A stretch of 64,000 nt of DNA from Deltaproteobacteria bacterium (GTDB taxonomy: Bacteria > Myxococcota_C > UBA6777). Position numbers and translations under genes: made by a program. Where the stretch lies: NCBI GenBank assembly GCA_002731275.1, contig PCBK01000035.1, positions 1 to 64,000 of the forward strand, read 5' to 3'. Below are positions 1-64,000 of this stretch, piece after piece; the first letter of the stretch is position 1; each line of letters begins with the position of its first letter. The notes under the pieces are model-generated. The model saw nothing but the letters and a program-made list of their open reading frames with translations, was not told the origin of the DNA and searched no databases.

Positions 1-11
1 GGAAGGGGGAA

Positions 12-44
12 GAGCCGAAGGCTCAGGGGGATGGAGAGGTTTGT
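12..44. repeat. Direct repeat copy 1 with preceding hairpin
   Basis: The 16-bp string GGATGGAGAGGTTTGT at 29-44 recurs exactly at 266-281. Each copy is immediately preceded by a 5-bp-stem, 3-nt-loop hairpin of different sequence (GAGCC/GGCTC at 12-24 here; CCTCT/AGAGG at 255-267 for copy 2). The loop-plus-tail arrangement is therefore kept while the stem differs. No gene is recognisable in bases 1-442; reading frames there are low-complexity and lack ribosome sites. Function unknown. Confidence 0.4.
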
Positions 45-254
45 AGAAGGGGTCGTTGCAAAGTGAATGAAGCAAATGACAACCGCATATGTTGTCTGAG
101 CAATCGAGCGTTGGGAGGATACTGCTTGCAGTATCTGTATTCCCGTGAGGGATTGTAGTGTCTATTCGGGTGCATTTTGCGAGAGCACAAGTGCAACTGC
201 GCCTGGATCAGAAATCGAGTTTCCCCCGTGTATACGGTATAAAGCCTCCCCCTT

Positions 255-281
255 CCTCTTCCAGAGGATGGAGAGGTTTGT
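255..281. repeat. Direct repeat copy 2 with preceding hairpin
   Basis: Second exact copy of the 16-bp repeat seen at 29-44, again behind a small hairpin. It lies in the leader region of the first stress-protein gene, upstream of its Fnr box. Confidence 0.4.
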
Positions 282-323
282 TTGAAGGGAGAGTTGGTTC
301 GTTGATATGAATTTGCGTATGCC

Positions 324-370
324 TTGATCTCGATCAAACGTATGAAGGTGAGCTTGGGGCATGATATACT
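324..370 (+). promoter_or_regulatory. Fnr-type box and -10 element upstream of the 443-901 stress-protein gene
   Basis: TTGATCTCGATCAA at 324-337 is a perfect match to the Fnr/Anr consensus TTGAT-N4-ATCAA. A good -10 hexamer, TATACT, lies at 365-370. The 12-mer TATACTCACCAA (365-376) recurs in the promoter of the other Fnr-box-linked stress gene (minus strand, 8421 to 8410). Box match and -10 are read directly; activation is inferred from the Fnr-like regulator at 6748-7512. Confidence 0.7.
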
Positions 371-442
371 CACCAAAAATGATATCGCCCGGACGATGAA
401 GTGTCGTCATCCCTATACGCAATATGAGTAAGGAGTCCGATC

Positions 443-901
443 ATGGTGAAAAAAGTAATCTTTGCAACCGATTTTTCAGAAGCATCTGTCGCAGCAATGG
501 AGCAGGTGAAGTGGCTGAAAGAGAAGTCCCCTGAGACTGCCGTTGAGATCTTGCACGTGTTTAACTCTGCAGCGCTGCACATGCCCGCTCCCTATTACTT
601 TATGGCAGAAGCCAACACATGGATCTCCGAGCACATCGAGAAGATTCGAGGAAAGGCTGGCGAAGCTCTTGAGAAAGCCAAAGAGGAATTTGGTGGTGAC
701 TGTACTGTGTGTCTTCGCGAGGGGAAACCTGAGCAAGAGATCGTCGAGTACGCAAAAGAGAGCGGCGCTGACATGATCGTGATGGGAACACATGGACTGA
801 CTGGACTCAATCGCTGGGTTCTCGGAAGTGTCGCTGAGTACGTTGTGCGTCACTCCTCTTGTGCTGTCTTGACTGTGCGCACTACAGAAAAAGACGCCTG
901 A
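443..901 (+). CDS. Universal stress protein, UspA family (single domain)
   Basis: 152-residue cytoplasmic protein of the usual single-domain UspA length. It opens with the beta1/loop signature KKVIFATDFSEAS and carries the nucleotide-binding glycine motif near the C-terminus (GTHGLTGLNRWVLGS, residues about 115-129), so it should bind ATP. The start ATG follows AGGAG with 7-nt spacing. The gene stands alone behind a perfect Fnr box, which fits the oxygen-limitation-induced Usp proteins of the Pseudomonas Anr regulon. Its exact role, probably survival under low oxygen, is inferred. It is one of four Usp genes in the first 20 kb. Confidence 0.92.
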   Translation: MVKKVIFATDFSEASVAAMEQVKWLKEKSPETAVEILHVFNSAALHMPAPYYFMAEANTWISEHIEKIRGKAGEALEKAKEEFGGDCTVCLREGKPEQEIVEYAKESGADMIVMGTHGLTGLNRWVLGSVAEYVVRHSSCAVLTVRTTEKDA

Positions 902-1112
902 GCTTGAATCGACTTCTTGGTCTTTTGAATCCAAAAAAACACCTTGTTTTTGAGGTGCAAACAGAAGATCTGGGATGTTGGTGTACTTTGTCGGACCGGA
1001 AGAAGATCGGTGTGCGCCTCTTGAGAATCTTCCTGTGAGCGTAAGACTGTCGGTTGTGTGAATTGATTTGCACGTCACATACCCGCCTGTCAGGAATAAC
1101 ACCGGTGATGGC

Positions 1113-3380
1113 GTGAAGATTTCGATAAAATTTGCTCTTTTCTTTGCAGTTTTGCTTGTGTGCTCCATTCTCGCTGTAAGCGTGATTGGATATCAGTCGA
1201 GTGTTTCAGCGATTCAGCGTCTCAGTAAGCACGAGATGCAAAGCAAAATGTTGTTGGTGACCAACGAACTCGAAGGGCAAACAAGGCGACTCAAAGACAA
1301 CATCGTACACCTCTCGTTGCAACTCAAAGAGAAATTACTTCCTTCCTCAACTGCTATTTCCACAAGACCTACCACAAGACCCTCTCCAATGCCTACACAG
1401 CGCTCTGTTCCAGGTATACGTGCGTTGTTGTTTTCTGCGCTTCCGTATCTGCGTGGTCGTGGACTCGCCCTGTTATCTAATGATGGGAAGCTCTTGTCGT
1501 CTGTCGGGGATATCTCGTTGTTGCAAACACATCGGCGTGACTGGAAGGCAAAAGTGTTTGCGCGTTTGCGTACGCAAGAACAGTCGTTGGTTGGCTCTTG
1601 GTGGGAAAAGAAAGAACAGAAGATTCGAGGAATCTGGGCTGTTCGTTTACGTGTCAAGGCAACACTGTACGCGCTTGTGTTGGTGTTTGATTGGAGCGAT
1701 TGGCTGTGCTGTCATGGCGGAAAAAGTGTCGGTGGAGACGTTGTTTTTGGCGTGTATGCCACCAATGGATTGCACTTTTTGCACACCTCCAAGCGAAAAA
1801 AAATACGGCGGAGCCATGTCTATGTCCATATCTCGAAACGTCCCGGTGTATCGGGGTTTGAGGTGTATGTGGGAGATGATGGTCTGCACGCCTTTGTGGG
1901 TTGGCGACGTGTCCCCCATCTCGCGTGGATTGTGTTTGTGCGTTCAAAACACGAAGAGGCGTTTTTGACGCTAGAACGGCTTAAGAGACGGAGCTATATG
2001 GGCGCCGTTTTGCTGCTGGGCCTGACGTTGTTTGGTGTGTTCTTCTTTTCACGCACACAGCTCGCGCCGATCGAGGAGTTGACGAATATCACGCGCCGGA
2101 TCCGCAATGGGGAGAGTCATTTGCGTGCGACGCCCAAGAGGCGCGATGAGATCGGTGAGTTGGCGCAGCACTTTAATGAACTGACTGATGAAGTGATGCA
2201 GGCGCAAGAGCGCTTTCGAACGCTCTTTCAGACCGCGAGTGATGCGATTATCACGATCAATTCGCAACAAGAGATCACACTCTTTAACCAACAAGCAGAA
2301 GACATCTTCGGGTACACCGCACAGGAGGCGATTGGACAGCCTCTTGAGATTTTGTTGCCAGAAAACATTCACAAGCAACATCGTCATCACGTCGAAGGTT
2401 TTGCTGTGGATGGTGAGTCTAGGCGGTTGATGGGAGCACGTCGCGAGCTCTCTGGGCGCCGAAAAGATGGTTCGTTGTTTCCTCTCGAAGCCTCCATCGC
2501 TAAGATGCCTTTTGATGACAAGTTCTTTTTTACGGCGATTGTACGCGATGTCACCGAGAGAAAACAGGCCCGTGAGGTGCTTCAACGTGCCCACGATGAG
2601 CTTGAGAGGCGTGTGGAGGATCGGACAAGAGAGCTCCAAGAAGCCAACGAAGAATTAAAGACATTTGCCTACATCGTCTCACATGATCTGCGCTCTCCGC
2701 TCGTCAACATCAAAGGCTTTGCGGGCGAGTTACGGCTCTCGATCGAAGACGTACAACAACTCTTGGAGACCGGAGGCGAAGATGTCTTCGGGCAACTCTC
2801 TTTTCTGCTCAAAGAGGATATCCCAGAGTCTCTCGAATTTATCGATGCCGCGACGTCCCGTATGGATCGCCTGATCAACGCGATCCTGAAGCTCTCTCGT
2901 GTCGGACACCGCAAGCTCTATATGGAGACCCTGGCGCTCGACAAGGTCGTCAACGATACCTTGATCTCCATGAGACACCAAATCGAGACACAAGGGGTTG
3001 ATATCGAAGTCGGAGAATTTGGAGAGGTGACAGCAGACCCAACATCCCTTGAGCAGATCCTGGGGAATTTGCTGACCAATGCCGTGCAATATTTGTTACC
3101 TACTCGTAAAGGACAGATTCGGATCTTTGAAGAGAGAGATGCCGAATATACGACCATCCATGTACAGGACAATGGACGAGGGATTGCTGAGGAAGATCAT
3201 GCAAAAGTATTTCAAATTTTTCGTCGCTTAGGAACACAAGATGTGCCCGGCGAAGGGATGGGATTGAGCTACGTGCAGGCGCTTGTCAGGAGACATGGAG
3301 GAAGGATATGGTTTACGTCCACTTTACATGAAGGTTCCACGTTTTCATTTTCATTGCCACACCAGATACAGGAGGAGTAG
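1113..3380 (+). CDS. Membrane sensor histidine kinase (dCACHE-like sensor, HAMP, PAS)
   Basis: 755-residue sensor kinase from the GTG at 1113; the frame stays open to a TTG at 1068, but the GTG places the first membrane helix directly at the N-terminus. Order: TM1 (about 5-28), a roughly 265-residue periplasmic sensor, TM2 (about 295-316), HAMP (about 318-365), PAS with PAC (about 368-480), coiled coil, HisKA with phosphoacceptor H524 in SHDLRSPL, and HATPase_c with DNGRGIAEE (from 686) and GEGMGLSY. The sensor fold is not identifiable by eye. The stop codon abuts the next start, so this is the first gene of a tight four-gene phosphorelay operon. The ligand is unknown. Confidence 0.88.
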   Translation: MKISIKFALFFAVLLVCSILAVSVIGYQSSVSAIQRLSKHEMQSKMLLVTNELEGQTRRLKDNIVHLSLQLKEKLLPSSTAISTRPTTRPSPMPTQRSVPGIRALLFSALPYLRGRGLALLSNDGKLLSSVGDISLLQTHRRDWKAKVFARLRTQEQSLVGSWWEKKEQKIRGIWAVRLRVKATLYALVLVFDWSDWLCCHGGKSVGGDVVFGVYATNGLHFLHTSKRKKIRRSHVYVHISKRPGVSGFEVYVGDDGLHAFVGWRRVPHLAWIVFVRSKHEEAFLTLERLKRRSYMGAVLLLGLTLFGVFFFSRTQLAPIEELTNITRRIRNGESHLRATPKRRDEIGELAQHFNELTDEVMQAQERFRTLFQTASDAIITINSQQEITLFNQQAEDIFGYTAQEAIGQPLEILLPENIHKQHRHHVEGFAVDGESRRLMGARRELSGRRKDGSLFPLEASIAKMPFDDKFFFTAIVRDVTERKQAREVLQRAHDELERRVEDRTRELQEANEELKTFAYIVSHDLRSPLVNIKGFAGELRLSIEDVQQLLETGGEDVFGQLSFLLKEDIPESLEFIDAATSRMDRLINAILKLSRVGHRKLYMETLALDKVVNDTLISMRHQIETQGVDIEVGEFGEVTADPTSLEQILGNLLTNAVQYLLPTRKGQIRIFEERDAEYTTIHVQDNGRGIAEEDHAKVFQIFRRLGTQDVPGEGMGLSYVQALVRRHGGRIWFTSTLHEGSTFSFSLPHQIQEE

Positions 3381-3818
3381 ATGTACTCTGTCGCACCTGA
3401 AGTTGTCTCTCTTATGTTGGTGGAAGATGATCCAGGCCATTCTCGGTTGATTCAAAAGAACTTACGCCGAGCTGGTTTTGCCAACAAGATCCAGCTGCAC
3501 ACTGATGGCCAGTCCGCGCTTGATGCGCTTTTTACGACAAAGCACCAAAATGAATCGTGGCTCGTGCTCCTCGATCTGAATTTACCTGTCCTCGATGGGT
3601 ACCAAGTGCTCGAACGGATCAAGCAAAACGAGCTGACACAGAAAGTTCCGGTGATTATCCTTACGACAACAGACGCACCCCGTGAAATTGAGCGTTGTTA
3701 TGCCCTTGGCTGTAATGCATATATCTCCAAGCCCATCCAGTACGAAGAGTTCACTGATGTGATTCGCAAACTTGGGTTGTTTCTGTCTGTGGTGAAGCTA
3801 CCAGATAAGGAGTCTTGA
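3381..3818 (+). CDS. Single-domain response regulator (Rcp1-like receiver)
   Basis: 145-residue stand-alone receiver domain with no output domain. Acidic pocket E15/D16/D17, phosphoacceptor D65 in LLDLNLPVLDG, and conserved K117 in ISKPIQ. Its sequence style (long loop before D65, DLNLPVLDGYQVLERIK) matches the Rcp1-type regulators usually encoded beside PAS/phytochrome-like kinases. The ATG starts directly after the kinase stop at 3380, indicating translational coupling. It probably relays phosphate between the two kinases of this operon; that role is inferred from context. Confidence 0.88.
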   Translation: MYSVAPEVVSLMLVEDDPGHSRLIQKNLRRAGFANKIQLHTDGQSALDALFTTKHQNESWLVLLDLNLPVLDGYQVLERIKQNELTQKVPVIILTTTDAPREIERCYALGCNAYISKPIQYEEFTDVIRKLGLFLSVVKLPDKES

Positions 3819-3819
3819 G

Positions 3820-5313
3820 GTGTCCAACGATACCATTCGCATCCTCTACATGGAAGATGAAGTGGGGCACGCGACCTTGCTTCGTCGAAAGATGCAACGC
3901 CTCGGTTATCAGGTCGAGTTGGCATTTGATGGTGATGAAGGGCTTAGGAAAGCCGCAGCCACAGACTTTGATATCATCATCACGGATCACAATATGCCCA
4001 AAAGTGATGGGATGCAGGTGATCCAGAGATTGCGCACAGAGCTTGAGAGTGATGCGAGTATCATCATGGTGACTGGAGCGGGGAGTGAGCACACTGCCGT
4101 TGAGGCGATGCGATTGGGCGCTGATGACTACGTCGTCAAAGATACAGAGGGAGGCTATCTCGAATTGCTCCCCGCACATATCCAAAAGCTCATTGAAAAG
4201 CGCGCGCTTGGATTGGAGAAGCAGCTCGCACAGCGCGCGCTACTTGAGAGCGAAGAGAAGTTTCGTGCGATGTTCGAACACGCCCCCTTTGGGATGGTGT
4301 TGTGCGAAAAAAGTGGGCATATATTGCAAGCCAATGAACAGTTTTGCCGGATCTTTGGCTGTCCAGAAGAAGAACTCAGAAAGCAAGGGTGTGTCGACTT
4401 TTTGTTGAGCCTTGATGGCGACAGAGCCTTTACCAAGTGGCTTTTTGAGGGTGGGGATCTCGACCCCATCGAGATGGTGATGTGTAATTATCTCGAAGAG
4501 AGTATCCCTGTTCAGGTACAGGGAACTGTTTTCTCCGATGCCAATGGAAGCGATCGGATCTGGCTATTTGTCGAAGAGATCCGTATGCGCAAAGAGATGC
4601 AAGAGCGATTGATGCAGTCTTCTAAGCTCGAAGCCATCGGTGAACTTGCTGCCAATGTCGCACATGAGATGAACAACCCACTCGCGATTATCAGCGCCAA
4701 AGCACGTCTGCTCCTCTCCACTGAAAAAACAAACATGTCACAAAAAGTCGAACGCGAGTTGGGGAAGATTATCGGACAGTGTGATCGATTAAGCCGACTG
4801 ACACGCGGTTTACTTGATTATGCACGTCCGTCCTTTGGGAGTAAGCAACGACTCGATCTGCGTAAGCCTCTTGAGAAAGCCCTCTCCATCGTCTCACACC
4901 ATGCATCTGTCTCGGGTGTTGTCGTGGAACTATCACATGCTGACAAACCTTTGTGGGTGCTTGCGAACGCGAATGAGTTGGAGCAAGTCTTTCTCAATCT
5001 CCAACTCAACGCCATCGAAGCGATGCCCAATGGAGGCCAACTGACGATTTGCGAGGCGCTTGTCGAAACCGAAGGGGAAAAAGAGGTCGTCGTCTCTATT
5101 GAGGATAATGGGGAAGGTATCCCGACAGAGCTCCTTCATCGCATCTTTGAGCCCTTTTTCTCGACCAAAGAGGAAGGGAAGGGGACGGGGCTTGGTTTGT
5201 CCATTTGCTTTGGGCTGATCCGTAGTCATCATGGACATATTGACGTCTCTTCCGAAGAAGGGAAAGGGACACGGTTTACTGTACGTATCCCATACGATGG
5301 AGAAGGACATTGA
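3820..5313 (+). CDS. Hybrid histidine kinase: receiver-PAS-HisKA-HATPase
   Basis: 497-residue soluble kinase with an N-terminal receiver (phosphoacceptor D56 in IITDHNMPKSDG), a PAS domain (about 145-260), HisKA with H282 in VAHEMNNPLA, and HATPase_c with NLQLNAIEAM, DNGEGIP (near 429) and a GKGTGLGLS lid. There is no membrane segment, so its input is probably phosphate from the upstream kinase or receiver. The GTG start lies one base after the previous stop, behind AAGGAG. HEMNNPLA is typical of NtrB-class kinases that partner sigma54 activators, which fits the next gene. Pathway order is inferred. Confidence 0.9.
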   Translation: MSNDTIRILYMEDEVGHATLLRRKMQRLGYQVELAFDGDEGLRKAAATDFDIIITDHNMPKSDGMQVIQRLRTELESDASIIMVTGAGSEHTAVEAMRLGADDYVVKDTEGGYLELLPAHIQKLIEKRALGLEKQLAQRALLESEEKFRAMFEHAPFGMVLCEKSGHILQANEQFCRIFGCPEEELRKQGCVDFLLSLDGDRAFTKWLFEGGDLDPIEMVMCNYLEESIPVQVQGTVFSDANGSDRIWLFVEEIRMRKEMQERLMQSSKLEAIGELAANVAHEMNNPLAIISAKARLLLSTEKTNMSQKVERELGKIIGQCDRLSRLTRGLLDYARPSFGSKQRLDLRKPLEKALSIVSHHASVSGVVVELSHADKPLWVLANANELEQVFLNLQLNAIEAMPNGGQLTICEALVETEGEKEVVVSIEDNGEGIPTELLHRIFEPFFSTKEEGKGTGLGLSICFGLIRSHHGHIDVSSEEGKGTRFTVRIPYDGEGH

Positions 5314-6707
5314 GAGTTGCCAGGATCCTTGTCGTTGATGATGAGACAGGAATGCTCGAAGTATACGAGGATACCCTCTCACTCATTGAGGGGATTGAGG
5401 TCCATACGGAGAATACAAGCCGCGTTGCAGCAGAGCGACTCAAAGAGGAAGACTTCGATGTCTTGATCACGGACCTGCGCATGCCTGGGCTTAATGGAGT
5501 TGACCTTCTGAAGATTGGACGAGAGTCGGATCCTGATTTGCCTGTGTTAATGATCACCGCGTACCCCTCTGTTGATACCGCGATCGAAGCGATGAAGCTC
5601 GGTGCTATCGATTACATCACAAAGCCATTTGTGCCCGACGAGCTCCTTCATAACGTCAGGCGTATGCTGGAAGGTCGTACCCTCAAAGAGGAGAACCGCT
5701 TACTTCGTCGGCAGCTTGAGAAACCTTATGGCTTTGGCGAAATCATCGGGACTTCCAAGTCAATGCAAGAGGTCTTTGCCTTGATACAGCAAGTCGCCAA
5801 ATCCAATGTCGATGTTTTGATCTTGGGGGAAACGGGAACAGGTAAGGAGCTCGTTGCGCGTTCTATCCATCTGCACAGTCAGCGAGAGAGCGAACGCTTT
5901 GTGCCGATTGACTGTGGTGCGATCCCTGAAAACCTCGTGGAGAGCGAATTCTTTGGTTTTGAGCGTGGTGCGTTTACTGGCGCACAGATGCGAAACATCG
6001 GGTTACTAGAGTTTGCCAACAGGGGGACTTGTTTCTTGGACGAGATCGGTGAGCTTCCGCTTGTGATGCAAGCCAAGCTGTTGCGTGCTCTACAGGAACG
6101 GGTTGTTCGTCGGGTTGGAGGACGAGAGGAGATCCCTGTTGATATCCGGATCGTGGCTGCGACTTGTCGCGATGTCGAGTTGGCCGTCGAGAAGGGCGAT
6201 TTTCGTGAAGATCTTTACTTCCGGATCAATGTCGTGCAGATCTGTTTGCCACCGTTAAGAGAGAGGGAAGGTGATATCGTGTTGCTCGCGAGGCATTTTT
6301 TGGAGCGACATTGCCAAGACAGTGGAAAAGATATCAAAGGCTTCTCCGAAGAGGCACGGCGCGCGCTGACTTCGTATGCTTGGCCGGGTAATATTCGTGA
6401 GCTGCAAAATGTTGTCAGGCGCGCGATTGCGTTGACCCAATCCGAGTCGATCGGTTTACAAGACCTTCCACTCCATATCCGTGCCTGTGAGGATGAAGAA
6501 TGCGATGATATGTTCGCCGAAGAGGGCGCCTTTTTTGATATGAAAGAGAGGACGATCACCCACTTTGAGCGAACGTATCTTACGAGGTTATTGCAAAAAC
6601 ACAAAGGAGATATTGTACAGGCGATCGAGGAGGCACAGGTCCCAAGAGGGACACTATATCGCTTGTTGAAGAAGTATAATCTGTCGGCGAAGGATTACCG
6701 CGAGTGA
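5310..6707 (+). CDS. Sigma54-dependent response regulator (NtrC family)
   Basis: 465-residue NtrC-type activator: receiver with D55 (ITDLRMPG) and K105, AAA+ domain with Walker A GETGTGKE (173-180), the sigma54-contact loop GAFTGA (220-225), Walker B FLDEIGE, and a C-terminal Fis-type helix-turn-helix in the last 50 residues. The TTG start overlaps the stop of the upstream kinase by 4 nt and follows GAGAAGGAC; no other in-frame start is closer to the receiver. It is the output of the four-gene operon. I found no convincing -24/-12 promoter in the window, so its targets are unknown and may lie elsewhere. Confidence 0.92.
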   Translation: MRVARILVVDDETGMLEVYEDTLSLIEGIEVHTENTSRVAAERLKEEDFDVLITDLRMPGLNGVDLLKIGRESDPDLPVLMITAYPSVDTAIEAMKLGAIDYITKPFVPDELLHNVRRMLEGRTLKEENRLLRRQLEKPYGFGEIIGTSKSMQEVFALIQQVAKSNVDVLILGETGTGKELVARSIHLHSQRESERFVPIDCGAIPENLVESEFFGFERGAFTGAQMRNIGLLEFANRGTCFLDEIGELPLVMQAKLLRALQERVVRRVGGREEIPVDIRIVAATCRDVELAVEKGDFREDLYFRINVVQICLPPLREREGDIVLLARHFLERHCQDSGKDIKGFSEEARRALTSYAWPGNIRELQNVVRRAIALTQSESIGLQDLPLHIRACEDEECDDMFAEEGAFFDMKERTITHFERTYLTRLLQKHKGDIVQAIEEAQVPRGTLYRLLKKYNLSAKDYRE

Positions 6708-6747
6708 GGTAGGTGAGTGTTTAGGCTGTAGAAAGCCTGGCAATGCC

Positions 6748-7512
6748 TTATCGAACATTGACTCCACATGGCTCAAGCTCATCAAACAAATCGTCGAGGT
6801 CTTTGATGGTGACTTTCTTTTTGTCGAAGATTGCGACACCATCGCGCTCAAGTGCACGAAGTGTGCGGGACAGTGTCTCAGGTCGCGCAGCGATCATAGA
6901 GGCCATATCTTGTCTGGAGAAGGGCAGTTCAATCTCAACGTCGCCCTCTTTATTGATCGTGCCGTAGTAGTCCTTGAGCAGCAACAACAAGTGTGCGAGA
7001 CGTGCACGGACAGGCAGCGCTGTTAGATGAAGTCTGTCTTCTTCTGCTTGATGGAGGTCTTCGGCCATACGTTGAAGGAAGGAGAGGCTCAGTTGGGGGA
7101 ACTCTTGGAAGAGATCCTGAATGGTTTGTTTTTCGATGAAGCAGACACGACTTTTTGTGAGGGCTTCAGCCGTGGTTGTGTGCAATTCGTCAGCAAAGAG
7201 AGCTTGGTACCCGAGGGTTTGACCGGGATGGATGAGACGGACGATGGTCTCGTTGCCTTGCGCGTCGAGTTTGCGTAGAGCGATCGTTCCAGATTCAACA
7301 CAAAAAAGTCCAAGTGCACGTGTTCCTTGATGATAAAGGGATTGACCTGCTTGGTACATGTGCAACGTTTTTGCATCATCGAGGCGATTGATGTTTCCTC
7401 CAAGAGGGCACCATTCTTTGGCTCGTTTGTCACACGATACACAGTTGGGTTGTGTTGGGAAGCGATTGTTTTGTCTTTGCTTTTCTTTGAGCCTGGGTTG
7501 TTTTTGAAGCAT
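6748..7512 (-). CDS. fnr: Fnr-type oxygen-sensing transcription regulator
   Basis: 254-residue CRP/FNR-family regulator. N-terminal cysteines C24, C27 and C35 plus C124 (SRVCFIEK, aligning with E. coli Fnr C122) give the four ligands expected for an oxygen-labile [4Fe-4S] cluster. A cyclic-nucleotide-type beta-roll and long dimer helix follow. The C-terminal helix-turn-helix has recognition helix ETLSRTL, retaining the Glu...Ser-Arg that reads TTGAT half-sites. The ATG at 7512 follows GAAGGAAGAG; the frame extends 20 codons further without a better site. Six Fnr-type boxes in the window, one upstream of this gene, are its likely targets. C35 spacing (C-x7-C) differs from E. coli (C-x5-C). Confidence 0.9.
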   Translation of the reverse strand: MLQKQPRLKEKQRQNNRFPTQPNCVSCDKRAKEWCPLGGNINRLDDAKTLHMYQAGQSLYHQGTRALGLFCVESGTIALRKLDAQGNETIVRLIHPGQTLGYQALFADELHTTTAEALTKSRVCFIEKQTIQDLFQEFPQLSLSFLQRMAEDLHQAEEDRLHLTALPVRARLAHLLLLLKDYYGTINKEGDVEIELPFSRQDMASMIAARPETLSRTLRALERDGVAIFDKKKVTIKDLDDLFDELEPCGVNVR

Positions 7513-7597
7513 GGTCTCTTCCTTCGTCTTTTGTGTGTAGTTTTGCGTGGCTTCTCCTTTAGCACAATTCATTCCAGCTCTGTGTTTTTATTCAAAC

Positions 7598-7611
7598 ATG
7601 ATGTAAATCAA
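7598..7611 (-). promoter_or_regulatory. Fnr-type box upstream of fnr (probable autoregulation)
   Basis: Plus-strand ATGAT-GTAA-ATCAA, one mismatch from the TTGAT-N4-ATCAA consensus, about 86 bp upstream of the fnr start codon. Position suggests autoregulation; this is inference. Confidence 0.5.
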
Positions 7612-7655
7612 TCTTTTTAGTGTCATTGATCAAGAGAAGGGAGAGAGGGCAATAA

Positions 7656-7681
7656 AGGGTGTCACATTTTTGTGACACCCT
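7656..7681. promoter_or_regulatory. TGTCACA palindrome, site 1
   Basis: Perfect inverted repeat with 11-bp arms (AGGGTGTCACA/TGTGACACCCT) around TTTT. The inner core TGTCACA-N4-TGTGACA is shared with two further sites in the same 350-bp fnr upstream region. There is no T-tract after the hairpin, so a terminator for the stress gene at 7865-8368 is less likely than an operator. Regulator unknown. Confidence 0.5.
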
Positions 7682-7775
7682 CTCTCTACAAAAAGCGGCA
7701 ATTTGTAAAATATGTTCTGCAAAGAGGTGTGTCTCTTTTGTGTGAAAAGCTTATAGGTAGGAGGGTTAGATGTGG

Positions 7776-7795
7776 TTGTCACAAAGATGTGACAA
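7776..7795. promoter_or_regulatory. TGTCACA palindrome, site 2
   Basis: TTGTCACA-AAGA-TGTGACAA, a perfect 8-bp-arm palindrome with the same core as the sites at 7656-7681 and 7811-7828. Confidence 0.5.
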
Positions 7796-7810
7796 GATGG
7801 GGTGTTTGTG

Positions 7811-7828
7811 TGTCACATTTTTGTGACG
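7811..7828. promoter_or_regulatory. TGTCACA palindrome, site 3
   Basis: TGTCACA-TTTT-TGTGACG; the core arms match in all but the last base. Its centre is 34 bp from site 2, about three helical turns. Confidence 0.45.
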
Positions 7829-7864
7829 GAGGTTGCTGGGAGGGTTTTGTGTTTGATGTTGACC

Positions 7865-8368
7865 TCAGTCATCCTCGGGTCGGACGATGAGTACAGAGCA
7901 GTGTGCGTGATGGACGACGTAGTCGCTGACACTGCCGAGCAGAAGTCTTTTAATGGGACCATGTCCTCGTGAGCCGATGATCAACACATCGGGTTTTTCT
8001 TTTTCGGCGGTGTCGACGATTTCGTCTCTTGGGACGCCGATTGCGACGAGGGTTTTGTGTTTGATGTTGGCCTCTTCACATTGCTTGACTGCAGCGGAGA
8101 GCATGGACTCACCGATTTGTTGAAGCCGCGAGTGTTGTTCGTTGATGACCTTTTCAAGGTCAGCTTGCCAATCTTTGTCGGCGGCGTTTTGCCAGTCGAT
8201 GGTTGGATCACCTGTGGGGGTGATTGCGTTGGGTGGAGAGACGCTTTGCATGGGTTCGATCGCGGTCATGAGGATGAGCTCGCCATCGGTTGAACGTGTA
8301 AGGTGGATGGCTTTTTCGAGAGCATGTTGTCCGGAGGGTGAGCCGTCAAATGCGAGCAAAAATTTCAT
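7865..8368 (-). CDS. Universal stress protein, UspA family
   Basis: 167-residue single-domain Usp. It starts MKFLLAFDGSPSG and has an intact nucleotide-binding motif GSRGHGPIKRLLLGS followed by the usual C-terminal strand (CSVLIVRPEDD). The ATG at 8368 follows AGGAG with 7-nt spacing; the longer frame to 8461 has no ribosome site. It is divergent from the stress gene at 8780, with two Fnr-type boxes in the shared intergenic region. An ATP-binding stress role is known for the family; low-oxygen induction is inferred from the boxes. Confidence 0.92.
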   Translation of the reverse strand: MKFLLAFDGSPSGQHALEKAIHLTRSTDGELILMTAIEPMQSVSPPNAITPTGDPTIDWQNAADKDWQADLEKVINEQHSRLQQIGESMLSAAVKQCEEANIKHKTLVAIGVPRDEIVDTAEKEKPDVLIIGSRGHGPIKRLLLGSVSDYVVHHAHCSVLIVRPEDD

Positions 8369-8409
8369 CTTGATGCTCCTGTTTGGTGGATTTGGGTCTA
8401 TGTCACGAG

Positions 8410-8483
8410 TTGGTGAGTATAGACTAAAGAGGGAAATGGGGCTGCACTTTTTTTTTGTCAATGCAAAATTTGATCTGTGTCAA
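8410..8483 (-). promoter_or_regulatory. Fnr-type box with -10 element for the 7865-8368 stress gene
   Basis: TTGATCTGTGTCAA at 8470-8483 (TTGAT half perfect, other half GTCAA) precedes, on the minus strand, TATACT (8421 to 8416) within the 12-mer TATACTCACCAA that also occurs in the 443-901 gene promoter. The box-centre to -10 distance is about 55 bp here and 34 bp there, a difference of about two helical turns, so the arrangement may be class-I-like. Confidence 0.5.
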
Positions 8484-8561
8484 ATACAAGGTGGAAGAAG
8501 AGGAGTAGTTAGTGGCAACATTCATGTCTCTTCTGTTGAGGATTGTTGAGCGTTTCAACTT

Positions 8562-8575
8562 TTGATCTGGATCAA
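8562..8575 (+). promoter_or_regulatory. Perfect Fnr-type box between divergent stress genes
   Basis: TTGATCTGGATCAA, a perfect TTGAT-N4-ATCAA palindrome, 205 bp upstream of the 8780 start. No -10 at a standard class-II distance is obvious, so which of the two divergent genes it serves is unclear. Confidence 0.6.
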
Positions 8576-8779
8576 GAAATTCTTTGACATACGATGATGG
8601 GAGAGCGTGGCTTTTTGCTAGTGTGTGATGTGCACATGTAACCCATGTGATTTTTTGTGTCGGTGACATGTTATGTGTGGGGATGATGTTTCATCATGTC
8701 AAACATTCAGTCTGCACATGCATATCAAACATACATCCATTTGCTTGGGTGTTTATCATTTCGAGATGAGGAGAAGCTC

Positions 8780-9271
8780 ATGTTTAGTGTGCAAAGGATT
8801 CTGGTCCCAGTTGACTTTTCGGTGACCTCAAGAGCAGCCATTTCGTTGGGGATACAGCTTGCTCACCGTTACGAGGCGAAGCTTTACTTTTTGCACACCG
8901 AGAGAGAGCTGGAGGGCGATTTAAAGGACAAAATCGTTTCATCCCCACGTCAGCACGTGATCGAAGGTGAGATCGCGGACAATGAGCGCGTATTGAAAGA
9001 GTATGTCGAAGTTGAGTACGAGCGCGCCCAAGAGGGTGGAAAACCCGTCAATAAGATGCCAGCTGAATATTTGATCCTGGGGGGAAATTGGTTGGGCGCT
9101 GCGTTGCAGTTGATCAAAGATGAGGAGATTGATCTCGTGATCTCCGCAACCCATGGCCCCCAAGGTGTGAAGGGCTTTTTTATGGGGACTGATACAGAAA
9201 AGCTTTTGAAAAATGCGGACTGCTCTGTTTTTGTGGTGAAACCACAAGGGTATCCCTATTTGCGTGATTAA
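8780..9271 (+). CDS. Universal stress protein, UspA family (degenerate nucleotide motif)
   Basis: 163-residue Usp-like protein beginning MFSVQRILVPVDFS; the ATG at 8780 follows GAGGAG. The C-terminal phosphate-binding loop is weakened: SATHGPQGVKGFFMGTDTEKL has Gly-Thr-Asp where ATP-binding members have G-(S/T)-x-A. It also carries an insertion of about 20 residues (YERAQEGGKPVNKMP region). Nucleotide binding is therefore uncertain. The gene sits between Fnr boxes and the cbb3 oxidase genes, and a small hairpin pair follows at 9281-9313. Confidence 0.85.
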   Translation: MFSVQRILVPVDFSVTSRAAISLGIQLAHRYEAKLYFLHTERELEGDLKDKIVSSPRQHVIEGEIADNERVLKEYVEVEYERAQEGGKPVNKMPAEYLILGGNWLGAALQLIKDEEIDLVISATHGPQGVKGFFMGTDTEKLLKNADCSVFVVKPQGYPYLRD

Positions 9272-9280
9272 CGCATCTGT

Positions 9281-9313
9281 AGTAAAGGCTTTTACTGTGG
9301 TGAAAAGACCACC
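9281..9313 (+). terminator. Small tandem hairpins after the stress gene
   Basis: AGTAAA-GGCT-TTTACT (9281-9296) and TGGT-GAAAAG-ACCA (about 9299-9312) are two adjacent weak stem-loops between the stress gene and ccoNO. Neither has a clean T-tract, so termination is uncertain. No Fnr box is visible in this 108-bp gap. Confidence 0.25.
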
Positions 9314-9379
9314 CATCCTTTCATAACTGTGGAAGAAAAGACCCACCGATGATTATCGCTCATTGTTGAAGGAGAAGAA

Positions 9380-11695
9380 ATGACTCAACAAGAAGAGAAC
9401 AAAGAGATCGAGGAAAAGACGAGTGAAGAGGCTGAAACGCCTGTCGCCGCTCCGTCTTCCGATCTCGCTGAAAAGTTTGTTTATGACGATGATATCGTCC
9501 GAAAATTTGTCGCCGCGACCCTCCTCTGGGGGGTTGTGGGTATGCTTGTCGGTGTCTTGATCGCGGTGCAGTTGATCTTGCCTGCATTGAACTTTGACAC
9601 TGCCTGGTTGTCCTTTGGTCGTTTGCGTCCCTTGCACACAAACGCCGTTATCTTTGCGTTCGCAGGGAACGCGATCTTTGCTGGTGTATATTACTCTTCG
9701 CAACGTTTGTTAAAAGCTCGCATGTTTTCAGATGGTTTGAGCAAATTCCACTTTTGGGGTTGGCAGGCGATCATCGTCTCGGCTGCGATCACGCTCCCAC
9801 TGGGTATTACTCAGTCCCGTGAGTACGCTGAACTCGAATGGCCCATTGATATCGCGATCGCGGTCGTCTGGGTTGTGTTCGCCATCAACTTCTTTGGGAC
9901 CATCTTCAAACGTCGTCAGCGACACCTGTATGTTGCGATCTGGTTTTACATTGCGACCATCATCACTGTCGCGATGCTCCACATCTTCAACAACATTTGG
10001 GTCATCGCCGGTTGGTGGAAGAGTTACTCCGTTTACGCTGGTGTCCAAGATGCATTTATGCAATGGTGGTACGGTCACAACGCTGTCGCGTTCTTCTTGA
10101 CCACGCCGTTTTTGGGCCTGATGTACTACTACCTGCCAAAAGCCGCACAACGTCCGGTCTTCTCGTACCGACTCTCCATCCTGCACTTTTGGTCCTTGAT
10201 CTTCATCTACATCTGGGCTGGTCCTCACCACCTCCACTACACAGCGTTGCCTGCGTGGGCTTCAACACTCGGAATGATCTTCTCCGTGATGTTGTGGATG
10301 CCCTCTTGGGGTGGGATGATCAACGGTCTGCTGACCCTTCGTGGGGCATGGCATAAAGTCGCCGCCGATCCGATCCTTAAGTTCTTCGTCGTTGGTGTCA
10401 CATTCTACGGTATGTCCACCTTCGAAGGTCCACTGCTCTCCATCAAATCCGTCAACTCCCTCGGTCACTACACTGACTGGATTATCGGCCACGTTCACAG
10501 TGGTACACTCGGTTGGAACGGGTTTATTACGTTTGGTATGATCTACTGGATGGCGCCTCGCTTGTTCCAGACCAAGCTCTGGTCTAAGAAATTGGCTGAG
10601 GTTCACTTCTGGATTGGTACAGTCGGTATCCTTGCATACGTCATCTCGATGTACATTGCAGGTATCACACAAGGTCTGATGTGGCGTGCGTTCAACGGCT
10701 CCACTGGTCAGCTCGCTTACCCCGAATTTATCCAAACTGTTGAGCAAATTATCCCCATGTACTGGGTCCGCGCGACAGGTGGTACGTTGTACCTCCTCGG
10801 TGTGATCATCGGCGCGTTTAACATCTTCATGACTTGGACCAATCGTCCCGAGAAATACGAAGATGTCGTTGATGAAGCGATCCCACTTGATAAAGTCACG
10901 ATGAAAGAGGAGACACCTCCTGCTGCTTCGAATGACAGCCTTGAGTTTGCTCGCAAGCTCGCTTCCTTCCGTGCGATGCACTGGCACCGTGCCTGGGAAC
11001 GTCTGCCCTTGCGCTTCACCATTTGGGTTGTGATCGCAGTCGGTGTGGCTTCGTTGTTCGAGATTATCCCGACATTCCTCATCCGCTCAAACGTACCGAC
11101 GATCAAAGCGGTACAACCTTACAAGCCACTTGAGCTGGCGGGTCGCGACATCTACATCCGAGAAGGTTGCTACAACTGTCACTCTCAGATGGTTCGTTCG
11201 CTGCGTGGTGATACAGAGCGCTTTAAACGTGACCCCAAAAAGCCCGGTATCTACAGTAAACCTGGCGAGTTTGTGTACGACCACCCATTCTTGTGGGGAT
11301 CCCGTCGTATTGGTCCCGACCTTCACCGTGTTGGTGGAAAGTACAACCACTTGTGGCACTTCCGTCACATGAAGAATCCACGCTCGATGGTGCGTCTGTC
11401 GAGGATGCCTTCTTACCCATGGTTGTTGACCAACAAGATGCCTTTGAAACGAGTTGAGCGCGCTGTGAAAGCCATGGTGATCTTGGGCGTGCCTTACAGC
11501 AAAGAAGAGGTGAAGGGTTGTAAAGAACTCGCAGCCAAACAAGCGCTGAAGATCTCGACCGAGCTGGCAGACCAACGCAAGCTCAAAGGTAAGAATCGTG
11601 CGAAAGCCATCGAGTACTACAAAGACAAAGAGATTATCGCGTTGATCGCGTTCTTGCAGCGTCTCGGTACCGACATCTTGAAACACCGCAAATAA
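9380..11695 (+). CDS. ccoNO: cbb3 cytochrome c oxidase, fused CcoN-CcoO subunit
   Basis: 771-residue fusion. Residues about 40-500 are the 12-helix catalytic CcoN subunit, with conserved His ligands in RPLHTNAV, WYGHNAV, WAGPHHLHY and IGHVHSGTLGWNG. After a linker with a further helix, residues about 580-770 are CcoO with one c-type haem site C597-x-x-C600-H601. Normally CcoN and CcoO are separate proteins; fused CcoNO is known in Bacteroidota and Bdellovibrio-type lineages. It reduces O2 to water at low oxygen and pumps protons across the inner membrane. The start follows GAAGGAGAAGAA. It heads the operon with ccoQ and ccoP. Confidence 0.95.
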   Translation: MTQQEENKEIEEKTSEEAETPVAAPSSDLAEKFVYDDDIVRKFVAATLLWGVVGMLVGVLIAVQLILPALNFDTAWLSFGRLRPLHTNAVIFAFAGNAIFAGVYYSSQRLLKARMFSDGLSKFHFWGWQAIIVSAAITLPLGITQSREYAELEWPIDIAIAVVWVVFAINFFGTIFKRRQRHLYVAIWFYIATIITVAMLHIFNNIWVIAGWWKSYSVYAGVQDAFMQWWYGHNAVAFFLTTPFLGLMYYYLPKAAQRPVFSYRLSILHFWSLIFIYIWAGPHHLHYTALPAWASTLGMIFSVMLWMPSWGGMINGLLTLRGAWHKVAADPILKFFVVGVTFYGMSTFEGPLLSIKSVNSLGHYTDWIIGHVHSGTLGWNGFITFGMIYWMAPRLFQTKLWSKKLAEVHFWIGTVGILAYVISMYIAGITQGLMWRAFNGSTGQLAYPEFIQTVEQIIPMYWVRATGGTLYLLGVIIGAFNIFMTWTNRPEKYEDVVDEAIPLDKVTMKEETPPAASNDSLEFARKLASFRAMHWHRAWERLPLRFTIWVVIAVGVASLFEIIPTFLIRSNVPTIKAVQPYKPLELAGRDIYIREGCYNCHSQMVRSLRGDTERFKRDPKKPGIYSKPGEFVYDHPFLWGSRRIGPDLHRVGGKYNHLWHFRHMKNPRSMVRLSRMPSYPWLLTNKMPLKRVERAVKAMVILGVPYSKEEVKGCKELAAKQALKISTELADQRKLKGKNRAKAIEYYKDKEIIALIAFLQRLGTDILKHRK

Positions 11696-11708
11696 AAGGA
11701 GCCATACG

Positions 11709-11891
11709 ATGAGACTCAGTGATATCATTGGCAATATCAGCCACACGATCTTTGTCGAAATCGGACTGGTACTCTTCTTGATGATCTTCGCAGGTGCGGT
11801 GTTTTACGCCTTTATGATGTCCCGCGAACAAGTTGAGCACTTGGAATCCATGCCACTAGACGATAATCTTTCACTCAGAGACGAGGGATAA
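11709..11891 (+). CDS. ccoQ: cbb3 oxidase small subunit CcoQ
   Basis: 60-residue protein with one membrane helix (about residues 15-37) and an acidic C-terminal tail, the typical size and shape of CcoQ/FixQ, which stabilises assembly of CcoP with the core complex. The ATG follows AAAAGGAGC, 13 bp after ccoNO; the stop is one base before ccoP. Assignment relies on position and topology more than sequence identity. Confidence 0.82.
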   Translation: MRLSDIIGNISHTIFVEIGLVLFLMIFAGAVFYAFMMSREQVEHLESMPLDDNLSLRDEG

Positions 11892-11892
11892 A

Positions 11893-12516
11893 ATGGGACA
11901 GCACGAACATCATGACGAATTTAGCCAGCCGTCGAAGGACCGCTTGTTTGTCCACGAATTTGACGGCATTCAAGAGTACGATAACCCCATGCCCGGGTGG
12001 TGGAAGGCCATCTTCTGGGGAAGTATCATCTTCTCCGTCTGGTACCTGATTCACTATCACGGTGGGATGGGAGAGTCGATCGAACAAGAGTACAACTCTG
12101 CGATGACACAAGTGTCCAAGCTGCAAGCGGAGTACAACAAAAAAGTCGCAGCACGCACAGGGACCAAGGCGCTCAAAAAGCTCGTTGGAAAACCTGAGGT
12201 GCTCGCGTCCGGGAAGAAAGTCTTCACAACATACTGTGCTGTGTGTCACGGACCTGATGGTGGCGGGAAAGTCGGCCCCAACTTGACCGATGACTACTGG
12301 GTCAATGCTCCCGATCTCAAAACGATCTTCGGTGTTATTTACAACGGTGGTCGAGAAGGAAAAGGGATGATCTCCTGGAACGGCACGCTCAACCTCAAAC
12401 AAATGCAGCACGTCACTGTCTACGTCCAAAGCCTACGCGGCACAAAGCCCAAAAATCCGAAGGCTGCGGATAAAAAAGACGAAAAATACTTTGCACCTAA
12501 AAAAGGCAAAAAATAA
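11893..12516 (+). CDS. ccoP: cbb3 oxidase subunit CcoP, mono-haem form
   Basis: 207-residue CcoP. The N-terminus has the family signature YDNPMPGWW, then one membrane helix (about 37-55), a helical linker, and a single c-haem domain with C115-x-x-C118-H119 and a downstream GMISWNG loop that supplies the Met ligand. Standard CcoP is about 300 residues with two c-haems, so one haem domain is missing. The Lys-rich tail is unusual. It accepts electrons from periplasmic cytochrome c and passes them to CcoNO. A strong terminator follows, separating it from ccoG. Confidence 0.92.
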   Translation: MGQHEHHDEFSQPSKDRLFVHEFDGIQEYDNPMPGWWKAIFWGSIIFSVWYLIHYHGGMGESIEQEYNSAMTQVSKLQAEYNKKVAARTGTKALKKLVGKPEVLASGKKVFTTYCAVCHGPDGGGKVGPNLTDDYWVNAPDLKTIFGVIYNGGREGKGMISWNGTLNLKQMQHVTVYVQSLRGTKPKNPKAADKKDEKYFAPKKGKK

Positions 12517-12562
12517 CTCCCTTTTGGGTTGCAATGTCTCTTCTTAGATAGAACAGATCACA

Positions 12563-12602
12563 AAGAGCGAAGAGACTGACAGTCTCTTCGCTCTTCTTCT
12601 TT
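12563..12602 (+). terminator. Strong intrinsic terminator after ccoP
   Basis: A 15-bp perfect stem (12563-12577 with 12581-12595) and 3-nt loop, followed by CTTCTTTTTC. It separates the structural ccoNO-Q-P transcript from the ccoG assembly cluster. Confidence 0.85.
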
Positions 12603-12638
12603 TTCTAGCTATCTGGAAGAGAAAGGAATACAAAGCCA

Positions 12639-14045
12639 ATGACCCAATCAAACGAAGCCCCCGAGAAAGTCCTCGCCACTCTCAACAAGGACGGTTCTCG
12701 AAACTGGTTACGTCCTCGTCTCTCTGTCGGATTTTTTCACACCTGGCGCCGTCGGTTCGCCTGGTTCTTGATCTTCATCTTTTTGCTTTTGCCTCACATC
12801 CGTATCGGCGGGGAAGCGTTGTTTCTGTTTGATATCCCAAACAGACGCTTTACACTCTTTGGTATCACCTTTCTGCCTACCGATACGCTCTTGCTCTTAT
12901 TTGCAGCGCTCGCATTTTTTCTCAGTGTATTTTTGATTACTGCGATGTTGGGGCGCGCATGGTGTGGATGGGCCTGTCCCCAGACTGTATACATGGAGTT
13001 TCTCTTTCGTCCAATTGAGCGTATGTTTGAGGGATCCTCCCCGAGCCAGCAAAAGCGCATCCAATCACAAGGACTCCACTGGCGCAGTCTCGCAAAATAT
13101 TTCACTTATATCATCCTGGCGATGGTCCTTGCGCACACCTTTTTGGCGTACTTTGTCGGCACTGATGCGCTTCGGCAGTGGATGACACAATCCCCCTTCA
13201 AACATCCACAACCCTTCTTTATCATGTTACTTGTGACCGGCGCAGTCTTCTTTGACTTCGCGTACTTCCGCGAGCAAACCTGTCTCGTCGTTTGTCCCTA
13301 TGGTCGCTTTCAGTCCGTTTTGCTCGACCGTCAGTCGATGATCGTCGGCTACGATCCCAACCGTGGTGAGACACGTGGGAAAGTGAGCAAACGCAAAAAA
13401 GAGAAAGACGTCGAGTTTGGTGACTGCATCGACTGTGGTGCGTGTGTCACAACCTGTCCTACTGGGATCGATATCCGTGATGGCCTCCAGATGGAGTGTA
13501 TCAACTGTACACAGTGTATCGATGCTTGTGACAAGATCATGACCAAGCTGGATAAACCCACGGGTCTGATTCGGTACACGTCACAAGACGAGCTCGAAGG
13601 GAAAAAGCAAAAGTTTTTGCGCCCCCGTGTTGTTCTCTATCCCCTCTTGATCTTGTTGGTGATCACTGGATTTATCATCACCTGGAACTACCGCAGCGGC
13701 GCGAAGATTCAACTCGTCCGTCAAGGAAAGAGCCCCTACCGTATTCTCGCAGGTGGTGAGGTCTCCAACCAGGTCGCCGTCGCGATCTCAAACCTCACCA
13801 AAAAATCGCACAAGTACAAGATCGAGTTGTACAAAAAAGACAAAGGCATCAAGATGATCGCGCCCGTCAAAAGTATCACCGTCGGACCGAGCAAGATCGG
13901 AACATTGACTGTGTTTATCACGACCCCCGCGAAACTCTTTGAAAAGAAAACGCCTGTTGTGCAGTTCCGCGTGACAGACGGTGCAGGTCTCGATGCCAGA
14001 CCCGAATACAAGCTGATTGGGCCCCTGCCCATCGCTGGCAACTGA
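12639..14045 (+). CDS. ccoG: Cytochrome oxidase accessory protein CcoG (FixG/RdxA)
   Basis: 468-residue membrane ferredoxin-like protein: about five helices (including GRAWCGWACPQTVYMEF, a NapH/FixG signature), two [4Fe-4S] motifs CIDCGACVTTCP and CINCTQCIDACD (residues about 266-300), a further helix near residue 330, and a C-terminal Ig-like FixG domain. The family acts in Cu(II) reduction and delivery for cbb3 assembly. The start follows AGAAAGGAA. First gene of the assembly cluster ccoG-ccoH-(DsbD_2-like)-ccoI-ccoS. Confidence 0.95.
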   Translation: MTQSNEAPEKVLATLNKDGSRNWLRPRLSVGFFHTWRRRFAWFLIFIFLLLPHIRIGGEALFLFDIPNRRFTLFGITFLPTDTLLLLFAALAFFLSVFLITAMLGRAWCGWACPQTVYMEFLFRPIERMFEGSSPSQQKRIQSQGLHWRSLAKYFTYIILAMVLAHTFLAYFVGTDALRQWMTQSPFKHPQPFFIMLLVTGAVFFDFAYFREQTCLVVCPYGRFQSVLLDRQSMIVGYDPNRGETRGKVSKRKKEKDVEFGDCIDCGACVTTCPTGIDIRDGLQMECINCTQCIDACDKIMTKLDKPTGLIRYTSQDELEGKKQKFLRPRVVLYPLLILLVITGFIITWNYRSGAKIQLVRQGKSPYRILAGGEVSNQVAVAISNLTKKSHKYKIELYKKDKGIKMIAPVKSITVGPSKIGTLTVFITTPAKLFEKKTPVVQFRVTDGAGLDARPEYKLIGPLPIAGN

Positions 14046-14104
14046 CCGCTGATGTGTCGAGCAGCATTTGCCTGTTGGCGGTCGCACCCTGAAAGGAGCG
14101 AAGC

Positions 14105-14584
14105 ATGCTCAAAAAACTCGTATGGCCCGGACTCCCCATCATCATTCTCGGTGGAGGTGTGATCCTCAATATCGTGATGGTCTCCCTCGCCGTCAGAGAT
14201 GGTGGATACCAGTACGAACCCAATTACTACCAAAAAGCGATCAAATGGGATGAGACGATCGCACAAGAGAAACGCAACGCAGCGCTTGGATGGAAGCTCA
14301 CCTTCGTCAATGTCCCTGTTGTCAGTTCATCCAATGCGCAACCTTTTTGTATCTCTTTGAAGGACAAAAAAGGTGCGGTCCTCGATCAAACGAGTGTGAA
14401 GGCTGTTGCCTTTCACAACGCCCACTCCATGCAACGTAAGACACTTCTTTTTCAACGAAAAGGTGCGCTTCATTGTGTGACCTACCCCTTCAAAAGAGGG
14501 GGGCTGTGGGAGTTTCGTTTTACCGCCAAGCGTATCAATACGATCTTCACAAACACCACCCGTCACGCCCTCAAGCAAAAGTAA
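14105..14584 (+). CDS. ccoH: FixH/CcoH-like cbb3 assembly protein
   Basis: 159-residue protein with one N-terminal membrane helix (about 7-30) and a periplasmic domain beginning with the FixH signature (VRDGGYQYEPNYYQKAIKWD, then conserved Asp-Glu/Gln). It starts after GAAAGGAGC. CcoH is needed for stable cbb3 assembly together with CcoI. The protein fits the family length. It is encoded between ccoG and the DsbD_2-like gene, with a hairpin right at its 3' end. Confidence 0.88.
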   Translation: MLKKLVWPGLPIIILGGGVILNIVMVSLAVRDGGYQYEPNYYQKAIKWDETIAQEKRNAALGWKLTFVNVPVVSSSNAQPFCISLKDKKGAVLDQTSVKAVAFHNAHSMQRKTLLFQRKGALHCVTYPFKRGGLWEFRFTAKRINTIFTNTTRHALKQK

Positions 14585-14623
14585 ATACACAAGACCAATG
14601 AGCATATTGGTTTTTGTGTATTT
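14583..14623 (+). terminator. Intercistronic hairpin after ccoH
   Basis: Long stem AAATACACAA (14583-14592) with TTGTGTATTT (14614-14623), extended inside by ACCAAT/ATTGGT. It overlaps the ccoH stop codon. The second arm is T-rich, so it could attenuate or stabilise the mRNA ahead of the DsbD_2-like gene at 14669. Confidence 0.45.
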
Positions 14624-14668
14624 GTGACTTGATGTTTTTGGAGCATTCTCCAAAGAAAGGATAGTCTT

Positions 14669-15523
14669 ATGCTTGCGTTGATGGCGAGTGTAACAGTTGC
14701 GTCGTTGCTTGGGAGTCTTCACTGTCTCGGCATGTGTGGTGGTTTTGTCACCTTCTATGCTGGACATGAGTCAAATAAACGTCAGCTCTGGTTAAGTCAC
14801 CTCACGTACAATCTGGGACGTCTGCTGACCTACAGTGTCCTGGGGGCGTTGAGTGGTCTGGCTGGTGCTGCGCTCTCCCGTGCAGGTGTCGCGTTTGGTT
14901 TCTCCGATACTGCGACCTATCTCGCTGGTGGGATCATGATCTTGTGGGGGATCGCGCTGTTTGTGCAGTTGAGCGGGATGGCTTCTTTCCACGATATTCT
15001 TCCCTCTGGGATGGCCTCTTGGGCCACCAAACTCTACCAAAAAGCCCAGCAAAAACCCCCCATCGGTCGTGCATTTTTGCTCGGGACATTCTCGACCTTG
15101 TTGCCCTGTGGGTGGTTGTACTTTTTTGCGATCACGGCCTCTGCGACAGCGAGCGCGTGGGGGGGTGTCCTCGTGATGTTCGCCTTTTGGCTGGGAACTG
15201 TGCCTTACATGCTCTCCCTTGGTTGGAGTGTACAGTGGCTCGGTGGCCGACTCCGTCGTCATGTTCCCTGGCTAAGCGCGACCGTCGTGTTGTTCTTGGG
15301 GATCTTCACCGTCGCACAGCGTTTGTGGATGCCTTCTTTGTCCGAGTACGCAAAGCGCGAGGAGCTAGCCAAAATGGGGATCGGAAAAGGGGCACAGTGT
15401 CATCCTATTGGCCGGCCTGCGCCTTCAAAGATAAAGCGGTCTCCAAAAAAGAGCGCGCCTCTACGTCGAGTTGTGAAAAGACGTCCTCCTCCAAGACTGC
15501 GGAAGGGAGGACAGGATGGATGA
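14669..15523 (+). CDS. DsbD_2 / sulfite-exporter TauE/SafE-like membrane protein of the cbb3 assembly cluster
   Basis: 284-residue protein with about six membrane helices. It opens with the conserved cysteine motif GSLHCLGMCGGF (about residues 16-27), characteristic of the DsbD_2/YdhB-type permeases found inside ccoGHIS clusters of many proteobacteria. A Cu or thiol role in cbb3 maturation is probable from context, not proven. The last 50 residues are an Arg/Lys/Pro-rich cytoplasmic tail without clear homology. Its 3' end overlaps ccoI by 8 nt, so the two are translationally coupled. Confidence 0.85.
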   Translation: MLALMASVTVASLLGSLHCLGMCGGFVTFYAGHESNKRQLWLSHLTYNLGRLLTYSVLGALSGLAGAALSRAGVAFGFSDTATYLAGGIMILWGIALFVQLSGMASFHDILPSGMASWATKLYQKAQQKPPIGRAFLLGTFSTLLPCGWLYFFAITASATASAWGGVLVMFAFWLGTVPYMLSLGWSVQWLGGRLRRHVPWLSATVVLFLGIFTVAQRLWMPSLSEYAKREELAKMGIGKGAQCHPIGRPAPSKIKRSPKKSAPLRRVVKRRPPPRLRKGGQDG

Positions 15524-18008
15524 TCAGAAGATCGATGAACCTGTCGATTGTACCCACTGTGGGTTACCTGTGCCTGCTGCGCTCGTCCAAGAGGAAGGCC
15601 CCAGTTTTTGTTGTCATGGTTGTGAGACTGTGTATGGTCTCCTTCACTCTCTAAAAGACAAACATCCGGATTTTTCTCCAGAAGAATACGTCCTGCAGCA
15701 GCCCCAACAGGACGATGCCGAAGCTTCCTCTCGGTATGCGCGTCTTGCCTCTCCTTCGTTTGTCGAGCTTTACAGCCAATTGAGAGATGATGGTTACCGA
15801 GAGATCGTCCTCTCTGTTGTCGGTATCCATTGCAGCGCGTGTATCTGGTTGCTCGAAAAGCTGCCATCTATGCTCGATGGTGTCGTCTCCGCACAGCTTA
15901 ATATGGGACGCGCGCTGCTTCGTGTCGTGTGGAATCCCAATGTTGTTGGGCTCGATCGTATCGCGTACTTTCTGTATCGGATGGGATATCCTGTAGAGGT
16001 GTTTGGTGAGCAAGATGGAAACAGCTCCCAAAAACGCTACGAAAGGCAAGCGCTCATTCGTATCGGTGTTGCAGGGGCGCTCGCCGGGAACGTCATGATG
16101 ATCGCCTTCGCTCTTTATGGTGGGATGTTCTCCTACATGGCGGATGATCACAGACAATTCTTTCGTTGGATGAGTCTTGCTCTGGCAACTCCCTCTGTGA
16201 TGTGGGCTGGTTTTCCATTCTTTCAACGGGCCTGGATGGCGATCCGCACACGCACATTGCATATGGATCTCCCTATCGCCCTGGGGATTGCGATTGGCTA
16301 TCTCTCCGGGCTTTGGAACACCCTGATTGGGAAAGGTGAGATCTACTTTGACTCTGTGACAACGTTGATCTTTCTGCTCCTCGTCGGGCGGTGGTTGCAA
16401 CACAGGCAACAACGACTCGCGCAGGAGAGGACGGAGAAGCTCTACTACATCACGCCCAAATTTGCGCGTCTCTGGAGTGGAAGTGCCAGCCAAGAGGTTC
16501 CAGTTGCATCCCTTCAAAAAGACGACATCATTGAGGTGTTGGCTGGAGAGACTGTCGCCGTGGATGGTGAAATTCTCGAAGGACAGACACAAATTGATGG
16601 TTCGATCTTAACAGGCGAGTCGTTACCTTTTGCTGTACAAGAGGGCGAAGAGGTCCACGCTGGCACACTCAACGTCTCCTCGCGTATCCTCGTGAAGGTC
16701 AACCAGACTGGAGAGGAGACACGGGTCGGACAGATCATGCTGGAGGTGCAAAGAGCGAGTCAGTCTCGCGCACCCATCGTGAGAATGGCAGACTCTGTTG
16801 TCGGTGTGTTCATCGTCGTTGTGTTTGGTCTTGCCTTCGCGACGTGGGTGATGTGGTCTTTCTTATCTCCGACACACGCAGTTGAACACGCGATCGCGTT
16901 GTTGATTATTACCTGTCCTTGTGCCTTGGGGATGGCGACTCCACTTGCTGTTGCTGCGAGCCTTGGCCGCGCTGCCAAGCAAGGCATCCTGATCAAAGGA
17001 GGACAGGCCCTCGAAGCACTCTCACGTCCAGGAATTCTCTGGTTAGACAAGACGGGAACATTGACACAAGGCGCGCTTGCGCTTGTTCACTGGGAAGGTT
17101 CAGAGGATGTCAAGCCTGTCGTTCAAGCGATTGAAGCGCAGTCTTCTCATCCCATCGCGAAGGCCTTAAGTCGCGATCTTCCTGTGGCGTCCACACCTCT
17201 TAAAGTCGAGGCCGAACAGCATCATGGTGCTGGAATTGTCGGTCATTATGAGGGGCGGGATATTTTTGTGGGTTCATTGGACTTTATGCAAAGACAAGTT
17301 GAAGAGACGCCTTCTTGGGTGACGCAAAAGGTCGAAGAGTGGACGGCGAAGGCGTTGACTCCCATCGCGATCGTTGAAGATGGCGATGTGATCGCAATGG
17401 CCGCGCTCGGTGATCCCATCCGTGAAGAGGCCGCAGAGGTGTTACAAGACCTGCGTACACAAGGGTGGAAGATCGGTATTCTCTCAGGAGATCATCCTTC
17501 CGTCGTGGACGCGGTCGGAGCGATGTTGGATATCCCCCAGGATCTTCGGGTGGGGGGTGCCTCTCCGGAGCGCAAACTTGAGCTGGTTCGCTCCTCTCAA
17601 GAGGAGGGGACCGTCGTGATGATTGGAGATGGTGTGAACGACACCGCAGCGCTCGCGGCTGCTCATGTTGGGATTGGTGTCCATGGTGGGGCTGAGGCCT
17701 GTCTTGCTGCAGCCGATATCTTTTTGTCGCGGCCTGGATTGGTGCCGTTACAAGAGGTGATGAAGGGGGCCAAGTTGACCATGAGAACCATTCGTCGCAA
17801 CTTGACATTTTCCTTTTTTTACAATGTGATCGGCGCGAGTCTTGCGATGGCAGGCTTGATCAATCCGTTGTGGGCTGCGATTTTTATGCCCATTAGCTCA
17901 TTAACTGTCGTGACGCACTCATTTCGTGCGAGCTCGTTTGGAGATACATCATGTCCGTCATCTACATCGTCCTCCCCCTCTCTATCGTCATCGCCGGTGC
18001 TGCCTTAG
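15516..18008 (+). CDS. ccoI: Cu-exporting P1B-type ATPase CcoI (FixI)
   Basis: 830-residue copper ATPase. The N-terminal zinc-ribbon-like segment (C12/C15...C32-C33/C36) is typical of CcoI. Then a heavy-metal domain GIHCSACIW (C106, C109), eight membrane helices, TGES actuator loop, CPC motif (C467-P468-C469), phosphorylated D511 in DKTGTLT, and GDGVNDTAAL hinge. It supplies Cu to the cbb3 binuclear centre from the cytoplasmic side. The last 30 residues (Ser-rich) are atypical and arise because the frame runs on 58 nt into ccoS. The start overlaps the previous gene by 8 nt. Confidence 0.95.
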   Translation: MDDQKIDEPVDCTHCGLPVPAALVQEEGPSFCCHGCETVYGLLHSLKDKHPDFSPEEYVLQQPQQDDAEASSRYARLASPSFVELYSQLRDDGYREIVLSVVGIHCSACIWLLEKLPSMLDGVVSAQLNMGRALLRVVWNPNVVGLDRIAYFLYRMGYPVEVFGEQDGNSSQKRYERQALIRIGVAGALAGNVMMIAFALYGGMFSYMADDHRQFFRWMSLALATPSVMWAGFPFFQRAWMAIRTRTLHMDLPIALGIAIGYLSGLWNTLIGKGEIYFDSVTTLIFLLLVGRWLQHRQQRLAQERTEKLYYITPKFARLWSGSASQEVPVASLQKDDIIEVLAGETVAVDGEILEGQTQIDGSILTGESLPFAVQEGEEVHAGTLNVSSRILVKVNQTGEETRVGQIMLEVQRASQSRAPIVRMADSVVGVFIVVVFGLAFATWVMWSFLSPTHAVEHAIALLIITCPCALGMATPLAVAASLGRAAKQGILIKGGQALEALSRPGILWLDKTGTLTQGALALVHWEGSEDVKPVVQAIEAQSSHPIAKALSRDLPVASTPLKVEAEQHHGAGIVGHYEGRDIFVGSLDFMQRQVEETPSWVTQKVEEWTAKALTPIAIVEDGDVIAMAALGDPIREEAAEVLQDLRTQGWKIGILSGDHPSVVDAVGAMLDIPQDLRVGGASPERKLELVRSSQEEGTVVMIGDGVNDTAALAAAHVGIGVHGGAEACLAAADIFLSRPGLVPLQEVMKGAKLTMRTIRRNLTFSFFYNVIGASLAMAGLINPLWAAIFMPISSLTVVTHSFRASSFGDTSCPSSTSSSPSLSSSPVLP

Positions 18009-18121
18009 GCATGTTTGTTTGGGCGACCAAAGATGGCCAGTTCGAAGACTTGGACACGCCAGGCAGCCGTATCCTGTTTGAAGATGAAGATCTCAAGGAG
18101 TACGATGACAGTCGCTCTTGA
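17951..18121 (+). CDS. ccoS: cbb3 oxidase maturation protein CcoS (overlaps ccoI)
   Basis: 56-residue protein read in the +1 frame over the end of ccoI: MSVIYIVLPLSIVIAGAALG forms one membrane helix, then FVWATKDGQFEDLDTPGSR, the signature of CcoS/FixS (W-A-x-K-x-G-Q-F-D/E-D-x-x-x-P), and an acidic tail. The ATG follows GGAG with 7-nt spacing. CcoS is required for cofactor insertion into cbb3. It is easily missed because it is short and overlaps ccoI by 58 nt. Confidence 0.93.
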   Translation: MSVIYIVLPLSIVIAGAALGMFVWATKDGQFEDLDTPGSRILFEDEDLKEYDDSRS

Positions 18122-18211
18122 GTGATAAGTGCTAGGTGTGGGGGCTTCTTTTGAAGGTTGGGAAGTTGTTTATATTATTGTAGTTTTTTGCTATTTGACT
18201 GTTTTCTTGGT

Positions 18212-18243
18212 CCAATCTGGTTGATCTGGATCAACCAGATTGG
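18212..18243 (+). promoter_or_regulatory. Fnr box nested in a 32-bp perfect palindrome
   Basis: TTGATCTGGATCAA (18221-18234) is a perfect Fnr-type box. The symmetry continues outward: the 14-nt left arm CCAATCTGGTTGAT is the exact reverse complement of the right arm, around the 4-nt centre CTGG. It lies 123 bp upstream of the double-Usp gene start at 18366. As RNA it would also form a strong hairpin, so it could double as a terminator-like structure for the ccoGHIS transcript ending at 18121, but there is no T-tract. Confidence 0.7.
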
Positions 18244-18365
18244 CGTCACATATCAAGCTTACTTTTGCATCGTCGTTTATGAATACATGTACGTGATGGA
18301 GTGAATTTGTGTGTCGGGTACAGACCGTTGTTTGTGCCGTTCACCTGTCTCTTGGAGGAGCGGAA

Positions 18366-19262
18366 ATGAAGAAGTGTCAAAACATTATCGTTGGGATTGA
18401 GCTCTCAGAGAGCGCGCAGCAGATTTTGGAGCGCGCGTTGGAGTGGGCCAAGCGCTTTGGCGCAAAGCTGCATGTTGTACACGCCATTGAGTTTACGATG
18501 TCTCAGCGATGGGATGCGTTTCCGTTGCGTTTTCAGGAGGTCAAGGAGCGTCTGGAAGCTGGCGCGTGGGAAAAACTTGAAGGGATGCTTGAGGCGCTGC
18601 CTGACAAAGAGCATCTTGGAAAGAGTTTTGTGCGTTGGGGACGTCCTGACACAGTGCTCGCGAAGCTCGCTGATGAGGTCGATGCTGATCTGTGTTTGGT
18701 CGGAAAGATCAACCGTACAGCGCTCGAACGAGCGATGGTTGGGAGCACCTCTCGTCGCTTGATTCGTCAGCTCGCGCTTCCTATTTTGGCGCTGGCACCG
18801 GACGCTACAGATCGCCTCAAGCAGGTTGTGATCCCTGTCGATTTCTCCGAAGCGTCTGAAGCTGCTTTGCGTGATGGGATCGCTTGTGCAAAGAGAGAGG
18901 GCGCGAAAGTACACATCCTCCACGTGTATGAGTTCCTGTCTGTGATGCCGATGATCGAGCTGTGGACCAAAGAAGATATCCAAAAGCTCAACGACGAAGC
19001 AAAAGAGATGGTACAAGAACAGATGGACACATTTCTACAGCCGTTTGATTTGGATGGAGTGGATGTTGAAATTCATCTGAATGAAGGTTATGTGTTTGAT
19101 GAAATCGTTCGATTTGTCCGAGGATGCGAGGCAGACCTTTTGGTGATGGGATCGATCGGGCGCTCTGGGATTCAATCTGTTTTGCTCGGAAACACAGCGG
19201 AGCGGGTGATCCACAACGCGCCTTGTTCACTCATGATCATCAAGCCTGAGATGACCTCATAA
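18366..19262 (+). CDS. Tandem-domain universal stress protein
   Basis: 298 residues made of two Usp domains. The N-terminal domain (MKKCQNIIVGIELSES...) has a degenerate nucleotide loop (GKINRTALERAMVGSTSRR). The C-terminal domain (KQVVIPVDFSEASE...) has an intact one (GSIGRSGIQSVLLGNTAER). This asymmetry resembles UspE-type proteins. The ATG at 18366 follows GGAGGAG; the frame continues to 18309 without a better site. A perfect Fnr box lies 130 bp upstream. The two CBS-domain genes follow 70 bp downstream on the same strand and are probably co-transcribed. Confidence 0.92.
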   Translation: MKKCQNIIVGIELSESAQQILERALEWAKRFGAKLHVVHAIEFTMSQRWDAFPLRFQEVKERLEAGAWEKLEGMLEALPDKEHLGKSFVRWGRPDTVLAKLADEVDADLCLVGKINRTALERAMVGSTSRRLIRQLALPILALAPDATDRLKQVVIPVDFSEASEAALRDGIACAKREGAKVHILHVYEFLSVMPMIELWTKEDIQKLNDEAKEMVQEQMDTFLQPFDLDGVDVEIHLNEGYVFDEIVRFVRGCEADLLVMGSIGRSGIQSVLLGNTAERVIHNAPCSLMIIKPEMTS

Positions 19263-19331
19263 GGACACAAAAAAATCGCTGTTGAGGCGACAGAAGCCTC
19301 AAACATTACTTGTCTATACAAGGAGACCCTG

Positions 19332-19784
19332 ATGCACGAACGCAAAGATCAATGGACTGTCGGTTACTGGATGACCCAAAACCCCAAAACGATTGGACCT
19401 GATTTGTTGGTCCGCTCCGCATTTTTTAAGATGCGGATTGAGGGGTATCGTCACCTGATCGTCGTTGAAAACGACGAACTGGTTGGAGTGGTCTCGGATC
19501 GCGACTTGCGCAGACCCGACCTCACAGACGATCCTGATGGATGGGATGACTTTTACCGACTGGACGGAGATTACGAGATTCGTGACATCATGACCCGCGA
19601 AGTCAAGACTGTACGCCCTGGGGACTCCCTTGAGAAAGCACTCTCGATGGTGCTTGAGCATAAATTCAACGCATTACCGGTGCTGGATAAACATGACAAA
19701 GTGATCGGTATTTTGTCATCATTTGACCTGCTGCGTGCCTTTGATAAGGCGCTGCAAGTGACAGGTGAATCACTCCGAAAGTGA
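19332..19784 (+). CDS. CBS-domain pair protein (copy 1)
   Basis: 150-residue protein consisting of two CBS motifs (a Bateman module) and nothing else. CBS1 begins VGYWMTQNPKTIGPDLLV and is followed by GVVSDRDLRRPDLTDD; CBS2 begins IRDIMTREVKTVRPGDSL and ends GILSSFDLLRAFD. Such stand-alone modules usually bind adenosine nucleotides and regulate a partner; the partner here is unknown. It is a diverged tandem duplicate of the next gene, with the stretch RRPDLTDDP-x-GWDD kept in both. Probably in an operon with the Fnr-box-linked double Usp. Confidence 0.88.
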   Translation: MHERKDQWTVGYWMTQNPKTIGPDLLVRSAFFKMRIEGYRHLIVVENDELVGVVSDRDLRRPDLTDDPDGWDDFYRLDGDYEIRDIMTREVKTVRPGDSLEKALSMVLEHKFNALPVLDKHDKVIGILSSFDLLRAFDKALQVTGESLRK

Positions 19785-19824
19785 ACACGCCGTTTGTCGT
19801 TTTGTCGTGATGAAGGAAGTGCAA

Positions 19825-20298
19825 ATGCAAACACTAACCCAACAAGACCAACTGCTGGTTGAAACGTGGATGTCCAAAGATCTCTTCACTGTGACCACAA
19901 AGACATCTGTCCGTGTGGCCTATTTCAAGATGCGCTTTGAAGAGGTAAGACATTTGCTCGTTACGGATGAAGAGGGGAAATTACGAGGTGTGGTCTCTGA
20001 TCGCGATCTTCGTCGCCCCGACCTCACCGATGACCCTGAAGGGTGGGATGATATGTATCAACTCAGCTCGTGGGTGTTTGTCGATGAAGTGATGAGTCAC
20101 CAAGTGGCCTCAATTCAACCACATGACTCCATCCAAGACGCGCTCAAATTGATGCTTCAGGGGCAATTTGATTCACTCCCTGTCACCGATGAAAACAATG
20201 ATGTGATTGGTATCCTCACCTCTTATGATCTGCTCGTGGCTTTCTCCAAACTCTGGAAAACACTCGCCGAAGAGCTGCCACCAACGCTGTTCAACTGA
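19825..20298 (+). CDS. CBS-domain pair protein (copy 2)
   Basis: 157-residue stand-alone Bateman module, paralogous to the preceding gene. It has VETWMSKDLFTVTTKTSV, then GVVSDRDLRRPDLTDDPEGW, a second CBS unit VDEVMSHQVASIQPHDSI and GILTSYDLLVAFSK. The ATG at 19825 follows AAGGAAG with 8-nt spacing; upstream ATGs in frame lack such a site. The pair may form a heterodimer (inference). An intrinsic terminator follows at 20321, closing the operon. Confidence 0.88.
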   Translation: MQTLTQQDQLLVETWMSKDLFTVTTKTSVRVAYFKMRFEEVRHLLVTDEEGKLRGVVSDRDLRRPDLTDDPEGWDDMYQLSSWVFVDEVMSHQVASIQPHDSIQDALKLMLQGQFDSLPVTDENNDVIGILTSYDLLVAFSKLWKTLAEELPPTLFN

Positions 20299-20320
20299 GC
20301 GGTCACGTTCTCTTCTTGTA

Positions 20321-20347
20321 AACCCCTTCAAAAGGGGGTTTTCTCGC
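20321..20347 (+). terminator. Intrinsic terminator after the CBS genes
   Basis: AACCCCTT...AAGGGGGTT stem (20321-20340) followed by TTTCTC. It ends the double-Usp/CBS transcript. Confidence 0.75.
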
Positions 20348-20457
20348 CAGTCTCGATGCCCCTCGTTCGATCTTTTTGATACTTTCTACGACATAAACCC
20401 ACATACAAAGTGTGAACGCTTCAGTCGTCTTTCGTGAACTCTCCATTTGTCGAAAGG

Positions 20458-20495
20458 TTGACAAAGTGTGTTCTGTTTTTATTCTCATATGAGAA
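20458..20495 (+). promoter_or_regulatory. Sigma70-type promoter with overlapping palindrome
   Basis: TTGACA (20458-20463), 16-bp spacer, TATTCT (20480-20485). A 14-bp perfect palindrome, TTCTCATATGAGAA (20482-20495), covers the -10 and start site, where a repressor could sit. The promoter would serve the lipoprotein at 20609. The rest of the 310-bp gap (20299-20608) holds only the terminator. Confidence 0.5.
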
Positions 20496-20608
20496 GAAAG
20501 TATGTTTGTTTTGTTGTTGCACTAGAGAGAAATCAATGACATCCACGCACCTTGCCATACCTGTTTTCATCAAAAGTTTGCCTTTGGCGCAAAGGTTTGG
20601 GCTGTAAT

Positions 20609-21043
20609 ATGAGATTTCGTTTGTACCGATATGTCAGATTGTTTTGTTTGTTGTCTTTTTTATCAGTGATAGGTTCCTTGCTTGCCTGTGGTGAAGGCCC
20701 TGTGATCAATCCTCCCGGCGACTGTACTGCGCCTTCGTTTCCTGGATGCAGTCCAGGGAATGTGTGTGATACCTTCAACAAAATCTGTGTCTGTGATGTG
20801 AGCACCTGTGAGGGCAAAGCCAACCACGGCTGCCACCCTGTACTCAACCTCTGCGCAAAACATTGTGTTGAAGACCAGGATTGTGGCACTCCCTCCGAGT
20901 GTATCGGCAAAGAAGGAAATCGGTTTTGTCAGGAACCGGAGTCCGATGAGTGTGAGTACGATCAAGACTGTACAGATCCCGCAAAACCATACTGTAATCA
21001 GGATAGCCGACCTTATACCTGTGCGCCAAAAGGGTCCAACTAG
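20609..21043 (+). CDS. Cys-rich lipoprotein, unknown function
   Basis: 144-residue secreted lipoprotein: Arg-containing N-terminus, hydrophobic helix, lipobox SLLAC (Cys near residue 27). The mature part has about 18 cysteines in EGF/Dickkopf-like spacing (CSPGNVCDTFNKICVCD; CVEDQDCGTPSECIG; CEYDQDCTDPAKPYCNQD). Such disulphide-rich lipoproteins are common in Myxococcota surfaces. The start at 20609 is chosen because it leaves a standard signal peptide; the frame is open to 20552. A good promoter lies 120 bp upstream. Confidence 0.75.
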   Translation: MRFRLYRYVRLFCLLSFLSVIGSLLACGEGPVINPPGDCTAPSFPGCSPGNVCDTFNKICVCDVSTCEGKANHGCHPVLNLCAKHCVEDQDCGTPSECIGKEGNRFCQEPESDECEYDQDCTDPAKPYCNQDSRPYTCAPKGSN

Positions 21044-21143
21044 TGGAGCCTCGTGCGTTTTCCAACTCTCTGAAACAATCCGAAGTCCTACGATTGACCC
21101 TGACGATCGATATGGCTCCTGTTGAAAAGGCCCTGACACACCC

Positions 21144-21722
21144 ATGACATCTGAAAAACCGACACCTGAACAAGATGAAGCTGTCATCTCTTCAACACAC
21201 ACGCTGTCTTTGGGGACACCACAACCTGTACAACAAGCTTCACATACATTGTCTATGGGAGCGCCACAGCCCGCGCAAACAGCTCCTCAAGCCGCACAGA
21301 CACCTCTCGTCGAAAAGTCTTGGGACAGCTCTGTCTCCCTCGACGCACTTGCAGCTGTTCCAAGTGACGTTTTTCGCGCACACCATGCGATTTTAGAGGA
21401 AAAAGAACCAGCTTTTGATGACACCGTCCCCGAAGGTTACAAGGGGCCCGCTGCTGTGGATCTTGCTCCCGAAGCAGGCGCACTCTTTCGACAACAGTCC
21501 GATGACGATGACCTCTCCTGGAAGATCTACCAACAAGAGCGACAACGACTCCTTGATGAAGAGAAGAAGCGTCGACGAGCGCTCCCTGAGACCGGTGAAT
21601 TTGACGTTCCATCCACTGGCTCTGCGTCTTCTACACAGCGATATCTGATCGTAGGTCTGTCTTGTGGGATCGCCATTGTGTTAGGATGGATCGTGTACTT
21701 GTTATTGCGCTCTTCCGGTTGA
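21144..21722 (+). CDS. Tail-anchored membrane protein, unknown
   Basis: 192 residues without recognised domain. The N-terminal 60 residues are low-complexity with three repeats of a THTLSLGTPQP-like unit (HTLSLGTPQP, HTLSMGAPQP). The middle is acidic, then a charged RQRLLDEEKKRRR stretch and a single C-terminal membrane helix (about 170-190) with almost nothing after it, so the bulk is cytoplasmic. The repeats with Thr/Ser could be kinase substrates, but nothing shows this directly. It is followed 27 bp later by another membrane protein gene. Confidence 0.6.
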   Translation: MTSEKPTPEQDEAVISSTHTLSLGTPQPVQQASHTLSMGAPQPAQTAPQAAQTPLVEKSWDSSVSLDALAAVPSDVFRAHHAILEEKEPAFDDTVPEGYKGPAAVDLAPEAGALFRQQSDDDDLSWKIYQQERQRLLDEEKKRRRALPETGEFDVPSTGSASSTQRYLIVGLSCGIAIVLGWIVYLLLRSSG

Positions 21723-21749
21723 GGCTGGAGGCGCCAGAAAGGGGTCGAT

Positions 21750-22292
21750 ATGAAGCTCGCGCTACTGCTGTTGGTTCTACAAGGTTGTTTGGGGGCGCTC
21801 GATACGCTCTGGTATCATGAGTGGAAGCAGCAGCTTCCTTCACGCCGTGCTGCACGTCTTGAACTTCGCTTGCATGCGATCAGGGATTTTGCCTACACGA
21901 TCTTATTTGGTTCATTGGCATGGTTTGTATGGGGAGGTGCTCTGGCGTGGCTTCTTGCGGTGTTGTTGTTTTTTGAGATCTGCGTGACCCTGTGGGATTT
22001 TGTCGAAGAAGATCGTCATCGACCCCTTCCACCTGGCGAGCGTGTGATGCACACGTTGATGGCGATCCTCTACGGTGCCTTCCTTGCGTATCTGATCCCC
22101 GAAATGCTCCTGTGGACAAAGCAGCCAACAGGTTGGCACTTGGTGTCATATGGCTGGTTGAGTATGATCATGAGCGCGATGGCGATCGGCGTGACATTGT
22201 CGGGGATTCGTGATCTGGTCGCGAGCTTCTCCATAAAGACCGCGTCCGTCCAATCCCGTGAAGGAGTGGAGTTGCCTTCTCGAAAACTTTGA
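21750..22292 (+). CDS. Multi-pass membrane protein, unknown family
   Basis: 180-residue protein with four or five membrane helices. Conserved-looking polar residues lie near helix ends: LDTLWYHEWKQQLP, ELRLHAIRDF, ICVTLWDFVEEDRHRPLPPGER and MAILYG. The His/Glu/Asp pattern recalls an uncharacterised family of small membrane proteins in Gram-negatives, but I cannot name it with certainty. The start ATG follows GAAAGGGG. Probably co-transcribed with the preceding gene. Confidence 0.65.
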   Translation: MKLALLLLVLQGCLGALDTLWYHEWKQQLPSRRAARLELRLHAIRDFAYTILFGSLAWFVWGGALAWLLAVLLFFEICVTLWDFVEEDRHRPLPPGERVMHTLMAILYGAFLAYLIPEMLLWTKQPTGWHLVSYGWLSMIMSAMAIGVTLSGIRDLVASFSIKTASVQSREGVELPSRKL

Positions 22293-22315
22293 GGGAGGGA
22301 GAGCTGAAAATTGGT

Positions 22316-22681
22316 TTATTGATCGGGGGGGAGTCCGTACTTGGGGACAGGTCCTGCATCTGCCACTTGCTCAACAGTTGTTTCTTGTGCACCTGCGTCT
22401 TGGGTCGCTTCCTGTTGGTTGCCGTCTGCTGGAATGCCGTACAGTGCAACAGCCGGAGCACATGCAACCATCAAGGTTGACAGGCCAAGCACAGAAGCTG
22501 CCATGAGGCCTCTTTTGCCCAAAGAACTCTTTGACGTCGTCGCTTCGAGCGTCCCTGTCACCAACTCCGCCTGACAAAAAGGACAGACTGTCTCTTCGAT
22601 ATCGCCAGCGAGTTTGATGTGTTGTTGGCATTGAGGGCATTGTGTCAGTCCCTGCCTCGTTACACGAATGGTCTTGGTCAT
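22316..22681 (-). CDS. Zinc-ribbon membrane-anchored protein
   Basis: 121-residue protein with an N-terminal zinc ribbon (CPQC...CPFC, residues about 15-36), a basic linker GKRG, one hydrophobic helix (about 58-80) and an acidic/Gln-rich, probably periplasmic tail. It starts after AGGATGAG. The hydrophobic segment ends LMVAC, but a lipobox after an N-terminal zinc ribbon is unlikely to be processed. Function unknown. It is convergent with 21750-22292 and downstream of the candidate small RNA, whose terminator would keep the two apart. Confidence 0.65.
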   Translation of the reverse strand: MTKTIRVTRQGLTQCPQCQQHIKLAGDIEETVCPFCQAELVTGTLEATTSKSSLGKRGLMAASVLGLSTLMVACAPAVALYGIPADGNQQEATQDAGAQETTVEQVADAGPVPKYGLPPDQ

Positions 22682-22869
22682 ATTCTCATCCTGCTATGAA
22701 ACGATTTTCACAGATTTTCCACATGCATACCCAAAAGTGGTCTCGATGTGAAAGGTCCATGTACATACAAAAGAACAATATGGGTCAGATGATGTGAAGT
22801 GTAACATATATGTCTGTGAGATAAAAGAAGAAGAGGGGAGGTTCTCTGCTTTGGTACTTGATAGACCCC

Positions 22870-22909
22870 AAAAAAACCCATTCACCATGACAAGTGATTG
22901 TGAAAGGGT
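22870..22909 (-). terminator. Intrinsic terminator of the candidate small RNA
   Basis: Minus strand: ACCC-T-TTCAC hairpin pairing with GTGAA-T-GGGT, apex loop of about 8 nt, followed directly by TTTTTTT. Strong on the minus strand only. Confidence 0.8.
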
Positions 22910-22994
22910 ATTCATTCCTTGCTGAGCAGGGTTTCGCAGGCAGAGACAACAGGGGATCGGACTTCCACTCCTCTACCAAGTACCAAACAGGACA
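22870..22994 (-). ncRNA. Candidate Fnr-controlled small RNA
   Basis: On the minus strand, an Fnr-type box (23040 to 23027) is followed after 20 nt by the -10-like TACACT (23006 to 23001), predicting a start near 22994. About 85 nt of non-coding sequence follow and then a strong intrinsic terminator at 22909-22870 (stem ACCC/GGGT extended by TTCAC/GTGAA, then seven T). The predicted RNA is about 120 nt, with internal hairpins such as CCTGC/GCAAGG. No open frame in it has a spaced ribosome site. It matches no RNA family I can name. Promoter and terminator are read from sequence; the RNA itself is inference. Confidence 0.5.
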
Positions 22995-23021
22995 TCACAC
23001 AGTGTAAGGGAATGTTGTCCT

Positions 23022-23045
23022 CAAACTTGATCTGGGTCAAGTTTG
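23022..23045 (-). promoter_or_regulatory. Fnr-type box in an extended palindrome
   Basis: TTGATCTGGGTCAA (23027-23040), one base off consensus, inside a symmetric element with arms CAAACTTGA/TCAAGTTTG. It faces leftward toward the -10 and the candidate small RNA. Bases 23046-23281 to its right hold nothing I can recognise. Confidence 0.6.
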
Positions 23046-23281
23046 GTTCCGACCCATATCAAACATGAAAATGCAGGATCAGAAAGAATCTAAGCCATAG
23101 CGTGGAGCGGATCGAGATGTGAAATGCCACTCATCTTCCATTTTGAATACAATGCTATTCAATCTTCCCTTGCTCCCTGGGCCATTGACCAAACGCCCCA
23201 CAATTGGGAAAGATCTGGACAGACAAGAAACTCACCACTTTGCGACTGTCCCCTTCGCTTCTCGAACGTTACCACGCACTC

Positions 23282-25270
23282 CTATTTCTCTTCCTTCCTT
23301 TTTCTCGGCAATCCCAACAAAATAAGCAACGCAAACACACTCCAAGAGACTGGATCCGTTCCATCACATGCACACGCAGCTTTGTCTCGTTCTGTCTCTT
23401 GTTGCGTTTTCTCCGGGACTTCGATGGTCTCTGCGCCGGCGTCTTGGTTTGGCTCCGCTTCAAACTCTCTGTAATCTGCTTCGTAGAGACATGGTCCGGT
23501 AGTGCCTTCTTTGGGGAGTCGGCACTGGTCAGTTTTTCCGCCAGGCTTCCACGAAGGTGTCGGGAGCTTATCATCGCGTTTGTAAGAGGTGTAGAAATCG
23601 CTGGCGACGACTGGGAGAGTGATAAAAGAGGGTTTGTCCTTGGCAAAGTAAACGGTGTTTTTCGCGACAACAGGGTTTTCAGGTGTAAAAGAGAAGGCTG
23701 CGCCAGTGTTGGGGTTGGGTAAAAACGCAGGTGAATCCGAAGAGGAGATGATGATCCGCAGCTTGTGTCCTTTGTCGAAGACCATCGCAGTGGAGGACAT
23801 GTCGAGCTCGATCTCGACAGGTGTGTTTGGTGTGACAAAGTCCTCTTTTTCGGTTGATTTGTGGTGTCGAAGTCTCATGATACCGTCGAGCAACGCGATG
23901 GAGCTTCCGTCTGGGTAGACATCTGTGAGTTTGACCGAAAAGTCCGTGTCCTTTGCGTCTGACGAGACCCACAGCGTCGCGCGCACCTTTCCGACGACAT
24001 ACAAAGGCTCGGTCAGCGCTGCGGTCGTAAAAACGAGCACATCTTTTCGCTTCTCCAGCTCTGCCTGATCACGTGGTCCTGTTTTGAGGACGACGTGACG
24101 TCCACCAATCGAAGGCGCTGGGTCTTTTGGGTCGTAGTCATACGTTTTGGAGGCGTCAGCTTCTGTTGGGGCATCTTTGGAGATGTTTCCGTCTTTGTGC
24201 AGGAACATCTTGGTCGGTGTGGAGGGGGGAGGCCATGTGTTGCTTTGGTACCAACGGTTTCCGACCTTGTTTTGGCTCCCTGGTCCCATCAGGTAGTAGG
24301 TCACAGGGTAAAAGAGTTTGTCGAAGGTATCGCTTCGATAGAGAACGCGACTCTCCACCCAATCGAGCATGAAGTCTTCGATACTTTTCGAGTAGATCTT
24401 GGTCATGTTGTCAGGGAAATTCAGCTCGCCTTGTTGTGTGGTGTTGATGCGTTCTGCGTTGGTCGCGCCGTATTGCCAGGGTCCAATGATGATCTTGTGC
24501 CAGGGGCGGGTCTTCTCGTCGCTCTTTTGTGTGTAGTCTTGATATGCGTCGAGCATCTGTTGGACCATTGGGGAGAACCAACCTGCGACAAAGACTGTGG
24601 GTGCGGAGACTTTCTCGGGGTTCATGGCGCTGCGTTTGGCCCAAAAGGTGCTGTTTGAGAGTGATATGTCACTGACACCTTCAAGGGGTTTGAGGTCCTG
24701 TCTGTTCATCGCGAACTGAGCGAGTTGTTTTCGAAAGACGCCATTTTGAAACATCACAGGGTACATTTTAGGGGAGGCGAACCAGACCATTTGGCCGCCT
24801 AGACAGGGGACCGTCTCCGCAGTGAGAAAGGAGGCTGTCCCCTGTAAAAACTCTCCCAAAGAGAACAACTGTCCGTTGTACCAGACGTGTTGCTTGAGGT
24901 AGTCGAGGAAGGGAGTCGTGTTCTCCTTGAGTGAGCCGAGCAGGTCGTACTCACCCTCTGAGGGTTTGTTTCCTCGTGTGTACTGGACGATGACGGAGGT
25001 GAGGCTGTTGGCTGCGAGGGCGAGGCGTTGGTTATCTAGTTTGGCATATCCATCGGGGGTGGGTGTCCTGATCACGATCCCTGTGAAGTCGCCGCCTCTG
25101 TGGTGTGGGAGGATGATGTTGTGGTGAAGCTTTTGATCACCAACTTGGTGCTTACATAGGAGTGGAGGGACAACGGCGGCGTTGGATGGGCACGCAAAGA
25201 TGCACAGGAGCAGGCATACGATACCGACGCTGACGCGTTGAGATGCTTTGAAGTTGTTTGAGAGATTCAT
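23282..25270 (-). CDS. CocE/NonD-family protein with MYXO-CTERM-like tail; catalytic triad apparently lost
   Basis: 662-residue secreted protein: signal peptide (1-32), an alpha/beta-hydrolase part (about 40-330), a jelly-roll X-Pro dipeptidyl-peptidase C-terminal domain (about 370-590), then a linker and a MYXO-CTERM-like tail (CACD, hydrophobic helix, RKRKEEK). The CocE/PepX triad Ser, Asp and His should lie in GxSYxG, GWYD and GPWxH. The corresponding segments here read GEFLQG (F141), GWFSP (S233) and GPWQYG (Y267), so all three look replaced. It may be a binding protein and not an esterase. The ATG at 25270 follows AAAGGA. Alignment was made by eye. Confidence 0.82.
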   Translation of the reverse strand: MNLSNNFKASQRVSVGIVCLLLCIFACPSNAAVVPPLLCKHQVGDQKLHHNIILPHHRGGDFTGIVIRTPTPDGYAKLDNQRLALAANSLTSVIVQYTRGNKPSEGEYDLLGSLKENTTPFLDYLKQHVWYNGQLFSLGEFLQGTASFLTAETVPCLGGQMVWFASPKMYPVMFQNGVFRKQLAQFAMNRQDLKPLEGVSDISLSNSTFWAKRSAMNPEKVSAPTVFVAGWFSPMVQQMLDAYQDYTQKSDEKTRPWHKIIIGPWQYGATNAERINTTQQGELNFPDNMTKIYSKSIEDFMLDWVESRVLYRSDTFDKLFYPVTYYLMGPGSQNKVGNRWYQSNTWPPPSTPTKMFLHKDGNISKDAPTEADASKTYDYDPKDPAPSIGGRHVVLKTGPRDQAELEKRKDVLVFTTAALTEPLYVVGKVRATLWVSSDAKDTDFSVKLTDVYPDGSSIALLDGIMRLRHHKSTEKEDFVTPNTPVEIELDMSSTAMVFDKGHKLRIIISSSDSPAFLPNPNTGAAFSFTPENPVVAKNTVYFAKDKPSFITLPVVASDFYTSYKRDDKLPTPSWKPGGKTDQCRLPKEGTTGPCLYEADYREFEAEPNQDAGAETIEVPEKTQQETERDKAACACDGTDPVSWSVFALLILLGLPRKRKEEK

Positions 25271-25410
25271 CAAACGATCCTTTCGTAGGGGGCGTATGGT
25301 CATGCTCTACATCATATACGATGTGTTCTGATTTGTAGAGGGCTGGACGCATGTATGCTGATTGTATTCTCGGAGGGGGTGGGATGATTGTTGTGTGTTT
25401 CTAAAGGGGA

Positions 25411-27858
25411 TCAGGGAGCCACGAGTTGGCAACCGAGTGGGGCGAGTCGAATCACGTTAAAGCGGTCCATCCAGGCGATCGCGCCACGGCCACGTCCTTG
25501 GGCTGTATCTCGCCAAGCGAGCGCGAGGTAGTCGACGATGTTGCTGACCGCAAACCACGAAGGCTTCGCGAGCAGCGTCCCCTTGTTATCCACCCATGCG
25601 ATAGAGACACCATTTTGACCATTTTGTCGCTGAATCCATGCGATCAAGCCTCCGTAAGAGGTGGCCTTCATGATCGGCGTCCTCGCTCCTTGTGCTGCGA
25701 TGGTGAGTGGCTGACCGACAGGTTTTGCGTTTCGATCGATACGTTGTCCGAGCAGTTTGCCATTGCTGAGATCGGACCACACGACGAGGAATCCTGTTTT
25801 ATCCCCTGCGATGGTTGCGTTTGCTGGGTTGGTTCCTGCGTTTGGAATTTCTGACTCGCCGAGTTTTTTGTTGTTTTTGTCGACGACTGCGATTTTGAGT
25901 TTGTTTTGAGAGGTTGTCCAGACCGTCGCGAGGCGATCGCCACTGAAGCTCAATCCTGGGTAAGGTGAGTTTCTCGTCGATAGAGGGAAGGAGTGGGGTG
26001 TTGTCCCGATGGGTTTGAGATTTGTATCGAGGGTCTGGATCTGGAGTTGATTTTTGATGTAGTCGGACCACAATACGCCCAAAAAGCCCGGACCTGTTGT
26101 GACTTGTGGGTTCACCATCCGACCACCTTTGGCCATGATATTGGGGCCGATCAAACGCTTCCCGTTGGCGTCGAGTTTGAGGATGTGTGCGTCGCCAGCG
26201 ATCTCGTCTTTATCACTATCCCAGGTCACGACGATGTCCGTCCCTGTAAAGGTCAGGCCGTGGATGTTTCCAAACTCATTTCCTTTTGTGACGGGGATAT
26301 TGGGGGCTTGTCGTGTCCCATCTGCTTTGGTCAGCGCGAGCGTGACATTTTGGCTCTGTCCGTCGCTCCAGCCCAAGACGTAGCCCGTGTTGGTCGCAGA
26401 CAGGTACATGTGTGATTGTGAACCACTCTGCGTGTAGATCGTGGCTTTGCCTACTTGTTGGAGGGGGACAAATTCGTCGAGTGTACCGTTGCAGTTGTCA
26501 TCTACGTAGTTACACGTCTCTTGTTGGGGGATGACTTCACCTGAGCATTGTCCCCAAACACCCTGACTACAGGACTGTTTGGCGGCTTTACAAATGCCTA
26601 CATTTTGTGTCCCTGGAGGACCTGAGTAAGGACACTCTCTGATCAGGGCTTCGTCGATCGTACCGTCACAGTCATCATCGAGGTTGTTGCACTCTTCTTT
26701 GCGAGGTGTCTCGTTGGCTGCACAGGCGATGGCGTCGTTGACACACTTCCACGTTCCGGGTCTACAGATCCCTTTCCTCGTAGGATCTGTACATGGTTTA
26801 CCTAGCTCTTTAAAGTTGTTAGGGATGCCATCACAGTTGAAGTCTTTGGGGGAGGCGTTTCCACAGAATTTCTCGACAGTTGGGAGCGTGTCACCTGTAC
26901 AAGCGTCCCATGTCCCGTTGATGCAGCGTTGTACACCGTCCTTACATTCACCGACATTACGGGTGTTTGCGGGGCCGGAGTAACAAGCCTGTTCGAGTGG
27001 TTTGGGAGAGCTCTTTTGATTGTCGATCAACCCATCGCAGTCGTCGTCTTTTCCGTTGCAGACCTCTGGTTGACTGAGAGTCGCGCCGACACATACACCC
27101 CACTTTCTTTCAGACGTACAGCCTTGGATTCCGCGCTTACAGATCCCATTGCAGGGTTTCCCGTCCGGACATTGAAGCGCATCGCCTGGCCAACAAGGCT
27201 GGTTTTCACCAAGGGCACATTCACAGGTCTCGTCGATCTCTCCGTCACAATCATTATCCAAACCATCGTTGCAGATCTCTTCGGTGGGACGGATCGGCTG
27301 TTGGCAGCTGCCCCATTGTCCTTGTGTACAGAGCTGTTTTCCTGCACGGCAAAGTCCCTGGCAACGGTACGTTCCTGCGGCTGTGGTGCATCCTCTTGTG
27401 GCGGAGGGGTAACACTCTTTAAAGAGTTGCTGGGAGGTTCCTTCTATGTTGTCGACTTTCCCGTCACAGTCATTGTCGAGTCCATCACAAAGCTCTGGGG
27501 AGGGTTGTTGTAGAGAGACACACGGACCCCATTGGTTGTCTGTACATGTTCGTACACCAGGACCACATAGCCCTGGGCGCTCGCTTTGGCAGGCCTCACT
27601 TTGTCCATTTTCACATGGCGGCTCTGGCTCTTTGGGGGGCTCTGGCCCGAGCTCAACAGGAGGCTCAGGGACGGGCTCTTTGGTGTCTGGGACGTCAGGT
27701 TCTTCTTGTGGTATCTGTTCTTTACCTGCGTCTGGCGGCGCTTCTTTGGTCTCAGGTGGAATGTCGATGACATACATGCACTGACAGCCACCTAAAAGGC
27801 CGAGCAGGGCGATGAGGGTGACCAAGCATATACGTATTGGGTTGGGTCGGGCTGACAA
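25411..27858 (-). CDS. MopE-like Cys-rich lipoprotein with Notch/EF-type repeats
   Basis: 815-residue lipoprotein from a TTG start (27858) five bases after a perfect AGGAGGT; lipobox LLGGC (C25). A Pro/Glu-rich linker follows, then about seven repeats of the myxobacterial MopE-type unit C-(D/N)-x-x-D-(N/D)-D-C-D-G-x-x-D (LCDGLDNDCDGKVD, ICNDGLDNDCDGEID and others, residues about 120-480), each with a flanking Cys-rich segment CKxGxQxCxxGxWGxC. Residues about 490-815 form beta-rich repeats (VVWSD-type) resembling a propeller. The repeats probably bind Ca2+ and sit on the cell surface. The frame extends to 28101 but lacks a start near the signal peptide. Confidence 0.85.
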   Translation of the reverse strand: MSARPNPIRICLVTLIALLGLLGGCQCMYVIDIPPETKEAPPDAGKEQIPQEEPDVPDTKEPVPEPPVELGPEPPKEPEPPCENGQSEACQSERPGLCGPGVRTCTDNQWGPCVSLQQPSPELCDGLDNDCDGKVDNIEGTSQQLFKECYPSATRGCTTAAGTYRCQGLCRAGKQLCTQGQWGSCQQPIRPTEEICNDGLDNDCDGEIDETCECALGENQPCWPGDALQCPDGKPCNGICKRGIQGCTSERKWGVCVGATLSQPEVCNGKDDDCDGLIDNQKSSPKPLEQACYSGPANTRNVGECKDGVQRCINGTWDACTGDTLPTVEKFCGNASPKDFNCDGIPNNFKELGKPCTDPTRKGICRPGTWKCVNDAIACAANETPRKEECNNLDDDCDGTIDEALIRECPYSGPPGTQNVGICKAAKQSCSQGVWGQCSGEVIPQQETCNYVDDNCNGTLDEFVPLQQVGKATIYTQSGSQSHMYLSATNTGYVLGWSDGQSQNVTLALTKADGTRQAPNIPVTKGNEFGNIHGLTFTGTDIVVTWDSDKDEIAGDAHILKLDANGKRLIGPNIMAKGGRMVNPQVTTGPGFLGVLWSDYIKNQLQIQTLDTNLKPIGTTPHSFPLSTRNSPYPGLSFSGDRLATVWTTSQNKLKIAVVDKNNKKLGESEIPNAGTNPANATIAGDKTGFLVVWSDLSNGKLLGQRIDRNAKPVGQPLTIAAQGARTPIMKATSYGGLIAWIQRQNGQNGVSIAWVDNKGTLLAKPSWFAVSNIVDYLALAWRDTAQGRGRGAIAWMDRFNVIRLAPLGCQLVAP

Positions 27859-28068
27859 TTGAGACCTCCTAATGCCATAGACCAAAGAAACTTGTCTTAT
27901 GATATTGAGTTTCGGTGGAAATCCTAGATTGATTCGTAGTTTATCTTTTTTTGCTGAGAGGGACAAGTGGGGGGGATAGGGTGTTGGAAAATGTGTGAGG
28001 TTCCATTGACAAGAGAGGGTGAAAAGACAAACTTTTGTATGTGAATCTTTACGCCAGAGGTGCCATAT

Positions 28069-30630
28069 ATGGATAGATACAAAAATAAACGACCACACCA
28101 ACGTCTACTCTTGTTCGGGGTGATGTGTCTCTCGTTGGTCGCGGGATGTCGCAACCAGCAGCTCCGTCAGGATCCTTGGCTGGCAAAGAAACAAACACCT
28201 CCTACCGCGCGGAGAGTGACCTCTCCTGCCGCTCGTCAGACGACACAAAAAGCTGCGCCTACAAAGAAAAAGCCAGCTGTTCGACCTGTTGTCGCGCACA
28301 AGACACCAACGCAGGTAAACGCACCTTTCTCACACGCCTTGTTACTCAACGGCGGTGCTGAGCCCCATAACAACTACTACTCCCACGTCTTGTACTTGCG
28401 TATGATGCGCGAGACACTACGGACGCTTGGGCTCAAAGAATCTTCCATCTCGATCTTTGCGTCTGATGGAGATAAACCGGACTCCGATCAGAGCATCTCT
28501 TCGGGGAGCAAAGACATCGGCTACATGCTCTTCTACAGACGTCCCGAGCAGCGTTTCTTTTCGCCCAAAGTGAAACTCGTCAACACAACCCTCAAGCAGA
28601 AGACCTTATATGCTGCGAAGTATTCGTCATTGAAGCGATTTACTCGCTATCTCCACAAACAAACCAAGACCGATAAGCGCCCTCTGTTGTTGTTTGTCAC
28701 CGATCACGGCACACGCAATCGAAAGGACACGAGCGGTCGCAATCAATACATTTCTTTATGGCAAGAGGAGATGAGCGTTCGTGAATACCATAAAATGCTC
28801 TCGCCTTTGCATCGTAGACGCGTTGTCAGCGTGATGTCACAATGTTTTTCTGGTAGCTTTGCCTGGGCGATTTACGAGAAACCCGGTGTCTTAGGTGTGC
28901 CTACTGGAGATCATTGTGGGTTTTATGCGACGACACCGTTTCGTCCTGCGTATGGTTGTTTCCCTGATACAAAGTTGAGTAACTCCGTAGGACACGCATA
29001 CCGTTTTATCAAGGCGATGAAGCAGGTGAATACGATGGATGAGGCCCATCGTCTCGTGATGTTGCGAGATCTGACACCTGATGTCCCGCTGCGCAGCTCC
29101 GATGTGTATCTCGCGAGTCTGCTCCGCTGGCAGGCGCGGCGACTTGGGGAGCGCTTTCTTCCTTGGGTCGATAAGCTGATCAAGACATACGAAGATCGAC
29201 CTTATCCTGGGATGAGCGACGATTTGGCGATGCTCAGTGCTCTCGCACATCGCTTTGGCCTCTCGCGACCTGTCGATCTTCTCGCCATTCGCTCTCTCGA
29301 CAGACAGCTCTCCAAGCGTTCGAAGTGGTGGGAGCGTGTCGAGAATATGTGGAGCGATGTCTTCGTCGCAGCACGTGACCACCAGCTCAAGCGTTGGTAC
29401 CGTCGGCGTCCACAAGTCCGAAGGCGGCTCATGTTTCTTCGCGCAAAAGCGCTCTCCTCACTTCATCAACCCGGCGAAGTGAGGCCGTGTATCCCGATGT
29501 CCCCAGCCTCTGGCTCATGTGAACGACGTCCTCTATGTGTGCCTTCCCAAGGATCGCTCTCGCGCTCTGCTGCTTTTCTGCGCGATGGGTTTCGCAATTA
29601 TCTCAAAAAGAGCGGTCACATTCAGCGACTCACACAGCTCTACAAGACCAAGGAGAACATGCACCGTCATGTGTTCTGGATCGAAGTACAGAGGGCCGTC
29701 TTGTTGAGAATGCGTTACATGTTCTTGCGTATCGCTGGCCGACTGCTGCTACACCACGCGAAGTCCAACCTGCTCAAGCGTCATCAAGGTGGGCTCAAAC
29801 GCTTGCTCGCCTGTGAACAGACACGTGTGCGTGTACGCTCTGGTGCTGTCGCGTCCTTGCCTCGTAAGCGGATTGTTCCTTCTAACCCTCCGATTCCATC
29901 TTGGTTTGGGATCTCTTTTGAGACGCTGAAACCAGATGCCTCAAGTGGACTCCCCTATGGGACGGTCATGGTGCAGAATGTCTACCTTCGCACACCTGCA
30001 GCCAAGGCTGGGATCCGTGTCGGAGATGTGATTTACGCCGTCAATGGACGTGCCCTTCAGGAACCTTACGAGATCCGTGAGCGTGTGATGTTGCAAGATC
30101 ACACCAAGCCTCTCAAACTCTCTGTTATCCGCGCCCGACGGAAAATCAAGCTCTCTGTAATGCTTCGTCAACAGAGCGTCCCACCAGCCCTTAAGCTTCC
30201 CTCTGTGATGGGAAATCGCATTCAACGTTTCTCTGCTCTTCGTTTTCTGACAACAGAGGGCAAAACGTTCGCGAAGCAAACAACGCCTCACAAAGCGACG
30301 TTGTTGTTCTTTTGGGCGACGTGGTGCGGACCCTGTAAGATGGCATTGCCGTTCTTACGTCGGCTCAAGCGGACATTCGCAGATCTGAAGATCGTCACTG
30401 TGAGTGGCGAAAGACCCAAGACGATCCGTCGCTGGATCCAGGCCCATCCTGGCGCGTTGCCTTTCTTGAACGCAGCTGATCCAAAGAGCGCATTCTCCAG
30501 ACGACTGCGGATCAGAGCGACACCTACCTTTGTTTTACTCTCTCGTGGGAAGGTCGTGCAGTACCACATCGGTGCCAATCCTGCAGGGATGATGAAGCTC
30601 CTCAGCGGCATTCAAAAACAACTCCCCTGA
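28069..30630 (+). CDS. Lipoprotein: caspase-fold protease, PDZ and thioredoxin domains fused
   Basis: 853-residue lipoprotein (LSLVAGC, C27). Residues about 85-330 are a clan-CD (caspase/legumain-fold) peptidase with catalytic H213 in FVTDHGT and C259 in SQCFSGSF. A long Arg-rich helical region follows (about 340-600). Residues about 610-700 are a PDZ domain (YLRTPAAKAGIRVGDVIYAV). The C-terminal 130 residues are a TlpA/thioredoxin domain with W-C753-G-P-C756 and a cis-Pro loop ATPTF. All act outside the inner membrane. The combination is unfamiliar to me. The ATG at 28069 follows AGAGG; a GTG three codons earlier is less likely. Divergent from the MopE-like gene. Confidence 0.85.
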   Translation: MDRYKNKRPHQRLLLFGVMCLSLVAGCRNQQLRQDPWLAKKQTPPTARRVTSPAARQTTQKAAPTKKKPAVRPVVAHKTPTQVNAPFSHALLLNGGAEPHNNYYSHVLYLRMMRETLRTLGLKESSISIFASDGDKPDSDQSISSGSKDIGYMLFYRRPEQRFFSPKVKLVNTTLKQKTLYAAKYSSLKRFTRYLHKQTKTDKRPLLLFVTDHGTRNRKDTSGRNQYISLWQEEMSVREYHKMLSPLHRRRVVSVMSQCFSGSFAWAIYEKPGVLGVPTGDHCGFYATTPFRPAYGCFPDTKLSNSVGHAYRFIKAMKQVNTMDEAHRLVMLRDLTPDVPLRSSDVYLASLLRWQARRLGERFLPWVDKLIKTYEDRPYPGMSDDLAMLSALAHRFGLSRPVDLLAIRSLDRQLSKRSKWWERVENMWSDVFVAARDHQLKRWYRRRPQVRRRLMFLRAKALSSLHQPGEVRPCIPMSPASGSCERRPLCVPSQGSLSRSAAFLRDGFRNYLKKSGHIQRLTQLYKTKENMHRHVFWIEVQRAVLLRMRYMFLRIAGRLLLHHAKSNLLKRHQGGLKRLLACEQTRVRVRSGAVASLPRKRIVPSNPPIPSWFGISFETLKPDASSGLPYGTVMVQNVYLRTPAAKAGIRVGDVIYAVNGRALQEPYEIRERVMLQDHTKPLKLSVIRARRKIKLSVMLRQQSVPPALKLPSVMGNRIQRFSALRFLTTEGKTFAKQTTPHKATLLFFWATWCGPCKMALPFLRRLKRTFADLKIVTVSGERPKTIRRWIQAHPGALPFLNAADPKSAFSRRLRIRATPTFVLLSRGKVVQYHIGANPAGMMKLLSGIQKQLP

Positions 30631-30961
30631 ACAAATCCCCACTCCCTTCCGAAAGAAGAGTCTGTCTATTTTGCTATTTGTATGCCTTTGTATGTCTTTG
30701 AAAACGCTATTGCTTTCTGGGGGGAGTTGTGTGCGTTGTGCAGAAAATATGTGGGCGCGGTGTGATAACTCAACTGTGTTTCGGTAGTAATGGACAGAGA
30801 GGACGATCATCAAGACCGTTGGATGAACAGTTCTTCACACTTTGGACACACATCTCCTGAGCTGTCGTTCTCACAATCAACAACACATCCTGACGCAATA
30901 TGGACCATTGGGGAATATGGTGATGGGATAGGTGTTTGTGCACGACGATAGAGGAAAAAAC
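30631..30961. other. 331-bp gap without recognisable gene
   Basis: I see no convincing terminator, promoter or gene here. A 32-codon minus-strand frame (30908 to 30810) with a C-x3-C...C-x2-C pattern lacks a ribosome site and was not accepted. Confidence 0.4.
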
Positions 30962-31567
30962 ATGCAGAATCAGATGCTTCATAAAATCAGCAAGCTCTCT
31001 TGGCGCAGTCATTATGTGAGAGCTGTGTTTAGCGGCTTGTTTCTCGCGTTTGTTGTGGTTTGTGGGACAGGGTGCGCGATGGTAGAGCCTGTGCGTTTGT
31101 CACAGTTTTCCGACGCGCTTACCTTTCACGACGCAACAGAGCAGCGGCTCGCTCGTCACGTGCTCGCAGCAGTGCACGAAGTCGAGCGCGCTTACAGTAC
31201 AACAAAGAGAGGTGTTGAGAAGGGGAATGACGCCTCGCTCTGTTTGCAGCAGAGCCTCAAAACACTCAAAGGACTCAAGCTCCTCGCATTGCAAGCGATG
31301 CATGGATTCGAAAAAGGCAGCCGAGAGAGACATCGCGCGTTGATGATGCATCACTTTAAACAGAGTCAATTGGTTCATCGACAAACGCTCTCGATAAAGA
31401 TGGACACGAGCCTGTGCTATGGGACGCGATACAAGTCCTATCAAGGCGTCACAAAGGTAAGCGGCAGCAATCCCTTTTGTAAGGAGAAGAAGACAAAAAA
31501 GATCATCAAAGAGATCGATCGAGAGCACCCCGACCTGCTCAACAAAATGGTCAAAACAAACCCCTGA
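30962..31567 (+). CDS. Lipoprotein, unknown function
   Basis: 201-residue protein: basic N-terminus, hydrophobic segment, lipobox VCGTGC (Cys near residue 38). The mature part is mainly helical, with a His/Arg-rich middle (RERHRALMMHHFKQSQLVHR) and a basic C-terminus. No domain recognised. The ATG at 30962 follows GAGGAAAAA; the frame opens ten codons earlier without a site. It stands alone between the caspase-fold lipoprotein and the kinase. Confidence 0.65.
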   Translation: MQNQMLHKISKLSWRSHYVRAVFSGLFLAFVVVCGTGCAMVEPVRLSQFSDALTFHDATEQRLARHVLAAVHEVERAYSTTKRGVEKGNDASLCLQQSLKTLKGLKLLALQAMHGFEKGSRERHRALMMHHFKQSQLVHRQTLSIKMDTSLCYGTRYKSYQGVTKVSGSNPFCKEKKTKKIIKEIDREHPDLLNKMVKTNP

Positions 31568-31788
31568 GTCTAAATCCCCGATGATACCGTCTTCTTTTTT
31601 GGGTGGCTCTTTCTCGTCTTCCTACAATGCGTGTTTCTGCTCTCCTTGTGTCTTTCCTGCTTCTTTTCCCTCTTTGGACCCCTTTTTCCAGACGCCGTTG
31701 GAGCACGAATCATGTCTTTTGGTGGGCGGTTCCTCGGCTCGGTAAGCGGGGTTGTGTGTTGTTTTCCTTCATTTTTTGTCGTCTGTCA

Positions 31789-31816
31789 TTGGATTGACAG
31801 GTGTTTGTGCTATATT
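31789..31816 (+). promoter_or_regulatory. Probable promoter of the Ser/Thr kinase
   Basis: TTGGAT (31789-31794), 16-bp spacer, TATATT (31811-31816), about 50 bp upstream of the kinase start. The remainder of the 31568-31868 gap has hydrophobic frames without ribosome sites. Confidence 0.4.
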
Positions 31817-31868
31817 GCAGGCCCGAGTCTGGCAATTACACTCCAACCTACGGAGGACGGCACAAAAA

Positions 31869-32915
31869 ATGGATATCATCAAGCCTGGAATGGCGTTTGG
31901 TAAGTACATTCTCAAACGAGAGATTGGGCGAGGAGGCTTCGCGGAGGTCTTTCTCGCGGATGACACTCGCTTACAGCGACAGGTTGCGATCAAATTATTG
32001 CGCAAAGATACGACCAACGCCTGGGAAGACATGAAGCAGAGGATCAAACGAGAGGGAGAGGTCCTGCTCGGTTTTCGTCATCCACATATCGTCGATGTCC
32101 TCGATGTTGGAGAGCATCCTGTTCATGGACCTTATTACGTGATGGAGTACCTTCAAGGTGTCTCTCTCGACGAGTTGCTCGCACAAGGCCCACTCTCCTT
32201 GCTCGATGTGTTCTTGATCTGCCAGCAACTTTGCAGCGCTTTACACACCATTCACACACATGGGATCGTGTATCGCGATCTCAAGCCCCAGAATATCTTT
32301 ATGGTGGAGATGGGCACGTACAAACTCGTGAAGCTGCTGGACTTTGGCCTCGCGTTATCACCTGATTCTGCGCGTATGACGAGTGATGGGACTGTCGTGG
32401 GGACCCCTTTTTACATGGCTCCTGAGCAGATCATGAACACCAAGAATATCACCGCACGTTCCGACCTCTACGCGATGGGGATCTTGATCTTTCGGTTGCT
32501 CACAGGGGCGTTCCCGTATAAAGGGGAGAGTCATATGGAGATCCTGAGAGAGCACTGTGTGGGAACACCGACACTTGAGCATAAACGTCTGGACCCATCT
32601 TTACAGCCAAGTCTGCGTTGGATGCTCGAACGAGAGCCAGACAAACGCCCCCATAACGCCATCGCGCTCTGGGAAGGGCTGCGTCGCGTGCTCGTTGGGC
32701 TGCTTGGGGTCGATGAACAACGTCACCAGACAGGTGATGACCTTCCTCGCGTGATGATCCACACCGACTCCTTTGACTCCTCTTCTCCTGATTTTCAGTT
32801 TGAACACACAGAACAAATCCGAAAGGACGCGTTGCTCAACGAGTTGAGCGTAAAAGAAGAGGATATGTCTAGGGATTCGGAGGAGATTTTGTTTACGGAA
32901 CCATCTTTCAAGTGA
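31869..32915 (+). CDS. Hanks-type Ser/Thr protein kinase
   Basis: 348-residue kinase with all core motifs: glycine loop IGRGGFAEVF, VAIK lysine, catalytic loop VYRDLKPQN, DFGLA and GTPFYMAPEQ. The HRD motif reads YRD. The catalytic domain spans about residues 10-275. There is no membrane helix or extracellular sensor; the last 70 residues are acidic/Ser-rich and probably a flexible tail or docking region. Start at 31869 (MDIIKPGMAFGKYIL) behind GGAGG. Soluble kinases of this type are abundant in Myxococcota-like bacteria. Substrate unknown. Convergent with the cytochrome c gene 6 bp away. Confidence 0.93.
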   Translation: MDIIKPGMAFGKYILKREIGRGGFAEVFLADDTRLQRQVAIKLLRKDTTNAWEDMKQRIKREGEVLLGFRHPHIVDVLDVGEHPVHGPYYVMEYLQGVSLDELLAQGPLSLLDVFLICQQLCSALHTIHTHGIVYRDLKPQNIFMVEMGTYKLVKLLDFGLALSPDSARMTSDGTVVGTPFYMAPEQIMNTKNITARSDLYAMGILIFRLLTGAFPYKGESHMEILREHCVGTPTLEHKRLDPSLQPSLRWMLEREPDKRPHNAIALWEGLRRVLVGLLGVDEQRHQTGDDLPRVMIHTDSFDSSSPDFQFEHTEQIRKDALLNELSVKEEDMSRDSEEILFTEPSFK

Positions 32916-32921
32916 GGTTGT

Positions 32922-33323
32922 TTATCGTTTGGGGCGCGTTGAAGGGATGGTGTGGGTGGAGAACATACGCAAGTAAGCGATGATATCGTTGAGCTGTTTG
33001 GGCTGAAAGGTTGTCTTGAAGGGGGGCATGACGCCACGGTTTCCAGCTAGCTCGATGGAGGCCGGATCGAGGATCTTTTGCTTGAGATAGGCTTCGTCAC
33101 GAAGGCGTTTCTTTCCACTCTTGAGTGTCACGTAGCTTCCGTATAACCCTTTAAATGTAGGTCCAAGACTCTCCTGTCCATTCTCTGTGTGACAGAGCAG
33201 ACACCCATGTTTGTTCATGAGTGCGCGTGTACGTGCTGTGTCTTTCTTGGAGAGTGTTTGTCGCGTCGTTGGTTTGGTCGAAGGTCTCGATGTGGGGGAC
33301 GCGTCAAGTGACATCGGCGACAC
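32922..33323 (-). CDS. Small c-type cytochrome; signal peptide split by a possible frameshift
   Basis: Single-haem cytochrome c domain with CLLCH (about residues 41-45), an Arg/Thr/Pro-rich leader before it, and a C-terminal helix (QLNDIIAYLRMF) that ends the fold; Met ligand probably in GVMPPFK. As written it starts at GTG 33323 inside the end of what looks like a signal peptide (SLFSLVVLFVCTVSPMS); the same frame upstream has no start before a stop. The expected N-terminus MHNTHIILALLS begins at ATG 33381 in another frame, 8 bp after the preceding gene. One inserted or deleted base would join them. Either a sequencing error or a recent frameshift. Confidence 0.7.
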   Translation of the reverse strand: MSPMSLDASPTSRPSTKPTTRQTLSKKDTARTRALMNKHGCLLCHTENGQESLGPTFKGLYGSYVTLKSGKKRLRDEAYLKQKILDPASIELAGNRGVMPPFKTTFQPKQLNDIIAYLRMFSTHTIPSTRPKR

Positions 33324-33389
33324 AGTGCATACAAAGAGGACGACAAGAGAGAAGAGCGAGGATGATGTGTGTGTTGTGCATGGGATGAT

Positions 33390-34301
33390 TCAGTAGACTT
33401 CTTTGCCGCCTTCGTTCTTGTAGGAGCCGATGGGGGTTGTTTTGAGACGTTGGGAGGAGCGGATGCGCAAGAACATCTGTGTCCAGTAGGGGGAGAACCC
33501 TTTGCTGCAACTTGTTGCGCCGATGCCTACGTGTGTATAAGAGGGGTTGAGGATATTTCTTCTGTGCCCAGGGCTTTTCATCCATGAGCGAACAACCGCG
33601 TAGGCTGTTTTTTGTCCAGCAGCGACGTTTTCGCCGATGCTCGTGTAGGGGACACCAGCAGCACGAAAGCGCCGACTCAGATACTTATGGGAGAGAGAAC
33701 CTTGCGCGCATTGGATGCGGCTCCACGCTCTCGACGCTGCGACGAGTTTGTAGTGACAGCTTAGAGCGGGGGCACCTCGACGTCTACGTTCTTTGTTGAT
33801 CAGGGTCAACACGCGTTGTTCGCGGCGGGACATTCCACATTGTCCTCTCCGGTGTGAAGGGCGTTTGTAGCGTTGTCGATACGAAGGTGGAGGTGTGGGA
33901 GGGCGTCGGTATGAAGGCGGAGGGGTTGTGGGAGGAGGTGTGCCCGGTGTATCGTCAGCTTCGGGATCGATGCTCCTGCAGACGCGGCGACAGACACGTC
34001 TCATGCCACAGCGTTTGTAGTATTTGCAGACACGTCGGTAGGTGCACTTTTGTTTGGTCCAACAGTAACGTTTTTTGTAGCATCCATCGTATTCGCCTTC
34101 GTCGTCACATACAGTGCGCCATCGACAGCGTTGGACGGGGTAGCAGTATGGCTTGCTGTAGCATTTTCTTTGCCGATAGCACTTGTATTTGGGTTGGCAG
34201 ACTGTACGGCATATCGTTTCGCTTGCGTGGGCAGGTGTCTGGTACATAAACAATGCACCCAACGTTCCCCACAAGACGAATAGGACAACTCGAAGCTGCA
34301 T
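33390..34301 (-). CDS. Secreted CAP/SCP-domain protein with Cys/Arg/Tyr-rich N-terminal region
   Basis: 303 residues: signal peptide (1-26, cut after AHA), a roughly 90-residue segment with about 18 cysteines among Arg, Lys and Tyr (CRTVCQPKYKCYRQRKC and similar), a Pro-rich linker (TPPPSYRR repeats), and a CAP domain (about 160-285) with LINKERRRRGAPAL, LSHKYLSRRF, GENVAAG and SPGHRRNIL. CAP domains are widespread in spore-coat and secreted proteins; here His in LSHKY and Glu in IGEN are kept. The start follows AAGGAG. The cytochrome gene follows immediately. Confidence 0.88.
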   Translation of the reverse strand: MQLRVVLFVLWGTLGALFMYQTPAHASETICRTVCQPKYKCYRQRKCYSKPYCYPVQRCRWRTVCDDEGEYDGCYKKRYCWTKQKCTYRRVCKYYKRCGMRRVCRRVCRSIDPEADDTPGTPPPTTPPPSYRRPPTPPPSYRQRYKRPSHRRGQCGMSRREQRVLTLINKERRRRGAPALSCHYKLVAASRAWSRIQCAQGSLSHKYLSRRFRAAGVPYTSIGENVAAGQKTAYAVVRSWMKSPGHRRNILNPSYTHVGIGATSCSKGFSPYWTQMFLRIRSSQRLKTTPIGSYKNEGGKEVY

Positions 34302-34495
34302 ATTGTTTCTCCTTGCGCTCGGTGTAAGCGTTGCAATTTTTGATGGGCGGCTTTATGATGGAAAAACCACATCAAGCTCAGATTTCTTCCCCGAAGTACA
34401 AGTAGAAGATATATCACATTTGTGGTGATGAGTTGAGAGTCATCTCGCTCTTTTTTTGTCGTTCTTGCAAAAAAGACCAATGTAGGATGTTTTCG

Positions 34496-35074
34496 ATGCG
34501 TACGTGTCTGTTTTTTTTGTGTGTCAGTTTTTTATTGATGGGGGTGGAGTCGGGAGGGTGTGGGCGTATTGAATTGCCGCCTGCACCGAAGTGTCATTAC
34601 AATGGTGAGCCATTTGAACAGCGCTCCTTTTTTCTCGCGACGGATGGCTGTAACTACTGCTCTTGTGGGACGTTTGAGGGCGAGGGACATGTGACTTGTA
34701 CCCGTAAGGTTTGCACTGGACCAGGGCAGCAACCTTGCCTTTATAACGATAAATTTCATCTCCACGGAGACACTTATATTGCTGCCGATGGTTGCAATGC
34801 CTGTCGTTGTGAAAATGGCAAGACACTCTGTACCGAGAAGCTCTGCCCATGTGGTGGACCCGGAGGTCTCAAGTGTCTCGAAGGTTTTGTCTGCATCGCA
34901 GCCGAAGGTTCATGTGCGTTGTCCACATCGGGTGGGACGTGTCAAAAGCGACCTTCATACTGTGATGTCCCCCATGAACCCGTGTGTGGTTGTGATGGGC
35001 GTACGTATTTTCATGCGTGCTTTGCGACATTTGATGGTGTGTCACTCAAGAGCCGTCAGCCCTGTCAGCCTTAA
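34496..35074 (+). CDS. Secreted Cys-rich protein with VWC-like repeats and a Kazal-type domain
   Basis: 192-residue protein with a signal or lipoprotein peptide (SFLLMGVESGGC). It has two VWC/pacifastin-like units (C-x-YNGEPF...DGCNYCSCGTFEG...C and C-x-YNDKFHL...DGCNACRCENGK...C), a Cys-rich bridge, and a C-terminal Kazal-type module (YCDVPHEPVCGCDGRTYFHAC). The Kazal module is a known protease-inhibitor fold, so an anti-protease role is possible, not shown. Start uncertain: ATG 34496 has AGG at suitable distance; ATG 34487 is also possible. The next gene is another Cys-rich secreted protein on the same strand. Confidence 0.78.
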   Translation: MRTCLFFLCVSFLLMGVESGGCGRIELPPAPKCHYNGEPFEQRSFFLATDGCNYCSCGTFEGEGHVTCTRKVCTGPGQQPCLYNDKFHLHGDTYIAADGCNACRCENGKTLCTEKLCPCGGPGGLKCLEGFVCIAAEGSCALSTSGGTCQKRPSYCDVPHEPVCGCDGRTYFHACFATFDGVSLKSRQPCQP

Positions 35075-35134
35075 GCAGACAGATCGCTTGCCTGAAGCAT
35101 GGGGTGGTGGATTGGATCAGATAGGAGCTGTAGT

Positions 35135-36814
35135 ATGCATAAAATCGCTGTTCGTTGGCTGATGGTGTTGGGGATGTTGTGCTGTGTGCACGCAGGATTT
35201 TGGGGATGTGGAGGGGAGACAAAGCCCGAATGTGAAAAAGATCTCGACTGCACAAAGATCGGAGAGGTTTGCAATGAAGGCCAGTGCGTCATCAACGAAG
35301 ATCCCTTGTGTCCGAACTTCTGCTCGAAAAAAGATGATTGTAGTCCCTGTAGTAACGGACGCGTTGAGTGTGTCTCTAATCGATGTATCAAGCCCAAGAC
35401 CATCGAAGCGTACAGCAAGTGTGGCAAGGGGATCGGATTTTGTGGTGATGGGGCGACGTGTGGTGTGATCGACAACAGCGTATCACATGGCTACTGTTTT
35501 CCTTATTGTGAGTCCGGTGCGAAAGAATGTCTCGATGGGAAAGGGACATGTCTGGCCCAAACGACCGCGTCTGCGATCTGTATGCCCAAAGGGACTGGGA
35601 AAGAAGGGGACAGTTGCAAATTCGATCCCAAGACTGCCGAGGCGATCTCAAGCGCTGTCTTCTGCCAGGAAGGCCTTCACTGCGTAAAAGACAAGTGTGT
35701 GAAGCCTAAAGAGGTCGGTAAACTAGGCGCTTGTGGTGCAGGGAGTGTGTGCTCCTCTGCTTTTCAGTGTGTTCAACTCTCGCAATCCATCCCCACAGGT
35801 TTTTGTGTGTCGACATGTGAGAGCTCGGGCAAAGACTGTGATGGCGGCGATGGTGTATGTGTCGCACTTGCACAGGGGAGCTTTTGTCTTCCCAAAGGAA
35901 AAGCCAAAGAAGGCGCGGCTTGTGGTATCACCGCGAATGATGAGACGTTTGATCCCCAGAAAGTGTGTGAGGCTGGGCTGTATTGTGAAGACAGTAAGTG
36001 TAAAGCGCCGCAGGTGGTCGAAGCCTTCAAAAAGTGCGATGATTACCGCATCTGCAAAACTGACGCTGTGTGTTTGAGCTTTGATACTGGCGCTTCTACA
36101 GGGTTTTGCATGCCCAAATGTGCCAAAGAAGGAGACGCTTGTGAGGGCGGGAAAGGGACATGTGCGGCACTTCAAGATGGGACGTTGATCTGTTATCCCG
36201 ATGGAACTGCTGCGGAAGGCGCGGTCTGTGGGATCGATTCAAGCGCAGATGCACTTGATCCTGCTCGACTGTGTAAATCGCCCCTTCGTTGTGCCGATAG
36301 TAAGTGTGCGACGCCCCAAATCGCGAAAATATACGGTCGCTGTGACAACACCATCACCTGTCCAACAGGTGCAGATTGTATCGCGGTACAGAGCGGGTTG
36401 TCTTTTGGATTCTGTCTCAACACCTGTACACAAGCTGACGCTGCTTGTGACGATGGCAAAGGGACCTGCACCGCGTTGCAAGGTGGCTCGGCGATCTGCA
36501 TCCCCAACGGGACCGCCAAAGAAGGTGGACTCTGTGGTGTCCGCGCGACGGACACTGCGTTCAATGTGTCGATGCGTTGTGTGAGCGGCAATCGCTGTGT
36601 GACTTTTGCACAAGACGCGGAGGTTGGGTACTGTCTGAAGTCCGTAGGCAGTTGCTCTGCCAATGCGTGTGCGATCAGCCAGGTGTGCCTTGCGCTCTCA
36701 ACAGGTGGTGTGTGCGGAAAAGGCTGTAATGCAGACACTGATTGTCCATCTGATGGTCGCTGTCAGGAGTTGGCTGTTGGCAACGAGACCCCCAAGGTGT
36801 GCATCCCCAAGTGA
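35135..36814 (+). CDS. Lipoprotein with four tandem ~100-residue Cys-rich modules
   Basis: 559-residue lipoprotein (lipobox near FWGC). After an introductory Cys-rich region, four modules of about 100 residues repeat in tandem (beginning near KCGKGIGFCGDG, ACGAGSVCSSA, KCDDYRICKTD and RCDNTITCPTG), followed by a half module. Each keeps the order: x-T/HGFC-x-x-x-C, CxxGKGTCxAL, C-P-x-GTAKEGxxCG, C-x-x-x-LxCxxxKCxxP. The repeats are diverged, so the duplication is old. No known domain. The ATG at 35135 follows AGGAG. Probably a surface or adhesion protein; function unknown. Confidence 0.82.
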   Translation: MHKIAVRWLMVLGMLCCVHAGFWGCGGETKPECEKDLDCTKIGEVCNEGQCVINEDPLCPNFCSKKDDCSPCSNGRVECVSNRCIKPKTIEAYSKCGKGIGFCGDGATCGVIDNSVSHGYCFPYCESGAKECLDGKGTCLAQTTASAICMPKGTGKEGDSCKFDPKTAEAISSAVFCQEGLHCVKDKCVKPKEVGKLGACGAGSVCSSAFQCVQLSQSIPTGFCVSTCESSGKDCDGGDGVCVALAQGSFCLPKGKAKEGAACGITANDETFDPQKVCEAGLYCEDSKCKAPQVVEAFKKCDDYRICKTDAVCLSFDTGASTGFCMPKCAKEGDACEGGKGTCAALQDGTLICYPDGTAAEGAVCGIDSSADALDPARLCKSPLRCADSKCATPQIAKIYGRCDNTITCPTGADCIAVQSGLSFGFCLNTCTQADAACDDGKGTCTALQGGSAICIPNGTAKEGGLCGVRATDTAFNVSMRCVSGNRCVTFAQDAEVGYCLKSVGSCSANACAISQVCLALSTGGVCGKGCNADTDCPSDGRCQELAVGNETPKVCIPK

Positions 36815-37003
36815 ATCTGCTGCTTTTTTTGAGGCGGAGGCGACGACTTTGTAGAGGCGGGGAGATGAGGGGAGCCATCGCCCAGATCGTGAATCTCCAC
36901 TTGACACAACGTGCTCATGCAAGGTATCCGAGATGGTGAAGTGCAGACTATAGATCGTCAGGATTGTACCCTGACATGAGCCACGAAGGTTGCGTGAGAA
37001 GAT

Positions 37004-37681
37004 ATGTTATTTCTCTCTATGATATGGATCATCATGGGTGTGGGGGTCGCAGCGTCGGTGTCCAAGAAGGCCACCTCGCCCACCGATGAAGAGTTGATGA
37101 TGCGCTACATCTCTGGCGATTACCGTGCCTTTGAAGCGCTATATCGAAGACACCGTAAACCCGTCTTTAACTTCATCTTACGCTACGTGAAAAACACCGA
37201 GCGCGCCGAAGAACTCCTGCAAGAGGTCTTCATGCGTATGGTACAAAGCTCCAAAAAATACACCAAACAAGCCAAATTTACGACATGGCTCTACACCATC
37301 GCACGTAACCTCTGCATCGACACCTACCGACGCAAAAAACACCGACACACCATCTCCCTTCAGCAATCTGTCGCAGGAGACGGGGAGGACGGATTGCGTC
37401 TCGAACAAGTCCTCGAAGGGATCGTGACAGAAGGTGATGGAGAGCGACGTGTCTTCTCCTCCGAGATACGTGTCGCCCTTGAGAAAGGGATCGCCGGCCT
37501 GCCTGATGATCAACGTGAAGTCTTTTTGCTTCGGGAGGCTTCACAGCTACCCTATAAAGAAATCGCGAATATTGTCGGTACACTCGAAAATACAGTGAAA
37601 AGTCGTATGCGGTATGCGCTCGAATATTTGAGACGACATCTGCAATCAGCAGGTTTCTCTCTTGAGGACCTGAAAGATTGA
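37004..37681 (+). CDS. ECF-type RNA polymerase sigma factor
   Basis: Up to 225 residues. Region 2 (EALYRRHRKPVFNFILRYV, AEELLQEVFMRM, FTTWLYTIARNLCIDTYRR) and region 4 (LPDDQREVFLLREASQLPY, then a helix-turn-helix ending NTVKSRMRYALEYLRRHL) are complete. The hydrophobic first 18 residues are odd for a sigma factor; the real start may be the ATG at 37034 or a GTG soon after, but only the ATG at 37004 has a GAGAAG site. The downstream gene overlaps or abuts it and encodes a membrane protein placed like an anti-sigma factor. Targets unknown. Confidence 0.88.
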   Translation: MLFLSMIWIIMGVGVAASVSKKATSPTDEELMMRYISGDYRAFEALYRRHRKPVFNFILRYVKNTERAEELLQEVFMRMVQSSKKYTKQAKFTTWLYTIARNLCIDTYRRKKHRHTISLQQSVAGDGEDGLRLEQVLEGIVTEGDGERRVFSSEIRVALEKGIAGLPDDQREVFLLREASQLPYKEIANIVGTLENTVKSRMRYALEYLRRHLQSAGFSLEDLKD

Positions 37682-37695
37682 AGGATCGTAGCGCG

Positions 37696-38745
37696 ATGAA
37701 TCAGGATGAGTTTGAAGCCCTGCTCCTCGATTATATGGAGGACGCCCTAGATGACACGTCTGCAGAAGATGTACAGTCTCGTCTGGAAGAAGAGGAAGCA
37801 CAAGCTGTCGCGTTCGAACGGCAGTTGATGGTCTTCGCGAGAGAGCAAATGGAGACTTTCGAGCCTTCTGCTGCAATCGACGACGCGATCCTCAAAGCCG
37901 CTCGTGCATCCACTGTCCAAGAAGAATCCCTCCTCGCTTCCCTGTGGAAGCAGCTCAATATGCTCTCCTCTTTTCAGCCTGCGATCGGCTTCGCGATGTT
38001 GCTCCTCGTTGTCGGTGGTTTTACGCTCTTTACCGTACAGCAACAAACGCTCAATGCGCCCAGGCAAAAACTCGCAAACCATAAGGCCTTAGATGATGAT
38101 GAGGTCGTCAAAAAGACCGCCGCGCCGCTCTCCAAGGCGAAAGAAGCCAAGCGCCAAGGGAGCTCTTCACCTGAGCGACAACCTGTGAACAAACCGAGCG
38201 CGTCTGTTGCGCTCCCCCGAAAGGCTCCACAAAAACGTTCTCCTCAACGCTACCGCAAGCGGCCTCGTCGGCGCGCAAAGTATCGTCGGTACGCACGAGG
38301 ACGGTCGAAGAAGTTCCAACAAGAACGTGCAGTTCGTATTCGTCGTACCGCTCCAGCGCCTCTATTTCGTGTCGCTCCTGCACGCCGAAGCCGACCTCGA
38401 CGCCGTTTTATCCCTCCTGTTGCTCCACCACCGTCAGGTGGAAGTACACGAAGTCTTGGTCTTGACACTTCCGTACAAAAACATCCCAAGAAAGCATCAC
38501 GTGGGGGAGGCGGAGCGAACTTCAACGATGCTTTCTCCACAAGGCGCTCGAAGTATCGTCAGTTACGTCTCGCGCTCCGACGAAAGCAGCGAGCAAAGGC
38601 GTACACACTCGCGTCTGCGATTCTCTCTTCGCTTCCTCGAAGTCGTCGGAAAGCTGCTCTTCAACGAATCGAGAAGATGAGTACACAATATGCACCAACG
38701 CTCACCAAAACACTCCTCAAACGACTTCGTCCTCTTGCCCGCTAA
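37696..38745 (+). CDS. Putative anti-sigma factor with long basic periplasmic tail
   Basis: 349 residues. The acidic helical N-terminus (about 1-90; QDEFEALLLDYMEDALDD resembles the start of anti-sigma zinc-finger proteins but lacks the His-x3-Cys-x2-Cys zinc site) is followed by one membrane helix (about 97-118) and a periplasmic part extremely rich in Arg, Lys and Pro (PQRYRKRPRRRAKYRRYARGR region), then a helical end. The ATG at 37696 follows AAGGA. The order sigma factor then membrane protein and the coupling suggest an anti-sigma role; this is inference. Its end overlaps the next gene by 56 nt. Confidence 0.7.
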   Translation: MNQDEFEALLLDYMEDALDDTSAEDVQSRLEEEEAQAVAFERQLMVFAREQMETFEPSAAIDDAILKAARASTVQEESLLASLWKQLNMLSSFQPAIGFAMLLLVVGGFTLFTVQQQTLNAPRQKLANHKALDDDEVVKKTAAPLSKAKEAKRQGSSSPERQPVNKPSASVALPRKAPQKRSPQRYRKRPRRRAKYRRYARGRSKKFQQERAVRIRRTAPAPLFRVAPARRSRPRRRFIPPVAPPPSGGSTRSLGLDTSVQKHPKKASRGGGGANFNDAFSTRRSKYRQLRLALRRKQRAKAYTLASAILSSLPRSRRKAALQRIEKMSTQYAPTLTKTLLKRLRPLAR

Positions 38746-39574
38746 TCCCTGCACTGGCCTGTTGTTACTGTTGATCTGCGTGTGTATGACTGGATGCACG
38801 TCACTGAGCACGTTGCGCAATGACTTTTCCAAGGATGCGCAGCCATTCACATACCCCCTTGATGATGGAAAAGGAAAATTCTCCAAGACACCGTGGCGTC
38901 GTGCTGTGAAGACGACTCTTCGAGACATCTCGCAGCACGCGAAACGCGATGGACTCTCTGGGCGCGATCGTTGGGAGCCTATTCTCAACTGGTCAAAGCG
39001 CGTCCTTCAACACGCTGTTGCGCTGAAAAAACCATTTGTGCGCTACGCTTTGTTGACAGCCTTGATTCGTTACGACCAACACTGGGAGCTCGCCGCGCCG
39101 TTGTTTTGGGAGTCTTTGCGCCGGGATCCCGATAGCTCTGTGCGGGCGAAAGCCCTGCGCGGTTTGCTCGCGATGCCATTGTCCTCTGAAGCGCACCTGA
39201 AGGCGCTGCGCGTGGGGATCAAAGATCGCAGTCCAACGGTCAACTTGTACGCGCTCTTTGTTTTGTTTCAGGCAGCTCGTGCACCGAAACACCGACTCAA
39301 ACACGTGCTCTTTCCTGCGCTGCTCGATTGTGTCTTTTTGCGCTTCAAAGGGCCTCCCTTCTATTTGATTCGCCGGCTCAAAGGGCGCGTGATCAAGGTC
39401 TCTCTTCGCAAGCGTCTCCTACAAAATCGCCTCCACTGTGCGTCGATGATGCGTCGTTTTCCCAAAGAGCTTCGTGACGCTCACCCTGTCTTGACGGAAC
39501 TCGCAGATCATCCTGAGACGCCTCCCTCGTTGAAAAGCAAGCTACAACAAATGATGACCCCCTCTTCACCCTGA
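38690..39574 (+). CDS. HEAT-repeat lipoprotein
   Basis: 294 residues with signal peptide and lipobox CMTGC (Cys near 36). The mature part contains HEAT-like helical repeats (FVRYALLTALIRYDQHW; SSVRAKALRGLLAMPLS; PTVNLYALFVLFQAAR). It overlaps the upstream anti-sigma-like gene by 56 nt, so the three genes 37004-39574 are probably one operon. The ATG at 38690 leaves an N-terminus slightly long for a signal peptide. Possibly a periplasmic partner of the anti-sigma tail, which is speculation. Confidence 0.7.
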   Translation: MHQRSPKHSSNDFVLLPANPCTGLLLLLICVCMTGCTSLSTLRNDFSKDAQPFTYPLDDGKGKFSKTPWRRAVKTTLRDISQHAKRDGLSGRDRWEPILNWSKRVLQHAVALKKPFVRYALLTALIRYDQHWELAAPLFWESLRRDPDSSVRAKALRGLLAMPLSSEAHLKALRVGIKDRSPTVNLYALFVLFQAARAPKHRLKHVLFPALLDCVFLRFKGPPFYLIRRLKGRVIKVSLRKRLLQNRLHCASMMRRFPKELRDAHPVLTELADHPETPPSLKSKLQQMMTPSSP

Positions 39575-39590
39575 GACAAAAGGAGCACCT

Positions 39591-40079
39591 ATGCCTGAAG
39601 TCGTTTTTTGTCATGGTCTCGAGAGCGCCCCACACGGTCGAAAGTATCAGGCTCTCAAAGAGGCTGGAGTCGATGTCGTCGCGCCGGACTTTCAAGGGAT
39701 GGATCTCAACCAACGTGTCGAGAAACTCGTCACATTCCTCGATGAGCTGGATGTTTTACCTGTGCTCGTGGGTTCAAGCTATGGCGGGATCACGGCGGTC
39801 CTCGCTGCACAGCTGCTCGATGCGCGAGGAAAAACGGTCCCCGCGATGGTTCTCTGTGCACCTGCGCTTGGGCGTAAAGAACCACCTGTGACGGATGTGG
39901 TGTTTCGGTATGTCGCGCCCACCGTTGTGATCCACGGGACACAAGATGACGTCGTGCCGATCGAAGGGAGTCGTCAGTACAAAGAAACAGTCGGTTGTAC
40001 ACTACACGAAGTCGAAGATGGCCATCGACTCGCTGCATCTGTCGACTTGATCGTACAGGAGACAAAAGCGTTTCTGTGA
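39591..40079 (+). CDS. Small alpha/beta hydrolase, YqiA/UPF0227-like
   Basis: 162-residue cytoplasmic hydrolase: VVFCHGLESAPHGRKY (oxyanion loop), nucleophile elbow GSSYGG (Ser near 64), catalytic Asp in HGTQDDVVP and His in EDGHRLA. The size and motifs fit YqiA/UPF0227-like esterases acting on short acyl esters. The start follows AAAAGGAGC, 16 bp after the HEAT lipoprotein. Physiological substrate unknown. Confidence 0.88.
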   Translation: MPEVVFCHGLESAPHGRKYQALKEAGVDVVAPDFQGMDLNQRVEKLVTFLDELDVLPVLVGSSYGGITAVLAAQLLDARGKTVPAMVLCAPALGRKEPPVTDVVFRYVAPTVVIHGTQDDVVPIEGSRQYKETVGCTLHEVEDGHRLAASVDLIVQETKAFL

Positions 40080-40113
40080 GGGGATGATTGAGAGGACGAC
40101 GGGGAGGGGAAGG

Positions 40114-43100
40114 TCAGGCTTGTTTGGGGGTGGTTCCGTCTTGTTGTTGATGGGCTGGATTCCCGACCCAGATACTATTAGGGGATGTGGTCTCACCTTT
40201 CATCAGGTAGGCATCAGCTTCCAGCAGTGTGTCATCTTGTAGCTCGGTGCCGTAGTGGATGAGCGCATGTGCACCGATGGTGCATCGTTTACCGATCTTG
40301 ATCGGCTCCGATTTGTAGAAGCCATCTTCGAGGGAGTGGGATTGAATCAGCGTGACGCGGTTGAGGATCGTGTCATCGCCGACTTCAAGGAGTGTTCGTT
40401 CGGAGATCGAGACGCCATCATCGAAGACACGTGCGCCCATTTTGACACCAAGTAGACGCCACAACAGCGGTCGAAAAGGTGTGCCACGAAAGATCGGTGG
40501 AGAGTCTGAGGCCCCGAGCTTCCAGTAGTTTTCGATCTGCCAAAAGTCCTTGTCGTAGATCGTGCGGTACATCGCATGAAGAGACTTGTATCCCCGACTC
40601 ATCCAGTCCAGAAGCCATGCAAAGAACAGGTAGTAAACAAACGCAGCGCCTGTGACGGCGACAAAAGAGATGACGCCAAAGTCCGCATATCCGAGAAATC
40701 CAACGTAGGCAAAGACCAGCATGCTGACAAAGAGGAACCATGTACTGAGCAAGAAGCTGCCGATCGTGATCAGGTTGTACTTGTTCTTTTCGGGGAGCTT
40801 TTCGAGACGCATCGCTTCGAGCTCTTCGACGCTGAGACTGCCTTCTACGAAGGTCGAGCGTGGGATCTCAAAGGCTGGCGCACCGAGCAATCCCACGTTG
40901 TGTTTGACTTCGCCGTCTGTGGGGACCATCACTCTCGTCGCGAGCAGACAATTGTTCCCCACACGTGCATCATATGGGTACAGGACGCTCGTGCCGACGT
41001 AGCTTTCATCACCGATGGAGGCCGGGGCGATGACAAAAGAGGAGGTCGAGAAGGAGGCATTCACCACATCGAGACCATCCGAAACCATCGTCCCAGTCCC
41101 AACTTCGCACAGCGTTGGGATATCCTGTCGTTCAACCAGACCAAAGTTCGTCCCAGTCTGTTTTAAGACCTTCCCAAGCCCCCAACCCATCCACTTCAAA
41201 AAATGTGGCTTGAACGAGCTATCCCCAAACAACGTCTTGAAAAAAGCAACGTTTGAGAACAACTGTGTATAGCTAAAGAGGAGATGGTGTGGACCGTACA
41301 GTGGATATGTCTTTCCAGGGACGAGGAGCAAGGCGAGTAACCTTGGCAGACCGATCATGAAGAGTATCCCAAAACCGATAAACACGGCCATCGCGACGAC
41401 CGATAGTAGGAGGGTGTCCCAGGCAAAGAGCGAGCGCAGGCTACCTGTCCAGGCTGAGAGTGTAAAGAGCGAGATCTTTGGGCCAAAAAACTGTGGCAGG
41501 ACATTGTATATGAGCATGAAGGGCAAGAGCGCGAGTGAGAAGAGCAAGACAAACTGTGCGAGTAAGTAAAGTGTCTTGCGAAGTGTGGAGTTCTTTCCGA
41601 CTTCGACTTTGCGGTAGTTTGTTTGTGCCTCGATCGCTGGAGAGCCGTGATAGGTCTTGCCTGCTGGAATGTCGCGGTGTGCAAGTAACGCCGAGGAGTG
41701 GCCGAGCTGTGCGTCGTCGCCAAGCTCTGTGTGAATGTCGATGAGAGCCTTCTCTCCAACGTAGACGTTGTTTCCTACAGTGATGGGGCCTGTGTAGATG
41801 TACCCATTTTCTGCCTTGTATCCCGAGAGCATACTCGCACGCTGAAAGACACAGTGGTCCCCGATGGTCAGCATGTCCGTACACAGCGGGACAAACGAGC
41901 CAAAGTAGACAACCTCTCTACCAATATCCGCCCCAAGTAACCGCAAGTAGAAGTTGAAAACAGGGGTCCCTTTGAACAACACGAAGGGGTTGGTCTCGAT
42001 AAAGAGACGCACAAACCAAAAGCGAAAATACTGCATACTCCAGATTGGGATACGTTCTTCTTTCCAGGTGCCGATCAGTAGCTTCTTGACCGCGACAGGG
42101 AGTATCGCAAAGAAGATCAACAAACCCAGCGTCGAAAAGAACACACGGGAGAAGAGCCCAAAGGCACTCGTCGCACCGATGATCCAGTCAAAAATGGTGA
42201 TCCCCAGCGCGAGGAGCGCTGTGTAAGAGAGGACATAGGTGAGTAATTGCAGCGCACCACAGAGGAGATATTCGCCTGTGCTTGCCTGATGGAAGGCATC
42301 TCGCTCGATCACCTGCTGTTGGGGTGTCGAAGCCTGTTCGAGATGGGCTGCGAGAGACTGTACACTTGGGTGGAGATAGATATCCCTCATCGCAAGTTGA
42401 AGTCCCGGTTGGCGCTCACGTACTTTTGTCGCAAATTTAGCCATTAGCAGCGAGTGCGCGCCAAGATCTTTGAAGAAGTCATCTGTCGCGGAGATCTGAT
42501 TGACATCCATCTTCATGATGTCGGCGATCGCGCCTGCGAGGACGAGTTGCAGTTCACCTTCTGGCGCGACGTACTCGGTGTGTTTGAGCATCACACGTGG
42601 TCCCGTCGGTGTGGGGAGCTTCTTTCTGTCCACTTTGTGACTCGGAAGCATCGGCATCGCAGTGAGCTTTTCGAGGTAGCTCGGGACCATGTACCCTGGC
42701 AACTGTTGGCGTAGCGTGTCGATGATCTGCTCAGCGGAGGGAGCTCGCTCGACATCTTCTCTCAATGTGTAGTAGCCGACGAGCTCGGTGACACCTTCTT
42801 CTGGATGGAAGGTGTCGACGACAGCTTGTGCGATGTCAGGTAGCTGCATGAAGACGGACTCGATCTCAGTCAGCTCAATGCGGTAGCCCCGAATTTTGAC
42901 TTGTGTGTCGATGCGACCGAGGTATTCGATCTCGTTGTCGTCGTTGATCCGGGCGAGGTCGCCGGTCCTATAGATGCGATGAGAGGGGTTGTCTGAAAGC
43001 TCCAAAAAGTCCGGTATAAAAGCTCTTTGTGTTTGCTCTGGTCTGTTGACGTACTCGCGGGCGAGGGCGATCCCTGCGACACATAGCTCGCCAACTTCGC

Positions 43101-44220
43101 CTTTAGGGAGAGCTTTGGCTTCATCTTCAGGCAAGATCATCGCGTAGTAGGTGGGCAAAGGACCACCAATGGTGACGGGCTTATTTGGGTACAGCTCTGT
43201 GAGAGTCGCTGTGACCGTCGCCTCTGTTGGGCCATATGCGTTGAGAAGGATTCGATCCTTTCGATACCACCGACGCACGATGTCCTGTGGACACGCCTCC
43301 CCTGAGACGAGTATAAAGCGCAAGTGTTCGATGTCTTCGTCGATCGTTGCGAGCAATGTTGGGACACAACAGAGCGCTGTGATATGGCGCGACTTGATAA
43401 ACTCTGCGAGCTCTGCGCCAACAAGGTTGGCATCTGATTGTCCGGGGACAAGAGTCGCGCCGGTCATCAACGGCACCCAGATCTCCTCGACTGAGAAGTC
43501 AAACGCCAACGTCATCCCCTGGTAGATCCTGTCATCAGAACGGATACCATAGACCTCTGCGGCCACACGTACGAAGTTACAGATGCTCGGATGATCGATC
43601 GCGACGCCTTTCGGATGGCCTGTCGAACCTGACGTGTAGATGATGTAGGCGAGTTCATCATCTGTGTGTCCATGCTCCTCTTTGGACAACCGATGTGCAG
43701 GGAGCGTACTTGTCGCTGCTTGGAGGCTGTCGAGGCACAATACTTTTGCGCTGGCACCTTGAAGGCGTTCTTTGTAGGCCTCGACAGTCAGGAGCAGCTT
43801 GACCTGTGCGTCTTGCGAGATGTACTCGATGCGATCGATGGGGAAGCTTGCGTCCATCGGAACGTAGGCGGCCTGTGCCTTCATCACTCCGAGCATGCTG
43901 ATGTAGGCCTGGGCAGATTTGTCGAGAATCAACCCGACGCGATCACCGGGCTTAACGCCCTGCTGGATCAAGTAACGGGCGAGCTGATTGCCTCGCTGAT
44001 CGAGCTGCTGAAAGGTCAACTCTTCCGAGTTTGTGACGACCGCGAGGTGGTCCTCTGCGAGGGTGTCTGCGCGCTGTTCGTAGAGATGTTCGAGTCGCTC
44101 CCCTGGAGCCCAACGGATGGTGTTGTCGTGACTGCTACAGACGAGGACGTTGTTGTCGAGAAAAGTGTAGGTATCCTTGGGACGAGAGGAAGCCACTCGT
44201 GAAGGCGTGGAGATAGTCAT
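40114..44220 (-). CDS. Pls-type (epsilon-polylysine synthetase-like) NRPS: adenylation, carrier, membrane and hexapeptide domains
   Basis: 1368 residues. Adenylation domain (about 30-540): YTSGSTGHPKG, NAYGPTEA, YRTGDLARI and KVDRKKLP. Carrier domain (about 550-635) with S590 in GAHSLLM for phosphopantetheine. The rest (about 650-1368) alternates membrane helices with three left-handed beta-helix/acyltransferase-like segments, as in the TIGR02353 NRPS-terminal and Pls family. Hand-extracted specificity positions read D241, F242, E245, C284, L304, S306, A328, V336, T337, K529; the Glu at the third position recalls codes for basic residues (Lys, Dab). The partner EctB-type gene upstream suggests diaminobutyrate as substrate. 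Product inferred, possibly poly-Dab. Confidence 0.85.
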   Translation of the reverse strand: MTISTPSRVASSRPKDTYTFLDNNVLVCSSHDNTIRWAPGERLEHLYEQRADTLAEDHLAVVTNSEELTFQQLDQRGNQLARYLIQQGVKPGDRVGLILDKSAQAYISMLGVMKAQAAYVPMDASFPIDRIEYISQDAQVKLLLTVEAYKERLQGASAKVLCLDSLQAATSTLPAHRLSKEEHGHTDDELAYIIYTSGSTGHPKGVAIDHPSICNFVRVAAEVYGIRSDDRIYQGMTLAFDFSVEEIWVPLMTGATLVPGQSDANLVGAELAEFIKSRHITALCCVPTLLATIDEDIEHLRFILVSGEACPQDIVRRWYRKDRILLNAYGPTEATVTATLTELYPNKPVTIGGPLPTYYAMILPEDEAKALPKGEVGELCVAGIALAREYVNRPEQTQRAFIPDFLELSDNPSHRIYRTGDLARINDDNEIEYLGRIDTQVKIRGYRIELTEIESVFMQLPDIAQAVVDTFHPEEGVTELVGYYTLREDVERAPSAEQIIDTLRQQLPGYMVPSYLEKLTAMPMLPSHKVDRKKLPTPTGPRVMLKHTEYVAPEGELQLVLAGAIADIMKMDVNQISATDDFFKDLGAHSLLMAKFATKVRERQPGLQLAMRDIYLHPSVQSLAAHLEQASTPQQQVIERDAFHQASTGEYLLCGALQLLTYVLSYTALLALGITIFDWIIGATSAFGLFSRVFFSTLGLLIFFAILPVAVKKLLIGTWKEERIPIWSMQYFRFWFVRLFIETNPFVLFKGTPVFNFYLRLLGADIGREVVYFGSFVPLCTDMLTIGDHCVFQRASMLSGYKAENGYIYTGPITVGNNVYVGEKALIDIHTELGDDAQLGHSSALLAHRDIPAGKTYHGSPAIEAQTNYRKVEVGKNSTLRKTLYLLAQFVLLFSLALLPFMLIYNVLPQFFGPKISLFTLSAWTGSLRSLFAWDTLLLSVVAMAVFIGFGILFMIGLPRLLALLLVPGKTYPLYGPHHLLFSYTQLFSNVAFFKTLFGDSSFKPHFLKWMGWGLGKVLKQTGTNFGLVERQDIPTLCEVGTGTMVSDGLDVVNASFSTSSFVIAPASIGDESYVGTSVLYPYDARVGNNCLLATRVMVPTDGEVKHNVGLLGAPAFEIPRSTFVEGSLSVEELEAMRLEKLPEKNKYNLITIGSFLLSTWFLFVSMLVFAYVGFLGYADFGVISFVAVTGAAFVYYLFFAWLLDWMSRGYKSLHAMYRTIYDKDFWQIENYWKLGASDSPPIFRGTPFRPLLWRLLGVKMGARVFDDGVSISERTLLEVGDDTILNRVTLIQSHSLEDGFYKSEPIKIGKRCTIGAHALIHYGTELQDDTLLEADAYLMKGETTSPNSIWVGNPAHQQQDGTTPKQA

Positions 44221-44279
44221 GAGTATCGTTTGCTCCGAACGTTGAATTGGATCTCATGTCGATGGTTGGTAGAGAAGGC

Positions 44280-44306
44280 CACGTACAAACAGGGTGTTTG
44301 TACGTG
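44280..44306 (-). other. Perfect hairpin between the aminotransferase and synthetase genes
   Basis: CACGTACAAACA pairs perfectly with TGTTTGTACGTG around GGG (12-bp stem). There is no T-tract on the minus strand, so it is more likely an mRNA stability or processing element, or an operator, than a terminator. It lies in the 111-bp gap in the ectB-synthetase operon. Confidence 0.55.
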
Positions 44307-44331
44307 AAAGAGCGTATGGGAGAGGTCGGGT

Positions 44332-45591
44332 TTATCCGTTGAAGACAGCTACGCAGGCTTTTTCGAGGATGTCGAGTCCTTCGTCGAGTTGGTCCGTCGG
44401 TGTGACGAGTGGCATCAGGCACTTGACGACTTCGTCGTGGGGACCGGAGCGTTCGATAATCATACCGTGTTGGAAGCAGAACGCGGAGATCTTCGCGGCT
44501 TTGTCGGGGTCGGCACATCGGATGCCTCGCATCATGCCACGTCCCCGGACTTCGACGACCTCTTCGGGGAAGCGTGTTTGGAGCGCTTGCAGGCGTTGAC
44601 CGAGGTGCTCACCTTTTGCGCGGACGTCTTGGGCAAAGGTGTCATCTTTCCAGTAGTGTTCAAGTGCGGCGGTTGCGGTGACAAAGGCGTGGTTGTTACC
44701 GCGGAAGGTGCCGTTGTGTTCGCCTGGCTTCCAGACGTCGATGTCTTTTTTGATCATCACGAGCGCGAAGGGCAATCCGTAACCAGAAAGAGATTTGGAG
44801 AGGACGACCATATCAGGGTTGAGACCTGCTGGCTCGAAACTGAAGAAGGTGCCTGTGCGTCCGCAACCTGCCTGGATGTCATCGACGATGAAAACGATGT
44901 CGTTGTCGTTTGCGACTTTTTGCAGCTTCTTCAGCCACTCGAAGCTCGCGGCGTTGAGACCGCCTTCGCCCTGTACCGTCTCTACGACAATCGCGGCGGG
45001 CTTATCGAGTCCACCAGAGGGGTCGGAGAGCAGCTTTTCGAGATAGGCGACGGAGTCGAGTCCTTCCATGTAGCCATCATACGGGATCACAAAGGTGCCG
45101 GAGAGGGGAATCCCTGCGCCTTGTCTGTGGTGTTGGTTGCCCGTTGCTGCGAGTGCGCCGTTGGTGACGCCGTGAAAGCCGTTGGTGAAGCTGACGATGG
45201 TTGTGCGCCCTGTGGCTTTACGCGCGAGTTTAAAGGCGGCTTCGATGGCGTTGGTCCCTGTTGGACCTGTGAACATCATGACGTACTCGAGTCCGCGTGG
45301 TTCGAGGATCAGCTTGTTCATCGTACGCAGAAATGTCTCTTTGGCGGTGGTCTGGAGATCGAGGCTGTGTGTGATCGCGTCTGATTCGATGTAGTCGAGC
45401 AAGGCTTGCTTGAGCTGTGGGTTGTTGTGTCCGTAGTTGAGGCTACCTGCGCCAGCGAGGAAGTCGAGGAAACGGCGCCCTTCGATGTCCCAAATTTCTG
45501 CCCCTTGGGCTTTTTGTAGTGTACATGGGAAGGCTCTTGAGTAAGAGCGTACTTCTGATTCAAGGGCGCTGAATGTGTTTGATTGTGTCAT
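44332..45591 (-). CDS. ectB: Diaminobutyrate-2-oxoglutarate aminotransferase (EctB type)
   Basis: 419-residue class-III PLP aminotransferase with EctB-family motifs: FTGPTGTNAIEAAFKLARK, SFTNGFHG, VETVQGEGG, DDIQAGCGRTG, and PLP lysine in SKSLSGYGLP. It converts aspartate semialdehyde plus Glu to L-2,4-diaminobutyrate plus 2-oxoglutarate. Length matches EctB (about 420). The ATG at 45591 gives the N-terminus MTQSNTFSALES; its ribosome site is weak (GAGAAA). No ectA, ectC or ectD is next to it, so ectoine synthesis is not supported; the downstream Pls-like synthetase is the likely consumer. Confidence 0.9.
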   Translation of the reverse strand: MTQSNTFSALESEVRSYSRAFPCTLQKAQGAEIWDIEGRRFLDFLAGAGSLNYGHNNPQLKQALLDYIESDAITHSLDLQTTAKETFLRTMNKLILEPRGLEYVMMFTGPTGTNAIEAAFKLARKATGRTTIVSFTNGFHGVTNGALAATGNQHHRQGAGIPLSGTFVIPYDGYMEGLDSVAYLEKLLSDPSGGLDKPAAIVVETVQGEGGLNAASFEWLKKLQKVANDNDIVFIVDDIQAGCGRTGTFFSFEPAGLNPDMVVLSKSLSGYGLPFALVMIKKDIDVWKPGEHNGTFRGNNHAFVTATAALEHYWKDDTFAQDVRAKGEHLGQRLQALQTRFPEEVVEVRGRGMMRGIRCADPDKAAKISAFCFQHGMIIERSGPHDEVVKCLMPLVTPTDQLDEGLDILEKACVAVFNG

Positions 45592-45715
45592 GTTTTTTTC
45601 TCGCTTGTATGCAGCCAAAGGTGGGTTTGCTCAATGGCGATCTTTCTCTCCACTCCCATCGCTCAATTCGTGGATTGATTTGCTGGGACCATGTCATGAA
45701 GGGAGAACGCAACGA

Positions 45716-45740
45716 CCACCATCACAAGGGGCGATGGTGG
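45716..45740 (-). other. Hairpin in the ectB upstream region
   Basis: CCACCATC/GATGGTGG, 8-bp stem with 9-nt loop, in the 335-bp gap 45592-45926 between the persulfide dioxygenase-like gene and ectB. It may be a weak terminator for the former or a leader structure of the latter. Otherwise the gap shows no gene. Confidence 0.3.
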
Positions 45741-45926
45741 AATCTTGTCTCATCTGATCGTTGTTTTCTGCAACAGATCGGACAATTTGACTTCTCTGAT
45801 ACCAAAAAATTCATTATTCTTCAAAGGACTTTTTGGGACACAGAGTCGATTTTTTGGGAGGGGATGTTCACGAAGATGTTCGTTTCGATACGAAGAGAAG
45901 GGGGGATTCGCTCGATTGGAGGAGGA

Positions 45927-46901
45927 TTAAAGTTGGTTGGCGCGGGGCACTTCTGCTTCGTTGAGATCTGCGGATGAAGGATCGTCGATACCTTCTTGCT
46001 CGGAGCCGCGGAAGACGTTGACGGGGATACGCAGGTAGCGGATCTGGTTGTCACGTGGTGTGGGAAGCTGACCAGCGTCGATGTTGACCTGGACACTTTG
46101 GAACAAGAGTCGGGGCGCGGCGAGTGTCGCGTCACGGCTATCTCGCATTTGGACGAACTCTTCCTTGGTGGTCTTGGCGTTGAGCTGTGGGTTCTCTGTT
46201 TTGGAGAGACCAATGGTTGTCTCGTACAAGACCTCACGTCCGTTGGGTTGGTAGTCGTGACCGACGAAGACTCTTGTCTCATCTGGCAGCGCGTAGAGTT
46301 TCTGGATGGAGTCGTACAGGTCTTCGGAGCTACCTGCTGGGAAGTCACAGCGGCCTGTTCCGTAGTCGTGCATGAAGAGTGCGTCACCTGTGAAGATCGC
46401 GTCGTCAATCACGTAGGTGAGGTCTGCTGGTGTGTGACCTGGTGTCGCAATCGCGCCGATCTTCAGCGTACCCGCTTCGAGAATGTCACCTTCGTTCATC
46501 AAGACGTCAAACTGAGAGCCGTCTGTGTTGAAGTCTTCGGGCAAGTCAAAGATACCCTTGAAGAGTGACTGGACCGCTTTGATGTTCGCGCCGATGACGA
46601 CTTTGGAGTTGAATTTCTTGGCCAGGAACTGGGAGCCTGAGAGGTGGTCTGCGTGAGCGTGTGTTTCCATAATGTAGTGGAGCTTGAGACCTTGTTCTTC
46701 GACGTACGCTGCGACCTCTTTCACCGACTCTGTCGATGTCGACGATGCTTTGGGATCGTAGTCCAGTACGGGGTCGATCACGACCGCGTCTTTGGTCTTG
46801 GGATCGTAGACGACGAAAGTGAGCGTGTATGTATCTGGATCGTAGAAAGCGTCAATTGTGAAGGGTTTGTTTGCTTGATCAAATTTGGATTGAAGTCTCA
46901 T
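45927..46901 (-). CDS. Metallo-beta-lactamase-fold persulfide dioxygenase / glyoxalase II-like enzyme
   Basis: 324 residues. Metal motif [12 protein letters not shown], then [32 protein letters not shown] and [13 protein letters not shown], which fits ETHE1/Blh-type persulfide dioxygenases (Fe(II), oxidises glutathione persulfide to sulfite) better than classic glyoxalase II. The C-terminal 100 residues ([21 protein letters not shown]) match the extension of the bacterial members. The start at 46901 follows AGGAGAAAG. A TGTCACA-type palindrome lies 200 bp upstream. Biochemical class inferred from motifs. Confidence 0.88.
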
Positions 46902-47100
46902 GTTCTTTCTCCTATGGTCTTCTTGCTCAAATGATGCGTGGCCTTTCCTGCTCGCGCCCATTGAGAATGGATGTCTGTGCTCTTTGTTTTCGAATGTGTC
47001 TGAAGTCTCTTGTCTTCAGTCACGCCACTCTCCTATTACATACTACATGCCACACTCTTAACTTCATTGATCTTCCTCAAAAATCAAGTGTTTATATTTA

Positions 47101-47117
47101 TTCACAAAAATGTGACA
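47101..47117. promoter_or_regulatory. TGTCACA-type palindrome, site 4
   Basis: TTCACA-AAAA-TGTGACA, the same core as the three sites at 7656-7828 with one arm one base shorter. It lies in the 415-bp gap 46902-47316 upstream of the persulfide dioxygenase-like gene; nothing else recognisable is in this gap. Confidence 0.4.
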
Positions 47118-47316
47118 TTGAACGCGTCCAAAAAAATGTTGCGTTGATGTTGTTTTGGTTGTTTCTTGATGTTTCTTTTTGTTGCAACGATCGAACGATG
47201 GATGTCTTCTAAAGATCGATGGGGGCGGACGTTAGTTTGCTGTAGAGTACATCAAAGAACGATGCTGAAAGAGATCTGTTCGATGGAGTGGGAGGGGGAG
47301 AGCTGTTGTAGGCTTG

Positions 47317-50300
47317 TTATTCACATGCGTAGATGTGTATCCAACCGTCTTGATTGGTGACGCTCATGTAACGAGCGTCTGCGCTCCAATTGACGTGAAG
47401 AGGCGTATGTGTGGATTGTTTGAGATTTGTTATGGTTGTGTAGCTTGCGGTCTCTTTGATCGCGATCTGTCCACTCTGGTAGGTGATCGCGAGCCATGAA
47501 CCGTCTGGTGCGTAGCGCAAAGATGTTGCATCATTCTTCAACATAAGGGACTGCTGTTTCGTTCCTTGCACCCCATTATATAGGTGGAGTTGTTTGTCAG
47601 CCGTCAGGATCGCGAGCGTGTCTGTGCTGGGGTGGAATTGCAACGCGATGATCTGCTCGTTCATTTTAAGTGTATGGAGGAGTGTGCCATCGCGTTTCCA
47701 GAGCTTGACATCTTTGTCCACCGAACCCGAAGCGATGTATTCACTTTGATGATGAAAGGAGAGGGCAGTGATCGAGGCTGTGTGTCCTTTGAGCGTTGTT
47801 GTTGATGTGGTTTTTCCAACCTCCCAGAGCTTGACGAAGGTATCATCTGCGCCTGTCGCGAGCCACTTCCCATCGGGGCTGTATGCGCTTGTCGTCACAC
47901 GGATGTTGTGTTCGGAGAGGGTCTGGAGCTTTTTGTAGGTTTTGTAGTCCGCGACGACCGCTTTTTTGTCCGTGCTTGTCGTGAGGACTTGGGGCAGCGT
48001 GGGGTGCAGTGCTTGTGAGAGGATCGCGGAGCCGTGGTTGTACATGGTGCGGAGCAGGCGCCAGTCGCTTCTTCTGTAGACACGTGTTTGTCTGAGCAGG
48101 GAGGAGGCGAGAAACAACGCACCGTCAGGACTAAAGCCGCTACTCGTCGCGGCAATTTGGCTGTAGTTAAAACTTTTTTGCGCCGATACAGCGTTGAGAG
48201 ACCAGAGCTTGATCGAGCGATCCTCTGAGGCGCTGATCAGCGTCCCACCGTCGGCGCTTAATGTGATCGATGTAACGAGCGCTGTGTGCGTTTGTCCTTG
48301 CCGAAGCAAGCGACCATTTCCTGCATCCCACAGCCTGACGATTTGATCCCAGCTACCCGTCGCGATGATCGACTCGTCGTTGGAGACGAAGAGCGTCTGG
48401 ATGGCTTGTGAGTGGGTGATCGTTCGTTGGACTTGGCCCGTGTCGAGTCGCCAGATCTTCACGGTGCTATCATAAGATGCTGAGTAGAGGCGTTTGCCAC
48501 TCTGTCCAAATTGAAGATCTGCGATCGCGCCTTGATGGTTCTCCAATGTCCTCGTCAGTGCACCTGTCTCCACTTCCCAGAGCATGATCTTTCCATTGAA
48601 GAGTCCCGCCGCAATTTGTTTCCCGTCTGGGCTGATCGCGACGCTGATCACACGTTGGTTTTGTGTGAGGAGTGTACGTGTGAGCTGCCCTGATTGAAGA
48701 TCGTAGAGTCTGACGGAGCCATCCCATGAACCTGTCGCGAGGTGTTTGTTGTCTGGAGTAAATGCGAGTGAGGAGACACGCGCCTTGTGGTCGCTCCACG
48801 TCCTCATCAAGACGCCATCTGCGAGCCGCCATACGGAGGCGGTGTTGTCGTCAGAAGCTGTCGCAACCCACTGACCATCTACGCTGAGGGAGACGTCGTT
48901 GATCGCCTTCTTGTGTGCCTGCCATGAGCGAATCGATTGACCGTCCTTGGGATTCCAGAGGTGGAGTGTACCGTCACGCCCACCTGAGGCGAGCTGTGTA
49001 GCATCCTGATTGAGCGCGATCGCATGGACACCTTGGCTATCGGCCTGGGAGATCTCCCGTGTGGGAGTATGTTCGGAGGTTCCCCATATATCAGCGCTCG
49101 CATCCCACTGTGAGGACAAAAACGAACGGCCATCAGGTTGATATTGTACAAAACCGACGTATTGGTTTCTGGGATCGAGGGTCTGAAGGTGTTGACCAGT
49201 GTCGACATCCCAGACTCTGATCCTGCGGTCGTATGAGGCTGAGATCAGTGTCTTTCCTGTTGGGTGAAAGTCCACACTGCGGACATTGGAGGTGTGACCA
49301 GAGAGTGTTCTGATGGCGTCGCCTGTGTCTGTCTTCCAGAGGCGAATCTTTTGATCCCACCCAGACGTCGCGATTTGGGCCTTATCTTTTGAGAGACTGA
49401 CGCCGTAGAGCCATGTCGCGTGCCCTTTGATCTCCACGACACTTGTGCCGTCTGAAACCTTCCATATACGTGCACTTTTGTCCGATGAGGCAGATGCCAA
49501 CCATGTCCCATCATCACTCCAATCGATGTCGTTGATCGGACCTGTGTGTCCTGTCAGCGTCCTGACGAGACTGCCGTCGCTGGTCTTCCAGAGCTTGATC
49601 GTCGCGTCCCACGAAGCTGTCGCCACGAGGCTGCCGTCGTGGTTGAACGCGATGTCTGTAAGGGGCATGGTGTGGCCCTTCAAAGTAAAGAGCGTCTTCC
49701 CTGTCGTGATGTCCCACAGCCGAGCCGTTGTGTCGGTTGAACCTGACGCGAGGAGCTGGGTTGTCGGGTGAAATGCGACGGCGCGTACGCCGTATTGGTG
49801 TCCTGTGAGGTTTTGTGTGATGGAGACCTTCCCTACATCCCAAAGACGAAGTGTCCCCGAGCGTGGGTACGCCGTCGCGAGCCATTTTCCGTCATGGCTG
49901 AGGGCGCTCATTGAACGGCGGTCGTAATGGATGTGCATATCCCAGCGCGCCTTCGCATCACTTACGTTGAATGCGCGCGCAAATTGATCGTAGGAGGAGC
50001 TGATGACGCTCTTGCTGTCCGGTGTAAAAACGACACTGTACTGCGTCGAATTTCCCGGACGTAAGCTAAATCGAGACGAGCCACTCTGTGCATCCCACAC
50101 ACGCAGACGCCGGTCCGAACTGACGGATGCGATGTACTTTCCATCTGGACTGTATTTGATATCGTTGATCGTGCTGGTGTGGGCTGACCAATTCGTCGTG
50201 GCCTTGCCTGTCGCGAGTTCAAAGATGCGAATGTATCGGTCACTGTTGCCTGTCGCAACGGCAACATGTTTGTCATCTGGGCTGATCGCCAACCCATACA

Positions 50301-51339
50301 CCGTATCTTTTGGAGCCTGGATCGTGTGGATGGCCTTCCCGTCAATCCCCCACGTGCGGAGCGTTTTGTCAAACGAACCCGACGCGATGATCTTGCTGTC
50401 GTGTGAGAAGGCAACTGGGCGAACCGTCGAGGTGTGTCCTGTCATCGTGTGGGCCAGCGTGTTGGTGCTCAAATCCCATAGCCGAACGGTTCTATCTGCG
50501 GAACCTGACGCGAGCCACTTTCCGTCTGCACTGAAGGCGATCCCGTAGACTGTCGATGTGTGTCCCTTGAGCGTCTGTTTCAAGCGACCATCACTGAGAT
50601 CCCAAAGCTTGATTGTGCGGTCACTTGAGCTTGTCGCGAGCCACTTACTGTCATGGCTAAAGGCCAACTCCTGAACGCGGCTTGTATGTCCAAGCAAGAC
50701 ATACTGAAGATGCTTATCGCTCATGCGCCAGACCTTGGCCAGATTGCCGTCACTGTTTCGCGAAGCCAGCCACTTTCCGTCTGGGCTGATCGCGATCTTG
50801 AGGCTCCCGAGTGAGCTGCCAATGGTGCTAAACGCGATCCACTTGCGATGGAGGACTTTTGGGAGACAGCACTTTTTGTTCTGCGTATGTGCACAGAGTG
50901 AAGGGAGCGGTCTTGTCGGAAGATCGAGCAGGTCTTCTTTGGGGCCCTCTTCAGGAGTGGACTCTTCTATGCCACCGTCGGAGACGTCCTGAAGAGGCTC
51001 TTCAGGCGTGTTCACCGTCTCTATTGGACGTTCTTCTTGCGGTTCTGCTGTGGGCTCTTGTTTGCGTTCTGTCGTTGGCTCCGTTGTCTTCTCTGTGAGT
51101 GGGACCTTGCATACGCCATTGGCACACACGTGTGTGTCTGAACAGTCGGCATTTGCAGTGCACTGTAGACATTTTTGTTGGACACATCGTTTTTTGTCTT
51201 GGGGGCAATCAGTGTCGCTGTTACATTCGGTTGTGGGGGGAGGTGAGCACCCAAGCCAAGACAGCCCTAAGCATCCAATGAGCCCAAAGAGGAGCACAAA
51301 GAGACGAGTATATCGTTGTAAGAGGTGTGATGTTTTCAT
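47317..51339 (-). CDS. WD40-repeat lipoprotein with about 28 blades
   Basis: 1340 residues: signal peptide with lipobox SWLGC (C31), a Cys-rich stretch and a Pro/Glu/Thr linker (about 35-150), then about 28 consecutive WD40-type repeats (GHTSxV...DGKWLASGSxDxTIKLWD), which is four times seven and would suit four seven-bladed propellers. It is anchored outside the cytoplasm, probably as a scaffold. The start ATG overlaps the stop of the upstream protease gene (ATGA) and follows AGGAGG, so the two are translationally coupled. No enzymatic domain is visible. Such large secreted WD40 proteins are seen in Myxococcota-like genomes. Confidence 0.9.
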   Translation of the reverse strand: MKTSHLLQRYTRLFVLLFGLIGCLGLSWLGCSPPPTTECNSDTDCPQDKKRCVQQKCLQCTANADCSDTHVCANGVCKVPLTEKTTEPTTERKQEPTAEPQEERPIETVNTPEEPLQDVSDGGIEESTPEEGPKEDLLDLPTRPLPSLCAHTQNKKCCLPKVLHRKWIAFSTIGSSLGSLKIAISPDGKWLASRNSDGNLAKVWRMSDKHLQYVLLGHTSRVQELAFSHDSKWLATSSSDRTIKLWDLSDGRLKQTLKGHTSTVYGIAFSADGKWLASGSADRTVRLWDLSTNTLAHTMTGHTSTVRPVAFSHDSKIIASGSFDKTLRTWGIDGKAIHTIQAPKDTVYGLAISPDDKHVAVATGNSDRYIRIFELATGKATTNWSAHTSTINDIKYSPDGKYIASVSSDRRLRVWDAQSGSSRFSLRPGNSTQYSVVFTPDSKSVISSSYDQFARAFNVSDAKARWDMHIHYDRRSMSALSHDGKWLATAYPRSGTLRLWDVGKVSITQNLTGHQYGVRAVAFHPTTQLLASGSTDTTARLWDITTGKTLFTLKGHTMPLTDIAFNHDGSLVATASWDATIKLWKTSDGSLVRTLTGHTGPINDIDWSDDGTWLASASSDKSARIWKVSDGTSVVEIKGHATWLYGVSLSKDKAQIATSGWDQKIRLWKTDTGDAIRTLSGHTSNVRSVDFHPTGKTLISASYDRRIRVWDVDTGQHLQTLDPRNQYVGFVQYQPDGRSFLSSQWDASADIWGTSEHTPTREISQADSQGVHAIALNQDATQLASGGRDGTLHLWNPKDGQSIRSWQAHKKAINDVSLSVDGQWVATASDDNTASVWRLADGVLMRTWSDHKARVSSLAFTPDNKHLATGSWDGSVRLYDLQSGQLTRTLLTQNQRVISVAISPDGKQIAAGLFNGKIMLWEVETGALTRTLENHQGAIADLQFGQSGKRLYSASYDSTVKIWRLDTGQVQRTITHSQAIQTLFVSNDESIIATGSWDQIVRLWDAGNGRLLRQGQTHTALVTSITLSADGGTLISASEDRSIKLWSLNAVSAQKSFNYSQIAATSSGFSPDGALFLASSLLRQTRVYRRSDWRLLRTMYNHGSAILSQALHPTLPQVLTTSTDKKAVVADYKTYKKLQTLSEHNIRVTTSAYSPDGKWLATGADDTFVKLWEVGKTTSTTTLKGHTASITALSFHHQSEYIASGSVDKDVKLWKRDGTLLHTLKMNEQIIALQFHPSTDTLAILTADKQLHLYNGVQGTKQQSLMLKNDATSLRYAPDGSWLAITYQSGQIAIKETASYTTITNLKQSTHTPLHVNWSADARYMSVTNQDGWIHIYACE

Positions 51340-53828
51340 GAGCGTGCCTCCTGTCTGCGTCGGAGGAAGAGGGGAAGCAGCAGACAGACAAAGAGCAATG
51401 GGTCCCAAGGGGGCGAAGAGTGTGTGGTGCAATTGCAGCCTCCACTGGCTTGAAGAGCTTCTTTTTTGGGCTCTGGTGTGGGGTCTTTTTCGGCGCTGGC
51501 GTCAGCGACAGGTGCTGGTTCGTCAGGTGCTGATGGTTCGACCTCTGGCTCCGTGACAGGCTCTGTTGTGGGTTCGGCCTTCGGTTCGGGCGCTGGTTCT
51601 TCGATCTCGTTGGGGTAGAGACACTTTCCAGCGACACATTTTGTTTGTGTGGGGCACTCTTGGTCGGAGGCGCAGTCGTTTTTTGTGCCAGGGGGAAGAC
51701 ACATCCCATTGGGACCAAATAAGAGTTGGCAGGTGCGGCCTTTTGGACAGGCGTCGTTGCCATAGCATACGCAGATCTCGATATTGCTGAATCGATTACA
51801 GACACCACCTGATTGGCATGTTTGTGTCTTGCTACAATCTTCAAAACAGCGGCTCACAGAGCCCGTTGAGACACAACGTAGTCCCTCCTGACATGTATTG
51901 AAGGCGTCACATTCTTGCCCAAGTGACCGGTTGCCAGGTGCCTCTTTCACACAACGACCGGCGGCCTGGAAAGAGCGACAGCTGAATCCACTTTCGCAAG
52001 TCTTGTTTTGTGCCTTGGGGGCACACGCGCCGATTTGATTGGAGATGTTGTTGCAGATATAGTCTGCACCGCACTCGTTGTTATTGCGGCATTGGCAGAC
52101 ACCACTCTGACATGAACCGCCACCAATCGCGGCGCAATCTTGTGTCGTGTTACAGGGGTGGAGGCAGAGTCTTGTCGAGCCGAGTGAGTAGCAATTCATG
52201 GGGCGGACACAGGTGTTGTTGCTGGTACAAGCGCTCCCTGCGTTTCCTTCTGGAATGCCACATGTGTGGATACATCGTTTGCCGGAGATGGTGTCAGCGC
52301 AGGTCAGTGGGTCTTTGCAGGGGGCGGGGTGACAGGCGTCTCCATACTCTCCCCCTTGAGGTGGGCTGCATGCGCCTGCGATACAGATCTCACCATCAGG
52401 ACAGTGTGCGCTGAGTGTACATGGTGTTTGACAACCGCCTTCTTCGGGGGTGCATTGGCTGGGGACACCTGGATAGAGTTCTTTGCATGTATAGCCTGCC
52501 GGACAAAAATCACCGGCGCCACAGGCTTGTGTACAACGTTTGCTGCCTTCGAGTCCAAAGCAGCGCCCTTTGGGACCACAGTCTTCGTCTTTTTTGCATG
52601 GTTGGCAAAGCTGCGCATTGGCTGCGACGATCGCGGGACGACATTGGCTGTTGTCGCAGACCTCACCGGGACCGCAATCCTTGTTTGTCGTACACGATAT
52701 CGCCGGACAGACTTGTTCAAACGGGAGACACAATGTCTGTACGCCGCTCGTCGTTTGTTTTGTGTTGCAGTAGGTCCCTGAAGGGCAACAGCCATTTGTA
52801 TTGCATTTGCGCAAGCACCGATACCCCGTGTCAAAGCGGTAACAAACGCTGTCGCTTCCACAGTCTTCGTCTTTTTGGCAGGGTTTGCAAACTTGGGGTT
52901 GGCTGGAGAAGGGGACAGGTTCACACTTCTTATTGCCTGAACACCGTGCACAGAGGCCACATTCTGCGGTGCTTGTGCAGGAGGCATCTCCATCCCCGTA
53001 GGTCTTGAGGATCGATTGGATAAAGGAGGTGTATGTATCCGTTCTCATCGAAGTCCCTGTACCTGTACAGCTTGAACGAGGAGGGTTGGAGCCGGGGACT
53101 TGTGGAGCGTTGACATATGAGTTTACGCCGATCACGCGGAGTTTTCCGAGAACCAGAACGAGCGCGGGACCACCAGAGTCTCCGTGGCAGACACTTTTGT
53201 TCGGGGCTTCGTGTACAAAGCGGTCGGCGAGTAGCTGCTTCATCGGGATCTCAGCGCCGTATTTTTTGTTGGGGGAGATCGAGGTCGGGGTGCTTTGGAT
53301 GAGTCCATACCCAAGAAACAACATATTCTTGCCTTGGAGTTGGCTGCTGAGGGAGGTGAGATTGACAGGCATGGGAGTGGCGATCTTGACCTTTGTTTTG
53401 AGGATCCCGAAGCCTATATCACCGCCGTCACTGACGTCTGTTGTCCACTTGGGGTGGTTCTTGAAGAGGCTTGGGTCAAAGTCGAAGTAGTGGATATCAA
53501 AGCCACTCGCGACCTTCGTGTTGGGTGTGTCGATGCGAAATTGCAGTCGTTGGCCCGCTTTGACGTAGCGAAGGGCTGCATCGACACAGTGTGCCGCTGT
53601 GAGGACAACCCGTGATGCGATCAAGGTCCCCGTACAGAACGTTCGCTGGTTGTGGGCCAGCGCGCCGACCTCTGGGTGGCGAAGGTCGGGGGTACCGCCG
53701 ATGATCGATTGTGTCTGTTGACCGATGGGTACCTGTGTATCGTGAGAGGGGGGCTGGCAACCCCACACCCACAGCATCCAACTACACGATATGACAACCA
53801 ATAAACGTAACCAAAAACGATGATTCAA
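51336..53828 (-). CDS. Secreted trypsin-like serine protease with Cys-rich repeats and MYXO-CTERM-like tail
   Basis: 830 residues from a TTG start (53828) behind AGGAGAG; a Met codon is absent near the signal peptide. Signal with Cys at 24 (WVWGC). The trypsin-fold domain (about 43-290) has zymogen-like SIIGG (41-45), H80 in TAAHC, D137 in GGDIGF and S218 in GDSGGP. A long Cys-rich part (about 310-720) repeats C-x-x-x-x-DCGPxGxCxG units. A Pro/Glu linker and a C-terminal GGCNC, hydrophobic stretch and RRRQEARS match the MYXO-CTERM sorting pattern. The last bases overlap the WD40 gene start, so they are coupled. Confidence 0.9.
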   Translation of the reverse strand: MNHRFWLRLLVVISCSWMLWVWGCQPPSHDTQVPIGQQTQSIIGGTPDLRHPEVGALAHNQRTFCTGTLIASRVVLTAAHCVDAALRYVKAGQRLQFRIDTPNTKVASGFDIHYFDFDPSLFKNHPKWTTDVSDGGDIGFGILKTKVKIATPMPVNLTSLSSQLQGKNMLFLGYGLIQSTPTSISPNKKYGAEIPMKQLLADRFVHEAPNKSVCHGDSGGPALVLVLGKLRVIGVNSYVNAPQVPGSNPPRSSCTGTGTSMRTDTYTSFIQSILKTYGDGDASCTSTAECGLCARCSGNKKCEPVPFSSQPQVCKPCQKDEDCGSDSVCYRFDTGYRCLRKCNTNGCCPSGTYCNTKQTTSGVQTLCLPFEQVCPAISCTTNKDCGPGEVCDNSQCRPAIVAANAQLCQPCKKDEDCGPKGRCFGLEGSKRCTQACGAGDFCPAGYTCKELYPGVPSQCTPEEGGCQTPCTLSAHCPDGEICIAGACSPPQGGEYGDACHPAPCKDPLTCADTISGKRCIHTCGIPEGNAGSACTSNNTCVRPMNCYSLGSTRLCLHPCNTTQDCAAIGGGSCQSGVCQCRNNNECGADYICNNISNQIGACAPKAQNKTCESGFSCRSFQAAGRCVKEAPGNRSLGQECDAFNTCQEGLRCVSTGSVSRCFEDCSKTQTCQSGGVCNRFSNIEICVCYGNDACPKGRTCQLLFGPNGMCLPPGTKNDCASDQECPTQTKCVAGKCLYPNEIEEPAPEPKAEPTTEPVTEPEVEPSAPDEPAPVADASAEKDPTPEPKKEALQASGGCNCTTHSSPPWDPLLFVCLLLPLFLRRRQEARS

Positions 53829-54013
53829 GTTGCTCTCCTCACATATCCATACGGCGAAAACACGTCCTAGAACTCGACAAGCATTCGGCGAAAAGATGTA
53901 CGGAAACAAACATCATTTCACCAAGCTTGAGGCCGGTGGATTGTAGCATATTTTGTGGGAAACTGTTACACGTTACAGGGGAGGGAGCCTTGTCTCCAAA
54001 CGCAAAGGGACAA

Positions 54014-55174
54014 TTAGCGTGGGTTCTTACGTTTAAACTTGCGGACCTTTCGGATCTGTTGGTAGGTCCATGCGGGGACATTGTTGAATTCGACGTCTGT
54101 ACCGATCAGGATGTCGAGGGGCCGCTTTTGGGGATACCGAAAGGGGCGGATGGCGCGGACTGGAATACCCTTAAGCATCAATGTGTAGACAACCCATTTG
54201 ACAGCTTCTTGGGGGACTCGCTCGCCAAACCAGACTGCGTTGAGGGGAGAGTTGAGCAGTCGTTTACGGGTCTTCTTCGAGATGAGTTTAAATGGCAGCC
54301 TCCACAACGCTCGTTTTAATCCCTTTGGATCGGTGTTGCGCCTGTAATAGAGCAGCTTGATACTTTGTGCGAATGCCCTCTGCTTGCGAAAGTGGATTTT
54401 GGCCTGCGCGGCGAGCTTTTGGATCGCTGCACGTTGGCGCTTGTTGAGGTAGAGGTAAGTCGCCTTCTTGTTGAGGATGAACTTCTTGATCGGTTGTTGC
54501 TTTTTGAAGAGAGGTATCTTCTTTGGGGGATCTTTGGGCGACCACTTCTTGAGTGGATCGATGGTCTTCTTACGAGGAAGAGGGACCTTACGTGTCTTGG
54601 GGAAGACGTCGTTCTTTTTGAGAACGTTCGGTGTCTTCTTTTTTCGAATTTTGGGGGTGATGCGCCGCTTTTTGGGGGTGCGTTTTGTCGGCTGTGGCAC
54701 CTGCTCTTGACGTTGTTGGTATGAGGAGCGGCGTTGTTTGGGGACACCGATCTGACCTGGATGTGTATCTTTCGGATTGTCCGTCAATTTCAGTAGTACC
54801 CACAGGACAAAGAGCAGCAACAAAAACCCTGCGAGACCTGGAAGCAACCACGCACGGACTGATTCATCCTGGATGTAGGAGATGTACGATGAGTATCGTT
54901 TGCTCGATGTGTCGTACTCTTCGAAGTCGTCTCCGATGTCGATCTGATCGAGCCACTCCTCTCTGTCCGTTGGGGGAGTGAAGGTGTTTGTCGGGATCGT
55001 ATCCGCGTGTTGCTTGGCGAAGCGCACAAGTGGATGTCGATCGAGACCTCTATCGACCATATCTTCGAAGCGATCTTCGAGGAGCGCGTCGATCGAACGA
55101 AGTTGTTCGAGGTCGAGATCGCCGAGCGTGAGCTGATCGAGCTGTCGTAAGCGCGCAAATGGTTTTTCAGACAT
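54014..55174 (-). CDS. Membrane protein with acidic cytoplasmic head and very basic tail, unknown
   Basis: 386 residues: an acidic N-terminal part (about 1-105; LTLGDLDLEQLRSIDALLEDR), one membrane helix (about 108-128), then a Lys/Arg/Pro-rich stretch (KKRRITPKIRKKKTP and similar) and a basic, probably folded C-terminus. The layout resembles the anti-sigma-like protein at 37696-38745 (acidic head, helix, basic periplasmic tail), but no anti-sigma motif is seen. It starts 3 bp after an XRE regulator, behind GAGGTGA, so the two form an operon. Function unknown. Confidence 0.65.
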   Translation of the reverse strand: MSEKPFARLRQLDQLTLGDLDLEQLRSIDALLEDRFEDMVDRGLDRHPLVRFAKQHADTIPTNTFTPPTDREEWLDQIDIGDDFEEYDTSSKRYSSYISYIQDESVRAWLLPGLAGFLLLLFVLWVLLKLTDNPKDTHPGQIGVPKQRRSSYQQRQEQVPQPTKRTPKKRRITPKIRKKKTPNVLKKNDVFPKTRKVPLPRKKTIDPLKKWSPKDPPKKIPLFKKQQPIKKFILNKKATYLYLNKRQRAAIQKLAAQAKIHFRKQRAFAQSIKLLYYRRNTDPKGLKRALWRLPFKLISKKTRKRLLNSPLNAVWFGERVPQEAVKWVVYTLMLKGIPVRAIRPFRYPQKRPLDILIGTDVEFNNVPAWTYQQIRKVRKFKRKNPR

Positions 55175-55177
55175 GGC

Positions 55178-55501
55178 TCACCTCGCGAACGATTGCAAAA
55201 GGGAGAGGAAGTCGCGCTCAAATTCAGCAAAATCGTCCTTCTCGACGCCGCTGATCGCTGCGATCACAAGGGCCGCACGAAACAAACCCGTCTCGTGCTT
55301 TCCGCTCTCCATCTGACTGATCATACCAGTAGACACTTTTTCCCCATACTCATCGAGGATATAGTGCGACACAAAGCTCATACTTACGTCAGCTTCTTCA
55401 CGCATCCGTTTGATTTTCTGCCCCAATCGCTTGAGGAAGATGTCTTTCATCAAGGTAACGCCACCAGCTTGAAAGTCGTTCATCACAATTTGAAAGTTCA
55501 T
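55178..55501 (-). CDS. XRE-family helix-turn-helix regulator
   Basis: 107 residues with an HTH_3-like domain: IFLKRLGQKIKRMREEADVS, then a long helical insert, and STGMISQMESGKHETGLFRA as the recognition region. The ATG at 55501 follows GGAG; later ATGs at 55483 and 55450 are possible. The gene is transcribed away from the HEAT gene at 55702. An 18-bp perfect palindrome in the intergenic region is the natural operator candidate. It is followed after 3 bp by the basic membrane protein gene, which it probably controls. Effector unknown. Confidence 0.78.
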   Translation of the reverse strand: MNFQIVMNDFQAGGVTLMKDIFLKRLGQKIKRMREEADVSMSFVSHYILDEYGEKVSTGMISQMESGKHETGLFRAALVIAAISGVEKDDFAEFERDFLSLLQSFAR

Positions 55502-55607
55502 CGAGATCACTCCAGACAAACCCGCTTCCGATAACAACATCAACACCATACCAAAAGACACAGGAGAGGGAAATTTTTCTCAAGGATAATCGAAGACCTC
55601 CACAAAG

Positions 55608-55625
55608 CGTTCAAAATTTTGAACG
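55608..55625. promoter_or_regulatory. 18-bp perfect palindrome, candidate XRE operator
   Basis: CGTTCAAAATTTTGAACG, symmetric in every base, between the divergent XRE gene (start 55501) and HEAT gene (start 55702). Confidence 0.5.
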
Positions 55626-55701
55626 GCCTTGTCTCCTTTCTGTGTATCCTCTCAGGCATATTTATCATCCATCACGTTGACCGAAGACAAAGGAGAAACA
55701 C

Positions 55702-57855
55702 ATGAGTATGTGGAAGCGATGTAGTATCGCAGGCATTGTTCTGCTCACCCTGATCGTGTCGAGCTGGTATCAGGTGACAGCCTCGAAACCTTACAAGGGC
55801 CCCCTACGTAGCCGAAATGATGTGCTCTCTGCGATCCCCCATCGCAGCGACGTTTTGATCAACATCCATCGACGCTTGTTTCCCGCGACATGGGATCTGA
55901 CGTTACTCGGCCAGAAGGCCACACCTGCGCTGCGACGAGGTCTGCTCGGCAACACAAAAGGATACGTCCGCTGGAAGTGTGCCCAAGTGTTGACGCAACT
56001 TCGAGATGCGTCTGCACGTCCCACATTACACCGCGCTCTCAGTGATTGGAACGCCTCAGTCCGCGCACAAGTCCTGCAGGCGCTCTCAGAGCTAGGTAAC
56101 AAAAAGAGCGTCCCCTTTATTTTGAAGCGCTTTCAAGACCCTCAAGAAACACAAAGAAACAAAGTGTTGGCGTTACAGGCGCTCGGAAAGCTCGGGGATG
56201 TAAGAGGCATCAAGGCGATCATTCAACAGTACGATGCGTATCCCAAATCCTCCGATGTTCGCTATGCAGCGGTACAGGCGCTGTGGGAGTTGCGTCAGGT
56301 CGTCCCTCGCAAGACGATGACGACGTTTATGAGACGTGCACTCAAGGACAAGGCCGCCTACGTTGTGCGCCGTGCAGTCATTGCTTCCGGCGTCCTCAAG
56401 GACAAAGGAGCTGTCTCGACGATCACAAAGCTGCTCGCCCACAAAGCCAAAAGCGTTCGTAACATTGCGGCATACGTTCTCGGCGAAATTGGCGATGCGT
56501 CGGCGTTGCCTGCGCTCGTGAAGTCACTTCAATTTGTCCGCACAGGGCGCTTTCTCAACAACATCACCTTCTCACTACAACGCCTCGGCGATCCACAATT
56601 GATGAAGCGTCTGACTGGCTTCTTGCGCCATCGTCAGGCCTTTATCCGCTTGAACGCGGCCTTCGCGGTCGGAGAAATGCGCGTGAACGCCGCACGCTCC
56701 ATCCTCGAACAGGCGCTGCAGGATCCCAACATGATCGTGCGCAATCAGGCGATCATTGCTCTCGCCAAACTCGGTGACAAGCGCTCTCTACCTGCCCTGA
56801 AGAAGACATTTTCACAAGACAGTGGTTTGCGCAAACAGCTCGCGAGACTCGCCTTGCTCTTCATTACAAATGGACAGGCATACAGAGACTTGTTGTGGAA
56901 AGAACTGCATCAATCACGCTCCCGTACAGTCCGCAAAAAATCCGGTTTCTTGCTCGCGTCACTTGGTGATCAACGTGCTGCACCCTTCTTGTATCATCAA
57001 CTCCGCTACACGACCTCAAAGCGCGCGTGGCGTCTCGGACAGAGTATGAAGAGTCCTTATCTTCGCAAGTTGATCGAACTCGATACGGCCCGACAGATCA
57101 AACAACAGCGTACCTACCGTTTGCCCCAATTGCTCCGCTTTGTCGGCAAAGAGAAGGTCAAACAGCACAAAAAAGAGCTCCTCTCTCTCCTCATTCGCAA
57201 GTGGTATCGTCCGAATAAGCGCTCACGTCATGTTTACAAAAAGTACCGGCCAGGGACGCCTTCTCGTCTGTGGGGATACAATCGACGCAACAGGCAACTG
57301 GAAGCGGTCATGCGTCAGCTCGGCGGGACACACGATCGTACGCTCGCGCTGTGGTTGCAAGGTTTCTTGTATCACCGCAGCTATCACATCCGCACAGAGG
57401 CGCTGCTTGCGCTCGCGATGCTCGGAGATAACGGCGCACTACGTAGCCTTGTGGCGCGTTTGGTGAATGCTTCTGATCGTCATCGCCCCTACCTCGTGCG
57501 TCGACTCTCCGCGCTCTCTGTTAAGCGACTGAAGCAGGCGTTTCGATCGCAACGTTTGCGTAAAGATCCCTTCTTGCAGTTGGCACTCTCCACAGCGCTC
57601 TTACGAGCGGGCGACAAGCGCGCGCTCAAGACGCTGCTCAGTGCGCTTCGACGTCCTCAGTATGCCGTTCGTATGAGAGCGTATGCCTATCTCAAACACA
57701 GCGTGGATGCGTCTCTGCGCAAGACATTGCGAGGACTTTACGACAAAGAGCAGAATGAACACGCCAAGAGTTTGCTTCGCAAGCTGATCAAAGATCCGAG
57801 CAAACGTATTCCTGAGTTCTCCTTCTTTTACGTGAATGACGTCACCCTGGACTGA
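55702..57855 (+). CDS. Exported HEAT-repeat protein
   Basis: 717 residues: N-terminal signal or anchor helix (about 7-27), then HEAT/PBS-lyase-type repeats along nearly the whole length (ARPTLHRALSDWNASVRAQ; AYVVRRAVIASGVLKDKGA; ALPALVKSLQFV; HIRTEALLALAMLGDNGAL). No catalytic motif. The protein is likely a periplasmic or envelope scaffold. The start follows AAAGGAGAAA. It lies across an 18-bp palindrome from the XRE regulator and immediately before the O-antigen-ligase-like gene, whose start is 2 bp after its stop. Confidence 0.85.
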   Translation: MSMWKRCSIAGIVLLTLIVSSWYQVTASKPYKGPLRSRNDVLSAIPHRSDVLINIHRRLFPATWDLTLLGQKATPALRRGLLGNTKGYVRWKCAQVLTQLRDASARPTLHRALSDWNASVRAQVLQALSELGNKKSVPFILKRFQDPQETQRNKVLALQALGKLGDVRGIKAIIQQYDAYPKSSDVRYAAVQALWELRQVVPRKTMTTFMRRALKDKAAYVVRRAVIASGVLKDKGAVSTITKLLAHKAKSVRNIAAYVLGEIGDASALPALVKSLQFVRTGRFLNNITFSLQRLGDPQLMKRLTGFLRHRQAFIRLNAAFAVGEMRVNAARSILEQALQDPNMIVRNQAIIALAKLGDKRSLPALKKTFSQDSGLRKQLARLALLFITNGQAYRDLLWKELHQSRSRTVRKKSGFLLASLGDQRAAPFLYHQLRYTTSKRAWRLGQSMKSPYLRKLIELDTARQIKQQRTYRLPQLLRFVGKEKVKQHKKELLSLLIRKWYRPNKRSRHVYKKYRPGTPSRLWGYNRRNRQLEAVMRQLGGTHDRTLALWLQGFLYHRSYHIRTEALLALAMLGDNGALRSLVARLVNASDRHRPYLVRRLSALSVKRLKQAFRSQRLRKDPFLQLALSTALLRAGDKRALKTLLSALRRPQYAVRMRAYAYLKHSVDASLRKTLRGLYDKEQNEHAKSLLRKLIKDPSKRIPEFSFFYVNDVTLD

Positions 57856-57856
57856 T

Positions 57857-59638
57857 ATGACCTCACTATCTCGTACACACCTCCTCTATCTCTGCATACT
57901 CGCAGCGCCTGTCTGCGCCATCCTCGTCTACTCCCAGACACTCTTCACCAACTTTACGGTCTTCAAAGATGCTGCCGTTTGGAGTCTCTTGTTTGTCTCC
58001 TGTCTGTTGTGGCGACCGCGTTTTGCTGGTGGTGTGTGGCTCTGGTCTGTGTGGGGACTCTTCTTTGGGTATATGTGTTTGTCTTTGCTGTGGAGTCATG
58101 ACCCTGGACGGGGCTTTTCACTTGCGATGCGTTCGGTGGCCTGTGCTGTGTGGGCGCTCTTTGCGCTCGATTGGTTTGCGCAGCGTCGTCTTGAGGAGCG
58201 TGAACAATACGCCCTATATATGGCGTTCATCGTCTTATGTGCGGGGGGACTCTCTGCATTGTGGGGGGTGGCGCAATACATCGGTTTGTTCCAGACTGGG
58301 ACGTATACATTGATCGGTACGATCGGGAATCCGAATCGTCTCGCTGGGGCCTTGTTGTTGTGTTTGCCTGCGTTGTGGTGGTGTTTGGCAGAAGGGCAAG
58401 CGCGTTGGTTTCGATGGCTGAGTGGGATCGCTGGTGGGTTGTGTTGTGCGGGGATTTGGTTGAGTCGTTGCCAGAGCGCGATCCTATCGCTCGCGTTGAT
58501 GTGCGCTGTTGGACTGCTTCTGGAGATTATGACGCGGGCACATCTTCGCGCCTTCTTTTTGCAAAAGCTCCTCGCATGGTCGAGTGTTTTGTTTGTGTCG
58601 TCGGGTCTCTTTGTGATGTGGATCGTGCTCAAGTGGGGGAGCATCCTTCACAGCCTCAGGGGGCGCTTTTGGGTAGGGTTTTTGTCCACCGAGGTGTGGA
58701 TGGATTCGTTTTGGAGAGGCGTTGGTGTAGGAGGCTACCCACATGCCATCGCGAATGTACAGGGGAAGATCCTACAAAAGACATCGAAGTCATGGATGTT
58801 GTTGATGGACCCACACAACCAGTTGCTCGATATTCTTTCGCAGCTTGGGTTGTTTGGGTTGGTCGTGTTTGTATGGCTTGTGTGTATCGTTGCGAGGCGG
58901 ATACTCCGTGGTGGTGTCTCTCGGTCGTACCAAAAGGCTTCCTGTGTCGCGCTCATCGGGGTCGCCTGTTACAGTCTCTCGGAAACGCCTTCGATGTCGA
59001 TGCCTTGTGTGCTCTTCGTTGGCTGTTGGCTTGTGTGGGGGCAGCTTCATACTCTACAGGTTAAAGATGGAGCGGGTGCAAAGGCCGAGTATGTCTGGAT
59101 GGTCCTGATGATCTTTGTCGCCAGTGGGATGTGGTCTACAGTGCGGACTGCGTACGGTGACCTGTTGCTGGGGCGAGGGATGAAGGCCGCTGCCCGTGGT
59201 ACGAAAGATGGGATGGAGAGGGCCGAACAATTCTATACAAGGGCACTTCAGCATGTGAGTGAGAAGGGGATTGTGTTGTTCTCGCGCGGTTTGGTTCGTC
59301 GTGAGCTAGGGCGGCAAAAGGCGGCGCTGTCTGATCTACGAGCTTCCTTTGTGTTTGTTCCATCACCGGAGCGTGCGTTAGCGATCGCGGGGATTCATTT
59401 TTCACTTGGGCAGATGAAGAAGGCTGTCGAGTGGGGGGAAAAGTCACTCGCATTGCATCCTCGTTATGTACGGGCGTATCACAACATGGGAGTGTTTTTC
59501 CTTGAACAAAAACGGTCCTATGATGCGTGGCGCTATTTACGAAAAGCGCGCTCTATGCGACCTGGTGACAAGCGAATGATGAAGGCGTGGGCTCGATTGC
59601 CTCGACATTTGAGAATGCGTGGCCCCGTGCTGCGATAA
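57857..59638 (+). CDS. O-antigen ligase-like membrane protein with TPR domain
   Basis: 593 residues. The N-terminal 400 form 10-12 membrane helices with the Wzy_C/O-antigen ligase signature: GTIGNPNRLAGALLL, then the periplasmic-loop motif DPHNQLLDILSQLGLFGL. The last 160 residues are TPR-like (RALQHVSEKGIVLFSRGLV; YVRAYHNMGVFFLEQKR). Such proteins ligate or polymerise glycans, or glycosylate pilin-like proteins; which is not determinable here. The start at 57857 lies in TGATATG directly after the HEAT stop; an ATG at 57836 overlapping it is also possible. Probably co-transcribed with the HEAT gene. Confidence 0.82.
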   Translation: MTSLSRTHLLYLCILAAPVCAILVYSQTLFTNFTVFKDAAVWSLLFVSCLLWRPRFAGGVWLWSVWGLFFGYMCLSLLWSHDPGRGFSLAMRSVACAVWALFALDWFAQRRLEEREQYALYMAFIVLCAGGLSALWGVAQYIGLFQTGTYTLIGTIGNPNRLAGALLLCLPALWWCLAEGQARWFRWLSGIAGGLCCAGIWLSRCQSAILSLALMCAVGLLLEIMTRAHLRAFFLQKLLAWSSVLFVSSGLFVMWIVLKWGSILHSLRGRFWVGFLSTEVWMDSFWRGVGVGGYPHAIANVQGKILQKTSKSWMLLMDPHNQLLDILSQLGLFGLVVFVWLVCIVARRILRGGVSRSYQKASCVALIGVACYSLSETPSMSMPCVLFVGCWLVWGQLHTLQVKDGAGAKAEYVWMVLMIFVASGMWSTVRTAYGDLLLGRGMKAAARGTKDGMERAEQFYTRALQHVSEKGIVLFSRGLVRRELGRQKAALSDLRASFVFVPSPERALAIAGIHFSLGQMKKAVEWGEKSLALHPRYVRAYHNMGVFFLEQKRSYDAWRYLRKARSMRPGDKRMMKAWARLPRHLRMRGPVLR

Positions 59639-59675
59639 AAGGTCGGGTTTTTTGCTTCTGGTGGTCTACATCTGC

Positions 59676-62435
59676 TCAATCAAAGAGGGCGAGTTCAAGG
59701 TCCTGCTGGAGTTGCAGCCAGCGCTCAGGTCGTGCATCATCGCAGAGTGAACGCCACGCAGATAATGCCTCCTCACAGAGTGTTCGGCACATCGCGAGAT
59801 CGTCTTTGTTGCTGTTGTCTTCTTTGAAGATGTCAAGTTGGGAGGAGGTGTGTGTGAGGGCGTCGATGAGAGCCTCACCGTACTGTGCGAGTTCTTCAGC
59901 GTCCATCTCTGTATTGCCCGCCAAAGATATCGTTGTCGAAGAGGTCTTCTCATTGGCGAGTAGTCGTTCATGCCAGGCTTTTGCTATATCGACAGCGACG
60001 TGGAGAAAGGCGACATATGGTGAGAGCATATGGCCCGTCGAAAGATTGTGCAGAGCTGTACGCACCGAGAATAACATTCCGGCGGTTGCGCTGAGAGGGG
60101 AGAGTCTCGACACCACAGTCATCGCCCAAGCTCGTGTTTCGGCGTTGGTCTTTTGAGCAAGGGCGACACGTCTGGCGATGGGGAGCGCCTCCGTGGCACC
60201 TAGCTGACCGAGAACATTGAAACACAGGTCTCTGATGTAGTGGCTCTCTGGATGATCTGCAAGCTCCAAAAGTGTTGGGATACACTCTCGCGCTTCGAGC
60301 TTTCCAAGCAGTTTCACGGCGTGTCTTCTGAGCATCCCTCTTCTCTCTTTGACGATCTGGAGCAGCAAGGGGACGAGCGGCTGGAGCTGTGATGATTCGA
60401 ATGTCTCAAAGTGCGAGATGGCTGCTTCTTGAAGTTCTTCCTCTCCACCAAGCGCCTCCCGAAGATATCGCAAAGAGAGCTCCGAAGGGAGCTTCCCAAA
60501 ATGCTCAAGTAAAAACATTCGATCGTAATAGTCGCCCTCCTGGTAGGCTTGTTCGAGGATGGGCAGGAGCTCATAGGCGCCTACATCTGCGAGCGCATCG
60601 ATGGATGATGTGCGTGCTGAACCCTCATCTAGCGTGTCGAGAGCTTGCATCATCTCAGGGATCGCCTCGCGGTGTTCGAGTGCGCAGAGCTTCTTGATGA
60701 TATCTCGCTTGCTCCATTCGTTATCTGTGTGTTTGAGGATTCGCATCAAGAAGGGGATGATGTCGGGGGTATCGAGTGATATCAACACAGAGACAAAGAC
60801 GGAGCCGAGATCAGCTCGTTCACCTGCAATGTTGCGAAAGTGAGAGAGGACCTCATGACCAAGCAGCGGGGCGAGCGCGCCGAGGATATGCCCTTGTTCT
60901 GTGAGCTCTGTATCTTCGTGATACAGTCGCGAGAGCAGGACAGGAAGTGCTTCTGGGTGAGGTGCCCGTTTTAGTGCGTTGACAGCGCTCCAACGTACCC
61001 AATAGTTGTCGTCTTCGAGTCCCTTTAAGAAGATGGAAAGTCCTTCTTGTGGACGCGCTGTGATAAGTCCTTCGATGATGTGTTTTTTGCTCTCGTCACT
61101 GCCTTGTACAAATATTTGTTCGATGGCTTTGTACTTTTCAGCGTTGATTAAGGCGCGGAGCATATGCTCCCTTGCGGTGCATCCCAATGGAATGTCTTCA
61201 TTTGCGAGTGCTTCTTGCAGGATGTGTATCGTCTCTTGATGGGGGATGTGTCCGAGCGTCTGTGTGACTTTCTCTAACACATGACTTTCTTCGTGGTGAG
61301 AGAAGAGGACCGTTCGTAAAAAAGGAATCATCTGAACGGCTTTATCGTGCTCTAGCTCTGTAATGGATTCGATGACAACGCCTCTATAAAAGGTGGCTGG
61401 ATGTTCTTTGTAGGTCCATTCTTCGTGCAAAGTGAAGAGGCTACAAGCCGCTTGAAGTGCTCTTGGTGTTGCGATGCCAAAGAGGTATTTGATGATGTCG
61501 TACTTTGGGTTGTCTTCACCTTCATAGGGAGCGGCGATGAGCTTTTCAAGTTGTTGGCAGGCGTACTCTTCTTCACCGAGCTGCATGAGCGCTTTGGAGA
61601 GCGAAAAGATGTCCTCGTCAGAGGTTTTGTGTGTGATGGCGTCTTTGAGTGGTTGAATCGCCTCTGTAGCCCCTGATTGTCCGAGGTATTCACTGACCAA
61701 TTCGGTGATTCTATGACTTCTGTGCATGAGGGCGTCACAGAGGATGGGGATCGCGTCAGGTCCGCCTATTTCGCCAGTTGCGCGTAAGAGCGCTTCGAGT
61801 GTCCAGTGAAGGCGCTCTTTGTGCGCCTCAATCGCCTCTTTGATCGCCGGAAGCGCAGCTTCATATTGATAGAGCCCCAAGATCTTTGCGGCGCGTTTGA
61901 CAGCCGTTCTCTCCTCTGTCTGTGAGAGGGCTTCGAGGAGCCTCGGAATGACGACCTCTTTTTCGATGTCTTCGGACAGAAAGACCTGCTCAAACTCTCT
62001 CTGTAGAGCATCACCGCTGACATGAAAGCTCTCCATCATGGCATCAAAAGCCTCAGGGCCGCCTATCAATCGGAGCGCTTCGAGGATGCGTACTTTGACC
62101 TTGTATGGGGCATCATGTTGTGCCTTGCGAAGCGCTCCGATGGTGGATGGGTCTTTGAAGGAGATCAGAAGGTTCGCAGCTGCGAGCTGCCTGTCCTCTT
62201 CTTCAGCGCCGAGCTCTTTGAGGACAACAGGCAGGCCGTCGAGTTGTTGTAGGGCTGATGCCATCGCGTCTTTGATCTGTTTGTCCTGGAAGGGTGTGAG
62301 GTATGCTTCAAAGAGCTCTTGGTTGGCGTCTGTATACTTCGCTTGTACGAGCATTTGGACAGCCTGGTATCGATGAGGCGGGCTGTTGCTTTGTAAGTGC
62401 GAGAGCACTTTCTCAAGCGGTATGGGTTCATGCAT
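59676..62435 (-). CDS. Large cytoplasmic HEAT-repeat protein
   Basis: 919 residues, no signal peptide or membrane helix. Built of roughly 25 HEAT/PBS-type repeats (DPSTIGALRKAQHDAPYKVK; GPDAIPILCDALMHRSHRI; REAIPEMMQALDTLDEGS; YIRDLCFNVLGQLGATEAL) with an acidic helical C-terminus. A scaffold, probably protein-binding. The ATG at 62435 follows AAGGAG at 10 nt. Convergent with the ligase-like gene and divergent from nothing obvious; its role is unknown. It is unlike the exported HEAT protein at 55702 in localisation. Confidence 0.85.
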   Translation of the reverse strand: MHEPIPLEKVLSHLQSNSPPHRYQAVQMLVQAKYTDANQELFEAYLTPFQDKQIKDAMASALQQLDGLPVVLKELGAEEEDRQLAAANLLISFKDPSTIGALRKAQHDAPYKVKVRILEALRLIGGPEAFDAMMESFHVSGDALQREFEQVFLSEDIEKEVVIPRLLEALSQTEERTAVKRAAKILGLYQYEAALPAIKEAIEAHKERLHWTLEALLRATGEIGGPDAIPILCDALMHRSHRITELVSEYLGQSGATEAIQPLKDAITHKTSDEDIFSLSKALMQLGEEEYACQQLEKLIAAPYEGEDNPKYDIIKYLFGIATPRALQAACSLFTLHEEWTYKEHPATFYRGVVIESITELEHDKAVQMIPFLRTVLFSHHEESHVLEKVTQTLGHIPHQETIHILQEALANEDIPLGCTAREHMLRALINAEKYKAIEQIFVQGSDESKKHIIEGLITARPQEGLSIFLKGLEDDNYWVRWSAVNALKRAPHPEALPVLLSRLYHEDTELTEQGHILGALAPLLGHEVLSHFRNIAGERADLGSVFVSVLISLDTPDIIPFLMRILKHTDNEWSKRDIIKKLCALEHREAIPEMMQALDTLDEGSARTSSIDALADVGAYELLPILEQAYQEGDYYDRMFLLEHFGKLPSELSLRYLREALGGEEELQEAAISHFETFESSQLQPLVPLLLQIVKERRGMLRRHAVKLLGKLEARECIPTLLELADHPESHYIRDLCFNVLGQLGATEALPIARRVALAQKTNAETRAWAMTVVSRLSPLSATAGMLFSVRTALHNLSTGHMLSPYVAFLHVAVDIAKAWHERLLANEKTSSTTISLAGNTEMDAEELAQYGEALIDALTHTSSQLDIFKEDNSNKDDLAMCRTLCEEALSAWRSLCDDARPERWLQLQQDLELALFD

Positions 62436-62621
62436 ATGTTTGTTGCTCCTTTGATCTTGCATTGCAACATAGATACCATGTCCACAGTGAGAGGTCAAAG
62501 TACAGAGAAGATTAGTGTGCTGGACGTTTACAGAGAGTCACGTGCTGTTTTGGTGAGTCCAATAGGGGGGGATATTTTTTGTGCAGTTGCGTTGTGCGTG
62601 TGAGTGGGTCGGTCGGTTTGG

Positions 62622-63365
62622 CTATTGGGTGGGGGTGATGGTGTACATGACAGCGGAGAGTGTCGCCTGTTGCAGGACGATAAGCGCGTCTTCATCGGGG
62701 ATTGTATACGTGTTGTCAGGGATCTTTCGGAACGTCTTGAAGTCGATCAGCGCGAACCATCTGGGGAGATCCATCTGCAACTCCAGGTGTTTATTTTGGT
62801 CCGTCAGCGTATAAGTAAAATGGATACCTCCGAGTTCTTTCTCTTCCAGGTTGATATCGATCTTAAAGGGGACACGCTGTGTTCCTTTTGTGGCCTCACC
62901 CTCCAATACAAACGCACCGAGCAAACCAAAGGTCAACGTCACGCTGTCATAGGCTCCTGTGTAACCTTGTACGATCCCTAGCTTGGTCGCTTGTTTGGCG
63001 ATCAGATCGACTTTTTGAGCTGTGATACACTCTGCCTTGATCAATCCGGAGTTGTAGTGGCCTGGATGTGCCCATGCCAGCTTGATCGGAGACAGGGGAC
63101 GTAGCCACTGCCATACAGAAGAGACACTCTTCTCTTTCAATTCGTGGAACCGCACGGCCTCTATCGAGATGAGCGCTTTGTCCAGGCTGATCGTCCAACC
63201 ATTTGCCAACGTAAAGTGGGTCTGTGTTGGCTTGTAGATCAACGGCAGGTGCGTCATCGTCACCTTCTGACCATCACCACATCCGTTCAATATGGGGAGC
63301 CCACTTATCAGTAAGAGCGCGAGGAACACATACCATCTGTATGAGGAGAGCGTTGTCGTGTACAT
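62622..63365 (-). CDS. Lipoprotein next to a TonB-dependent receptor, unknown family
   Basis: 247 residues with lipobox ILNGC (Cys near 28) and a beta-rich mature domain. A possible metal site is seen in LAWAHPGHYNSGLIKAEC (three His, one Cys nearby). The ATG at 63365 follows AGGAAGG, 11 bp after the receptor stop, so it is co-transcribed with it. I cannot assign a family. A role as the ligand-binding or processing partner of the receptor, perhaps for a metal complex, is inference from position. Confidence 0.72.
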   Translation of the reverse strand: MYTTTLSSYRWYVFLALLLISGLPILNGCGDGQKVTMTHLPLIYKPTQTHFTLANGWTISLDKALISIEAVRFHELKEKSVSSVWQWLRPLSPIKLAWAHPGHYNSGLIKAECITAQKVDLIAKQATKLGIVQGYTGAYDSVTLTFGLLGAFVLEGEATKGTQRVPFKIDINLEEKELGGIHFTYTLTDQNKHLELQMDLPRWFALIDFKTFRKIPDNTYTIPDEDALIVLQQATLSAVMYTITPTQ

Positions 63366-63375
63366 CTGAACCTTC

Positions 63376-64000
63376 CTAGAATACTCGCAGTCCGACACTG
63401 ACGAGTAAACGCATCGGTTGCCCTGCCGTGTAATGAAGTAAGGGCAATTGTTGTGTGCGGTTGGATGGATCAAATGCCGAACTGTAGACAAATTGTCCAT
63501 CCTTCCACTGTTGGTTGAGTAGATTGTTGATGTCGATTCGTACGAAGACAGGCCCAATATCGACCCTCGTGACAAACTGCAATTGCACGATCGTGTCCGA
63601 CTCCAGACCAAAAGGCAGCGGTCTTGGGCCGATCACATTCCCCCGTATACTGGACATGACCGCCCAAAAACGGTCGCGACTTTGCCAGCGATAGACGAGT
63701 CCACCTCTCACGAGCAGTCGGGTCGAGTAGGGAACAGGGCTGTTATCTTTGACGAGGCGTCCATCGCTGTACGTCACGGAAGCGTCGAGCCACAGACCCT
63801 TTACAAAGAGTTTGAGGCGTAGATTGAGCTCACCACCAAGACGAAGCCCTGCGCCCGTGTAAATGTTGGTCGCGGAGGCGTGGTCAAATACCAGTTCTTG
63901 GGCTGTATAGACACCGAACAACGACAGCGACGTGTAGAGCCTATTTTTGAGCACAAAGCGCGCTCCTAGCTCTGCGTGATGGGCTTCTTGTAGAGGGAAC
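63376..64000 (-). CDS. TonB-dependent outer-membrane receptor (C-terminal part; 5' end outside the window)
   Basis: The frame is open from base 63999 to the stop at 63376, giving 207 residues that end in Phe, the outer-membrane beta-barrel signal. It shows barrel strands of TonB-receptor type: EAHHAELGARFVLKNR, YTSLSLFGVYTAQELV, RLGGELNLRLKLFVKGLWLD, VRGGLVYRWQSRDR and IDINNLLNQQWKDG. The plug domain and TonB box lie beyond the window. It probably imports a siderophore or metal complex; substrate unknown. Confidence 0.8.
   Translation of the reverse strand, partial: FPLQEAHHAELGARFVLKNRLYTSLSLFGVYTAQELVFDHASATNIYTGAGLRLGGELNLRLKLFVKGLWLDASVTYSDGRLVKDNSPVPYSTRLLVRGGLVYRWQSRDRFWAVMSSIRGNVIGPRPLPFGLESDTIVQLQFVTRVDIGPVFVRIDINNLLNQQWKDGQFVYSSAFDPSNRTQQLPLLHYTAGQPMRLLVSVGLRVF

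Follow-up and report, generated by a model that had tools for sequence, protein, structure and literature searches.

The window, i.e., the whole stretch of 64,000 nucleotides that was analysed, carries two intact genes on the minus strand, ectB and, 111 bp downstream, a gene that encodes a putative homopolyamino acid synthetase (pls) (Table 1). The intergenic inverted repeat has perfect 11-bp arms (positions 44281-44305), reaches 13 pairs once extended, lacks a T-run, and is found as a single copy in the whole genome. It is possible that it constitutes an operator or an RNA hairpin. The promoter and terminator scans yielded nothing above chance level. A foreign origin of the pair is unsupported, as its G+C content is 54-56% versus 52% for the window, and its third-position G+C is near that of the neighbouring genes.

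Table 1. Predicted features of the ectB-pls locus (positions in the window; residues refer to the synthetase).
Feature	Coordinates	Strand	Evidence or remark
ectB, L-2,4-diaminobutyrate--2-oxoglutarate aminotransferase, 419 aa	44332..45591	(-)	TIGR02407, Aminotran_3
ectB-pls intergenic region	44221..44331	(-)	Carries perfect inverted repeat
pls, Pls/PosA-family cationic homopolyamino acid synthetase, 1368 aa	40114..44220	(-)	TIGR02353
Adenylation domain, residues ~44-535, code DFECLSAVTK	42616..44091	(-)	TIGR01733, PF00501, PF13193; PosA-controlled alignment
Carrier (thiolation) domain, residues 561-627, phosphopantetheine Ser590	42340..42540	(-)	PF00550; alignment
Membrane-bound C-terminal domain, residues 654-1356	40153..42261	(-)	TIGR02353 match 2-695/695; hexapeptide similarity; hydropathy

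The ectB gene encodes a class III aminotransferase whose PLP lysine, K266, lies within the motif LSKS. In a profile search, the protein scored 640.9 bits against the TIGR02407 equivalog (cut-off 552.2), and its best solved relatives are the Dab transaminases 9s1q and 6rl5, in agreement with the initial annotation of this DNA, which had claimed an EctB-type Dab aminotransferase. It shares 56-58% identity with the EctB proteins of ectoine operons, and its closest plasmid relatives are members of ectABC operons. Unlike the ectoine operon ectABC(D), the window has no ectA, ectC, or ectD beside ectB. The initial annotation had already described an ectB without ectA and ectC, and this description can now be extended to the genome scale: EctC had no match in the whole assembly (10.75 Mb in 200 contigs, estimated to be 94.65% complete) or across the phylum sample of five genomes, and EctA had none above the cut-off in these five. 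The phylum sample consists of the genomes of five species, the group being treated as one phylum. When applied to two plasmids known to carry ectABC, the EctC model scored 191-193 bits, and thus, the absence of EctC is meaningful; the EctA search was run without a positive control. An ectoine pathway was rejected on the basis of these searches.

The synthetase exceeded the cut-offs of the Pls/PosA family model TIGR02353 (540.3 bits; cut-off 423.1) and of the amino acid adenylation model TIGR01733 (411 bits; cut-off 317), and Ser590 of its carrier domain aligned with a Ser in every row inspected. The hydropathy of the C-terminal domain revealed six hydrophobic segments arranged in three pairs (residues ~652-719, 882-970, and 1150-1205), predicted to be six TM helices. 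The three intervening modules (residues ~778-862, 1054-1096, and 1292-1356) are each similar in sequence to left-handed-beta-helix enzymes, matching hexapeptide acyltransferases (e.g., maltose acetyltransferase) or gamma carbonic anhydrase, and the conserved residues common to the whole Pls/PosA family are present in all of them. This organization agrees with the three-module layout described for PosA and Pls (PMC10522769). An AlphaFold model of the C-terminal domain, built from two sequences, had a pLDDT of 30.6 and is uninformative on its fold. All the family tests made place the synthetase, by its sequence, within the Pls/PosA family, and the adenylation-carrier-membrane-three-module architecture proposed in the initial annotation is borne out by TIGR02353, TIGR01733, PF00550, the six hydrophobic segments, and the three beta-helix modules.

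The specificity code was read from the ten Stachelhaus columns of an alignment of 30 sequences, yielding DFECLSAVTK (D241, F242, E245, C, L304, S306, A328, V336, T337, and K529). As a control, the published code of PosA, DMEHNGTVSK, was recovered from the same columns once position 4 had been shifted by one residue, and an epsilon-poly-lysine synthetase gave DAESIGTVVK. The residues that had been previously read by hand were thus reproduced. The Asp and Glu residues of positions 1 and 3 are both present (D241 and E245), and the conserved Glu of position 3 has been reported to bind the side-chain amine of the substrate (PMC10522769), in line with the earlier remark that an acidic third position is seen with basic substrates. 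Position 2 sets the chain length, being Phe in the PDAP and PDAB synthetases, Met in PosA (Orn), and Ala in Pls (Lys) (PMC10522769). Thus, with Phe at position 2 and Glu at position 3, the code indicates a short diamino acid, i.e., Dab or Dap. Since Dap and Dab synthetases both have Phe at position 2, the code alone is also compatible with Dap. In the PDAP synthetase of S. albulus, a weaker activation of Dab and beta-lysine was also observed (PMC4668381).

The identical code DFECLSAVTK is found in the synthetases of Streptomyces NBC_01527 and NBC_00841, whose genes are followed by those of a Dat-type Dab aminotransferase and an aspartate kinase, and in Embleya, with a Dat-type enzyme encoded next door. 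The gamma-poly-L-Dab synthetase gene, pldA, has been described in a context with dat and ask (PMC8117764). Therefore, synthetases with the same pocket are linked to two types of Dab aminotransferase, EctB here and Dat in Streptomyces. Outside the Pls-type proteins, the genome of the window encodes one adenylation domain above the family cut-off, with the non-acidic pocket DMASLAGVYK, and thus, no rival Dab user was found among its strong adenylation domains.

The same pair of genes, in the same order and separated by 221 bp, is present in Deltaproteobacteria bacterium M3003 (G003), which belongs to another genus of the same phylum; its EctB and synthetase share 71% and 57% identity, respectively, with those of the window. 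Plasmids of Skermanella mucosa and S. rosea (Alphaproteobacteria) also carry ectB directly upstream of pls, with 57-58% identity for EctB and 47% for Pls. The Skermanella pair resembles that of the window in gene order, strand, EctB-type enzyme, and C-terminal clade, but its code is DFECLSVVTK, i.e., with Val instead of Ala at position 7, and it is followed by S41 peptidase and porin genes that are absent in the window. The adjacency of ectB and pls recurs in a second genus and a second phylum, which is more than chance would explain. The single weak spot in this linkage is a further genome (G004) that encodes a synthetase with the same code as the window: its contig starts 293 bp upstream of the gene with no EctB end there, and none was found elsewhere in this fragmented assembly. 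A synthetase of Paenarthrobacter, with the code DFECLSVVTK, has no adjoining ectB. One scan of the genome contigs returned the copy of G003 and one unrelated NRPS, and nothing more. The initial annotation had considered that such a pair with its own Dab supply would be a notable example; the pair is confirmed, but it is not unique, since Skermanella has the same one. The EctB tree is compatible both with a shared pls-linked ancestor of the EctB proteins of the window and Skermanella and with separate ancestry.

The two main parts of the synthetase gave different trees, from which the Embleya synthetase, which spans two reading frames, was left out. In the C-terminal tree, the enzymes of the window, G003, G004, Skermanella, Paenarthrobacter, and rhizobial plasmids form a clade (100/100) together with a second synthetase of the same genome as the window. 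This clade lies far apart, with 19-24% identity, from PosA, Pls, and the pldA-like enzymes of Streptomyces, the latter standing in for PldA; the authentic PldA, PddA, and PDAP synthetases fall outside the set compared. In the adenylation-domain tree, all the DFE types group together, Streptomyces included (100/99). Forcing the two trees to agree made the likelihood significantly worse, with p-AU values of 0.027 (C domain) and 0.001 (A domain) for clades that were chosen after the trees were seen, and with a long C-terminal branch. The disagreement between the trees suggests a domain exchange, and the C-terminal domain has apparently been exchanged relative to the adenylation domain. Judging by these comparisons, the polymerising domain represents a deep branch with no characterised member among the enzymes compared.

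Taking these data together, we consider it probable that ectB and pls form a dedicated pathway to a cationic homopolymer of 2,4-diaminobutyric acid, most likely gamma-linked L-Dab. According to this proposal, EctB would transform L-aspartate-4-semialdehyde, provided by the ordinary aspartate pathway, and glutamate into L-Dab, as expected from its equivalog-level similarity. In the adenylation domain, Dab would be bound with its side-chain amine opposite Glu245, in a pocket shortened by Phe242, and converted into the aminoacyl-AMP; by homology to Pls and PosA, it would then be loaded on Ser590 of the carrier domain as a thioester. The membrane C-terminal domain would add Dab units singly, most likely by isopeptide linkage at the gamma-amine, and the predicted product would be gamma-poly-L-Dab of several to tens of residues, released outside the cytoplasm. 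The L configuration is favoured because no gene encoding a DapF-like racemase adjoins the pair, whose neighbours encode an MBL-fold protein and an alpha/beta hydrolase, whereas the gamma-poly-D-Dab pathway (PddA/PddB) requires a coupled DapF-like racemase (PMC8225329). The polymer would likely act as a secreted antimicrobial or antifungal compound or as a surface polycation. The initial annotation had proposed a Dab polymer or amide pathway; the polymer is supported by the DFE code, the dat and ask loci of Streptomyces, and the recurrence of the pair, and the amide alternative is unnecessary.

Among the closest known counterparts is PldA of Streptomyces celluloflavus (PMC8117764), compared here through the NBC_01527 and NBC_00841 loci, which share with the window an identical code, a supported common clade of adenylation domains, and an adjoining Dab aminotransferase gene. 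However, the aminotransferase of these loci is Dat-type and encoded downstream, while that of the window is EctB-type and encoded upstream; they include an aspartate kinase gene, while none was found in the neighbouring ORFs scanned around the ectB-pls pair; and their C-terminal domain, about 23% identical to that of the window, belongs to another clade. Thus, as far as can be read from the genes, the pathway resembles that of pldA, apart from its type of aminotransferase, its lack of an aspartate kinase, and the lineage of its C-terminal domain. PosA, the delta-poly-L-ornithine synthetase of Acinetobacter baumannii (PMC10522769), matches the synthetase of the window in domain layout, in the Asp and Glu of code positions 1 and 3, and in having a Gram-negative host, but it has the code DMEHNGTVSK and shares 38% identity in the adenylation domain and 20-22% in the C-terminal domain, and its single-gene locus lacks an aminotransferase. 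The Pls enzymes for epsilon-poly-L-lysine of Streptomyces likewise share the domain layout and TIGR02353, but they have the code DAESIGTVVK, 36-37% (adenylation) and 20-21% (C-terminal) identity, and a peptidase as partner instead of an aminotransferase. In the literature consulted, poly-Dab with dedicated precursor genes is reported only from actinomycetes, and the delta-poly-ornithine of Acinetobacter is described as the first polymer of this kind from a non-actinomycete.

Since the C-terminal domain shares only 19-23% identity with those of the characterised or pldA-like enzymes, the linkage and length of the polymer are extrapolated, and the exact product is predicted with less confidence than the substrate. 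It might be argued that the synthetase activates Dab but yields a product different from a linear gamma-linked polymer, such as short oligomers, a chain that is alpha-linked, branched, or acetylated, or Dab bound to a component of the envelope. The separate deep clade of its C-terminal domain and the conflict between the trees (p-AU 0.027 and 0.001) are in favour of such a product, as is the presence of a dedicated GNAT gene immediately after the synthetase gene in G003 and in Rhizobiales, and after the gene of the second Pls in the genome of the window. Nevertheless, the domain order, the six TM helices, and the three modules are those of Pls and PosA, the family-wide conserved residues are present in all three modules, and the characterised members all make isopeptide homopolymers, which renders a different product unlikely.

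A slightly less probable explanation is that the synthetase polymerises Dap, or a mixture of Dap and Dab, while the neighbouring EctB serves another use. Phe at code position 2 has been reported for PDAP as well as for PDAB synthetases (PMC10522769), and related DFE-type synthetases occur without a Dab gene beside them. Against this, the adjoining EctB is kept in three genera of two phyla, no Dap-type genes were recognised beside the pair, and the identical code occurs in the Streptomyces loci tied to dat and ask. Finally, it is very improbable that EctB serves an ectoine or N-acetyl-Dab osmolyte route and lies beside pls incidentally, because, although it exceeds the ectoine EctB equivalog cut-off and its closest plasmid relatives belong to ectABC operons, this explanation is already largely refuted by the lack of EctC, and of EctA above the cut-off, in 5/5 genomes of the phylum, with a working EctC control, and by the adjacency to pls kept across phyla.

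The Dab homopolymer pathway proposed here makes the locus a sharp, testable prediction of a substrate, a precursor enzyme, and a polymer in a little-known phylum other than actinomycetes, and Skermanella, in which the pair is also present, offers a cultured stand-in. Should the polymerising domain truly be a separate lineage with swapped adenylation domains, its comparison with Pls and PosA would help to show which part sets the linkage and the chain length, a question still open in this family. More tentatively, and with a rather small chance of being right, the synthetases of the window, Skermanella, and the rhizobia might constitute a distinct class that combines a Dab/Dap-type adenylation domain with an uncharacterised membrane polymerase lineage, fed by EctB in some cases and accompanied by a GNAT in others, and that makes a chemically new Dab polymer (in its linkage, length, acetylation, or attachment) in Gram-negative hosts.

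With regard to the GNAT acetyltransferase, a gene encoding a protein of 150 residues lies at most 12 bp after the synthetase gene in G003. A 52% identical protein is encoded downstream of the second synthetase of the genome of the window, and a GNAT gene also follows the rhizobial synthetases of Aureimonas and two Phyllobacterium. There is no GNAT gene beside the synthetase of the window. No match to the G003-type GNAT was found in G001 and G002, both without DFE-type synthetases, and there is a single match each in G000 and G003. This acetyltransferase may have a tailoring or self-protection role.

The synthetase-adjoining GNAT acetyltransferase is a dedicated partner of the DFE-type synthetases, i.e., those whose ten-residue adenylation code begins with DFE. 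Its gene lies directly downstream of such a synthetase in G003 (a relative from another genus), in Rhizobiales and on contig C17 of the window's own genome (G000), and both G003 and G000 carry a single GNAT copy of this kind. The C17 synthetase, the second complete Pls/PosA-family enzyme of G000, is 43% identical to the window's pls product, has the code DFECLGTITK and is preceded by a divergent Rrf2-type regulator and an NmrA-like gene. It possibly makes a second Dab or Dap polymer.

Synthetases with other codes occur elsewhere. DSECYGGVTK is that of a Bdellovibrionales homologue, which activates arginine modestly (PMC10522769), and DAESIGGVVK is close to the epsilon-poly-lysine code. In Pseudonocardia EC080619-01, a cysteine synthase-family gene is found 2.5 kb downstream of the Pls-type gene, a possible poly-Dap locus. 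Of the Pls terminal domain, a stand-alone protein encoded on contig C3 of G000 matches the final module alone: positions 484-695 of TIGR02353, at 120 bits.

In the ectB-pls gap, ACGTACAAACA and TGTTTGTACGT flank CCC as a perfect inverted repeat, which extension brings to 13 pairs and which has an RNA z-score of -3.2. The repeat is single-copy in the whole genome, and no T-run follows it. It might be an operator, or a hairpin setting the ratio of the two gene products.

Also in the window, a WD40 repeat protein with a Cys-rich, lipoprotein-like N terminus adjoins a trypsin-like Cys-rich protein.

Coordinates of the features (L, locus handle)
Feature	Position	Note
GNAT acetyltransferase genes	L021:2565-3017(-); L023:11383-11847(+)	directly 3' of DFE-type synthetases
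Second synthetase	L023:6976-11220(+)	G000 contig C17
DSECYGGVTK-code synthetases	L027:9539-13588(-); L026:1468-5475(+); L095:4848-8867(+)	G003, G004 (a further relative), a Streptomyces plasmid
DAESIGGVVK-code synthetases	L024:5380-9606(+); L025:9151-13377(-)	genus g2, same phylum as G000
Pseudonocardia Pls-type gene	L068:4896-8869(+)	annotated as two ORFs (split)
Stand-alone protein	L012 / L029:8442-9137(-)	231 residues
Inverted repeat	window 44279-44307	
WD40 repeat protein	window 47317-51432(-)	1371 residues
Trypsin-like protein	window 51336-53909
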